DNA of 42,422 bases from Thermoanaerobaculia bacterium. GTDB lineage: Bacteria > Acidobacteriota > Thermoanaerobaculia > Multivoradales > JAHZIX01. Where the stretch lies: NCBI GenBank assembly GCA_027069135.1, contig JALXFE010000471.1, positions 1-42,422 of the forward strand, written 5' to 3'. A program made the translations under genes and the position numbers. Shown here in pieces: positions 1 to 42,422 of the stretch (position 1 is its first letter; every line of letters begins with the position of its first letter). The notes under the pieces are model-generated. The model saw nothing but the letters and a program-made list of their open reading frames with translations, was not told the DNA's origin and searched no databases.

Positions 1-338
1 GTCGCGTGAACGGTTTTGGTGGTCGAGGCGATCAAGGCATCGGCAAGAGCCAGACCGTGACTCGGGCGGTAGGCAAGTCGTAGCAGACCCCCCTCCCGGG
101 CCATCTCGGGAGTCAAAGGGACAATTTCGAAGGCCTCGAGAGCGACTTCCACATCGCTTTCCTCTCTCTCTCCTTTTAGGCCGGAGTACAGCTCCGCAAC
201 CGTGATGACGGAGAGGAGAAGAGGTTCCTTCGAGCGCTCGAGAAGAGACTCGAGGAACTCTATCGCCGCCGGACGCCCACGCGGGTACTCAATAAGAACA
301 TCAGAATCGACGAGAAACGGCTCTTCGGGCTGCACCAT
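1..338 (-). CDS. PIN-domain toxin, VapC-like (partial, runs off the left edge)
   Basis: This reading frame encodes a PIN-domain ribonuclease of the VapC type, which would cleave RNA when not held by its antitoxin. The start MVQPEEPFLVDSDVLIEY carries the first acidic residues (D11, D13), AELYSGL supplies the mid-domain Glu, and LALADALIAS near the edge supplies a later Asp. The last quarter of the domain lies outside the window. The chosen ATG at 338 overlaps the end of the upstream antitoxin gene by 38 bases, a usual toxin-antitoxin arrangement; a GTG one codon later is an alternative. Family assignment is by motif recognition only. The cellular RNA target is unknown. Confidence 0.8.
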   Translation of the reverse strand, partial: MVQPEEPFLVDSDVLIEYPRGRPAAIEFLESLLERSKEPLLLSVITVAELYSGLKGEREESDVEVALEAFEIVPLTPEMAREGGLLRLAYRPSHGLALADALIASTTKTVHA

Positions 339-576
339 TTCGGGAAAGGCGGTCCATCTCTGTGCGCAAGGCTGCGAAGTCGGGCAAATCCTTGCGCTGG
401 CTCCACATACCGCGTCCGCGTCTCAAAAGCTCCAAACGGTGGGTTCCCTCGTGGCTTGCGATGAACCGGTCCACCGCAGTTCGAATGAGATGACTCTGGG
501 ACTTACCGGTACGCTCAGCGATGGTGCTGAGGGCTCTGCGTTCCCGCTCGGTTAGATAGATCTGTGTCCGAATCAT
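301..576 (-). CDS. Ribbon-helix-helix antitoxin, VapB/CopG-like
   Basis: A 91-residue protein starting MIRTQIYLTERERRAL, followed by the segment IAERTGKSQSHLIRTAVDRF. This is the typical ribbon-helix-helix pattern of a beta strand and two helices that dimerises and binds operator DNA. The C-terminal half (LRRGRGMWSQRKDLPDF) is basic and then hydrophobic, as expected for a tail that plugs a PIN toxin. The ATG at 576 is preceded by a strong GGAAGGAG ribosome site; an upstream in-frame start at 684 has no such support. It overlaps the PIN toxin downstream, so the two form one operon, probably autorepressed (inferred from the family). Confidence 0.82.
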   Translation of the reverse strand: MIRTQIYLTERERRALSTIAERTGKSQSHLIRTAVDRFIASHEGTHRLELLRRGRGMWSQRKDLPDFAALRTEMDRLSRNGAARRAVSRRF

Positions 577-668
577 GGCAAACTCCTTCCCAGGCTTCTG
601 CCCCCGCCGATTCCTCTCGGGGAATACCCCTCTTCGAGCTCCTGACCCCGTGCTAGCATTCCTTCCGC

Positions 669-1763
669 ATGAACGATCTCCCACCCCGCGAACGTCGACC
701 TCAACGCATCGCTCTTCTTCCCGGCGACGGCATCGGGAAAGATGTGACCCGGGAGGCTGTGAAGGTCCTCAAGGCGGCGGCTCGGCGGTGGGACCTACCG
801 CTGGAGCTCGAATTTCTGGAGTGGGATGCGGATCGCTACCTCGAGACCGGCGAGACCCTCCCCGAAGGGGCTCTGGAAGATTTCCAGGATCGATATGCAG
901 CGATCTTCATCGGTGCCTTCGGGGATCCTCGCATCCCGGACAATGCCCACGCCCGGGACATCCTCTTAGGCATTCGCTTCGGCCTGGATCTGTTCATCAA
1001 CTTCCGACCGGTGAAGCTCTACGATCCGCGGCTGTGTCCCCTCAAGGCTAAGACCGAAGAAGACATCGACTTCGTCGTTTTTCGGGAGAATACCGAAGGG
1101 GCGTATGTCGGTGTCGGCGGAAATTTCAAGAAGGGGACCGCCGAAGAAATCGCCGTGCAGGAGGAAATTCACACCCGCAGCGGCGTGGAACGTATCCTGC
1201 GGGCCGCCTTCGACTACGCCGCCGAGCACGGGAAGACCCGGGTCTGCATGGCGGATAAATCGAATGTCATGCAGTACGCCCACGGTCTGTGGCAGCGCTG
1301 CTTCGCCGAGGTGGCAGCCGAATATCCGGGGATCGAGCCTCGGCACCTCTACGTCGATGTCCTCACCATGGAGATGATCCAGGCGCCGGAGAGCTTCGAG
1401 GTCATCGTCACCAATAATATGTTCGGAGATATCGTCACGGACCTGGCCGCGGCGCTGCAAGGGGGATTGGGTCTGGCCGCTTCCGCCAACCTCCATCCCG
1501 GGCGCGTGTCCATGTTCGAACCGGTTCATGGATCGGCACCACCCTTGGCCGGGACCGGGCAAGCCAATCCCATGGCGGCGGTCGTCTCCGCGGCGCTGAT
1601 GCTCGAAGACCTCGGGCACCGGGAAGCGGCCCAGGCCGTCGAGGAAGCCGTCGTCCGATGCATCCGCAAGGGGGAGACCACCGCCGACCTGGGCGGAGCT
1701 CTCACCACCGCCGAGGTGGGGGATCGGTTGGCGGGGAGCGTCGAGGGCAACCGTCCCTCGTAG
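669..1763 (+). CDS. Isocitrate/isopropylmalate dehydrogenase family protein (LeuB-like)
   Basis: A 364-residue NAD(P)-dependent beta-decarboxylating dehydrogenase. The N-terminus IALLPGDGIGKDVTREA is the family signature, VVFRENTEGAYVGVGG contains the conserved substrate-loop Arg and Glu, MADKSNVM holds the catalytic Lys, and TNNMFGDIVTDLAA carries the metal-binding Asp residues. EPVHGSAPPLAGTGQANPMAA is the usual nucleotide-binding end. In the leucine pathway such enzymes oxidise 3-isopropylmalate to 2-oxoisocaproate. The gene lies 85 bases before an isopropylmalate synthase-like gene, which supports a leucine role. Sequence alone does not exclude isocitrate, homoisocitrate or tartrate as substrate. 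Length is normal. Confidence 0.85.
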   Translation: MNDLPPRERRPQRIALLPGDGIGKDVTREAVKVLKAAARRWDLPLELEFLEWDADRYLETGETLPEGALEDFQDRYAAIFIGAFGDPRIPDNAHARDILLGIRFGLDLFINFRPVKLYDPRLCPLKAKTEEDIDFVVFRENTEGAYVGVGGNFKKGTAEEIAVQEEIHTRSGVERILRAAFDYAAEHGKTRVCMADKSNVMQYAHGLWQRCFAEVAAEYPGIEPRHLYVDVLTMEMIQAPESFEVIVTNNMFGDIVTDLAAALQGGLGLAASANLHPGRVSMFEPVHGSAPPLAGTGQANPMAAVVSAALMLEDLGHREAAQAVEEAVVRCIRKGETTADLGGALTTAEVGDRLAGSVEGNRPS

Positions 1764-1848
1764 GGATGCGGCATGGCGGATCCGACCTTCCGCCGCGGCG
1801 CGAAGCACACCGTAGTGCCCTTATCTTCTTTGACGCCGGGAGGTTCTT

Positions 1849-3126
1849 GTGGCTCATACAAATAGCGAGGCCCCTCGATCCGAGCTGCCTGAATCCGATC
1901 TGATCCACGACTGGAATCTCTCCGATGACGGGGAGATGAAGCCTTCGCGCCCCCATTTGGAGTTCGACGACGAGACGCTACGGGATGGTCTCCAATCCCC
2001 TTCAGTCCGTTCTCCGGATCTCGAAGACAAGCTCAAGATCCTCCATTACATCGAGGGCTTCGGCATCGAGACCGCCGACGTCGGCTTGCCCGGAGCGGGA
2101 CCCCACGTGGTCCGGGACGTCACCCGCATCGTGCAGGAGATCGTCGATCAGAAAATGAGCGTCCGCCCGAGCTGCGCCGCCCGCACCATGCGGCAGGATA
2201 TCGAGCCCATCGCCGAGATTTCTCAGCAGGCAGGGATCCCCATTCGAGTCGATTGCTTTCTCGGCTCGAGCCCGATCCGGCAGTACGCCGAGGCCTGGGA
2301 TATGGACCGCCTGCTGCGGTTGACCCACGATGCCGTCGAACTCTCGGTGAGCAACGGCCTGCCGGTGATGTACGTCACTGAGGACACCACGCGTTCCAAA
2401 CCGGAAGATCTTCGCCGTCTCTACACGGCGGCGGTCGAAGCTGGAGCGAGGCGGGTCTGCGTGGCGGATACCGTGGGGCATTCGACCCCCAACGGCGTTC
2501 GCTCGGTGGTGCGTTTCATCCGGGAGGTGGTCGACGCCACCGGGGAGGACGTGAAGGTGGATTGGCACGGCCACAACGATCGGGGCCTGGGGATCATCAA
2601 CAGCCTGGCGGCGGCCGAGGCCGGTGCCGATGGCGTCCATGGCACGGCTTTAGGTATTGGGGAACGGGTCGGCAACACCCCCATCGATCTCCTGCTGGTC
2701 AATATGCAACTCCTGGGCTGGATCGATCGGGATCTTTCCCAGCTCCCAGCCTATTGTGAGCTGGTCTCCCGCACCACCGGCGTAGAGCTACCGGAAAACT
2801 ATCCCGTGTTGGGCCTGAATGCGTTTCGCACCGGCACCGGAGTCCATGCCTCGGCCATCCTCAAGGCCCAGGCGAAGGGGGATGCTTGGCTGGCGGATCG
2901 GGTGTACTCCTCTGTGCCGGCGGCCATGGTGGGTAGGCGTCAATTGGTCGAGGTCGGGCCCATGTCCGGAGAGTCCAACGTGGCGTGTTGGTTGGCCGAT
3001 CGAGGTATCGAAGCCGAAGGGGGCCTGGTCCGGGCCATCTTCGGGAAAGCCAAGGCCTCATCCAAGGTTCTGGCGGAGGGAGAGATCCTCGCCCTCTGCC
3101 GCCAGCATGGCGTGGCGGTCCCCTGA
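1849..3126 (+). CDS. 2-isopropylmalate/homocitrate synthase family protein (HMGL-like TIM barrel)
   Basis: A 425-residue acyltransferase of the DRE-TIM metallolyase superfamily, expected to condense acetyl-CoA with a 2-oxoacid. DETLRDGLQSP (about residues 41-51) is the metal-binding and catalytic loop, VCVADTVGHSTP a central strand, and DWHGHNDRGLG holds the two metal-binding His. GTALGIGERVGNTPID follows as in LeuA and NifV. After the barrel comes a helical subdomain (LNAFRTGTGVHA), but the roughly 120-residue leucine-binding regulatory domain of classical LeuA is absent, so leucine feedback by that route is unlikely. The start is GTG with GGGAGG five to six bases upstream. It probably works with the dehydrogenase just upstream; leuC and leuD are not nearby. 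Confidence 0.83.
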   Translation: MAHTNSEAPRSELPESDLIHDWNLSDDGEMKPSRPHLEFDDETLRDGLQSPSVRSPDLEDKLKILHYIEGFGIETADVGLPGAGPHVVRDVTRIVQEIVDQKMSVRPSCAARTMRQDIEPIAEISQQAGIPIRVDCFLGSSPIRQYAEAWDMDRLLRLTHDAVELSVSNGLPVMYVTEDTTRSKPEDLRRLYTAAVEAGARRVCVADTVGHSTPNGVRSVVRFIREVVDATGEDVKVDWHGHNDRGLGIINSLAAAEAGADGVHGTALGIGERVGNTPIDLLLVNMQLLGWIDRDLSQLPAYCELVSRTTGVELPENYPVLGLNAFRTGTGVHASAILKAQAKGDAWLADRVYSSVPAAMVGRRQLVEVGPMSGESNVACWLADRGIEAEGGLVRAIFGKAKASSKVLAEGEILALCRQHGVAVP

Positions 3127-4054
3127 TGCCCCCTTGGTCGTGAGCCTGGACCGCCGAGCCCTCGGGCGTTATCTCGACAGCCTGCTCACCGAAAGGCGTC
3201 TGGCGGAGAATTCCGTCGAGAGTTACGGCCGGGATCTTCTTCGTCTCCTAGAGGATCTCGCCGACCGGGACGGGGAGCTCTTGACCGCGGATCGGGAAGC
3301 CCTCGCGGCTCACCTCAGGACCTTGACCCGCCAAGGCCTCTCCCCCCGCAGCATCAACCGAGCCCTGTCTTCGATCCGCGGCTTCTACCAGCACTTAGTC
3401 GAGATCGGTGAGCGCAAGGACAACCCGGCGGAGAATCTGTTGCGCCCCAAGATCGGTCGTTCCCTTCCCAAGGTCCTCACGGAAGCCCAGGTTCAGAGTC
3501 TCCTCGCCGCACCGGATGTAGAGATTCCCCTGGGGCTGCGTGATCGCGCCATGATCGAGCTTCTCTACGCCACCGGTCTGCGGGTCAGCGAGCTCGTGGG
3601 ATTGGCACTCGAAAATCTTCGCGGGGTCCGGGAGGCCGGTGGTAGGAAAGCGATCGACTTTCTCCTGTTGACCGGCAAAGGAGGCAAAGAGCGAGCCGTT
3701 CCCGTCGGCGAGCAGGCCCAAGATTGGCTGGACCGTTACCTCTCCGACTCCCGACCCACCTTGGTCAAAGGCCCCCTTCACTCCGGCGTTTTCCTGAATC
3801 ACCGGGGGAAGATCCTGACCCGTCAAGGTTTCTGGAAAATTCTCAAAGCCTACGCCCGCTCCCTCGACCTACCCCAGGTCTCCCCCCACGTCCTGCGCCA
3901 CAGCTTCGCAACCCACCTCCTGGAACACGGCGCCGACCTGCGTGCCGTCCAGATGATGCTCGGCCATTCCGACATCGTCACCACCGAAATTTACACCCAC
4001 ATCCACCAGCATCGCATGCGCAGCCTCTACGACCGCTTTCATCCACGGGCGTAA
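3107..4054 (+). CDS. Tyrosine recombinase, XerC/XerD-like
   Basis: A tyrosine recombinase of about 315 residues. The N-terminal SAM-like DNA-binding domain includes LTERRLAENSVESYGRDL and SIRGFYQHLVEIGE. The catalytic domain shows the full set: Arg in LLYATGLRVSELVGL, Lys in LTGKGGKERAVPVG, HVLRHSFATHLLEHG (His-x-x-Arg), GHSDIVTTEIYTHI (His), and the Tyr nucleophile in the same stretch. Length and order match XerC/XerD, which resolve chromosome dimers at dif. No dif-like site or integrase-style attachment repeat was recognised nearby, so a housekeeping role is more likely than an element integrase. ATG 3107 overlaps the previous gene by 20 bases. GTG 3140 would give 304 residues, closer to XerD; neither has a clear ribosome site. 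Confidence 0.87.
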   Translation: MAWRSPDAPLVVSLDRRALGRYLDSLLTERRLAENSVESYGRDLLRLLEDLADRDGELLTADREALAAHLRTLTRQGLSPRSINRALSSIRGFYQHLVEIGERKDNPAENLLRPKIGRSLPKVLTEAQVQSLLAAPDVEIPLGLRDRAMIELLYATGLRVSELVGLALENLRGVREAGGRKAIDFLLLTGKGGKERAVPVGEQAQDWLDRYLSDSRPTLVKGPLHSGVFLNHRGKILTRQGFWKILKAYARSLDLPQVSPHVLRHSFATHLLEHGADLRAVQMMLGHSDIVTTEIYTHIHQHRMRSLYDRFHPRA

Positions 4055-4103
4055 AGAGTTGGGTGATGCTAGACTTTGATCGTAGAGGACGGAGCGCCCG
4101 AAT

Positions 4104-4334
4104 ATGACGAGTCTCACCATTTCTGTCGATGAGGAAGTGATCCGAAGAGCCCGAATCCGGGCGACGGAACAGGGAACCTCGGTCAAGGCCCTCGTAGGGG
4201 TCTACCTGGAGTCTTTGGCCGGAGAAGCCAACTCGAGGACCCAGGCAATCCACGAGATCTTCGCCATCGCCGACCGTAACCCTTCGCGACGTGGAGGACG
4301 GGCATGGTCCCGAAATGAGCTCCACGACCGCTAG
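4104..4334 (+). CDS. Ribbon-helix-helix antitoxin, VapB-like
   Basis: A 76-residue protein. MTSLTISVDEEVIRRARIRA is a beta strand plus first helix, and TSVKALVGVYLESLAG is the second helix, as in ribbon-helix-helix antitoxins that pair with PIN toxins. The C-terminal tail is basic. An AGAGGACGG stretch lies upstream of the ATG. The stop overlaps the following PIN-domain gene by 20 bases, which supports translational coupling. The pair lies immediately downstream of the XerC/D-like gene. Autorepression of the operon is expected from the family, but no operator was identified. Confidence 0.8.
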   Translation: MTSLTISVDEEVIRRARIRATEQGTSVKALVGVYLESLAGEANSRTQAIHEIFAIADRNPSRRGGRAWSRNELHDR

Positions 4335-4746
4335 GACCATGGTCGACACAAACGTCTTGGTCTATCTCTTTGACCAGGACGCACCGGAGAAACAGCAACT
4401 CTCCCGCCGCTGGCTGGAACGCCTTGCAGCCGAAGGGCGGATGGTGTTGAGCACTCAGGTACTCCAGGAGCTCTATGTCACTCTTACTCGGAAGCTGAAG
4501 ATAGGCCTTCCGGCCCAAGAGGCAGAGGCTGTTGTTGCTAGGTTCGCCTCTTTCGAGGTCGCAGGAATCGATCCGGAGACCGTTCTAAGAGCCATCCGCC
4601 TCAGCCAACAGCACCAGGTCTCGCTCTGGGATGCTCTCATCCTCCAATCCGCTATCGACAAGGGTTGCGAAGTCCTCCTGACGGAAGATCTTCATGCCGG
4701 CTGGGAAGTGCAAGGAGTCCGAGTCGAGAACCCGTTCCTGGATTAG
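4315..4746 (+). CDS. PIN-domain toxin, VapC-like
   Basis: A PIN-domain ribonuclease of 143 residues. MVDTNVLVYLFD carries the first catalytic Asp, STQVLQELYVTL the Glu, VSLWDALILQSAI the third acidic residue, and VLLTEDLHAG the fourth, so the Mg-binding set is complete and the toxin appears intact. It follows and overlaps a ribbon-helix-helix antitoxin gene. The start at 4315 is chosen for the overlap; ATG 4339 (MVDTNVL) is an equally plausible start that would leave a four-base gap. The RNA target cannot be told from sequence. Confidence 0.85.
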   Translation: MSSTTARTMVDTNVLVYLFDQDAPEKQQLSRRWLERLAAEGRMVLSTQVLQELYVTLTRKLKIGLPAQEAEAVVARFASFEVAGIDPETVLRAIRLSQQHQVSLWDALILQSAIDKGCEVLLTEDLHAGWEVQGVRVENPFLD

Positions 4747-4834
4747 ATCACGAATCCCATTGATGAAAGCAGTTAGCCTCTGCTCTGGAATTTCCGATCC
4801 GTAGTCTCGCTGTGGGCCTGCCGAGGAGAGGTCT

Positions 4835-5113
4835 TTAAGCTCCCCGTTCGCCCTTTCTGGACGGTGTTTTTGTGCCGCCTCCCTGGGCGGAAGTGGTCGC
4901 GTGAGGGCCGTGGCCTTGTTCGTGGCTGGTGGGGCCGCTCTTGCCGGAGTCATGAATCTCGAGCTGCCCGGAGTCCACCAACTTCTTGAGGGGTGGATGA
5001 TCGACAGCTTTCGGGGCGATCTGGCCGCTCTTCAAGGGGCCCAGGAAGAGGGTCTTGCCCAAGGGCAAGGGAACGCGGACGGGCTTCGGGGTCTTGTTGG
5101 TCACGGTTTTCAT
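4835..5113 (-). CDS. Small conserved-looking protein of unknown function
   Basis: A 92-residue protein that I do not recognise by name. The first 55 residues (MKTVTNKTPKPVRVPLPLGK, then LFLGPLKSGQIAPKAVDHPP and LKKLVDSGQLEIHD) look like a compact beta-rich domain with good coding character. The remaining third is Gly/Ser/His/Lys-rich, disordered, and ends in a basic tail. Short proteins with this kind of start occur, in my recollection, near phage-tail-like gene clusters, but no tail genes are present here, so no function is assigned. It lies between the second toxin-antitoxin pair and the first FG-GAP gene and has only a weak ribosome site. Confidence 0.55.
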   Translation of the reverse strand: MKTVTNKTPKPVRVPLPLGKTLFLGPLKSGQIAPKAVDHPPLKKLVDSGQLEIHDSGKSGPTSHEQGHGPHATTSAQGGGTKTPSRKGERGA

Positions 5114-5137
5114 AGGTCTAGTCTATCGGTTTCGAGA

Positions 5138-7015
5138 TCAATCGAGGGATTCCTTAGAATTCGACCCCCGAAGGCGCACCTGGGAACTGCCCTTCTTCGG
5201 GATCCCGGTCGGTGCAGCTTGGTGGACGTTTCCCTTGCGGACCCCGAGGGAGAAGGTGACCGGGCTACCGTGGCCCGGGGAGGAGAGGACGTCCAGGTCC
5301 AGAGAACCACCCTGGGTGAGGGTGACGAATTGGTTGGCGGGGAGATGCTCGAGGGTCGTGACCTCGCCGTCGGGCCACGTGATCGTGACCTCGTCTACCT
5401 GGGTCGCTGTGCCCAGGCCGAAATGAGCGTCTCCGGGCGGATTGTGGGAGAGATAGTTGTTGTGGCCGCCGACCTCCCGAATCTGGGTCATGCCACCGGC
5501 GGTGACGGAAACCCGCGCGTGCACCGCGAAGGTGTTGGGCCCCGGCGTTCTCAGGCGTAGGGCCAGGAAATTGAGATCGTTACCGCCGTCGTTGCGGTAG
5601 AGGGTCGGCTCCTGTTCGTAATTGGCGACGAAGAGGTCGATGTCACCGTCGCGATCGTAGTCAAAGCAGACGATCCCCCGTCCCTGGTCGGTGTCCGCAA
5701 CGCCAAGCTCCTCAGCCCGTTGAGTAAACGTGCCGTCGCCGTTGTTGACGAACATCCGCGAAGGGTCGAATAGGAAATCTTCGCCGACGCCGGTCGTCTC
5801 GAAGATCGGGTAGCCGTTGACATGGAAGAGGTCGAGGTGCCCGTCGTTGTTGAAATCCGCGAAGCAGCTGCCCCAACCCCAAAAACCTTCGCGAACCCCG
5901 GCTTCGTCCGTCACGTCCTCGAAGTCGCCGAATCCATCGTTGCGGTAGAGGCGATTGCCCGAAACTCCCCAGGTTCCGTCGGCCTCCCCTTCCGGCTCCC
6001 AGATACTGCTGATGAACCAATCGAGATCGCCGTCGTTGTCGTAGTCACCGATAGTGGAGCCCATACCGTTTTCATCCGAGATGACGGAGGTCGTCGCGTC
6101 GGTGAAGGTGCCGTCGCCATTGTTGAGGGCATACCAACTGGTGCCGAAGTCTGCGGACACGAGGATGTCCGGATGACCGTCACTGTTGATATCGGCCCAA
6201 TTGGGAGTGAAGGCGTTGGTCCGCAGCATGGGGCTGTTATTCCCGAAGGCGGCGCGGGAGGCGTCGCTGAAGTGGCCGGCTCCGTCGTTGCGCCACATCT
6301 GGGCTCGTCCTTGGCTTCCCGGGCCGCGATTCCAGAAAGTGAGCATCACATCGAGGTCGCCGTCGTCGTCGATATCGCCGAAGGTCGAGGAGAAAGTGAA
6401 CCGGCCAACGTCGATGCCCGACTCCGTCGTGTAGTTCTCGAAGGTTCCGTCGCCCCGGTTGCGAAAGACCATCGGCGCGGTGAGCTGCGCCAGACCGCCG
6501 GTGATGATATCGAGGTCGCCATCGCCATCGATATCGCCGAAAGTAGCCCCGGTTCCGGGCTCCCCGGTCACCGCCAGGCCAGCGACAGCGGCACGCTCTT
6601 CGAAGGTGCCGTCGCCACGATTATGGAAGAGGAGATTTGGGCCTATGGAACCTCGGATGACATAGAGGTCCGCCCAGCCGTCGCCATCGTAATCCCCCGA
6701 GGCCACCCCCGCGGCGAGCAAACGCTGCGGGTCCGTCGGGCCGGCGAATCCCTGGCTATAGTTGAAACCTGCAGCCCGGGTGACATCGGTGAATCTCCAG
6801 GGCCCGTCGGCAAAGGCCGAGAGGGGAGAAAGAAGCACTGCAGCGGTGAGGATCCCGGTGCAGATCTTGGGGAGAGAGACGGATCGCCTTCTTGCGAGAG
6901 CCGTCCCAACAAGCCCTTCGCTGCCAGACTTGGGAGTCCGGTGTTCTGGGGCAGAGGTGGCTGTGCGGTGGCTCGAAGCCTCGTAGGTCGGCTTCGGGGT
7001 TTCGAATCCTGACAT
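5138..7015 (-). CDS. Secreted VCBS/FG-GAP repeat protein with C-terminal ASPIC/UnbV domain (copy A)
   Basis: A 625-residue exported protein. After a long basic N-terminus (about 40 residues) a hydrophobic segment ILTAAVLLSPLSAFA forms a signal peptide. At least seven repeats follow, each with a calcium-loop pattern such as GDYDGDGWADLYV, GDIDGDGDLDI, GDYDNDGDLDWF and DFNNDGHLDLF, consistent with an extracellular seven-bladed propeller. The ASPIC/UnbV module near the end includes VTITWPDGEVTTLEHLPANQ. The start at 7015 is set by AGGAGAAGGAC just upstream. A TACAAT -10-like element lies at 7086-7091 without a convincing -35. It is a clear paralogue of the next gene, but its last 45 residues are unrelated to that gene's tail. 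Function is unknown; adhesion or polymer binding is only a guess. Confidence 0.85.
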   Translation of the reverse strand: MSGFETPKPTYEASSHRTATSAPEHRTPKSGSEGLVGTALARRRSVSLPKICTGILTAAVLLSPLSAFADGPWRFTDVTRAAGFNYSQGFAGPTDPQRLLAAGVASGDYDGDGWADLYVIRGSIGPNLLFHNRGDGTFEERAAVAGLAVTGEPGTGATFGDIDGDGDLDIITGGLAQLTAPMVFRNRGDGTFENYTTESGIDVGRFTFSSTFGDIDDDGDLDVMLTFWNRGPGSQGRAQMWRNDGAGHFSDASRAAFGNNSPMLRTNAFTPNWADINSDGHPDILVSADFGTSWYALNNGDGTFTDATTSVISDENGMGSTIGDYDNDGDLDWFISSIWEPEGEADGTWGVSGNRLYRNDGFGDFEDVTDEAGVREGFWGWGSCFADFNNDGHLDLFHVNGYPIFETTGVGEDFLFDPSRMFVNNGDGTFTQRAEELGVADTDQGRGIVCFDYDRDGDIDLFVANYEQEPTLYRNDGGNDLNFLALRLRTPGPNTFAVHARVSVTAGGMTQIREVGGHNNYLSHNPPGDAHFGLGTATQVDEVTITWPDGEVTTLEHLPANQFVTLTQGGSLDLDVLSSPGHGSPVTFSLGVRKGNVHQAAPTGIPKKGSSQVRLRGSNSKESLD

Positions 7016-7161
7016 GTCCTTCTCCTGGCTCGATCTTCTAGAGCAGAGATTTGAAGAGTTGGGGAACACCCCTCGAGGCCATGGGATTGTAGCATGAAAA
7101 ATTCTTGATAAGACCCTCGCCGGCAAGGGGTTGGGGACAGCTCCAAAATAGTGACAGGTCT

Positions 7162-7199
7162 CCGTCAATCCAAAAAGGTTCCGTCAATCCAAGAAGGTT
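7162..7199. repeat. 19-bp tandem duplication upstream of FG-GAP copy A
   Basis: Two adjacent 19-base copies beginning CCGTCAATCCAA, differing at one base, lie in the 285-base gap between the two FG-GAP paralogues. It may be simple replication slippage; a regulatory role is not shown. Confidence 0.8.
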
Positions 7200-7300
7200 C
7201 CGTGCGATGCCACATCGAGACAGTGTGCAATGGTTCGGATTCGCAGAGCCTTCTCATGGGAGCCGATGACCGTCTCGGCGCCAAACATGGCAACACCGGC

Positions 7301-9013
7301 TCAGTTCACCGTCGCGCTCCAATGGGAGGTATCTCCGCTCTCGAAATCATCCGGGAAAATCATCGCGGGGCGGACACCTTGTTGAATCTCCAGGTGTTGA
7401 TCCACCGCGAGGTCGAAGAAGGTGGTGGCTTCGCCATCGGGCCAGGTGAGGGTCAGGCGATCGATCTCGGTGGCGGTGCCCAGGCCGAAATGAGCTTCGC
7501 CGGGGGGATCCTGGGAGAGATAGTGACTGCCGTCCCGCAGCTCTCGCAGCTGGGAGCTGCCGTCGGCGGTGAGGAGAATTCGTGTGCCGATGGCAAAGGG
7601 GTTGGGAGGCTCGGCCCTCAAAGTGAGGCTCAGGTAGTGCTGGGCGTTGCCGCCGTCGTTGCGGTATAGAGCTGGGGGTTGGTCGTTGTTGGCGATGAAG
7701 AGGTCCAGGTCGCCGTCGTGGTCGTAGTCGAAGCACACGACCCCGCGCCCCTGGCCGGTATCGTCGAGGCCCAGGTCTGTCGATCTCTCTGAAAAGGTGC
7801 CGTCGCCGTTGCCGGAGAAGAAGCGCGCCGGGTCTTGCCAGAACTCCTCGCCGATGCCGGCGACCTCGAAGGCGGAGTAGCCGTTGGTCTGGAAGAGGTC
7901 CAGGATCCCGTCGTTGTCGAAGTCGGCAAAGCAGCTTCCCCAACCCCAATAGCCGTGGCGCACACCGGCTTCGTCGGTGGCGTCAGCGAAGTGTCCTTGG
8001 CCGTCGTTACGGTACAGGCGGTTGCCACTGATCCCCCAATTGCCCTCGACCACCCCGTCCGGATCCCAGATGCTGCTGACGAACCAATCCAGGTCCCCGT
8101 CCCCGTCGTAGTCGCCGATGGCCGTCCCCATGCCGTTTTCGTCGGAGATGACGGGATCGTCCACGATGGTGAAAGTGCCGTCGCCCTGATTGAGGGCATA
8201 CCAGCTGGTGCCAAAGTCTGCGGCCATCAGCAGGTCCGGGTCTCCGTCGGCGTCGAGGTCGGCAAAGTTCGGGGTGAAGGAGAAGGCCTGGAGCTCGGGT
8301 GCGTCGCCCAGCGCTGTCGCGGTGACATCGGTGAAGTGTCCGGTTCCGTCGTTCTGCCACAGGAGGCCCTGGCCTGTGCTCTGGGGGCCGTAGGTCCAGA
8401 AGCTTAAGACGAGGTCCAGGTCCCCATCGCCGTCGTAATCCCCGAAGGTCGAAGAAAAGGTGTGCCCTCCCACGGCGATGCCGGAGGCGTCGGTGATGTC
8501 CTCGAAGGTGCCGTCGCCGCGGTTGCGGAACAGGCGGGGGGCGGGGGTGGATTCAATGCCGCCGATGATCAGATCCAACCAGCCGTCGCCGTCCACATCC
8601 CCCCAAGTGGGGCCGTTGTTGAGCGCTCCGGAGATGGCGAGGCCGGCTGAGTCCCCAACCTCTTCGAAGGTGCCGTCCCCACGGTTGCGAAAGAGGAGAT
8701 TAGGGCCGATATCTCCCCGCACGACATAGAGGTCCGTCCAGCCGTCGCCGTCGAAATCACCGGCTGCGACCCCCCCGATGAGGATTCGTTCTTCCGGAAG
8801 AAGCCCACCGAGGAAGCCGTGGCTGTAGTCCAAGCCGGCGGCCAAAGAGACCTCGGTGAAGGACCAGGTCCCCGCCAGGGCAGGATCCGCTAAGGCAAGA
8901 CCCAAGAGGATTCCGGCGAGGCCGGCGGCGGTGGAATGTCTGCAGGGGGTCTTGCGAAGAAGAGGCCACCCCGGAGTTCGCCGCAGCGATCGCGGCAACA
9001 CAGCGGTGTTCAT
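7301..9013 (-). CDS. Secreted VCBS/FG-GAP repeat protein with ASPIC/UnbV domain (copy B)
   Basis: A 570-residue paralogue of the preceding gene, alignable over almost its full length. It has a signal peptide (AGLAGILLGLALADPALA), calcium-loop repeats (GDFDGDGWTDLYV, GDVDGDGWLDL, GDYDGDGDLDL, DLDADGDPDLL, DFDNDGILDLF, DYDHDGDLDLF), then the UnbV module (LTLTWPDGEATTFF). It ends in MIFPDDFESGDTSHWS and a few more residues, a short tail resembling C-terminal tags I recall on secreted proteins of Acidobacteriota and some marine Gammaproteobacteria. The start at 9013 follows GGGAGATCAAA. The tandem arrangement with divergent tails points to local duplication. Substrate or partner is unknown. Confidence 0.85.
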   Translation of the reverse strand: MNTAVLPRSLRRTPGWPLLRKTPCRHSTAAGLAGILLGLALADPALAGTWSFTEVSLAAGLDYSHGFLGGLLPEERILIGGVAAGDFDGDGWTDLYVVRGDIGPNLLFRNRGDGTFEEVGDSAGLAISGALNNGPTWGDVDGDGWLDLIIGGIESTPAPRLFRNRGDGTFEDITDASGIAVGGHTFSSTFGDYDGDGDLDLVLSFWTYGPQSTGQGLLWQNDGTGHFTDVTATALGDAPELQAFSFTPNFADLDADGDPDLLMAADFGTSWYALNQGDGTFTIVDDPVISDENGMGTAIGDYDGDGDLDWFVSSIWDPDGVVEGNWGISGNRLYRNDGQGHFADATDEAGVRHGYWGWGSCFADFDNDGILDLFQTNGYSAFEVAGIGEEFWQDPARFFSGNGDGTFSERSTDLGLDDTGQGRGVVCFDYDHDGDLDLFIANNDQPPALYRNDGGNAQHYLSLTLRAEPPNPFAIGTRILLTADGSSQLRELRDGSHYLSQDPPGEAHFGLGTATEIDRLTLTWPDGEATTFFDLAVDQHLEIQQGVRPAMIFPDDFESGDTSHWSATVN

Positions 9014-9198
9014 TTTGATCTCCCAACCACACGAGCCCGTGCCCTCGGGCACGGAGATAGACCACCATCGAACTCCCGAGCGTTTCGGGGCGTCGACGCC
9101 GGTCAAGAAATTGATTCGATGTAGAGGGCTGCTCCCGGGGGGGATGGAGAGCCGAGTACGGCTCTTAATTTAGCACGATCGGCCTTCGTTGTAAGCTG

Positions 9199-10884
9199 CT
9201 AATCAAGATTGATCCCTGGTAGGTCGAGGCCGTTTTCCCGAGCGCATTGCTTGGCGAGGTCGTAGCCGGCGTCGGCGTGACGCATGACGCCGGAGGCCGG
9301 GTCGTTCCACAGGACCCGTTCGAGGCGCCGGTCGGCGGCTTCGCTGCCATCGCAGCAGATCACCAGGCCCGCGTGCTGCGAGAATCCCATGCCGACGCCA
9401 CCGCCGTGGTGGAAGGAGACCCAGGTGGCGCCGCCGGCAGTGCTCAGCAGCGCGTTGAGGAGAGGCCAGTCGGAGACGGCGTCGGAGCCGTCGGCCATCG
9501 CCTCCGTTTCCCGGTTGGGACTGGCGACGGAGCCCGAGTCCAGGTGATCCCGGCCGATCACGACAGGGGCCGCGAGCTCTCCGGATCGAACCATTTCGTT
9601 GAAGGCCAGTCCCAGGCGATGCCGTTGTCCCAGGCCCACCCAGCAGATGCGGCAGGGCAATCCCTGGAAATGAATGCGCTCGCGGGCCATGTCCAACCAA
9701 TGGTGGAGATGGGGATCGTCGGGGATCAGCTCCTTGACCTTGGCGTCGGTCTTGTAGATATCTTCGGGTTCCCCGGAGAGGGCCGCCCAGCGGAAGGGAC
9801 CGACACCGCGGCAGAAGAGGGGGCGGATGTAGGCGGGGACGAAGCCGGGGAAATCGAAAGCGTCGGCGACCCCCTCATCCTTGGCGACCTGGCGAATATT
9901 GTTGCCGTAGTCGAAGGTGGGGATTCCCTGCCGATGGAAGGCCAGCATCGCTTCGACGTGTTTGGCCATGGAGGCACAAGCGGCCCGGGTGACCTCTTGC
10001 GGGGCCCTCGCTCGCTTCTCTTGCCATTGGGCGACGGTCCAGCCTTCCGGCAGGTATCCGTTGATCGGGTCGTGGGCCGAGGTCTGATCGGTGACGGCGT
10101 CCGGTCGGATCCCGCGGTGGACGAGCTCCGGCAGGATCTCGGCGGCGTTGCCGAGGAGGCCGACAGAGAGGGTGTCTCCGTTCGAAGTGGCGGCTTGGAT
10201 CCATTCCAGGGCCTCGTCGAGGATCGTGGCCTTCTTGTCGACGTAGCCGGTGCGCAGCCGGAAGTCGATGCGGCTCTCATCACATTCCACCGCCAGCATG
10301 GAGGCGCCAGCCATGGTTGCGGCCAAGGGTTGGGCGCCCCCCATGCCACCGAGACCAGCGGTCAGGATCCACTTGCCCCGGAGGTCGCCGCCGAAGTGCT
10401 GGCGCCCCATCTCGACGAAGGTCTCGTAGGTTCCCTGGACGATGCCCTGGCTGCCGATATAGATCCAGGAGCCGGCGGTCATCTGGCCGTACATCATCAG
10501 ACCCTTGCGGTCGAGCTCGTTGAAATGTTCCCAATTCGCCCAGGCGGGGACCAGGTTGGAATTGGCGATGAGCACCCGAGGGGCGTCGGCATGGGTGCGA
10601 AAGACCCCCACCGGTTTGCCGGATTGAATCAACAGGGTCTCGTCGGCCTCGAGGCGCTCGAGGGTTTCGACGATGCGGTCGAAACTCGGCCAATCCCGGG
10701 CCGCTCGCCCGATACCGCCATAGACCACCAGCTCTTCCGGTCGTTCCGCGACTTCCGGGTCGAGGTTGTTCATCAACATCCGTAGGGGGGCTTCGGTGAG
10801 CCAGCTCTTGCATCGGAGCTTCGGGCCCCGGGGGGCACGGATCCTGCGGTGGGTATCGATACGGTCGAGGTTTGGGATGGTCAT
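9199..10884 (-). CDS. hutU: Urocanate hydratase
   Basis: The second enzyme of histidine degradation, converting urocanate to 4-imidazolone-5-propionate using tightly bound NAD as electrophile. The 561-residue length is standard. [20 protein letters not shown] (about 129-148) and the NAD-binding loop GLGGMGGAQ (177-185) are family hallmarks. [14 protein letters not shown] (408-421) contains the conserved catalytic-region Cys (411 or 414), and [15 protein letters not shown] (492-506) is the C-terminal signature. It is the last gene of the leftward hutI-hutC-hutU set, 57 bases after hutC. Identification is firm. Confidence 0.97.
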
Positions 10885-10940
10885 AGGGCGGCTCGCTTTC
10901 GGCTAGGTCTCTTGTGTGGATCTACTGATCGCGGCTGACA

Positions 10941-11747
10941 TCACTTCACCGGTTTTCGGGTATAGCCCCCTGGCAGCAGCGAGAGCTGGGCCGAGGCCCC
11001 GGGATCGCCGAGGGCGTAGCGGGCGCTCAGGTCGTAGCGGCTGGAGGGGTAGGTGAGGACCGCCCAGGTGACCACCCGGCCAGCACTCCAGGTTCGCCGC
11101 TGTAGGCGCAGGCAGGGCTCCGTGGCGGGGATGGCGAGGAGCTCCGAGGTGGCGGCATCCGGGACTACCGCCCGGACGATATGTTCCATCTCGTCCGGGC
11201 GGACGCTACGCAGCAGATGCTTGGCGGGAGTGATGGCGCCGAAATCGACCTCGTTGAAATCTGGAACCACCGCGGGATTTACCCATCGGTCCTCGAGTTG
11301 GATGGGGAGCTCGTCGCGTCGATGAACGATCGTCACGTGAAAGGCATCGCTGCCGATCGCGAGACCTAGGCGCTCTGCCACGACGGCATCGGCGGGCTCC
11401 GTCTGACTCCAAAAAAGATCCGCCGTGTGAACGCTACCCTGGCTACGGATCTCCTCGCCGATGTCTCGAATCTCGATCAGGCTCGCGTGGCGCGGCGGTT
11501 CCGCCACGAAGCTGCCCACGCCGGCGACCCGCTGGAGATATCCCTCCTGGGCGAGCTCACGCAGCGCTCGATTGACGGTCATCCGGCTGACGCCGAGCTC
11601 CTGAACCAGCTGATTCTCCGAAGGAATTTTACTCCCCGGGCGCCAGGTGCCCCGGTGGAGCTGATCGAGAATCCGAACTTTGACCTGCTGATACAAGGGG
11701 CGGGGAGCGCCGGCCTTGGGGCGGTCCTTGCTGCGGGCTTTTGGCAT
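10941..11747 (-). CDS. hutC: HutC, GntR-family repressor of histidine utilisation
   Basis: A 268-residue GntR/HutC-type regulator. The N-terminal winged helix spans about residues 17-85 (PLYQQVKVRILDQLHRGTW, KIPSENQLVQELGVSRMTVN), and a UTRA effector domain follows (residues about 100-250). In characterised bacteria HutC represses hut genes and is released by urocanate. Here it sits between hutI and hutU on the same strand. Its ATG is four bases after the hutI stop with GGAG within the end of hutI, so translation is coupled. Two TGTATATACA operators in the divergent hutI/hutF promoter region are the likely targets. The regulatory model is inferred from family and context. Confidence 0.93.
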   Translation of the reverse strand: MPKARSKDRPKAGAPRPLYQQVKVRILDQLHRGTWRPGSKIPSENQLVQELGVSRMTVNRALRELAQEGYLQRVAGVGSFVAEPPRHASLIEIRDIGEEIRSQGSVHTADLFWSQTEPADAVVAERLGLAIGSDAFHVTIVHRRDELPIQLEDRWVNPAVVPDFNEVDFGAITPAKHLLRSVRPDEMEHIVRAVVPDAATSELLAIPATEPCLRLQRRTWSAGRVVTWAVLTYPSSRYDLSARYALGDPGASAQLSLLPGGYTRKPVK

Positions 11748-11751
11748 CTAT

Positions 11752-12990
11752 TCATTCTCCGGGACGGACATCGGGTAGCCCTCCGAGATAGCGTTTCCGC
11801 AGCGGCTCCGGACCCATCTGGGCGGCGAGGGCGGCAGGCTCCTCCACGTCCCAAAGGACGAAATCGGCACGTTTGCCGACCTCGAGGGTGCCGACCTCGT
11901 CGGCGACCCCAAGGGCCTTAGCAGCGTTGCGGGTGACCGCCACCAGGGCCTCTAAGGGTGTCAGGCGGAAGAGTGTACACGCCATGTTGAGGATCAGGAG
12001 CAGGGAATGCACCGGCGAGCTGCCGGGATTGAGGTCCGTAGCTAGGGCGATGGGGACGCCGTGGGCTCTCAAGGCCTCGATGGGCGGTACTTTCTGCTCC
12101 CGCAGGAAATAGAAAGCTCCCGGGAGCAGGACGGCGATGCTCCCTGCCGCGGCCATGGCCCGTACCCCGGCCTCATCCAAATATTCCAAATGGTCCGCCG
12201 AGAGGGCGCCGTAGCGAGCCGCGAGCACGGCGCCGCCCGAGTTGCTGAGCTGTTCCGCGTGGAGCTTGACGGGCAAGCCGAGGGCGCGGGCGGCTTGGAA
12301 GAGGCGCTCGACCTGAGCCTTAGAGAAGGCGATACCCTCACAGAAGGCGTCCACCGCGTCGGCGAGACCTTCGGCGGCCACTGTCGGTAACATTTCCCGA
12401 AGAACCCATTCGAGATAGTCGTCGGAGCGGCCGGAGAATTCCGGGGGCACGGCATGGGCGCCGAGAAAACTGGTGTGGACTCGAACGGGTTCTTCGCGCC
12501 CCAGGCGACGAGCCACCCGCAGCATGCGGCATTCGGTGTCGGTTTCCAAGCCGTAGCCGGATTTGATCTCGACCGTGGTGACGCCGCTCGCGGCGAGGCG
12601 CCGCAGCCGACCGAGAGCCGCCTCGAAGAGCTCTTCCTCGGACGCCGCGCGAGTGGCCCGCACGGTGGAGTTGATCCCGCCCCCCTGGCGGGCGATCTCC
12701 TCGTAGCTGACGCCTTCCAGCCGTTGCTCGAACTCCGCGAAGCGATTCCCGGCCCAGACCAGGTGGGTGTGGCAGTCGATGAGCCCCGGGGTCATGAGGG
12801 CGCCCTGGCAATCCGTGTCTCGCGCCGCCTCGAAGCCACCGGCAAGCTGGCTCTGGGGGCCGATCCAGGCGATGCGACCGCCGGTGACGGCCAAGGCGCC
12901 TTTTTCGATCAAGCCGTAGCGTTCCATCCCTGGTGCCAGGGTGGCGATGCGTGCGTTGCGAAAGAGATGATCCCAGGAATTCGGTCCCAC
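11752..12990 (-). CDS. hutI: Imidazolonepropionase
   Basis: The third hut enzyme: it hydrolyses 4-imidazolone-5-propionate to N-formimidoyl-glutamate. The 412-residue amidohydrolase shows the metal pair H74/H76 in [11 protein letters not shown], then [21 protein letters not shown] (metal His region), [12 protein letters not shown], and [10 protein letters not shown] with the catalytic Asp. The start is GTG at 12990, supported by AAGGAG eight bases upstream. It is the first gene of the leftward unit and its promoter overlaps a HutC operator. Length is normal and nothing is missing. Confidence 0.96.
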
Positions 12991-13066
12991 GGCTTCGGCT
13001 CCTTTTTCGACTCGCTCCGCCGGATCTGTCTCTACCTCGAAAGCCGGATCCCATCGAGCTCATCAG

Positions 13067-13080
13067 CCTGTATATACAGG
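13067..13080. promoter_or_regulatory. HutC operator 1, perfect 14-bp palindrome
   Basis: CCTGTATATACAGG is a perfect 14-base palindrome around the core TGTATATACA, which matches what is known of HutC sites (GT-N-TA-N-AC symmetry). It overlaps the last three bases of the predicted -10 box of the hutI promoter, an ideal place for repression. Confidence 0.85.
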
Positions 13081-13106
13081 TTAGAGGGTGAGGTCGCCAA
13101 ATGCAA
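13078..13106 (-). promoter_or_regulatory. Predicted sigma-70 promoter of hutI-hutC-hutU
   Basis: Read leftward, a TTGCAT -35 (13101-13106) is separated by exactly 17 bases from a TAACCT -10 (13078-13083). Operator 1 begins inside the -10 box. The 5' leader to the hutI GTG would be about 80 bases. Confidence 0.55.
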
Positions 13107-13128
13107 CAGAGGTCCGGGGGAGGATCTC

Positions 13129-13157
13129 TGGACTTGTATATACAGGTTCTGTAGGAT
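13129..13157 (+). promoter_or_regulatory. Possible promoter of hutF-hutH
   Basis: TGGACT (13129-13134) and TAGGAT (13152-13157) are 17 bases apart and each matches the sigma-70 consensus at four of six positions. The second HutC operator fills the start of the spacer. This is a weak match, supported mainly by its position. Confidence 0.35.
13133..13146. promoter_or_regulatory. HutC operator 2
   Basis: CTTGTATATACAGG contains the same TGTATATACA core as operator 1 with one asymmetric flanking pair. The two centres are 66 bp apart, so one site serves each divergent operon, or the pair may act together. Confidence 0.82.
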
Positions 13158-13166
13158 TTTCGGACA

Positions 13167-13200
13167 CGACAGACCCGAGCCGACGACAGACCCGAGCCGA
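13167..13200. repeat. Exact 17-bp tandem duplication in the hutF leader
   Basis: CGACAGACCCGAGCCGA occurs twice in direct succession, ending five bases before the hutF start codon. It occupies the space where the ribosome site should be; no clear Shine-Dalgarno sequence is visible. Confidence 0.85.
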
Positions 13201-13205
13201 CGACG

Positions 13206-14588
13206 ATGCGACGCACCCTATTTTTTGATCAACTCTTTACCGGCTGGGAATGGCTACGGGCCGCTCGCGTCGAGATCGACGACCGGGGAGACATTCTTGC
13301 CGTCGACGGTGGGGTCACCTCAGAGGGCTGCGAGAAGATCCCGGGCTGCGCCCTGCCCGGGGTTCCCAACCTTCATTCCCATGCCCACCAACGGGCCATG
13401 GCGGGTCTGGCGGAGCGCTCCGGCGGCACCGCGGATAGCTTTTGGACCTGGCGGGAGGTGATGTATCGGCATCTTGCTTCCATGAACCCCGAGCAGCTCG
13501 AGGCCATCTCTGCTCAGCTCTATGTTGAGATGCTCGAGGCCGGATACACGGCGGTGGGGGAGTTTCAATACCTTCACCACGATCCCCAGGGCCGCCCCTA
13601 CTCCCAGGTCGCCGAGATGACCCTGCGAACCTTGGCATCGGCTCGCCGGGTCGGCTTGGGGCTCACCTGCCTGCCGGTCCTCTACGGCCACGGCGGCTTC
13701 GGCGGTGCGGCGGCAGGGAATGGGCAGAAGCGTTTTCTCAACGATGCCGACGGCTTTTTCCGACTCCTTGAGGAGGTAAGGCGAGCCACCGTGGAAGATC
13801 CCGAAGCCGCGGTGGGCATCGCTCCTCACTCTTTGCGAGCGGTGGCTCCAGAGCTTCTCTTGGACGTCTTGAAAGGATTCGGGACCGTCGGCCCCATTCA
13901 TATCCACGTTGCCGAACAGCGCCAGGAAGTCGAGGATTGCCTTCGATGGAGCGGCTTGCGCCCCGTGACGTGGCTCCTGGAGCATGTGCCGGTGGATGAG
14001 CGCTGGTGCCTGATCCACGCGACCCATATGACTTCGGAGGAAACGCAAGCCGTCGCCTGGAGTGGCGCCGTTGTAGGGCTCTGCCCTGTGACGGAGGCGA
14101 ATCTGGGAGATGGATTCTTCGATGCGGTGGAGTTCTTGGGGGCTGGTGGCAGGATCGGTATCGGCTCCGACAGCCATATTTCGATCAGTCCGGTGGAAGA
14201 ACTGCGATGGCTGGAATATGGCCAGCGCCTACTCGGGGGAGCACGCAACATTCTTGGCGGCGGAGCGAATCGCAGCACCGGGCGGCGACTCTTAGGAGCC
14301 GCGCTGGCCGGTGGGGCCCAGGCCTGTGGCCGAAGCATCGGTGCCATAGCACCGGGTTTGCGAGGGGATCTGGTGGTTCTCGATACCGACCACCCCCTCC
14401 TGGCCGAGCGCGAGGAGGACGAGATCCTCGATAGCTGGATCTTCTCCGGCAACGCCCCTCTCGTGCGTGACGTTATCGTCGGGGGAAGGACCGTCGTCGA
14501 GAACGGCCGGCACCCTCAGAGGGAAGAGATCGCCGCGGCTTTCCGCCGCACCCTGAAGTCCCTGCGCACGGGTAGCCCTCAGAGCTAG
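13206..14588 (+). CDS. hutF: Formimidoylglutamate deiminase
   Basis: HutF converts N-formimidoyl-L-glutamate to N-formyl-L-glutamate and ammonia, the fourth step of the five-step histidine route. The 460-residue amidohydrolase has the metal-binding pair in [19 protein letters not shown] (H57, H59), the substrate region [21 protein letters not shown] (third His), LIHATHM, and [12 protein letters not shown] with the catalytic Asp. These are characteristic HutF motifs and distinguish it from HutI. It opens the rightward operon, 59 bases before hutH. Its product normally needs HutG (N-formylglutamate deformylase), which is not in the window. Confidence 0.93.
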
Positions 14589-14647
14589 GCGGGGCGCCGA
14601 AAGTGAAAAGGCGGATGCAAGGGTCATCCGAGAGGAGAGATCGAGCG

Positions 14648-16180
14648 ATGGAAGGTTCTACTATTCGGCTGCGGCCTCGTGAATTGAAGCTGGCCGAGCT
14701 GCGGCAGATCTGGCAGGAGCCGGTCCGGCTGGAGCTTGCGGATTCCGCTTGGGTGGCGGTGGACGCCGCCCACAAGACCATCGCCGATACCGTGGCGGAG
14801 GGTACGGTCACCTACGGCGTCAACACCGGCTTCGGTCGCTTGGCCCAGGAGCGGATCGACGACGACCGGCTCAGCGAGCTCCAGCGGAATCTCTTGCTCT
14901 CCCACGCCGCCGGGGTCGGCGAGCCGCTCCCGGACGCCGTCGTCCGGCTGGCCCTGGTGCTGAAGATCAACAGTCTGGCCCAGGGGAGTTCCGGCGTCCG
15001 GCGGGAGGTGATTCGTTTCCTGCTGCGGCTGTTGGAGAAAGGCCTGTACCCCGTCATCCCGGCTCAAGGGTCCGTGGGAGCTTCCGGAGACTTGGCCCCC
15101 CTGGCCCACCTCGCCTTGCCACTGATTGGGGAGGGGGCCTTACGGCGGGAGGGACGCGTGGTTTCGAGCGCCGAAATCCTGGAGCAGGAGGGCTGGTCTC
15201 CCCTCGTTCTCGAGGCCAAGGAGGGGCTGGCGCTCCTCAACGGAACCCAGATCTCTACCGCCTTGGGTCTCCATGGTCTATTCCAAGGGGAGCGGGCCAC
15301 CAACGCAGCTCTCGTCGCGGGAGCCTTGTCGGTCGAAGCGGCCCTCGGCAGCCGAGTACCCTTCGACCCCCGAATCCAAGAGTTGCGGGGCCAGGAGGGG
15401 CAGATCGCCGTCGCCGCCCTGTACCGGGATCTCCTGGGCCAAAGCGAGATCGGCGGTTCTCACGAGACCTGCGATCGGGTGCAAGATCCCTACTCCCTGC
15501 GCTGCCAGCCGCAGGTCATGGGGGCGTGTCTGGATCAATTACGTTTTGCCGCCGGTATTCTGGAGCGGGAAGCCAACGCCGTTTCCGACAATCCTCTGGT
15601 GTTTCCCGAGGACGGAGTGATTCTTTCCGGAGGGAATTTCCACGCCGAGCCGGTCGCCTTTGCGGCGGACAACCTGGCTCTGGCGATCTCCGAGGTCGGA
15701 GCCCTTTCTGAGCGCCGCATCGCCTTGCTCATCGATGCTTCCCTGAGCCATCTACCCCCCTTCTTGGTCGCGGAGCCGGGGCTCAATTCCGGCTTTATGA
15801 TCGCCCACGTCACGGCGGCAGCCCTGGCCAGCGAGAATAAGAGTCTGGCTCATCCGGCAAGCGTCGACAGCCTGCCCACCTCCGCCAACCAGGAGGACCA
15901 CGTCAGCATGGCCACCTTCGGTGCCCGGCGGCTGGGCGCGATGAACGCCAACACCCGCAACATCGTTGCCATCGAGCTTTTGGCCGCCGCCCAGGGCATC
16001 GATTTTCGCCGCCCGCTCACCACCAGTGACGTCCTGGAAGAGGCCCACGCGAAGATCCGCGCCGTCGTCGAGGTCTGGCAGGAGGATCGGTTCCTGGCCC
16101 CGGACATCGAAGCCGTGGCGAGGCTCGTCGAGGACGGCACCTTCGGCAACCGGATCCGCGAATTCGTGGAACGTTCCTGA
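14648..16180 (+). CDS. hutH: Histidine ammonia-lyase
   Basis: The entry enzyme of the pathway, eliminating ammonia from histidine to give urocanate. The 510-residue length is typical. TYGVNTGFG (55-63) holds the catalytic Tyr, [13 protein letters not shown] contains the Ala-Ser-Gly triad (145-147) that cyclises to the MIO cofactor, and [26 protein letters not shown] and NQEDHVSMA follow as in all HALs. ATG 14648 is preferred over an in-frame ATG at 14603 because GAGGAGAGA precedes it and the protein then starts at the normal place. It is the second gene of the operon starting with hutF. Confidence 0.97.
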
Positions 16181-16546
16181 GCTCCGTCGGTCCACTCCGC
16201 CGCGTCATCCCTCCCCGGCGTGCGGACTCCTCATTCGGTGCCCTCCACGGAGATCCCCAGCCACAGCCTCAGCAGTACCGGTACCCTGGGTCTTAAGGTC
16301 CAGACCCTGTTCCGTCCCGGCTTTCGGAGGCGCGCAGCGAGCTCGGGGAGGGTCTCTGGGTCCAGGAAGAGTCTGGGTCCAGGAAGAGAAGGTAGGTTGC
16401 GATCATCGCGTAGCTGAAGACGTGGATCTCCATCACCCAGGCTCGTCGTCCGGTGGAAGAGCGTACCGATGATGATCGCTGCTGCCGGGCCTTGATCAGG
16501 CGGTAGGGCCTTGACGAGAGGGGAATTCAGGTCTAAATTCGGTACC
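16181..16546. other. Intergenic stretch with a 17-bp tandem duplication
   Basis: This 366-base gap between hutH and the Phd-like antitoxin shows no convincing gene. TCTGGGTCCAGGAAGAG is present twice in exact tandem (16355-16371, 16372-16388). A leftward open frame across the stretch has some protein-like segments and could be the eroded end of an old gene, but I recognise nothing in it. Confidence 0.5.
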
Positions 16547-16834
16547 ATGGACTATCGACAAGGAATCGAGCCCGTGACCGTTCTCAAGGCCCGTCCCGCC
16601 GAGCTGATCCGTCGGGCGCAGGAGACCCGTAGGCCGCTCGTGATCACCCAGAACGGCAAGGCCACAGCGGTGCTCCAGGACGTCAAGAGTTACCAGGAGC
16701 AGCGGCAGGCCCTTCTCCTGCTCCGCTTCCTGGCCACTGGCGAGAAGGACTTTCGTGAGGGTAGAGTCCTTTCCGACGCCGAGGCCGATGCCCACTTTCA
16801 GGCCCGCCTCGAAGCCATGAGCGGCGGTGACTGA
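16547..16834 (+). CDS. Phd/YefM-type antitoxin
   Basis: A 95-residue antitoxin. MDYRQGIEPVTVLKARPAEL, RRAQETRRPLVITQNGKATA and VLQDVKSYQEQRQ form the Phd/YefM DNA-binding fold, with the usual LVITQNGKA strand. The C-terminal half is acidic and helical, as expected for wrapping the toxin. It overlaps the downstream RelE/ParE-like toxin by eight bases. The ribosome site is weak, and an upstream TTG at 16511 is less likely. Such operons are normally autorepressed by the antitoxin-toxin complex (family knowledge). Confidence 0.85.
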   Translation: MDYRQGIEPVTVLKARPAELIRRAQETRRPLVITQNGKATAVLQDVKSYQEQRQALLLLRFLATGEKDFREGRVLSDAEADAHFQARLEAMSGGD

Positions 16835-17159
16835 GACCTACGAGGTTCTCTGGTCCCGCTCCGCCCTCAAGGACCTCGACGAGATTCTGGAGTACCTGGC
16901 CGAAGAGGCCAGTATCGAGCGGGCAATGGAGGTCTACGAGGGCCTCCGCCGGAATATCGCCACGCTCAAGATCCATCCCCGGCGATGCCGCCGGGTGCCG
17001 GAGTTCCGACGCCTCGGCCTGGAGGAACACCGGGAGCTGCTCTCCCCGCCCTACCGAATCTTCTTCCGTCTCCGAGGCCGCACCCTCTTGCTGCTGGGTA
17101 TCCTCGACAGCCGGCGGGACTTAGAAGAGCTTCTCGTACAGAGGGCTCTCGAGCTCTGA
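16827..17159 (+). CDS. RelE/ParE-superfamily toxin
   Basis: A 110-residue protein with the RelE/ParE fold pattern: YEVLWSRSALKDLDEILEYLAE (strand and helices), a central helix (SIERAMEVYEGLRRNIATL), PRRCRRVPEFRRLG, HRELLSPPYRIFFRLRG and LLLLGILDSRRDLEELL. The conserved Arg and aromatic residues of the ParE-like branch are present, and it looks intact. GTG start inside the antitoxin's end. Whether it cuts mRNA on the ribosome (RelE) or poisons gyrase (ParE) cannot be decided from sequence. Confidence 0.83.
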   Translation: MTETYEVLWSRSALKDLDEILEYLAEEASIERAMEVYEGLRRNIATLKIHPRRCRRVPEFRRLGLEEHRELLSPPYRIFFRLRGRTLLLLGILDSRRDLEELLVQRALEL

Positions 17160-17248
17160 TCCTCGACCTCCCATGCGCCGAATCCGTGTTCTCCCCCAAC
17201 GCGGAGTCGGGAAATCCGTAAAATGAAGGTAGGGGCCACTTTCGGTCC

Positions 17249-17965
17249 ATGCATCGAGGAATCGTGAAGTTACCGAGCCGACTCTTGATCGTCGCTTTCT
17301 CCTTCCTGGCCGTCCCACCGGTCGGGGCGGAGCTGGTCATTCTCTCGGATGGGGATTTCTTCAAGGTCACGGCCTACGAGCTCCAAGGGAATCGTATGCG
17401 CTTGGATCTGTTCTCCGGCGGCCGGGTGACGCTCCCCATGGACCGCATCGAGCGCATCATCGACGACGAGGTCCTGCCGGACCCGGAGCCCGTCGTGGTG
17501 CCGAAGGAAGTAGAAGAGCTGGTCTTAGCCTTTGAAGAATCCCAGCCCGTTCCTCAAACCCCGCACGGTCAGCTTATCTACAGCGCCGCCAAGCGACACG
17601 GCCTCAACCCTCGCATCGTGGCCGCTGTGGTGCGGGCGGAATCCGCCTTCGATCACCGGGCCATCTCGCCCAAAGGGGCCCGGGGGCTGATGCAATTGAT
17701 GCCCGCTACCGCTAATCGTTTCGGCGTACGTCGCTCGGAGCTCTTCGAGCCGGCTCGAAATCTCGAGGCCGGCACGCGCTACCTGAGTTGGCTCTTGAAG
17801 CGCTTCGGCAACGACCTACCCCGGGCTCTGGCCGGCTACAACGCCGGCGAAGGCGCCGTCGACCGCTACGACGGCGTCCCTCCCTACCGCGAAACCCGCG
17901 GCTACATCCGTCGCATCTACCGCTCCCTCAAGCTCGGCGAAAAGCACCTGGAAGGCATTCTCTAG
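17249..17965 (+). CDS. Secreted lytic transglycosylase (SLT domain)
   Basis: A 238-residue periplasmic enzyme that would cleave peptidoglycan glycan strands with formation of 1,6-anhydro ends. Residues 1-27 are a signal peptide (LLIVAFSFLAVPPVGA). Residues 28-75 resemble a small beta domain (VILSDGDFFKVTAYELQGNR). The SLT domain starts near 105, with the catalytic Glu at about 131 in VVRAESAFDHRAISPKGARG and the signatures LMQLMPATANRFGV and ALAGYNAGEGAVDRYDGVPP. It ends on ETRGYIRRIY as in Slt/MltC-type proteins. Single gene, convergent with the small gene at 17969. Confidence 0.92.
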   Translation: MHRGIVKLPSRLLIVAFSFLAVPPVGAELVILSDGDFFKVTAYELQGNRMRLDLFSGGRVTLPMDRIERIIDDEVLPDPEPVVVPKEVEELVLAFEESQPVPQTPHGQLIYSAAKRHGLNPRIVAAVVRAESAFDHRAISPKGARGLMQLMPATANRFGVRRSELFEPARNLEAGTRYLSWLLKRFGNDLPRALAGYNAGEGAVDRYDGVPPYRETRGYIRRIYRSLKLGEKHLEGIL

Positions 17966-17968
17966 GCG

Positions 17969-18151
17969 TTACGGTCGGTGGGCTGCCAGAGCGGCATCGG
18001 CTAAGGCGTCGAGCTTGCCGGAGCTGGCAGCGTGCTCGAACTGGCGATCCCAGGCTTCAGCATCGTAGGCGGCGAACCAGTGCCGGAATTCCGTCAGCTC
18101 TTCGGGGGAAAGAGTCTCGACTTCTTTTTCGACGGTTTCCACTCGGGTCAT
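17969..18151 (-). CDS. Small antitoxin-like protein (orphan)
   Basis: A 60-residue acidic protein, MTRVETVEKEVETLSPEELT followed by EFRHWFAAYDAEAWDRQFEH and ASSGKLDALADAALAAHRP. This pattern is common among small antitoxin-like proteins encoded beside RelE/ParE-type toxins (my recollection of the family). The start at 18151 has GGAGG eight bases upstream. No toxin follows: the next gene is convergent and ends four bases away, so the partner is lost or never existed. Confidence 0.7.
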   Translation of the reverse strand: MTRVETVEKEVETLSPEELTEFRHWFAAYDAEAWDRQFEHAASSGKLDALADAALAAHRP

Positions 18152-18200
18152 TTCCAGGTCCTCCGCATCAAGAGACATGGTAAGCAGGTATGCGCCGAGA

Positions 18201-18479
18201 TCAGCAGGATACCCCCCAGCCCGGATGGTCGAGGAGGAAGCCTTCATCCTCGTCATAATCGAGGGTGGCGCCGTCGAGTTCGCGAGCGGCTAGGGAGTCG
18301 AGGAGAAGGTGAACGGAGTCGACGGTGAGGGCCAGGTCGTCGCCGTTGGAGCGGCGGGTGGCGGCTAAGCGGAATCCCATAGCGCCGCAGCCTCCGGCGA
18401 AGGCGATGCGCAAACTCTCGTCCGGGCTCAGGTCTCGAATCGCGGCCTCCCGGGCGGCGGGAGTGAGGTGAATTTCCAT
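18201..18479 (-). CDS. HesB/IscA-like iron-sulfur family protein
   Basis: A 92-residue single-domain protein of the HesB/IscA fold. MEIHLTPAAREAAIRDL starts the first helix, LRIAFAGGCGAMGFRLAATR holds the first cysteine in a Gly-rich turn, and the C-terminus DHPGWGVSC carries a second. A-type Fe-S carriers normally have three Cys (one, then Cys-Gly-Cys); here only one terminal Cys is seen, so Fe-S delivery is possible but not certain. It lies 49 bases upstream of the orphan antitoxin-like gene on the same strand. Confidence 0.7.
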   Translation of the reverse strand: MEIHLTPAAREAAIRDLSPDESLRIAFAGGCGAMGFRLAATRRSNGDDLALTVDSVHLLLDSLAARELDGATLDYDEDEGFLLDHPGWGVSC

Positions 18480-18762
18480 GGACGGAGCATACCCAAAGAG
18501 TTCAGGCGGCTCCAGCTTGTGACATCTGCTAGGATGCGCTGCATTCAGCCGAGCTCCTATGGATCCCATGTTGGGTGAACGTATCGGGGCCGGCCCTTGT
18601 ATGAGGTCCCCCCGAGGACCCGCGACCATGGACGACCGCAGAAGCCTCGGCTTCCGTAACCGAACCCCTCGCTCCCAACCTCCGCAAGAACAAGGCGCGG
18701 TGGCTGGCGGCTGCGCGCTGCTGGTAAGGGTATTCAATCGCCAACCCACGTAGAGGGCAATG

Positions 18763-20628
18763 ATGACGAGCACCATCACGGAAGAGAACGCCGGCCCTCC
18801 GGCCTCTCTTGAGAAGCTCGACGACGCCGTGATTCGTTTCGCCGGAGACTCCGGCGACGGCATGCAGTTGACGGGCAATCAATTCACCAACACCTCGGCT
18901 CTGATGGGCAACGATCTGTCCACGTTGCCGGATTTTCCCGCGGAGATCCGTGCGCCGGCCGGAACTCTTGCCGGAGTTTCGGCGTTTCAAGTGCGGATTG
19001 CGGACCACGATATCCACAACCCCGGGGACTCGCCGGACGTCCTGGTAGCCATGAATCCGGCGGCGCTGAAGAAAAATATCGGTGAGCTCAAGCCCAACGG
19101 CGTGGTGATCGCCAACACCGACGAATTCAACGCCCGCAGCTTCAAAAAAGCCGGGCTCGAGAATGACCCGTTGGAAGACGGCAGCCTCGAGGGCTTTCGG
19201 GTCTTCAAGGCACCGCTGGCTACCATGACTCAGCGAGCTCTTGAAGACAGCGAGCTCGACCGCAAGAGCCAGGATCGATGCAAGAATTTCTTCGCCCTCG
19301 GTATGGTCTATTGGCTCTTCAGCCGGCCCCTGGAGAACACCGTCGAGTGGCTGAGAAGGAAGTTCGCCCGGCGGCCGGAGATCGCCGAGGCCAACATCAA
19401 GGTTCTCAAGGCGGGGTGGAATTTCTGCGACATTACCCAGATCTTCCAGGTGCGCTACGAGGTCGACAGCGCTCAGTTAGAGCCGGGAATCTACCGCAAC
19501 ATCCTGGGGAACCACGCCTTCGCCTTGGGCTTTGTCGCGGCGAGCCGCAGAAGTGGCTTGCCGCTCTTCCTCGGGGCCTATCCCATCACGCCAGCCAGCG
19601 ATCTTCTGCACGAGTTGGCGCGCCACAAGAGTTTCGGTGTCACGACCTTCCAGGCGGAGGACGAAATCGCCGCCGTCTGTGCCGCCATCGGCGCCTCCTT
19701 CGGCGGGGCTTTGGGAATCACGGCTTCGAGCGGACCGGGTATTTCTCTCAAGTCGGAGGCCATCAATCTGGCGGTCATGGTGGAGCTTCCTCTCGTGATC
19801 TGCAATGTTCAACGAGCGGGCCCGTCGACGGGAATGCCTACCAAGACGGAACAATCAGACCTCCTGCAGACCCTCTTCGGCCGCAACGGCGAATCCCCGT
19901 TGCCGGTGATTTCGGCCTCCTCACCCAAGGATTGTTTCGAGACGGCCATGGAAGCCTGTCGGATCGCTTTGAAGTACATGGTCCCGGTCATGGTGTTGTC
20001 CGATGGCTACATCGCCAGCGGATCTGAGCCCTGGCGTCTGCCGAAATTGGAGGACCTTCCCGACCTGCGACCGGAGATCCGTAGAGACCCGGTGGGCTTT
20101 GCCCCCTACCGACGGGACGAGACGACCCTGGCCCGGCCCTGGGCTCTGCCAGGAACCCCCGGTCTCGAGCACCGGATCGGCGGCCTGGAAAAAGACGACG
20201 GCTCCGGGAACGTCTCCTACGATGCGCAGAACCACGCTCAGATGACCCGCCTGAGGGAGGAGAAGGTCGCCCGGATCGCGGCGGACATTCCTCCCTTAGA
20301 GGTTGACGGAGAGCCCTCCGGAAAGCTCCTCGTCCTCGGCTGGGGAAGCACCCAGGGCGCCATCAAGGGTGCGGTCAACGCCGCTCGCGCCAAGGGCCTC
20401 AGCGTCAGTGCCGCCCATTTGCGCTACCTGAATCCGTTTCCGGCGAATCTTTCTGAGCTCTTGGAAAGCTTCGACCGCGTGCTCCTGCCGGAGATCAACA
20501 CGGGGCAGCTGGCCCTGGTGCTCCAGGGCCGCTATCTGCGACGGATCGATTCCTATCCCAAGGTCGAAGGGCGACCTTTTTCCCGGGACGAGATCCTCGC
20601 CCGCATCGAACAACTGCTGGAGGCCTGA
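18763..20628 (+). CDS. korA: 2-oxoacid:ferredoxin oxidoreductase, fused gamma-alpha subunit
   Basis: The large subunit of a two-subunit 2-oxoacid:ferredoxin oxidoreductase, most likely for 2-oxoglutarate to succinyl-CoA with reduced ferredoxin. Residues 1-200 form the gamma domain (VIRFAGDSGDGMQLTGNQFT, VLVAMNPAAL). The alpha part follows with GAYPITPASDLLHELA, TFQAEDEIAAVCAAIGASFG, ITASSGPGISLKSEAINLAV and VQRAGPSTGMPTKTEQSDLL. The C-terminal domain has LVLGWGSTQGAIKGAV. The length (621) fits KorA with fused gamma. A second ATG (18763) is chosen over 18760 because it is better spaced from AGAGGG. korB follows six bases later. Substrate is inferred from family resemblance; pyruvate or other 2-oxoacids are possible. 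Confidence 0.9.
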   Translation: MTSTITEENAGPPASLEKLDDAVIRFAGDSGDGMQLTGNQFTNTSALMGNDLSTLPDFPAEIRAPAGTLAGVSAFQVRIADHDIHNPGDSPDVLVAMNPAALKKNIGELKPNGVVIANTDEFNARSFKKAGLENDPLEDGSLEGFRVFKAPLATMTQRALEDSELDRKSQDRCKNFFALGMVYWLFSRPLENTVEWLRRKFARRPEIAEANIKVLKAGWNFCDITQIFQVRYEVDSAQLEPGIYRNILGNHAFALGFVAASRRSGLPLFLGAYPITPASDLLHELARHKSFGVTTFQAEDEIAAVCAAIGASFGGALGITASSGPGISLKSEAINLAVMVELPLVICNVQRAGPSTGMPTKTEQSDLLQTLFGRNGESPLPVISASSPKDCFETAMEACRIALKYMVPVMVLSDGYIASGSEPWRLPKLEDLPDLRPEIRRDPVGFAPYRRDETTLARPWALPGTPGLEHRIGGLEKDDGSGNVSYDAQNHAQMTRLREEKVARIAADIPPLEVDGEPSGKLLVLGWGSTQGAIKGAVNAARAKGLSVSAAHLRYLNPFPANLSELLESFDRVLLPEINTGQLALVLQGRYLRRIDSYPKVEGRPFSRDEILARIEQLLEA

Positions 20629-20634
20629 AGCATC

Positions 20635-21651
20635 ATGTCCACCGAAGTCGCAGCGCTCAAGAAGAAGGACTTCCAATCGGACCAGGAGGTGCGTTGGTGC
20701 CCCGGTTGTGGCGATTACGCCATTCTCTCGGCGGTTCAATCGGTCTTTCCGGAGTTGGGTATTCCGAAGGAGAAGTTCGTGGTGGTTTCCGGGATCGGCT
20801 GCTCCAGTCGTTTTCCTTACTACTTGGATACCTTCGGCTTCCACACCATTCACGGACGGGCACCGGGGGTCGCGACGGGGCTCAAGCTGGCTCGGCCGGA
20901 TCTCGAAGTCTGGATCGCCTCCGGCGACGGCGACGCCATGTCCATCGGCGGCAACCACTTCATTCATTTGCTGCGCCGCAACGTCGGGGTCAAAATCCTT
21001 CTCTTCAACAATCGGATCTATGGTCTTACCAAGGGACAGTACTCACCGACCAGCGAGGTGGGAAAGCGGACCAAATCGACTCCGGTCGGATCTCTGGACA
21101 ATCCGTTCAACCCCCTCTCTCTGGCTCTAGGGGCCGGTGCGACCTTCGTCGCCCGATCCGTCGATGTCTTCCAACCTCATCTGAAGAGCGTCCTGCGGCG
21201 GGCGGCGGCCCACCCGGGGACGGCGTTTGTGGAGATCTACCAGAACTGCAATATTTTCAACGACAAGGCGTTTTCGAACGTCACCGACAAGCAAGCTCGC
21301 ACGGAGCAGACCCTTCACCTCGAGCACGGAAAGCCCTTGGTCTTCGGTAAAGAGCGCCGGCGGGGGATTCGCCTCAAGGGGGTCGATTTGGAGGTCTTTG
21401 ACCTGGTCGACGATGCCGGGATCGAGGAGTGTTTGGTGTGGGACGAGAAGGTTGCAAGCCCGACTCTGGCCTTCGCTCTGAGCCGGCTCGTGCCTCCCGC
21501 CATGCCGACTCCCATCGGGATTTTTCGAGCCGTCGAAACGGAGACCTACGAGAGCCGTGTAGTCTCCCAGATCGAAGCGGAGATCGATACCAAGGGGGCC
21601 GGAACTCTCGAAGACTTGCTCTACGGCGGAGACACCTGGGTCGTCGACTAA
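20635..21651 (+). CDS. korB: 2-oxoacid:ferredoxin oxidoreductase, beta subunit
   Basis: The thiamine-diphosphate subunit paired with the gene just upstream. VRWCPGCGDYAIL (C22, C25) and SGIGCSSRFPYYLDTFGFHT supply Fe-S cysteines. IASGDGDAMSIGGNHFIHLL is the ThDP/Mg-binding GDGD motif, and ILLFNNRIYGLTKGQYSPTS follows. VEIYQNCNIFND carries another conserved Cys region. The 338-residue length and motifs fit KorB rather than pyruvate PorB, which is usually arranged differently. With KorA it forms a soluble cytoplasmic complex that serves the TCA cycle in either direction, depending on ferredoxin potential (general knowledge). Confidence 0.92.
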   Translation: MSTEVAALKKKDFQSDQEVRWCPGCGDYAILSAVQSVFPELGIPKEKFVVVSGIGCSSRFPYYLDTFGFHTIHGRAPGVATGLKLARPDLEVWIASGDGDAMSIGGNHFIHLLRRNVGVKILLFNNRIYGLTKGQYSPTSEVGKRTKSTPVGSLDNPFNPLSLALGAGATFVARSVDVFQPHLKSVLRRAAAHPGTAFVEIYQNCNIFNDKAFSNVTDKQARTEQTLHLEHGKPLVFGKERRRGIRLKGVDLEVFDLVDDAGIEECLVWDEKVASPTLAFALSRLVPPAMPTPIGIFRAVETETYESRVVSQIEAEIDTKGAGTLEDLLYGGDTWVVD

Positions 21652-21736
21652 AGGCCTCCTGAGGTTCCCGGTGGGGAGATCTCTTGATCTAAGGGGCCCC
21701 GGCGATGCCGATGTCGAAATTCCTACCCCAAAAGTC

Positions 21737-23968
21737 ATGAAAGATTCCAATATGCATTCGCCGAAGATCGATGCCTTACATATCGGGGATATCGAGCTAC
21801 CCCGGGAGGTTGCCGGGCTCTACGATTTGGCCTACAACCTGTGGTGGAGTTGGACCCCCCGGGCCCGAAGTCTCTTTGCTAGCATCGACAGCTCCTCCTG
21901 GGCGCTCTATCGCAACCCGGTGCAATTGCTCATCAACGTGGAACCGGAGCGGTGGGAAACCCTGGTAGAAGACGAGCAGTTCATGGATAGGTACGAGGCC
22001 GTGATCTCCGGCTTCGAGCGTTACCGCTCTTACGCGGAGGGCTGCTGGTTCGAGGAGCAGAGGGCCGCCGATGGGGTCCCGGAGGGGACCTCCGAGCTCT
22101 TCGCCTACTTTTCCATGGAATATGGCGTCCACCAGAGCCTGGCGATCTATTCCGGAGGGCTCGGGGTCTTGAGCGGCGACCACTGCAAGAGCGCCAGTGA
22201 TTTGGGATTGCCCTTCGTCGCCGTCGGATTGCTCTATCGCCGTGGGTACTTCCGTCAGGCCGTCGACTCCGACGGCCTGCAACAGCATAACTATCCGGAG
22301 TACGACTTCCGCCGTCTGCCCTTGCGCCCCGCAGCCAGCGCTACCGGTGGCGAGGTCCGGGTCAAGGTGCCCTTGGTAGACCGCGAGATCGAAGTCAAGA
22401 TTTGGGTGGCACAGATCGGCCGCGTGCCTCTCCTTCTCCTCGACACGGATATCCACCAGAACGATCCGGCGGATCGGCCGATCACCGACGTGCTCTACAC
22501 CCGCGGCCGGGAGATGCGCCTGATCCAGGAAATGGTTCTCGGGGTCGGTGGGGTCAAGGCGATTCGAGCTCTGGGTCTTGAACCGACGGTGTGGCATCTC
22601 AACGAGGGCCATTGTGCCTTCCTGCAGTTGGAACGCCTCCGGGAGACCGTGGCTGAGGGTGCCTCCTTCCACCAAGCTCTGGAGGTGGTTCGCCGGGATT
22701 CGGTCTTCACGACCCACACGCCGGTTCCCGCCGGCAACGAGCAATTCGACGCCGCACTGGCCTCGCGCTACCTGACGCCCTGGAGCGAGCCGCTGGGATG
22801 CTCGGTGGGAGATCTCCTGGCCCTGGGGAGCGCCGCCGTCGATCCCGCCGGCCAGAATCTCAATCTCACCGCCTTGGGCCTGCGCACCACGAGCCGAGCG
22901 AACGGCGTCAGCCAGCTGAACGGAAAGATCGTTGACGCCATGTGGCGCCACCTCTTCCCGCAGATTCCTCAAGGCCACCGGGCCATCACCGGGATCACCA
23001 ACGGCATCCACTCCGCAACCTGGGTCGGCATGGATATTCGTCGCCTCTTCGAGCGCCACGTGGGGCCGGATTGGCAACGTCGGTTGCTCGACCCGGCCGC
23101 TTGGGAAGCCATCTACCAGATTCCGGACGAGGAGCTCTGGGCGGCTCACCAGCGCCAGAAGGCTCGCCTCGGCCGTTTCCTGCGCGGCCGCATGCGGAGC
23201 CAGCGAGCCCGCCACGGTGCTGCGCCGGACGAGCTGCGAGCGGTCGGGAACCTTTTCGACACGGAGGTCCTGACCCTCGGGTTTGCTCGCCGGTTCGCAA
23301 CCTACAAGCGAGCCAATCTGATCTTCCGGGACCTCGATCGCTTCAGCCGCATCGTCTCTTCCGCGGACCGGCCCTTGCAGTTGCTTTTTGCCGGCAAGGC
23401 CCATCCGGCGGATCGGCCGGGACAGGAGCTCATCCAGCAGATCTTTCACCTCTCTCAGACGGATCCTCTCCGGGGCCGGGTCTTTTTCCTGGAGGATTAC
23501 GACATGCGGATCGGCTCCATGTTGGTACAGGGAGTGGACGTTTGGCTCAATACGCCGCGACGCCCCTTGGAGGCGAGCGGTACCAGCGGTCAGAAAGCCG
23601 CCACCAATGGCGCCTTGAATTTCAGTATTCTAGACGGCTGGTGGCCGGAAGCCTTCGATAGAGTCAACGGCTGGGCCATCGGCGAAGATCAGAGCTTGGC
23701 GCAAGAGGCTGCCCAGGACGAAGCGGATGTCGAATCCTTCTACTCCCGGCTGGAGCAGGAGGTCGTGCCACAATATTACGACCGGGCGGAAACCGGCGTA
23801 CCCACCGGCTGGATCGCCAAGATGAAGCGGGCCATCGCGACGGTGACCCCCGAATTCTCGAGTGACCGAATGGTGCGCGATTACGCGCTCGAGGCCTATT
23901 TCCCCGCGGCACGCCGCCATCGGGAAGCTGCAAGCAATGCACCGGTGGAGGTTGGGAACATCTCATGA
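21737..23968 (+). CDS. glgP: Alpha-glucan phosphorylase with N-terminal DUF3417
   Basis: A PLP-dependent phosphorylase of about 743 residues that releases glucose-1-phosphate from glycogen or maltodextrin. The N-terminal DUF3417 segment (VAGLYDLAYNLWWSWTPRAR) identifies the GlgP subfamily. AYFSMEYGVHQSLAIYSGGL and GVLSGDHCKSASDLGLP are the substrate-site signatures, TVWHLNEGHCAFLQLE the central one, and EASGTSGQKAATNGALNFS carries the PLP-binding Lys region near the end. The start is uncertain: ATG 21737 or 21752, with a GTG further up at 21671. The stop overlaps the next gene's ATG by four bases. Confidence 0.92.
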   Translation: MKDSNMHSPKIDALHIGDIELPREVAGLYDLAYNLWWSWTPRARSLFASIDSSSWALYRNPVQLLINVEPERWETLVEDEQFMDRYEAVISGFERYRSYAEGCWFEEQRAADGVPEGTSELFAYFSMEYGVHQSLAIYSGGLGVLSGDHCKSASDLGLPFVAVGLLYRRGYFRQAVDSDGLQQHNYPEYDFRRLPLRPAASATGGEVRVKVPLVDREIEVKIWVAQIGRVPLLLLDTDIHQNDPADRPITDVLYTRGREMRLIQEMVLGVGGVKAIRALGLEPTVWHLNEGHCAFLQLERLRETVAEGASFHQALEVVRRDSVFTTHTPVPAGNEQFDAALASRYLTPWSEPLGCSVGDLLALGSAAVDPAGQNLNLTALGLRTTSRANGVSQLNGKIVDAMWRHLFPQIPQGHRAITGITNGIHSATWVGMDIRRLFERHVGPDWQRRLLDPAAWEAIYQIPDEELWAAHQRQKARLGRFLRGRMRSQRARHGAAPDELRAVGNLFDTEVLTLGFARRFATYKRANLIFRDLDRFSRIVSSADRPLQLLFAGKAHPADRPGQELIQQIFHLSQTDPLRGRVFFLEDYDMRIGSMLVQGVDVWLNTPRRPLEASGTSGQKAATNGALNFSILDGWWPEAFDRVNGWAIGEDQSLAQEAAQDEADVESFYSRLEQEVVPQYYDRAETGVPTGWIAKMKRAIATVTPEFSSDRMVRDYALEAYFPAARRHREAASNAPVEVGNIS

Positions 23969-25458
23969 GCTCTGCAAATAGACAGCGTTTCTTCGAGCTC
24001 TGGGGGGAGATCGACGATCTCTCTTCGGCGACGGAGGTCCTCGAGTGGGATCAGGAAACCTACATGCCCCGAAAGGGCCTACCCGGTCGCGGCAAGGTCA
24101 TGGCGACGCTGGCGGGCCTGCGCCACGACAAGTTGTGTGCTCCCGAATTGCGGACCTTGGCGGAGGATCTGGCCGCGGATTCCGTCGAAGGCAGCGCGGG
24201 TCTTGCTCAAGGCCGGGAAGCGATCCGGCAAATCGACCGGGCGGTCAAGGTCCCGACCGCCTTGACCCGCGAGATCGCGGAGTTGGAGTCTCTGAGCCTC
24301 GCCGCTTGGTCCGAGGCTCGCAAGACCTCGAGTTTTCCCATCTACCAGCCTCTCCTCGAACGAATGGTCGAGCTCAAACGCCAGGAGGCGGCCTGTGTCG
24401 CCTCCGCCGGATCGGCCTACGACGGCCTCCTCGACGACTACGAGCCCGGCGCCAAGGAAGCGGAGCTCATTCCCCTTTTCGCCGATCTGCGGGCGGCTTT
24501 GGTGCCGATCCTACAGACGGCGCAATCCCGGGCTCCGGTGGATGAGTCGGCGGTTCAGGGGGCGTTTCCGGAAGCGGCCCAGCGGGCCCTGGGCCAGCGG
24601 GCGGCGGCCGCCTTCGGGTTCAGGTTCGATGCCGGTCGCCTGGACCTGTCGACCCACCCGTTCTGCACGGGTTTCAATCGCGGTGACGTGCGGATGACCT
24701 GGCGCTTCGAGGAGGGGGATTTCCGTCCGGCCCTCTACGGGATCCTCCACGAGACGGGCCACGGGCTCTACGAACAGGGTCTGCCGGAGGTCTGGGCACG
24801 AACCCCGCTGGGGGCTCCGGTGTCGTTGGGGATCCACGAATCCCAATCCCGGCTTTGGGAAAATCTCGTCGGTCGGAGCAAAGGTTTCTGGAAGTGGGCC
24901 CTGCCACTCCTCCACGAGCATCTTCCGGGGACCTCCAAGGTGACCGTCGACGGGATTTGGAAGGCCCTTCATACGGTCAAACCCAGTCTGATTCGGGTGG
25001 AAGCGGACGAGGCCACCTACAATTTGCACGTCGCGATTCGCTTCGATATCGAACGGCGGCTCTTCGCCGGCAACCTCGAGGTTTCACAGCTACCGGAGGC
25101 CTGGGACGACGCCTACGAGGAGCTCTTGGGGATTCGTGCGGAGCGGGTGGCCGAAGGTGTCCTGCAGGATATCCACTGGGCCTTGGGCTCTTTCGGATAT
25201 TTTCCGACCTACACCCTGGGGACCTTGGCTTCCTGCCAGCTTTTCGAGGCGGCCACCGAGCAGCTCGGCGATCTGGAAGGGCAATTCGGGCAGGGTGAGT
25301 TTGCGCCGTTGCTCCGATGGCTACGCCAGGAAGTTCACCAGCATGGCCGGTTCTACAGCGCCGGGGAGCTCATCGAGCGGACCACCGGCAAACCCCTCGG
25401 GGCCGAGGCGTTTCTGAAATACGTCCGCCGCAACGTCGAGGAGGCCTACCCGGTCTGA
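23965..25458 (+). CDS. Carboxypeptidase Taq family (M32) metallopeptidase
   Basis: A 497-residue thermostable-carboxypeptidase-type (M32) zinc enzyme that trims C-terminal residues from peptides. The zinc site HETGH is at 262-266 in YGILHETGHGLYEQGLPE, with the third ligand in LGIHESQSRLWENL (H291, E292). The N-terminus (LWGEIDDLSSATEVLEWDQE TYMP region) and the VEADEATYNLHVAIRFDIE segment are typical. It is cytoplasmic, with no signal peptide. The ATGA overlap with the glucan phosphorylase gene suggests co-transcription, though the functions are not obviously linked. Confidence 0.94.
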   Translation: MSSANRQRFFELWGEIDDLSSATEVLEWDQETYMPRKGLPGRGKVMATLAGLRHDKLCAPELRTLAEDLAADSVEGSAGLAQGREAIRQIDRAVKVPTALTREIAELESLSLAAWSEARKTSSFPIYQPLLERMVELKRQEAACVASAGSAYDGLLDDYEPGAKEAELIPLFADLRAALVPILQTAQSRAPVDESAVQGAFPEAAQRALGQRAAAAFGFRFDAGRLDLSTHPFCTGFNRGDVRMTWRFEEGDFRPALYGILHETGHGLYEQGLPEVWARTPLGAPVSLGIHESQSRLWENLVGRSKGFWKWALPLLHEHLPGTSKVTVDGIWKALHTVKPSLIRVEADEATYNLHVAIRFDIERRLFAGNLEVSQLPEAWDDAYEELLGIRAERVAEGVLQDIHWALGSFGYFPTYTLGTLASCQLFEAATEQLGDLEGQFGQGEFAPLLRWLRQEVHQHGRFYSAGELIERTTGKPLGAEAFLKYVRRNVEEAYPV

Positions 25459-25473
25459 TTCGTGGGTTCCGAC

Positions 25474-25707
25474 ATGAAGACGTTCTGGGAGCTAGCGACG
25501 AGCCATGGGGTGGTTCGGCGAGCGTGTAGCTATGCGCTGGTGGTGGGCGCGATCCTGATCTGCATCAACCACGGCGACGCCCTCCTGCGGGGGGAGCTGG
25601 ACTCCCGGCGCCTGTTTAAGATGGTCCTGACGGTCTTCGTCCCCTACGCGGTATCCACGTTGTCGAGCGTCGGTGCGCTCCGGGAAAGAGATTCTGACGA
25701 ACCGTAG
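25474..25707 (+). CDS. nrtS: NrtS-like small membrane protein
   Basis: A 77-residue membrane protein with two predicted helices: ALVVGAILICINHGDALL and FKMVLTVFVPYAVSTLSSV. The overall pattern (short N-terminal amphipathic stretch, ALVVGxxLxxINxGD, then KMxLTxxVPYxVSTxSxVxAL) matches NrtS, a small nitrate/nitrite transporter family first described in cyanobacteria. ATG 25474 is chosen over GTG 25462 because MKTFWELATSHGVVRRA fits the family start. It follows the M32 gene by 15 bases. No nitrate reductase or assimilation gene is in the window, so transport is inferred from family only. Confidence 0.72.
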   Translation: MKTFWELATSHGVVRRACSYALVVGAILICINHGDALLRGELDSRRLFKMVLTVFVPYAVSTLSSVGALRERDSDEP

Positions 25708-25864
25708 GGGTGGGCTTGAAACCCGCCCCGTGCATATTGCCAAGAATGCATAATTTCGACGAGAGCCCTTACGGCCATGGTCTAGCCTGCGATACTCTGT
25801 TCCAGAGTAGACATTCTGTTGACACTCGGCCCCAGAGGTGATGCAACCCACGAGGAATTTGATC

Positions 25865-26341
25865 ATGAGGAACACGACCCGCAGATTTCTGATCCTGAGC
25901 GCCGCCACTCTTGTTCTGGCGGCGGGATTCGCGGCCTTCGCCACACTCCAGGCCGCCGACGACGACCTGGTTTTCCATGATGTCAAGGCCCAGACCGCGG
26001 AGTTCATGGGCTACTACAAGAGCATCCAGCTGACCCCGGAGCAGGAGGCGGTCAAGAAAGAGGCCCTGACCGCCTTACCGGCACCTTGCTGCAGCGACAA
26101 CACGGCCTACACCTGCTGCTGCCCCTGCAACATGTCCATGACCATTTGGGGCCTTTCCAACTATCTCGTCGCCGAAAAGGGAATCGACGCCGAAGCCCTC
26201 AAGGCCAAGGTCCAAGAATGGATCGCCTTCATCAACCCGAAGGGCTTCAGCGGAGAGGTTTGCTACAAGGGTCAATGTGGCCGGTCGTTTGCAAACGGCG
26301 GTTGCGGCGGCATGAACCCCGACCACGTCGTCTGGGATTGA
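25865..26341 (+). CDS. Exported cysteine-rich protein with CC...CCCPC motif
   Basis: A 158-residue exported protein. MRNTTRRFLILSAATLVLAA with the following Gly/Phe/Ala-rich segment is a signal peptide, ending near LQAADDD. The mature part has nine Cys in a distinctive order: PAPCCSDNTAYTCCCPCNMS, then CYKGQCGRSF and GGCGGM. The layout (helix LTPEQEAVKKEALTAL before the Cys cluster, long helix after it) recalls proteins with a PCYCGC motif, but the motif itself differs. Metal binding in the periplasm is plausible, not shown. The start follows GAGGA eight bases upstream; an in-frame ATG at 25838 is possible. A short hairpin (ACTCT-GTTCC-AGAGT) lies about 65 bases upstream. Confidence 0.7.
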   Translation: MRNTTRRFLILSAATLVLAAGFAAFATLQAADDDLVFHDVKAQTAEFMGYYKSIQLTPEQEAVKKEALTALPAPCCSDNTAYTCCCPCNMSMTIWGLSNYLVAEKGIDAEALKAKVQEWIAFINPKGFSGEVCYKGQCGRSFANGGCGGMNPDHVVWD

Positions 26342-26360
26342 TCTCCCGAGCCCCCATTGG

Positions 26361-27233
26361 TCAGCTATCGCTCTTCCAGCTCTTCATCTCTTCCATCAGT
26401 CGAGCGCTATCGCCGCTGATGCCGGGTTGGTCCGCCTGTTCTTTGGCCAGGGCGAGAGCCTTTTCGCCGGTTGCGGCGGCCTCAGCGGCCTTGCCGGCCT
26501 TCGATTCCAAACGGGCCTTGAGGGCGTGGCTCCAATAGAGATCCGGAGCGTTGTCCGCGACGATCTTCGACCAACCGAGGGCTTCCTCGAGATTCGTCCC
26601 TTGTTGTAGGTAGTAGTTGGCCCAATTCCAGACCTGCCGTCCTTGACTCGCCTCCGCACCTTCGACCTCTTTGCGAGCCTTGGCGAGGATCACTTCGTCC
26701 ATCTTGAAGCTCACTTCGAAGGGGATCAGAAGCTTGTCCCAAGCCATGTGAACGACGGCGGATTCGGCATCGACCTCTGCGACGGAGATCAGAAAAGCCT
26801 CCGTGTGGCCCGCGGGCTGAGCCTTGACCTGGACGCGCAGGGCGTCTTCACTCTCTTTGTATTGGAAAGCGCCCCATTGTTCCGCTTCCTTGTTGAAGAT
26901 GACGGTCCACTCACCGCCCTTCTGAGGGAGAGTGAAGAGGCCGTAGGTGCCAGCAGGGAGCTTCTGGCCGTTGATGGCGGCGTCGTGGCTGAGGGTGATG
27001 GTGGAAGCTTCATTGGCTCCCGTACGCCAGACCTCGCCATAGGGAACCAGCTCCCCCCAAATCGTCCGCTCTTTGACCGACGGCCGGCTGTAGGTGATGG
27101 AGATCTCGGCAGCGCCTACGGTCTGCTGGACGCTCGCCATGGGGCTGACCCGGGGCGGACCCTGGGCCAGGAGGGGGAAGGCCGCGAGGACGGTCAAGAG
27201 CAAGAGGCTAATTCTTCGTGCGGGGATATGCAT
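26361..27233 (-). CDS. Secreted DUF2911 protein with C-terminal helical repeats
   Basis: A 290-residue exported protein. The signal peptide is MHIPARRISLLLLTVLAAFP plus LLAQG. Residues about 27-175 form the DUF2911 domain, with its typical string SPMASVQQTVGAAEISITYS, WGELVPYGEVWRTGANEAST, LPAGTYGLFTLPQKG, WTVIFNKEAEQWGAF and HMAWDKLLIPFEV. The C-terminal 100 residues resemble TPR-like helices (QVWNWANYYLQQGTNLEEAL, AEAAATGEKALALAKE). The biochemical function of the family is unknown. ATG 27233 has AAGGAG just upstream. It is 125 bases from the TamA-like gene on the same strand. Confidence 0.88.
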   Translation of the reverse strand: MHIPARRISLLLLTVLAAFPLLAQGPPRVSPMASVQQTVGAAEISITYSRPSVKERTIWGELVPYGEVWRTGANEASTITLSHDAAINGQKLPAGTYGLFTLPQKGGEWTVIFNKEAEQWGAFQYKESEDALRVQVKAQPAGHTEAFLISVAEVDAESAVVHMAWDKLLIPFEVSFKMDEVILAKARKEVEGAEASQGRQVWNWANYYLQQGTNLEEALGWSKIVADNAPDLYWSHALKARLESKAGKAAEAAATGEKALALAKEQADQPGISGDSARLMEEMKSWKSDS

Positions 27234-27358
27234 CGTGGCAAACTCCTTGGGTTCACAGGCCGAGGTCTTGGTGTCCGGACCCTCGGCGATGGCGGTTAGG
27301 TTGGTAGAGAGAACGTGCCTCTCTTGTTTTACGAAATATGCAGGAAAAGTTTCAGGGC

Positions 27359-29479
27359 TCAGATGGCCATGCCGACGGAGAAGTGCAGGACAAACGAGTC
27401 TTCTCCCGGGCCCGGATTGGTATTCCACGCACCGTCCAGCCGTAGGGGGCCGATGGGAAGCAAGTAGCGCAAACCCGTGCCGACGCCGGTGCGAATCTCG
27501 AAGGGATCAAGGAGCTGTGAGGCGTCGGGTACGAGGGTTCCGCTGTCGACGAAGAGCGCCCCTTCGAGGTTTCCCCAGATGGGACGTCGTAGCTCCAGGG
27601 TGAGCGTCGCGAAGGCTTCCCCCCCCTGGGAGTTGCCGTCCGCATCCACCCGAGGTACTCCGTCTGCGCCAATGGCGAGAAGATCATTCTCCTTGAAGGC
27701 CCGGACCGAGTTCTCACCGCCGCTGAAGAACCGTTCCTGAAGGGGAACGCGGTCCTGAGTGCGAACGGGGTAGATGGCGCCGGCGCGCAGGCCCGCGGCG
27801 AAGGTAGTTTTCTTCCCCAACGGCGCGTACGTACTGGCGCTGAGGTGAAAGCGGAAGAACTCCAATTCGGAGCCCAGGGGAGCGGTGGCGTATTCCAGGC
27901 TGAGCTCGGCAAGATTCCCGGAGTGGGGAGCGAAGAGATTGTCACGGTCGTCGTAGCGGCTCGTAAGGCGCAAAGACGAGATATCCACATCTTCCCGAGA
28001 GATGTCTCGGAGGTCTTCGGTGGCAAAATCCTGGGATTCCGAACGACGAAATTGATACCCCAGGGACGAGCTGAATTGGTCGGTCCAATCCTTGGTGAGG
28101 GAAACTCCGGCACCGTATTTGGCGCTGGTAAAACCGTCCAGCTCCCTTTGATCCGCTTCCAAGCTGATCTCGGTCGTCACATCTTCGAGGATCCTCCAGG
28201 GATCGCTGTAGGTGGCCCGGCCTCGCAGGGCCCGTTGGGCGGCGGTGACATCCGCCCTCAACCGGCTACCGCCACCGAAGAGATTTCGTTCTTTCAGACC
28301 CAGGCGCAGGCGTAGGCCTTCATAGGATCCGAAGCCCGGCTCGACGAAATATTCCCGGGTGGCGTATTCGTCGACCTGGATCCGAAGGGGGCGCTGGGAG
28401 CCTTCACCCTCGCCAAGAGCCTCGCCGAGAGAGAGCCGTACGCTGCGAAATAGGCCGGTGCGATAGAGGCGGCGAAAGCTCTCTCGTTCCCGATCGAGGC
28501 TGTAGCGTTGACCCGGCTCGAAGGCCAAATGGGAACGGATGAAGGACTCCCGCGTGCGCTGGTTGCCGTCGATTTCGACCCTCGAAATGAAGATTTCCGG
28601 ACCCGGGTCGGCGTGGACCGTCAGGCGAACCCGGCCGGTAGCGGAGTCCACCGATTTTTCCAGGCGGATCTGAGCGTCGGCGTGGCCCTCCTTGGCGAAG
28701 GCGTCCTCTATGCGGCCGCGGATCTCGAAGGGGTAGCGGGGGTGGTACGGAGCGCCGACGAAGGCCGCCTGGAGCGCTGCCCTAGATTTCTCGGAAATCG
28801 AGTCACAGCCTCGAAGCTCGACACTCTCGAGGACGTAGCGAATCCCTTCCCGGACGGGAACGAGGATCCGCGCCCGTCGTCCACCGTTCTCGAATTCGAC
28901 CTCCGGCGGGCCGACCTCAGCATCCAAGAAGCCGTTGCCCCGATAGAACGCCTTCAGGGTTTCCGCTTCCGTGAGGAGCTTTCTCCTCGAATAGACGGCC
29001 GAGTCCAAGCCTAGGAGTCCGTCCTGGGCGGAGGGAAAGAAGGTGAGCAACTCCTTCCTCGAATAGCTGGGGTTGCCGTCGAAGCGAATCTCAGAGATCT
29101 CCGCCCGGGGTCCTTCCTCGATGTGGAAGATGACCTTCCGCGGGAGGCTCAAGGGACCTCCCCGGCGCGTCGGTGGCTGGCGCTCGAATTCGACCTCGGC
29201 GGCGGCGTAACCCAGCTGGCGGTAGAGGGATGCGATCTCGAAAGCGGCATCGTCCAGATACGAAGAGCGAGGGTCTTTTCGGAACTCTTCCAGGTCCGCC
29301 GCGATGGCTTTCTTGAGCCGCGAAGCCTTGACCTCGCGGCGGCCTTCAAAGAGGATTTCCAGCTCGGAAGAAGCCTCGGAAGAAGCCTTGGCAGAGACCT
29401 CTGCAAGGGCCTCGGGGCCGGGGATCCCAGCGATCACCGAGCAGAGGAGCACGAGAAAGAGCGTGGGGCTTCTCATCAT
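27359..29479 (-). CDS. TamA/BamA-family outer-membrane protein
   Basis: A 706-residue Omp85 protein. The signal peptide (LFLVLLCSVIAGIPGPEALA) is followed by several POTRA-like segments, recognisable from GPRAEISEIRFDGNPSYSRK, EGIRYVLESVELRGC and GPEIFISRVEIDGNQRTRES. The C-terminal 320 residues form a beta barrel: VEPGFGSYEGLRLRLGLKER, LRADVTAAQRAL, RFFSGGENSVRAF (the Omp85 RGF-like loop region) and a final strand LHFSVGMAI. It overlaps the TamB-like gene by four bases (ATGA), so the two are translated together and most likely form the inner-to-outer membrane TAM bridge. Its role in outer-membrane protein or lipid transport is inferred from the family. Confidence 0.88.
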   Translation of the reverse strand: MMRSPTLFLVLLCSVIAGIPGPEALAEVSAKASSEASSELEILFEGRREVKASRLKKAIAADLEEFRKDPRSSYLDDAAFEIASLYRQLGYAAAEVEFERQPPTRRGGPLSLPRKVIFHIEEGPRAEISEIRFDGNPSYSRKELLTFFPSAQDGLLGLDSAVYSRRKLLTEAETLKAFYRGNGFLDAEVGPPEVEFENGGRRARILVPVREGIRYVLESVELRGCDSISEKSRAALQAAFVGAPYHPRYPFEIRGRIEDAFAKEGHADAQIRLEKSVDSATGRVRLTVHADPGPEIFISRVEIDGNQRTRESFIRSHLAFEPGQRYSLDRERESFRRLYRTGLFRSVRLSLGEALGEGEGSQRPLRIQVDEYATREYFVEPGFGSYEGLRLRLGLKERNLFGGGSRLRADVTAAQRALRGRATYSDPWRILEDVTTEISLEADQRELDGFTSAKYGAGVSLTKDWTDQFSSSLGYQFRRSESQDFATEDLRDISREDVDISSLRLTSRYDDRDNLFAPHSGNLAELSLEYATAPLGSELEFFRFHLSASTYAPLGKKTTFAAGLRAGAIYPVRTQDRVPLQERFFSGGENSVRAFKENDLLAIGADGVPRVDADGNSQGGEAFATLTLELRRPIWGNLEGALFVDSGTLVPDASQLLDPFEIRTGVGTGLRYLLPIGPLRLDGAWNTNPGPGEDSFVLHFSVGMAI

Positions 29480-32400
29480 TGGAATCGAAATACCAGGCGT
29501 AGGCCGTAATTGTAATCTTCGAAAGCGTCTTGTTCGCCGACCAGGTAGACCGCCCCCTCGGAGCCAAAAACGTCGTCGTCGACGAGGAAGGTCGCGTCGG
29601 TGGTCTCGACCCCGGTCTGGGACACTTCCCGGCCGCGGACGATCTCGAATCGATCCACCCAGGAGGCTTCGTCCCGGTCTCCGTTTCCCAACCAGCGGAC
29701 GAGAAAATCGCGAGCCAGGAAGAGGGCGACGGTCTCCGCCGCCTGCTGTTGGCGTTGCGTCCCGCCACCCGAGGAAGGCACTCTTCCCGTCAGGACCAGA
29801 AGCAGGAGATCTTCGTTGGGGAGGGGGGGCGAGGACGAGAGGAGAATCTCCGGGGCCTCCAGACTCCCGAGGACCTGGAGGCTCACATCGAAGCCGCGCA
29901 GCCGGGCGTTGCCGCGAAGGGCGAGATCCGGATTGAAAGGGGCCCGCCGACGAAAGGTGAGGGTTCCGGATTCCATCTCTACGGTACCGCTGGGCAGCCG
30001 GACCTGGGTCGGCTCGAGGAAGATCTGCCCCTCCGGCAACGGCACCTCGCCGGTCCCGCGGAGCCGAAGGTCGAGGCGTACGCTGCCAGAGGCCAGGTTG
30101 CTGGCGAGGCGGATGGGATCGACGGTGACCACCTCGAGATCGAAGGTGGCCTCGGAGAGGGGAGGATCCGGCAGGGAGAAGAATTGAAGCCCGGAGACGC
30201 TCTCCGCCGGGGCTCCGCCGGTGAGCGTCGAGCCAATTTCCCCGGCCAGCAGCCCCAGCAGGTCGATCTCCTGGCGGACCCGGGCGTTGCGCAGACCGAG
30301 ACGACCCTCGATCTGCGCGTGGTCCAGGGGGCCCGCGACGGTGATCTCGACATCGGCTCGCAGGCGCACGTCCGCATCCCGAGCCAGAAGGAGGTTCTCC
30401 CCTTCGAAGCGCAGATCCAATTGAGGGCCGGCATCGCCCAGCAGAATCTCACCATGGCCTCGAAAAGGGGCGGCTCCCAACTCTCCCGTCAGCTCTTCGA
30501 TGCGGGCGACCCCGGAATCAAGAGCCAGGCGGGCGTTCAAGGCGTCGACGCTCAAACCCCCTTCCTCAAAGCGCAGAAATCCTCCTGCAAGCTCCAGGGT
30601 ACCCCCGAGGTTCGGCTGGCCGAGAGTGCCGGCGGCCTCGAGGTCGAATCGTGCCGAGCCACCCAACCGACGGATTCCCGGAAGCCAGGGCCGGGCCCAC
30701 TCGATGTTGGGAGCCTCCATTCGGCCCCGGAGCCGAAGGGGTGCTTGGGCCATGGGAGGCCGGGTCTTGGCCTCGGAGCCGAGGAGGGCCGTGAGATCCG
30801 CCGGCAAGGCCAGGTGTCCCGAGAGCTCGAGGTGGAGGTCGTCCGCGAGCTCACCCCGGAGGTGCTGCAGATGTAGGCCTTGGGAGTCGAAATCGAGACG
30901 GGCTGACACCGTTCCAGGCCCCAGCTGTTTCGGGGGCCCTCCCACTCCGGCGAGCTCCAGAGTCACCCCCTCGCCGGAGAGGTCGGCCGTCGCTTCGAGG
31001 GCTCGCCAGCGGCCACCGGCCTCAAAATTGCCCCGCAGAGTGCCGTTCAGGTATCCGCCCTGGTCACCGAAGATCACCGGTAAGTGCTCGAGAGGGGCTG
31101 GGAGAAGCCGTCCCCGGAGCCGTAGGGGACCGTCCGCGAGCCAGTTCCCGGTCCATGGATCAAAGGGCAGCGAGCCTTCAGCTTCGAGGATCGGTTGGCC
31201 TTCCAGGGAGATCTCCAGGCCGTCGATTTCGAGGGAGCGGTTCTGCAGCCGGCCCTGCCATCGCAAACCCAGGATCTTCCCCAGGCTGGGCAGATGAATG
31301 CGTGCGAACTCACCCTCCCCTTCGAACGCCCATCCGTCCCCCTGCCAACGGCCGGAAGCCTCGAGATCGATTCCGTTGAACCAGGTTTGGGGCGGCAAGA
31401 AGGCTTCGATGAAGGGCATCGGATCCAGGCTCTCGGCCCGCAGGGAGATCCTGGAGTCCGGGCCTTCGCCGACGACCGCGGCGGCCAGGGTTCCGGCAGA
31501 ACCGGTCAGGAGCAGGCCTTGGAAGAGCGGGAAAGGGTGCGCAAGCCGTATCGTCACCGGCTGCCCTAGGGAGAGATCCTGCCCTTGTTCCTCGAGCTCG
31601 AAAGTCTTCAGGCGAAGGGTGGGAACCTCCCGAGCCTCGAGCCCGGACAGCTCGGCGCTGGCCAAGATCCGCCCGAAGGGCGTGTGTGCCTGGAACCGCT
31701 CGAGAGAGATCCTGCCGTCTCGGGCCATCGCGCGGACCTCCAGGTCGTCGAAAGACAGCCGGGAACCCCAATGAAGAGAACCGGTGGCGGAGAGCTCGCC
31801 GGACGCTCGACGCCAGGGACCGGAAAGGGTTCCGCGGGTGTGGAGGCTTCCGGCCAGAGGCCAGGGGGAAGGGCCATCGGCAACGAAAGCCGCCAGATCC
31901 CTTCCCTCGAGGGTGAATTCCAGACCCTTGAAGAGCATGTTCCAGGAAGACGTGCTCCCGGAAGACGTGCCCCCGGAAGACGTGTTCCCGGAAGACGTGC
32001 TCCCGGAAGACGTGCTCCCGGAAGACGTGCCCCCGAAATCGAGCCCTCCGTGGACCTCCAGGCGCCCCCAGCGCTCCTGGAGCTCGAGCCTTCGGAGCTC
32101 AAGACCTCGGTCCTTGGCTTGGGCCTCCAACCGAACCGTGCCCAGCCGATATCCGGCGACGGTGACTCCACGGCCTACCAGACGCGCTGTCCCGCGCAGA
32201 TCCGGCAGGCGACCGGAAAGCTGGAGTTCTCCGGCCAGCCGGCCCCCCCAAGGCGTCGATCCGAAAATTCTGCCGAGAGGAGCCAGAGACGAGAAATCAG
32301 CACCGGCCTCGAGGTGAAGGTCGATGTCCGGCGGTTCCGGGGAAGGCCTCGGCAGGAACTCCATTCGGGCCTCTCGGAGGTCCAAACGACCGCTACCGGA

Positions 32401-33696
32401 AACAACGAGGGATCCTTCGCTGAAGGTCAGCACGCCCTGGGAGAGGGTGCCCCGGGAGCGAAACAGATGCTCCGGGATGGGGCCGAAAAGTTCTCCCGTA
32501 AGGGTGACCCCGGTGCTTTTCAAGAAGGTGGGTATGGCCGGTAAATAAGCCTCGAGCCGGCCCTGCGTCGCGGGTAGCCAGACCTTGAGATCGGGCTCGG
32601 TGAGGGACAAGCCGGAGAGGTCCCCCTCGATGTGGTTCTCTCCCTGGCGCAGGCTCCAATGGGGAATGGCCAGGACGCCCTCCTGCCATCGGAGCTGGCC
32701 TTCCACCCGCTCCCACCGCGTTGCTCCGAGTACCGCGTCCTCGAGGTCCAGGCTCGCTTCTCCGGCTCCGGTCCGGGGTGCATCGAGGGGGACATCGAAG
32801 GTCGCAGCCAGGGCGCCTCGGCCGGCCAGGGGAGTCGAGACGCCGAGACGTCGGCGAAGAGCTTCGAGGTCGATGTCCCGAAGATCTGTTTCGATTGCCA
32901 CCCTTCCACTCGCCAACTCGCCCGCAATCCATCCGTTTCCATAAGGGGAGGAGATGCTAAGCCGGCCGGTACCTCGGCCCTCGGCGAGGTGAGATAGATC
33001 GAGATGGCCGTCGGACGTGATGGTGATGTCCTCGATCTGCAGCGTCTCGACTCGGAGCCGACCGTCCGCATAATGAGCCAGGCCGTTGAGATCGGAAGCA
33101 CCGGCGGCCGCGGACCCTTCGAGGATCTCCCAGCGGGGAAGCAGGAGCCGGATCGTATCCTCTCCACCGGCGGGCTCGATCTCCAAAGAGCCTTCCCGAA
33201 GCGCCAACCGACGCCTGGCATCGAGCCGAACCGTCCCCTCGAAGGAGCTGATCCGGAGCGCTGGGAGTCGGGATGGCAGAGAGAACGGCTCCTTGTCCGG
33301 GGGGGGATCCGAGCCGCGGGTGAGATCCACCTCGACCCTGAGATCCTCAGCCTCGACGAAGTCCAAGGCTCCGAGCTCGCGGCGCAGGAGGCCTGCAAGG
33401 GAGAATTCGGCCCGGATCTTCGAGGCTCTACAGGCCCGAAGGGGAGCCTCCGGCGATCGGGCCTCGAGGCGCAAGCCATGAATTTCCAGATAGCTCCAGG
33501 CGTTGGTGTCGAGGCTCTCGGCCTCGAAGTGGTAGCCGCCGAAACGCTCGACAGCCCAACCGGCGATGCCCAGGGCTGCCGGCCCCAGAAAGAGCCACCG
33601 GACAAAGAGCAGCACGACCAGCAGGCCGCCGCCGGTCCACAAGATCTTGCGGCGGCGGCTGGTAGAGCGGGGTTTGGAGGGGTGGGTCGGCGTCAT
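29476..33696 (-). CDS. TamB-like translocation/assembly module protein (AsmA-like)
   Basis: A 1406-residue inner-membrane-anchored protein. One N-terminal transmembrane helix (ILWTGGGLLVVLLFVRWLFL) is followed by more than 1,100 residues of repeating beta strands of the AsmA/TamB type. The C-terminal TamB domain includes GQIFLEPTQVRLPSGTVEME, LRGNARLRGFDVSLQVLGSL and SSSPPLPNEDLLLLVLTGR, and the protein ends with a beta signal GLRLVFRFQ. It precedes and overlaps the TamA-like barrel gene. Near residue 560-585 it carries a low-complexity Gly-Ser-Thr run encoded by six 15-bp DNA repeats, which interrupts an otherwise ordinary beta region. Role by family: a periplasm-spanning lipid or protein conduit. 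Confidence 0.88.
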   Translation of the reverse strand: MTPTHPSKPRSTSRRRKILWTGGGLLVVLLFVRWLFLGPAALGIAGWAVERFGGYHFEAESLDTNAWSYLEIHGLRLEARSPEAPLRACRASKIRAEFSLAGLLRRELGALDFVEAEDLRVEVDLTRGSDPPPDKEPFSLPSRLPALRISSFEGTVRLDARRRLALREGSLEIEPAGGEDTIRLLLPRWEILEGSAAAGASDLNGLAHYADGRLRVETLQIEDITITSDGHLDLSHLAEGRGTGRLSISSPYGNGWIAGELASGRVAIETDLRDIDLEALRRRLGVSTPLAGRGALAATFDVPLDAPRTGAGEASLDLEDAVLGATRWERVEGQLRWQEGVLAIPHWSLRQGENHIEGDLSGLSLTEPDLKVWLPATQGRLEAYLPAIPTFLKSTGVTLTGELFGPIPEHLFRSRGTLSQGVLTFSEGSLVVSGSGRLDLREARMEFLPRPSPEPPDIDLHLEAGADFSSLAPLGRIFGSTPWGGRLAGELQLSGRLPDLRGTARLVGRGVTVAGYRLGTVRLEAQAKDRGLELRRLELQERWGRLEVHGGLDFGGTSSGSTSSGSTSSGNTSSGGTSSGSTSSWNMLFKGLEFTLEGRDLAAFVADGPSPWPLAGSLHTRGTLSGPWRRASGELSATGSLHWGSRLSFDDLEVRAMARDGRISLERFQAHTPFGRILASAELSGLEAREVPTLRLKTFELEEQGQDLSLGQPVTIRLAHPFPLFQGLLLTGSAGTLAAAVVGEGPDSRISLRAESLDPMPFIEAFLPPQTWFNGIDLEASGRWQGDGWAFEGEGEFARIHLPSLGKILGLRWQGRLQNRSLEIDGLEISLEGQPILEAEGSLPFDPWTGNWLADGPLRLRGRLLPAPLEHLPVIFGDQGGYLNGTLRGNFEAGGRWRALEATADLSGEGVTLELAGVGGPPKQLGPGTVSARLDFDSQGLHLQHLRGELADDLHLELSGHLALPADLTALLGSEAKTRPPMAQAPLRLRGRMEAPNIEWARPWLPGIRRLGGSARFDLEAAGTLGQPNLGGTLELAGGFLRFEEGGLSVDALNARLALDSGVARIEELTGELGAAPFRGHGEILLGDAGPQLDLRFEGENLLLARDADVRLRADVEITVAGPLDHAQIEGRLGLRNARVRQEIDLLGLLAGEIGSTLTGGAPAESVSGLQFFSLPDPPLSEATFDLEVVTVDPIRLASNLASGSVRLDLRLRGTGEVPLPEGQIFLEPTQVRLPSGTVEMESGTLTFRRRAPFNPDLALRGNARLRGFDVSLQVLGSLEAPEILLSSSPPLPNEDLLLLVLTGRVPSSGGGTQRQQQAAETVALFLARDFLVRWLGNGDRDEASWVDRFEIVRGREVSQTGVETTDATFLVDDDVFGSEGAVYLVGEQDAFEDYNYGLRLVFRFQ
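31946..32035. repeat. 15-bp minisatellite inside tamB, six copies
   Basis: Six adjacent copies of GAAGACGTGCTCCCG, with one variable dinucleotide position, lie at 31946-32035. Being a multiple of three, copy changes keep frame. On the coding strand it gives repeats of Gly-x-Thr-Ser-Ser with x being Ser, Asn or Gly. Confidence 0.93.
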
Positions 33697-33906
33697 GGGC
33701 TCTTAGGAGATCTCAACGACGAAGATTCTATGCAATTTTCACTCCGGGCCGCCGAAATTCGAGCCGAATCAAGGCGGAAAACCGCAGATGATTCTCAGAA
33801 TCATCGAGGTTTGACAACGAAGATTCAGCCGAATAGAACCGCTCGGAGCGCGGTTCGGCCTTTGCCACGGGCTGCTAGAGGACGTACGGTCGTGGTCTGC
33901 GGTTTG
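33697..33906. other. Upstream region of tamB with a perfect 19-base palindrome
   Basis: This gap separates the divergent tamB-like gene and the metallopeptidase remnant. GATGATTCT-C-AGAATCATC at 33787-33805 is a perfect palindrome of two 9-base arms around one base. ACGAAGATTC also occurs as a direct repeat on both sides (about 33719 and 33818). These could be operator sites; no regulator is known. Confidence 0.55.
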
Positions 33907-34353
33907 ATGGCGCTGTCAGCCCGGGAGCGTCTCTGGGCTATCGAGAAACGAAGCGTAACGCTCAACCTCTCCGACGACACCGTACTTGAGGTAGTCACCA
34001 CCAGTATCGGTGGGTGTGAGCGTGGTATCTGCCGCTGGCGCGGCGTCGTCGGGGCCGAGTTTATCGGCGAAGTTCAGATCTCGGCCTCGGAGGCCGGTAT
34101 GTTTGGCACAGTGCGGATCGACCATCAGGAATTCGAGATCAAGGCGCTTGGAAACGGCGTCTGGGCACCCGCGGGCGTATTCAGCAAGGTGGCGATCCGC
34201 TGCATTGACTACTCGCCCACGGGAGACCTGGGACAAGATCTGACTTGGTTGAAGAACGATCCCGATGTCGCCAGAAAACGCGACAATCGAAACGCCGACC
34301 TGGTCAGCCTTTGGGTCGAGGATGGCGGTGGGTGCGGCATTGGACAATATGTC
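33907..34353 (+). pseudogene. Remnant of a reprolysin-like zinc metallopeptidase
   Basis: An open frame from ATG 33907 encodes the propeptide of secreted peptidyl-Asp-type metallopeptidases (RSVTLNLSDDTVLEVVTTS, then WRGVVGAEFIGEVQISASEA and GTVRIDHQEFEIKALGNGVW). It then jumps near 34200 directly to the late part of the catalytic domain: IDYSPTGDLGQDLTWLKNDP and NADLVSLWVEDGGGCGIGQY. Intact relatives have roughly 80-100 residues between these parts, and after GCGIG continue to an HExxHxxxxxH zinc site. Here the sequence diverges after GQYV and no zinc motif follows, although the frame stays open to 34551. The gene is therefore broken twice. Family call is from recollection of the motif series. 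Confidence 0.68.
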
Positions 34354-34357
34354 GAGC

Positions 34358-34522
34358 CTATCCGTCATCCTCGGGGAATGGCTGATACTCCGGAGGATCT
34401 ACCAGGTCCTCTTCGGGAACGTTGGGCAGATCGTCCCAATTGGGCTCCGTTTCCGGCGTTGTGGGGCCGGACGGGTCCGTGGAGCCACCGTTACCGTTGC
34501 TGTCACCGTTTTCGAGTCTCAT
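34358..34522 (-). CDS. Small acidic Pro-rich protein (candidate)
   Basis: A 54-residue open frame starting MRLENGDSNGNGGSTDPSG, continuing with PNWDDLPNVPEEDLVDPP and ending EYQPFPEDDG. It is very acidic and Pro/Gly-rich, with no membrane segment and no Cys. An excellent ribosome site (GGAGGA, seven bases before ATG) supports it. The same frame is open for about 110 bases upstream, so it could instead be the end of a longer decayed gene. It starts about 240 bases from, and divergent to, the TPR gene. I do not recognise it. Confidence 0.45.
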   Translation of the reverse strand: MRLENGDSNGNGGSTDPSGPTTPETEPNWDDLPNVPEEDLVDPPEYQPFPEDDG

Positions 34523-34626
34523 CACGTATTCCTCCAGGAAATGAGGATTGAGGGGAAGAGAGCACCGAACCCGACCACAGCAGCGGCCTCCGTGCCTAGG
34601 AATACCCCGAGGGGTGGGCTCCGAGC

Positions 34627-34666
34627 CGGATATTCCGGATCTTCCAGATATTCGGCTGCGACCTCT
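34627..34666. repeat. Left copy of a repeat flanking the TPR gene
   Basis: CGGATATTCCGGAT, an 8-base insert, then ATATTCGGCTGCGACCTCT. The same element, without the insert and with one base changed, is found at 37036-37066 downstream of the TPR gene. Both are preceded by a CCCC-x-x-x-GGGTGGG stretch akin to the REP units further right. Confidence 0.7.
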
Positions 34667-34765
34667 TCACGACCTCTTCACCTGTCCACGGAATAATCTT
34701 TCCCGAAAGACGGTCTTTACTCCCAGGAAGATACTTCTATGACTACCTGGCGAAGGGAGATATCA

Positions 34766-36952
34766 ATGCTTACCTCTTCCACTGGAAGACTATGGCGGCT
34801 GGTGCCGGCGCTCCTTTTCTTTGGCTTTTTCCTCCCTGTCCTAGCCCTCGGCCAATCTGACGCGATTTCGATTTCCAAGGAAGTGGCCCAGAACCAACGG
34901 GAGCTTCGGCGAGTCGAGGAGCTTCAGCGCCGAGTTCTCGAATTTCCCAGGGATGAAAAGGCCTGGAGCGAGCTCTTGGATCTCCTCGAAGGTGCCCCTT
35001 TTCGGGAATCCTTCCTCGAACACTTTCGGCGCCGTCGTGATTGGGTCAGCCGGAGCACCCCTCCGGAAGACCTCAAGACAACCGCCGAGATCCTCCTCTT
35101 CGACTGGACCGCTGCCGCAGCGACGGCGCTGCCCTCTTCTCCATCCCTTAGGTGGAGGCTTCTCTCCCTTCAAACCGGAGGTGAAATGCACCCTTCGGAT
35201 GCTGAAGCTCTTCAGGAAGCCTTTCCCGACAACCCCCAAGTGGCCTACTGTCTGGCCCAGGGCTGGGCGGAGAGGGAGTCCCCGGATAGGGGGCTTCAAC
35301 ACCTCACCGATTGGCTGGCCTCTCACCCACGGGATCCCCGGGGCTATCAGGCCCTGATCGGCTTTCAGCGGGATTGGGAGATGGAAGAGGGCGCCCGCGC
35401 GAACATCAAGAAGCGGGCAGAAGTCTTTCCTGAAGATCCAAGATTCCGAGTAGCGTGGCTCGAAGCCATGGCAGAGGCCTTCCCCGGAGATCTTTCCGAC
35501 GCTCTAGGCGCCGCCCTGAGAAGTTCTCGCGGGGAGTTGGAGCGGATGGCCATTTGCCAGGTTCAGCAAGACTTCGGGGATTTCTCGGAGGCTGAGGCCT
35601 GCTATCGGGGGTCGTGGTCCCGGATGCAAGAGCATCGCCCCGACGGCGAACCGGCGGAGGAATCTCAAAGAATCCTGGAAGCCATCTTCGACTACGCGGC
35701 TGGCACAGTCCGGGACATCTCCTGGGCACTGGAGATCCTCGCCGTTCAGCGAGGTGAGGCGGCACTCTCGAATTGGGACGAGCTCCTCGTGGAAGACGGA
35801 GATTTTCTTGATGAGGTCTGTGAAGCCTTCGATTTTACCTTTGCCAGAGGAGATTTCGACGTTGTCATCGAGGAGCAAAACGTTGCAGAGTTACGATGGG
35901 TATCTCTGCCCGAAATGCTCCAAACGTGCGGCCGAGAGAGCTCGTCCCGAGAGCTCTGGAAAACCGTTTTGTCTTCACTATCGGGACCAGATCTCGGTCA
36001 CCTTGCATGGGCTCACAAGGAAGCTCGCCGAGAGCTGCTTCAACGATTCACCAAGGGCCCCGTAGGGGCTGACCTACTTCAGGCTCTCTATGAGAATCAA
36101 GAATACTTGCCGGCATTGGACCGGGAGAAACTGCTGCGTCTGCGGACCGTGACCGATCCCACGACCGAAGCCCACCTGGAGTGGGCGATCTATCTCAAGA
36201 ACCAGGGCCGTTACCAAGAAAGCGAGAAGGCGTTGCAAAAAGCCCTGAGTCAGGATTCCTCCCGCCCGGACCTTTACCTAGCCCTTGCCGCCGTGGCCCT
36301 CGAGGCCGGCCATGACGAAAAGGCTCTGGCGGCGGCAGAGGCCCTCAGGAGACAGCGGGAGGCCACTCCTCGCCAGGTGGCCACAGCTCACTACGTCTTC
36401 GGCAGGGTTGCTCGGCGAGCCGGGAAGATGGAGGATGCCACCACCCACTTCGAGCGCTACTTCCTGCAGCATTTCGAGTTCGCAGGGTGCTGCGATCGAG
36501 GTCTCGATGCCGGCTTTGTTGCACATCTACGGGAGACGGAGCCGGAGGAACACCTCGCGGCCTATCTCGAGGCAAAGAAGGAAGCTCTGGCCAAGTTTGC
36601 TACCGCTTCTACACCAAGGGGGCCTTTCGCTTCCTGCGCGACGGACCTTTGTGAGCTCTTTGATGACCCCCATCCAGGTAGGAACAAGCTTTTTGAATTC
36701 CTCGCCGAGAAAAACCCTGACAACGAGGCTGTTCAAGAACGGGTAGCACCTATCCGCGCGCTTCGAAACCGTTGGCGTACCGAAGATCCGGAGACCCTCT
36801 TTGAAGACGAAAAAATCCTTTTCTTCGACCCAACGAGTCTCGGTAGGAGCTTTTCCATGACGATCACCACTAGCTGCGGCATGTTCGTGACCCTGCAGCC
36901 CCAGCTTTTCGAGTCTCCGTTTGACCCCTCCGACCCAACTTGCCCCTGGTAG
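34766..36952 (+). CDS. Secreted TPR-repeat protein with Cys-rich C-terminal part
   Basis: A 728-residue exported helical protein. The signal peptide spans about residues 1-30 (WRLVPALLFFGFFLPVLALG). Helical repeats run through most of the protein; clear TPRs are AHLEWAIYLKNQGRYQESEK, LYLALAAVALEAGHDEKALA and AHYVFGRVARRAGKMEDATT (about residues 470-570). The C-terminal 160 residues contain several Cys (FAGCCDRG, FASCATDLCELF, TTSCGMF, final DPTCPW). ATG 34766 follows GGAG by six bases; ATG 34739 with AGGAAG is an alternative. A 92-bp piece of this gene recurs downstream at 37879-37970, and short repeats flank the gene. No specific function can be assigned. Confidence 0.75.
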   Translation: MLTSSTGRLWRLVPALLFFGFFLPVLALGQSDAISISKEVAQNQRELRRVEELQRRVLEFPRDEKAWSELLDLLEGAPFRESFLEHFRRRRDWVSRSTPPEDLKTTAEILLFDWTAAAATALPSSPSLRWRLLSLQTGGEMHPSDAEALQEAFPDNPQVAYCLAQGWAERESPDRGLQHLTDWLASHPRDPRGYQALIGFQRDWEMEEGARANIKKRAEVFPEDPRFRVAWLEAMAEAFPGDLSDALGAALRSSRGELERMAICQVQQDFGDFSEAEACYRGSWSRMQEHRPDGEPAEESQRILEAIFDYAAGTVRDISWALEILAVQRGEAALSNWDELLVEDGDFLDEVCEAFDFTFARGDFDVVIEEQNVAELRWVSLPEMLQTCGRESSSRELWKTVLSSLSGPDLGHLAWAHKEARRELLQRFTKGPVGADLLQALYENQEYLPALDREKLLRLRTVTDPTTEAHLEWAIYLKNQGRYQESEKALQKALSQDSSRPDLYLALAAVALEAGHDEKALAAAEALRRQREATPRQVATAHYVFGRVARRAGKMEDATTHFERYFLQHFEFAGCCDRGLDAGFVAHLRETEPEEHLAAYLEAKKEALAKFATASTPRGPFASCATDLCELFDDPHPGRNKLFEFLAEKNPDNEAVQERVAPIRALRNRWRTEDPETLFEDEKILFFDPTSLGRSFSMTITTSCGMFVTLQPQLFESPFDPSDPTCPW

Positions 36953-36960
36953 GTCGTCCT

Positions 36961-37019
36961 CCCGTAGGGGCGAATCATCATTCGCCCCCCCCAGGCGAAT
37001 AATGATTCGCCCCTACGGG
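36961..37019. repeat. Large REP-type hairpin between convergent genes
   Basis: Two 26-base arms (36961-36986 and 36994-37019) starting CCCGTAGGGGCGAATCAT are complementary except for one base, around a 7-base loop. It starts eight bases after the TPR stop and precedes the convergent Crp-like gene, so it may also end transcription, although there is no U-run. Confidence 0.9.
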
Positions 37020-37035
37020 TGGGGGGCGGTTGGAT

Positions 37036-37066
37036 CGGATATTCCGGATATTCGGCGGCGACCTCT
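37036..37066. repeat. Right copy of the repeat flanking the TPR gene
   Basis: CGGATATTCCGGAT followed by ATTCGGCGGCGACCTCT. It matches the left copy at 34627-34666 apart from the left copy's 8-base insert and a single base. It lies just inside the end of the convergent regulator gene's 3' flank. Confidence 0.72.
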
Positions 37067-37073
37067 GCGGTCA

Positions 37074-37760
37074 TCAGCCGAGGCTCAGATCGACCAGGGC
37101 CCGGCGATCGACGATGGTGAAGCCATCGCTGCGGGTGCGCACCGGGCCCTCCTTGTTCCAGCGGCTCATGAGGCGGATGGCCGTTTCGATGGTGGTACCG
37201 GTGAGGTCCGCCAGCTCCTGGCGCGCCAACACCATGGGGATGAAGATCTCCCCTTCCGCCGGTCGCCCCATGTCCTGGGCGAGATTGAGAAAGAGGCGGG
37301 CGAAACGGACCTCCATCCGGCCGCTGCGGTCCGCCATTCGGTTGGAGAGCTTCATCAATCGGCGGGTGAGGCCGGTCAGCAGGCTCCGAACGAAGGAGGG
37401 CCGGGCCTCGAGGAGCTCGAAGAAGGCACCCTTGCGGATGGCCAGGCAGGTCGTCGGTTCCAGGGCGGCGGCGGTGGCGGGATAGGGCCGGTCCTCATAG
37501 ACCGCCACGGCCCCCACCGGGGCGTGGGATCCGAAGAGTTCCAGGATGATGTCCCGGCCGTCCGGGGTCGCCTTGGAGACCTTGACCCGACCTTCCGCAA
37601 CCACCACGAAGTTGTCCGATGGATCCCCTTCCCGAAAGATCACCTCCCCGCGGCGGTAGGTACTCACTTCGGTGACCGCGGCGAGGCGGTGACGGTCTTC
37701 CTCCGCAAGCTTTCGGAAGAGCGGGTTCTCGAGCAGTAATTGCTCAGCAGGCTTGGGCAC
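37074..37760 (-). CDS. Crp/Fnr-family transcription regulator
   Basis: A 228-residue regulator with an N-terminal cyclic-nucleotide-binding-like domain (PLFRKLAEEDRHRLAAVTEV, YRRGEVIFREGDPSDNFVVV, ELFGSHAPVGAVAVYEDRPY), a long dimerisation helix (about 125-150), and a C-terminal winged helix (LARQELADLTGTTIETAIRL MSRW region). There are no Fnr-type N-terminal Cys, so Fe-S oxygen sensing is unlikely. The phosphate-binding Arg-Ser pair of true cAMP receptors is not evident, so the ligand is unknown. Start is GTG. It is a single gene, convergent with the TPR gene across a large hairpin. Confidence 0.88.
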   Translation of the reverse strand: MPKPAEQLLLENPLFRKLAEEDRHRLAAVTEVSTYRRGEVIFREGDPSDNFVVVAEGRVKVSKATPDGRDIILELFGSHAPVGAVAVYEDRPYPATAAALEPTTCLAIRKGAFFELLEARPSFVRSLLTGLTRRLMKLSNRMADRSGRMEVRFARLFLNLAQDMGRPAEGEIFIPMVLARQELADLTGTTIETAIRLMSRWNKEGPVRTRSDGFTIVDRRALVDLSLG

Positions 37761-37878
37761 GGTGTCGGGGACTCATGGTTGACGGACCTCCGGCATCTCA
37801 AGGGATCTCGTCTCTCCCGAGCTTGCCGACTCCAGGTGTTGTTGAATCGGATGCGGACCCTGCAAGCTTATCACCTGC

Positions 37879-37970
37879 CTTCGAGCGCTACTTCCTGCAG
37901 CATTTCGAGTTCGCCGGGTGCTGCGATTGAGATCTCGACGCCGGCTTTGTCGCACACCTACGGGAGACGC
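37879..37970 (+). pseudogene. 92-bp duplicated fragment of the TPR gene
   Basis: This stretch matches 36448-36539 of the TPR gene at all but six positions. It would encode FERYFLQHFEFAGCCD and then hits an in-frame TGA where the parent has CGA. It is a detached, decaying copy, with no start codon or flanking TPR sequence. Confidence 0.9.
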
Positions 37971-37973
37971 CCC

Positions 37974-38010
37974 CCCGGGAGCGAAACAGAGGTTCCGGGA
38001 TGGGGGCGAA
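37974..38010 (+). repeat. 37-bp segment matching the inside of tamB
   Basis: CCCGGGAGCGAAACAGA and the following 20 bases match 32451-32487 within the tamB-like gene with three mismatches. It begins four bases after the TPR fragment and merges into the first REP unit. The last nine bases could be REP sequence instead. Confidence 0.7.
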
Positions 38011-38186
38011 GGATGATTTGCCTGTGGGTGGGCGAATGATGATTCGCCTGTGGGCGGGCGAATGATGATTCGCCCCTACGGGTGGGGGGCCTTCGGTTCC
38101 AATGAGGGGGCAGAAGGATGATTTGCCCCTACGGGTGGGGGGCCTTCGGTTCCAATGAGGGGGCAGAATGATGATTCGCCCCTACG
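38002..38186. repeat. REP array, downstream side of the RAYT gene
   Basis: About five units of a palindromic element GGGCGAATGATGATTCGCCC, most followed by CTACGGGTGGGGGGCCTTCG and a GTTCCAATGAG linker. Two units have the changed core AAGGATGATTTGCC. The last two units run into the 3' end of the transposase reading frame. Confidence 0.9.
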
Positions 38187-38734
38187 TTTAATGAATCTTC
38201 CTTCCAGCGCGCGGGGTTCTCGGCGATGTAGCGTCGGATCCGGTCCAGGTCCGGTTCGTCCCGGACGATATGATCCCAAAAACCGCGTTGCCAGATGATC
38301 TCTGCCACCGAACGTTGCCGGTACCATTTCGTGACGCCGATTTTGAATCCTCGGACCACGGATCCGAGGGTACGAGATGTTCCCTTTGGGTGCGAGGCAG
38401 CGGGGTCGCACCCTACCTCTGCAGTCCCCGCCGAGGCGGCGATCTCCAGGATGCCGTGAACATGATTCGGCATCACCACCCACTCATCCAGTCGGACATT
38501 CGGGAAATGGTCAGGAATTCTCGTCCAAGAATCGACAACGGCCCGTCCCGCATCGTTCAAGATCATCCGCCCCTCAAGAATCGTACCGAAAAGGTATCGC
38601 CGATTCTGCGTACAAACCGTCACGAAGTAGGTACCTTCCTGAGAATAATCATACCCACGAAGCCGAATCGACCGGCGGTTCCTGCGTAGGGGCGAATGAT
38701 CATTCGCCCGCGTCCCCAATGGGTGGTGTCTCAT
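38129..38734 (-). CDS. REP-associated tyrosine transposase (RAYT, Y1 family)
   Basis: A 201-residue Y1 transposase of the RAYT group, single-copy relatives of IS200/IS605 TnpA that cut REP hairpins. RRSIRLRGYDYSQEGTYFVT and VCTQNRRYLFG are the family start, EWVVMPNHVHGILEI contains the HUH pair (His-Val-His), and RRYIAENPARWKED carries the Tyr nucleophile. WQRGFWDHIVRDEPDLDRI is also typical. The start (ATG 38734, GGAGG 11 bases upstream) places the REP palindrome at 38690-38709 inside the coding region (residues 9-15). The C-terminal 17 residues are encoded by REP units. No later start exists before the core domain. Confidence 0.9.
   Translation of the reverse strand: MRHHPLGTRANDHSPLRRNRRSIRLRGYDYSQEGTYFVTVCTQNRRYLFGTILEGRMILNDAGRAVVDSWTRIPDHFPNVRLDEWVVMPNHVHGILEIAASAGTAEVGCDPAASHPKGTSRTLGSVVRGFKIGVTKWYRQRSVAEIIWQRGFWDHIVRDEPDLDRIRRYIAENPARWKEDSLNVGANHHSAPSLEPKAPHP
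38690..38709. repeat. Perfect 20-base REP palindrome inside the RAYT N-terminus
   Basis: GGGCGAATGATCATTCGCCC reads the same on both strands. It belongs to the same element family as the two arrays and is translated within the transposase N-terminus. Confidence 0.9.
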
Positions 38735-38798
38735 GCGCGTCGCGTCCTCCCCGGCGGTGTTCCTGCCATCGTGGAGAATACCCAATTCACCGCGGTCC

Positions 38799-38985
38799 GG
38801 GGGGGGCGAATGATGATTCGCCCCTACGGATTGGGGGGGGCCTTCGGTTTAAATGTGGGGGCGAATGATGATTCGCCTCTACGGATTGGGGGGCCTTCGG
38901 TTCCAATGTGGGGGCGAATGATGATTCGCCCTACGGATTGGTGGCCTTCGGTTCTTGCGTAGGGGCGAATCATCATTCGGCCGCG
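38799..38985. repeat. REP array, upstream side of the RAYT gene
   Basis: Three direct units of GGCGAATGATGATTCGCC followed by CTACGGATTGGGGGGCCTTC and a short linker (starting about 38799, 38856 and 38910), then one unit in opposite orientation (GTAGGGGCGAATCATCATTC, about 38958-38985). The spacer differs slightly from the downstream array (GGATT against GGGTG), which marks two sub-families. Confidence 0.9.
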
Positions 38986-39009
38986 CCGCCTAGTGATTCT
39001 CCCCGGTAT

Positions 39010-40851
39010 TCAGGGGGTAAGCCGGACGGCAAAATTGTCCACGAAGCTCGCGTCGTGGATCCCGTGGTCGATCTCCAGAACGGCGTGATCGATATCCGCT
39101 GGGTTGACAGGAATGGTAACCAACAGAGTCCAGCTAAGGAAATTTACTTTCCTATAGAGGCGAAGCTCCCGGGCGGCACCATCGTATTCGAGCTTCACAG
39201 AGACCTTGTACAGAGGAAGAAAGGGGTCGAGGCTAAAGAGAAGGGTTCCCTCCCGACCATATACCCTGAGGTTGCCGCTCAGCTCGACCCAGAATCTGCC
39301 GGCATCGATGAGAGGTTCGACCGGACTCGACGAAAAACCGATCGACACCGACCCAGAAGGGGAAGAGCCAAAGGAGCTCGACGGATCCCTAATGGTCAAC
39401 TCCGCCTCGATAGAAGTCACGCCATCAAAGTCGATGGGCAGATCGTAAGGGATGCCGCCGACGGGCGTCCCAGCGGGGAAGGTCGTCGTGACCTTACCCC
39501 CCGAGGTCTTGAGCGGCCAGGCCGGATCGACCGTGTCCCAGGTGGCGCCGCCCACTTGCAGGGCGCGACCCTGGAGAATGACCCCGTCTTGGGCGTCATT
39601 GAAATTGTCGGAATAGACCGGAGACAGCTCCACTCCCCCCGGCACGCAGCCTGCCGCGGCTTGTTGGTCGAGAGCTGCCTGCCGAGCGTCGCCAACACAG
39701 AGGGCCACCTTGCATTCATCTTGGTTATTGTCACCGAGCTGCGTCCTGAAGCGCTTGCCTGCCAGGTCAAAACCCGCTGAAGTGTGGAAGTTCCAACCCG
39801 CGGCGCCCGCGTAGACCGAAAGACCGAGAGAATTCAGGAGATCGTCATACAGGCAGTGATCGCTGCTGCCGCCGGCGCCTCCTTCGCACCAGCCAACCCG
39901 GGCCTCTTCCTGCAGATGAATGGGTATGATGGTATCCAGGATATCTCGAAGGTGATCCACTCTCTCGACGGTTTGTTCGTCCCAGAGCGCGGTGCGTGAA
40001 AAGTGAGGGGCTGCTAGATCAGCTCCGCCTTGCACGATGTTGTATCCTAGTTGGGCACTCGAAGTGCTCTGGTTGAGGCCGGCCTGCGAGAATGTGATGA
40101 GTCGATTCACATCGGCGGCGGTCGCCGCTAGCTTCAAGGCCTCGATTCTGCCCCAATTCGGCGACGAAGTACCACCCGTGAAGGACTCGTTATCAATGTC
40201 GATGAACACATTGGGATACTCCCCTTCGATCTCCCCGACGAAGTCGACGATGCCGTTGTGATACTTGGGCCAGCACGAAGCATCGTTGCCGCAGCTCTGC
40301 AGATCGCACCCCTCTTGGAGATAGTCCCGGTACCAGAAGCTCACGTCGACGGTGAAGCCGCGTTGGGTGGCGGCGTCTAAGACGGCCCGCAGGGCATTGA
40401 CACGGCTCGAGATAAGATTTCCGCTGGCATCGATGATACATGCATTCGGTACCGGGAGAGTGTTGCCGGGGTTGCCTTCAGACCAGTCCCGATTCCAGGT
40501 AGCCAGGATACGCACGTGATTGAAACCCCGATTGCCGAGCCAATTCAGGTCCGACTCGACATCGGAGATGGGAGCTCCGATAGCAGAGAAATAGCTCACG
40601 CCCATAACGTGTTTGCCGTCGTACGAGGGGCCCCCGGGCGTCTCCGGTGGCAAGCCTTCGATGTACGGCCCGCATTGAGTTGGAGCCGGACCCGGCAGCG
40701 TCGGAAGTTGTGCATTGCAGCTAGTGTTCGGGCAGGTGGCCGCGGACAGTGCCTGGGCTGTTAGACAGCCCACGAGCACAATTCCCATCAAGTATCTGTT
40801 TTTGATGATTCTTCCTTTCGAGGTCTCAACGGTGACGGCAACGGAAGTCAT
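39010..40851 (-). CDS. Secreted glycosidase-like protein (TIM barrel plus lectin-like domain)
   Basis: A 613-residue exported protein. The signal peptide is near residues 20-37 (GIVLVGCLTAQALSA). The first 350 residues look like a cellulase-type TIM barrel: FNHVRILATWNRDWSEGNPG, FTVDVSFWYRDYL and VFIDIDNESFTGG, where the Asn-Glu would be the acid/base. Six or more Cys suggest disulfides. The last 200 residues (VYSDNFNDAQDGVILQGRAL, then IEAELTIRD and LYKVSVKLEYDGAARELRLY) resemble a LamG/concanavalin-like sandwich. ATG 40851 follows AAGGAG by nine bases; upstream starts at 40869 and 40992 are less supported. The glycosidase family cannot be fixed from sequence, and the substrate is unknown. 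Confidence 0.65.
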   Translation of the reverse strand: MTSVAVTVETSKGRIIKNRYLMGIVLVGCLTAQALSAATCPNTSCNAQLPTLPGPAPTQCGPYIEGLPPETPGGPSYDGKHVMGVSYFSAIGAPISDVESDLNWLGNRGFNHVRILATWNRDWSEGNPGNTLPVPNACIIDASGNLISSRVNALRAVLDAATQRGFTVDVSFWYRDYLQEGCDLQSCGNDASCWPKYHNGIVDFVGEIEGEYPNVFIDIDNESFTGGTSSPNWGRIEALKLAATAADVNRLITFSQAGLNQSTSSAQLGYNIVQGGADLAAPHFSRTALWDEQTVERVDHLRDILDTIIPIHLQEEARVGWCEGGAGGSSDHCLYDDLLNSLGLSVYAGAAGWNFHTSAGFDLAGKRFRTQLGDNNQDECKVALCVGDARQAALDQQAAAGCVPGGVELSPVYSDNFNDAQDGVILQGRALQVGGATWDTVDPAWPLKTSGGKVTTTFPAGTPVGGIPYDLPIDFDGVTSIEAELTIRDPSSSFGSSPSGSVSIGFSSSPVEPLIDAGRFWVELSGNLRVYGREGTLLFSLDPFLPLYKVSVKLEYDGAARELRLYRKVNFLSWTLLVTIPVNPADIDHAVLEIDHGIHDASFVDNFAVRLTP

Positions 40852-41052
40852 AGCGCGTTTCTCCTTCATGGTTATTCGAACAGGGAAAGGTCGGCGTTTC
40901 CGACCTCCGGCATATGTGTCGAGGCTGCCCCGCGGCGTCTCGAGGTCCCCTGTCCTCAGCACGGCGAACACCAGAGCTCTCTTGGCTTTCACAACGAAGC
41001 CTTCAGCTCATTCGCCCTCAGTCATTCACGCGCCCTTTGCACCGGAATCCGC
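40852..41052. other. Upstream region of the glycosidase-like gene
   Basis: Two hundred bases without a recognisable gene; it should contain the leftward promoter of the glycosidase-like gene, but no clear sigma-70 pair was seen. Confidence 0.4.
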
Positions 41053-41301
41053 TCACTCGAATACGGCAGAGCGGAATGTGGCAAGGAAAATGAGATAGGT
41101 CGGTTCGATGTTGCCAGAGGACGCTTCCTGGTAGAAATAGAAGCGGGTGAGTTCCTGCGGTCGACCCGGGTCCTTGGTAACGGCGTGGAGCCGGCCGTCG
41201 GAGCTGTAGGTGGGCAGCATCTCCGGGATCAAGAGTTGCAGCCTATCGGAGCCGGAGCGCCGGTCATGGACCTCCTCCGGGACGGAACCCCAGAGCTTGC
41301 T
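41053..41301 (-). pseudogene. Possible 3' end of a lost gene
   Basis: A leftward frame free of stops for 83 codons, with protein-like content: DRLQLLIPEMLPTYSSDG, RLHAVTKDPGRPQELTRF, YFYQEASSGNIEPTYLIF, ending LATFRSAVFE. There is no good start, and the frame is closed by a stop directly upstream, so it would be a truncated gene end. It overlaps the terminase-like remnant on the other strand. Not recognised; low confidence. Confidence 0.25.
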
Positions 41302-41586
41302 TCAGCGGTGGCGGTAATCTTCACCTCCGTAAGCAAGCGCCGGGAGCACCCCGGCCAACGCAAGCTCACCCTGGGGAAAGCCCGCCTCGCCAGCCGCCTC
41401 CAGCTATTGCTGCGGACCGGCCGTATTCCTCTCCTTCAAACCGCCGAAGCCGACGCCCTGGCCCTCGAGCTGCTCAATTACGAGATGCGGGTAGACGCCA
41501 ACGCCCATGCTCGCTTCGGGGCGTTCAAGACCGGAACTCACGACGCTCGGGCCACAGCCTTGGGCCTCGCCGTGCAGGTAGGCCTG
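41245..41586 (+). pseudogene. Decayed phage-terminase-like nuclease module, copy 1
   Basis: The frame encodes GAPVMDLLRDGTPELAS, HPGQRKLTLGKARLASRL, QLLLRTGRIPLLQTAEADAL and NYEMRVDANAHARFGAFKTG THDARATALGLAVQ. This is the RNase H-like C-terminal part of proteins I know as terminase large-subunit-like, which in intact form start with an ATPase and a DxTGVGDPVLDLL segment. Here the ATPase half is missing and the catalytic Asp of the first strand is replaced (GAGAPVMD). The frame then runs on into unrelated, basic sequence. It looks like a remnant, not a working gene. Confidence 0.55.
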
Positions 41587-41599
41587 CAAACCCCAAAGG

Positions 41600-41900
41600 G
41601 TCTATCGCCGGCCGTTGGTCCATGCGGATCTCACAGGCCTCGGAGATCCCGTCCTCGAGATCCTCAGGGAAGCGGGGCCCTGGGTCCTGCCGGCCTACTT
41701 CACCTACGGCGACCGACGCTCCGAAGAAGGGGAGCGGTCCGACGTCAGCTACACCCTCGGAAAAGCATTTCTCGTCAGTCGGCTCCAAGCCCTCCTCCAA
41801 ACTCACCGTCTCCACCTACCCAAGACCCATGAATCCGAGACCTCGGCGGAAAAGCTCCTCGCCTACCAGGTCGACCCCATCTTCTCCCGGTCTGGGGAGA
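41600..41900 (+). pseudogene. Decayed phage-terminase-like nuclease module, copy 2
   Basis: In another reading frame, directly after copy 1, the sequence encodes VHADLTGLGDPVLEILREAG, VLPAYFTYGDRRSEEGERSD, TLGKAFLVSRLQALLQTHRL and HLPKTHESETSAEKLLAYQV. It is homologous to copy 1 but keeps the first-strand Asp (ADLTGLGDP) and has lost the THDD-type end. The frame shift between the two and the complementary losses show a broken tandem duplication. Confidence 0.55.
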
Positions 41901-42059
41901 CCTCAGCCTCCCGCGCCGTCCCCAAGGACGCTATACCTCCCAAGAGCAATATCGCTTCCTGGTGTGGCCAGAGCCTGCCCCTCACAACACAAGCCCCAAG
42001 GAAACCAGGGCAGCCCTGGCTGCGAGACCTGCAGTAGACTTATGCAGACTTGACCATGC

Positions 42060-42422
42060 GACCTCGGTTGACACAGAATCTACGAAAGTTTGTAGGCGAA
42101 GAATCTGATCTCTGGAAAGTGGTTAGCTTGGCAACGAGGGAGGAGCATGTCTAGGAGAGCGGTGGAAACCCGATCACTGCCGAGTACGGGGGTACTGGGG
42201 AGAAGACACCTGGTCACAAGGGCCTTTGCCAAGTTGCACTGCCTAAACCTGCCAGTTGCATAGAAAACCCGCTCGCTTCTTCGTAAACTGCTGAGAACAA
42301 CTGGGTTGCATCCATAGATGACTTGTGGCGTAACTTCACCTCCGGTGCGGTTAGCCAACGCGGCATTTGCAGCCCTCTGAAACGCAAAATGGCAACTCCC
42401 ATCGGGTACAATGTGAGAAAGA
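42060..42422. other. Right-edge stretch, non-coding, lower GC, possibly structured RNA
   Basis: From about 42060 the composition changes (less GC, many purine runs such as GGAAAGTGG, GGTGGAAACCC and GGGGAGAAGAC) and no frame looks like a real protein. The style resembles the 5' RNA part of a group II intron or another folded RNA, continuing past the window edge. This is an impression only. The leftward open frames here lack family features. Confidence 0.3.

What the first reader, a model, noticed from the sequence alone, without database searches (positions are those of the whole stretch)
37879..38010. Chimera of two gene scraps (TPR gene and tamB) joined beside a REP array
A 92-bp piece nearly identical (86 of 92) to the inside of the TPR gene lies four bases from a 37-bp piece matching the inside of the tamB-like gene (34 of 37), and this runs straight into the first REP unit. 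The parents are 1.4 and 5.5 kb away. Matches of this length are not expected by chance in 42 kb. It suggests that the RAYT/REP system, or a repair process at REP hairpins, captures and joins short genic pieces.
Basis: partly seen in the sequence, partly recalled or inferred. Interest (0 to 1): 0.68.

Follow-up and report, generated by a model that had tools for sequence, protein, structure and literature searches.

The report
Scar of a local copy-paste accident
A 130-base stretch between two genes is a patch of two short copies of neighbouring genes stitched together at the edge of a palindromic repeat array, most likely a fossil of local template switching during DNA replication; it is real and informative, but it is not evidence of a dedicated gene-capture system.

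Summary
Window 37879-37969 copies TPR-gene positions 36448-36538 (85/91); ~37975-38010 copies tamB positions ~32452-32487 and runs into the first REP unit. These are the only significant matches in the 7.17 Mb genome (E 3e-33, 3.5e-9).

RAYT capture is not needed. In 1.73 Mb of this genome I found six more intergenic gene scraps with parents up to 5 kb away. One abuts another REP array (C626). One flanks an array of an unrelated palindrome (C20). Four have neither nearby, including a similar two-gene chimera (C104). All seven loci are in direct orientation, and all three multi-piece chimeras are joined 'right end then left end', as at a tandem-duplication junction. Ku was not found.

Best reading: duplication-type, microhomology-assisted template switching, or duplication with loss, with hairpin arrays as frequent but not obligatory switch points. 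E. coli REP clusters are a documented hotspot of this kind (PMC3161906). Enrichment at palindrome arrays is suggestive: 3 of 7, p~0.001; 2 of 6 without the index case, p~0.01, with one family noticed post hoc. No close relative was found, so the event cannot be polarised. Real, but of a known kind.

The parts
37879..37969 (+). 91-bp copy of the inside of the TPR gene (parent 36448-36538), 6 mismatches, one of them creating an in-frame TGA
37970..37974 (.). junction filler, part of a 7-C run, assignable to neither parent; GGGAGA just before it occurs in both parents in the same register
37975..38010 (+). copy of the inside of tamB (parent about 32452-32487; antisense to the tamB reading direction); last ~9 bp overlap the REP unit leader
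36448..36538 (+). parent of the first piece, inside the TPR gene
34739..36952 (+). TPR-repeat protein gene (737 aa)
   Evidence: Pfam TPR matches
32452..32487 (+). parent of the second piece, inside tamB
29476..33696 (-). tamB-like gene (1406 aa, PF04357 E 6e-21)
37074..37760 (-). Crp-family regulator gene; the patch lies about 120 bp upstream of its start
36958..37022 (.). REP pair (inverted, GTAG-tagged at both ends) directly after the TPR gene
38005..38186 (.). REP array starting at the end of the patch
38129..38785 (-). RAYT-like (Y1_Tnp) transposase frame with HVH and YIxxNP motifs, between REP arrays; the only full-length copy found in the genome (the Pfam score, 20.9, is just below its cut-off of 23)
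38685..38984 (.). second REP array, on the other side of the RAYT gene

Best explanation
The chimera is a fossil of a local, same-strand copying accident. A replication or repair end at the edge of the hairpin-rich REP array left its template at a short homology. Read leftwards, it switched from the REP leader TTCGCCCCC to the near-identical TTCGGCCCC in tamB and copied about 33 nt. It then switched at TCTCCC into the TPR gene, copied 91 nt, and returned beside the Crp gene. The result is a 126-bp templated patch that has since diverged by 6-9%. Shown: the pieces, their unique local parents, their direct orientation, the junction homologies, and the existence of similar scars elsewhere in the genome. 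Inferred: the order of the switches, fork stalling at the hairpin, and that it was a patch rather than the remnant of a larger duplication. RAYT activity is not required.
For: Both parents are unique in the genome and lie within 5.5 kb. The homologies sit where switches are needed: 8/9 identity between the REP leader and tamB (only 3 such sites on both strands of a 7-kb stretch), and a 6-nt in-register GGGAGA at the TPR/tamB join (chance 0.004). Comparable scraps occur elsewhere in the genome, all seven loci in direct orientation. The three multi-piece chimeras (C471 36538|32452, C104 14141|8457, C20 6665|3977) all show the backward, duplication-type join. Three of seven loci abut palindrome arrays of two families. 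Ku was not found, which argues against end joining with captured fragments. Precedent: 22 of 90 sequenced novel junctions in starving E. coli lie at REP sequences, attributed to secondary structure and microhomology-mediated template switching (PMC3161906).
Against: No close relative is available, so the pre-event sequence is unknown and the left boundary (37878/37879) cannot be checked for homology. Four of seven scrap loci have no palindrome array near. Single-piece scraps are equally explained by tandem duplication followed by deletion. The sample is small (seven loci, 24% of the genome, a crude gene caller) and the index case was selected because of the REP.
Confidence: 0.55

Rival explanations
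1. Eroded tandem duplication or amplification. A segment such as 36448-37878 was duplicated in tandem and the second copy was deleted down to 91 bp, with the tamB piece arriving during the deletion or left over from a further copy.
For: All scraps are direct. Single-piece scraps at C190, C342 and C626 fit one tandem duplication plus one deletion, and C104 fits a duplication of about 5.7 kb resolved by complementary losses. In an unrelated Dehalococcoidia contig, what reads as a degraded tail of a tandem gene family lies 26 bp from a REP (L134).
Against: In this window the order TPR then tamB, downstream of both intact parents, needs at least three copies or an extra rearrangement. The two REP groups are more alike in inverted than in direct alignment, so they do not show a colinear TPR-to-REP copy.
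Confidence: 0.3
2. Capture by RAYT: the transposase excises or inserts REP-flanked single strands and carries neighbouring gene pieces along.
For: The only full-length RAYT of the genome lies next to the patch, and a second scrap abuts a REP array (C626).
Against: Neither gene piece is flanked by REPs at its parental site. Scraps occur with no REP near (C104, C190, C342, C626:16107) and at a different palindrome (C20). Eight of ten REP arrays have no gene scrap, and 119 REP loci of other genomes gave only one genic candidate within 150 bp.
Confidence: 0.05
3. The pieces came from diverged copies of the same genes (another strain's allele, or a lost paralog) rather than from the present parents.
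For: Four of six TPR differences are synonymous in the parent frame, as expected if part of the divergence happened in coding copies.
Against: One difference makes a stop codon. Over all scraps the codon-position pattern is mixed and does not discriminate. The only same-genus TPR homolog is 36% identical and shows no synteny.
Confidence: 0.08
4. Assembly chimera of the metagenome-assembled genome.
For: The genome has 626 contigs, and repeats break it.
Against: The pieces carry 6-9% mutations relative to their parents, which a misjoin of reads would not create; the same type of scar is seen on many contigs.
Confidence: 0.02

Closest known systems
Microhomology-mediated template switching (long-distance template switch / MMBIR) with junctions at REP clusters in E. 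coli (PMC3161906)
   Same: Junctions at a hairpin-rich REP cluster, short junction homologies, more than one switch in an event, no Ku required.
   Different: The E. coli events were selected amplifications of many kb with fresh junctions; here it is a 126-bp fossil patch with nearby donors, in a metagenomic genome, and the mechanism is inferred.
Tandem duplication with loss of redundant DNA (duplication-random loss model, as described for mitochondrial genomes, PMC5745709)
   Same: Direct local copies, short intergenic gene remnants, and 'right end then left end' junctions as at C104 and C20.
   Different: In this window the remnant lies downstream of both intact parents, which one duplication plus loss does not give.
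GTAG-tagged REP clusters that include segments of flanking DNA (PMC3733652)
   Same: The palindrome here is GTAG-tagged, clustered and next to a RAYT gene; [quoted passage not shown]
   Different: There the flanking DNA is repeated together with the REPs; here unrelated gene interiors from 1.4 and 5.5 kb away are present once.

Membership tests
Microhomology-mediated template-switch scar | inserted sequence copied from nearby template(s) | tested here: met
   Unique parents at 1.4 and 5.5 kb
Microhomology-mediated template-switch scar | short homology at the switch points | tested here: met
   tamB/REP 8 of 9 and TPR/tamB GGGAGA, chance 0.004; the third junction is not testable without the pre-event sequence
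Microhomology-mediated template-switch scar | donor copies retained intact | tested here: met
   Intact TPR and tamB genes
Microhomology-mediated template-switch scar | absence of the insert in a sister genome | not testable with these tools
   No close relative found among 58 related genomes or in the genome-contig scan
Simple tandem duplication with erosion | direct orientation of the copies | tested here: met
   All seven loci
Simple tandem duplication with erosion | remnants colinear with the parents or at a single duplication junction between them | tested here: not met
   In this window the TPR|tamB join lies downstream of both intact parents; met at C104
RAYT/REP transposition product | mobilised DNA bounded by REP at donor and target | tested here: not met
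   No REP next to 36448-36538 or 32452-32487
GTAG REP family with RAYT | palindrome with GTAG tag, arrays, Y1/HUH transposase gene flanked by REPs | tested here: met
   definition from PMC3733652; Pfam Y1_Tnp 20.9 bits, just below its cut-off

The most novel reading that the evidence does not exclude
Edges of hairpin arrays, whatever their sequence family and with or without a RAYT, are natural hotspots where backward template switches deposit short joined copies of neighbouring genes, so such scraps are a readable fossil record of fork stalling at palindromes in wild bacterial genomes.
Probability: 0.3. Interest if true: 0.55.

Novelty: new member of a known kind. Interest (0 to 1): 0.36.

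Why it matters
If the hairpin-edge reading holds, natural genomes keep fossils of the template-switch events that have so far been caught mainly in selected E. coli amplifications. Counting them at palindrome arrays versus elsewhere would test whether REPs destabilise their neighbourhood. The scars would also be a source of short chimeric intergenic DNA. If it does not hold, the result is still a useful caution: gene scraps beside REPs do not by themselves show capture by RAYT.

Tried and rejected
Widespread repeat: rejected, no other match in the genome. Full second TPR gene in this genome: none by protein search. Further scraps in 37740-37878: no match. Colinear duplication of TPR plus its REP pair: not supported, because the two REP groups align better inverted. 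Codon-position pattern of scrap differences as a clock for coding versus non-coding divergence: inconclusive, and the frames used for C626:29657 (off by one) and C20 (crude gene call) in that script are unreliable. A 37-bp inverted match near a REP on C126: both copies lie in coding sequence that reads as two sulfatase-like genes, not a scrap. Control in a same-genus genome without this REP: no scraps in 437 kb, too small to be informative. REP loci of other phyla: only L134 has a genic scrap within 150 bp. Rfam: no RNA family at 36400-39100.

Full report
OBSERVATION. The stretch 37879-38010 was compared with the window and with the whole genome of which the window is contig C471 (7.17 Mb, 626 contigs). 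The first 91 bases match 36448-36538 inside a TPR-protein gene with six mismatches. The bases from about 37975 to 38010 match about 32452-32487 inside a tamB-like gene. Nothing else in the genome matches significantly. Both pieces have the orientation of their parents. A few Cs between them fit neither parent, and the end of the tamB piece merges into the leader of the first REP unit (GGGGxCGAA).

SURROUNDINGS. The patch lies about 120 bp upstream of a Crp-family gene and directly before a REP array. A RAYT-like transposase gene with HVH and YIxxNP motifs sits between that array and another. It is the only full-length RAYT found in the genome. The palindrome is GTAG-tagged, in the sense of PMC3733652. 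It was found in none of 58 related genomes, but an exact 29-bp version is present in several distant phyla. Ten REP arrays were located in this genome.

IS IT TIED TO REP? All ten arrays with flanks, plus control stretches, 1.73 Mb in all (24% of the genome), were compared with themselves. Intergenic scraps of nearby genes turned up at seven loci. They are this one; C626:29657-29800 (144 bp of the 3' end of an M24-peptidase-like gene, 45 bp from a REP); C626:16107-16311; C104:10826-10995 (three pieces from two genes); C342:40991-41083; C190:2740-2991; and C20:2454-3109 (several pieces). Four of the seven have no palindrome array near, and C104 is a two-gene chimera much like the one in question. 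So REP is not necessary. At C20 the scraps lie on both sides of an array of a different palindrome, CCCGGGGATTCATCCCCGGG. Three of seven loci thus abut palindromic arrays that make up about 3% of intergenic DNA (binomial p about 0.001; without the index case 2 of 6, p about 0.01). For the REP family alone it is 2 of 7 (p about 0.005) and 1 of 6 without the index case (p about 0.09). The second family was noticed post hoc, so these figures are suggestive only. A family-independent count of short hairpins in the 100-bp flanks gave 4 of 7 loci against 1.0 expected (p 0.011, stem of 7 or more); it weakened with longer stems (p 0.21 at stem 9) and includes the index case.

GEOMETRY. All seven loci are in direct orientation relative to their parents. 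The three chimeras with pieces from two places join a right-hand piece to a left-hand piece (36538|32452 here, 14141|8457 at C104, 6665|3977 at C20), which is the form of a tandem-duplication junction or of a backward template switch. In this window the join lies downstream of both intact parents, so one duplication plus loss does not produce it; three short template switches do. The tamB/REP join has 8 of 9 identity with the REP leader, one of only three such sites on both strands of the 7 kb searched. The TPR/tamB join has GGGAGA in register in both parents (chance 0.004). Ku was not found in the genome.

MECHANISM. I therefore favour a templated patch made by microhomology-assisted, same-strand template switching that began or ended at the hairpin array edge. 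The chief rival is an eroded tandem duplication or amplification. The two are related, since a backward switch is how such duplications can start. In starving E. coli, 22 of 90 sequenced novel junctions lay at REP sequences, and the authors attribute this to secondary structure and template switching (PMC3161906). RAYT-driven capture has no positive evidence: the parental pieces are not REP-flanked, and scraps occur without REP.

LIMITS. No close relative was found: same-genus TPR identity is 36% without synteny. The pre-event sequence is therefore unknown. A same-genus control of 437 kb without REPs had no scraps but is too small to tell. In 119 REP loci from other genomes, one genic scrap (L134) lay within 150 bp of a REP, apparently the tail of a tandem gene family. 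The gene calls in the survey are crude.

VERDICT. A real and rather neat scar of a known kind of event. The idea of hairpin edges as natural switch points is supported enough to test, not enough to claim.

Noticed in passing
G000 C626:29657-29800 (L067 9658-9801): 144-bp copy (95.8%) of the 3' end of an M24-peptidase-like gene, parent 1.5 kb away, beside a REP array that is itself a tandem duplicate of about 199 bp.
   Followed up: yes
L089 10826-10995 (G000 C104): Chimera of pieces of two neighbouring genes (98.6, 87 and 84% identity) with no REP near; geometry fits a 5.7-kb tandem duplication resolved by complementary losses.
   Followed up: partly
L277 2056-3109 (G000 C20): Several local scraps, including 390 bp of the region at 6276-6665, on both sides of an array of another palindrome (CCCGGGGATTCATCCCCGGG) that is also present on at least ten other sampled contigs.
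   Followed up: partly
L109-L227: An exact 29-bp REP palindrome (GTAGGGGCGAATNATNATTCGCCCCTACG) occurs in genomes of many unrelated phyla (Bacteroidales, Chloroflexota, Desulfacinum, Omnitrophota, Planctomycetota, Geobacter and others) yet in none of 58 relatives of this genome; shared by transfer or by convergence?
   Followed up: no
window 5351-6713 and 7418-8777: Two adjacent stretches 70.6% identical over 1.37 kb, lying in neighbouring long minus-strand reading frames: an old tandem gene duplication.
   Followed up: no
G000 C626:1-140 and 1371-1510 (L266): A contig end repeats an inner stretch, identical over its first 127 bases, and then runs into a perfect inverted repeat; looks like an assembly artefact at the contig end.
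   Followed up: no
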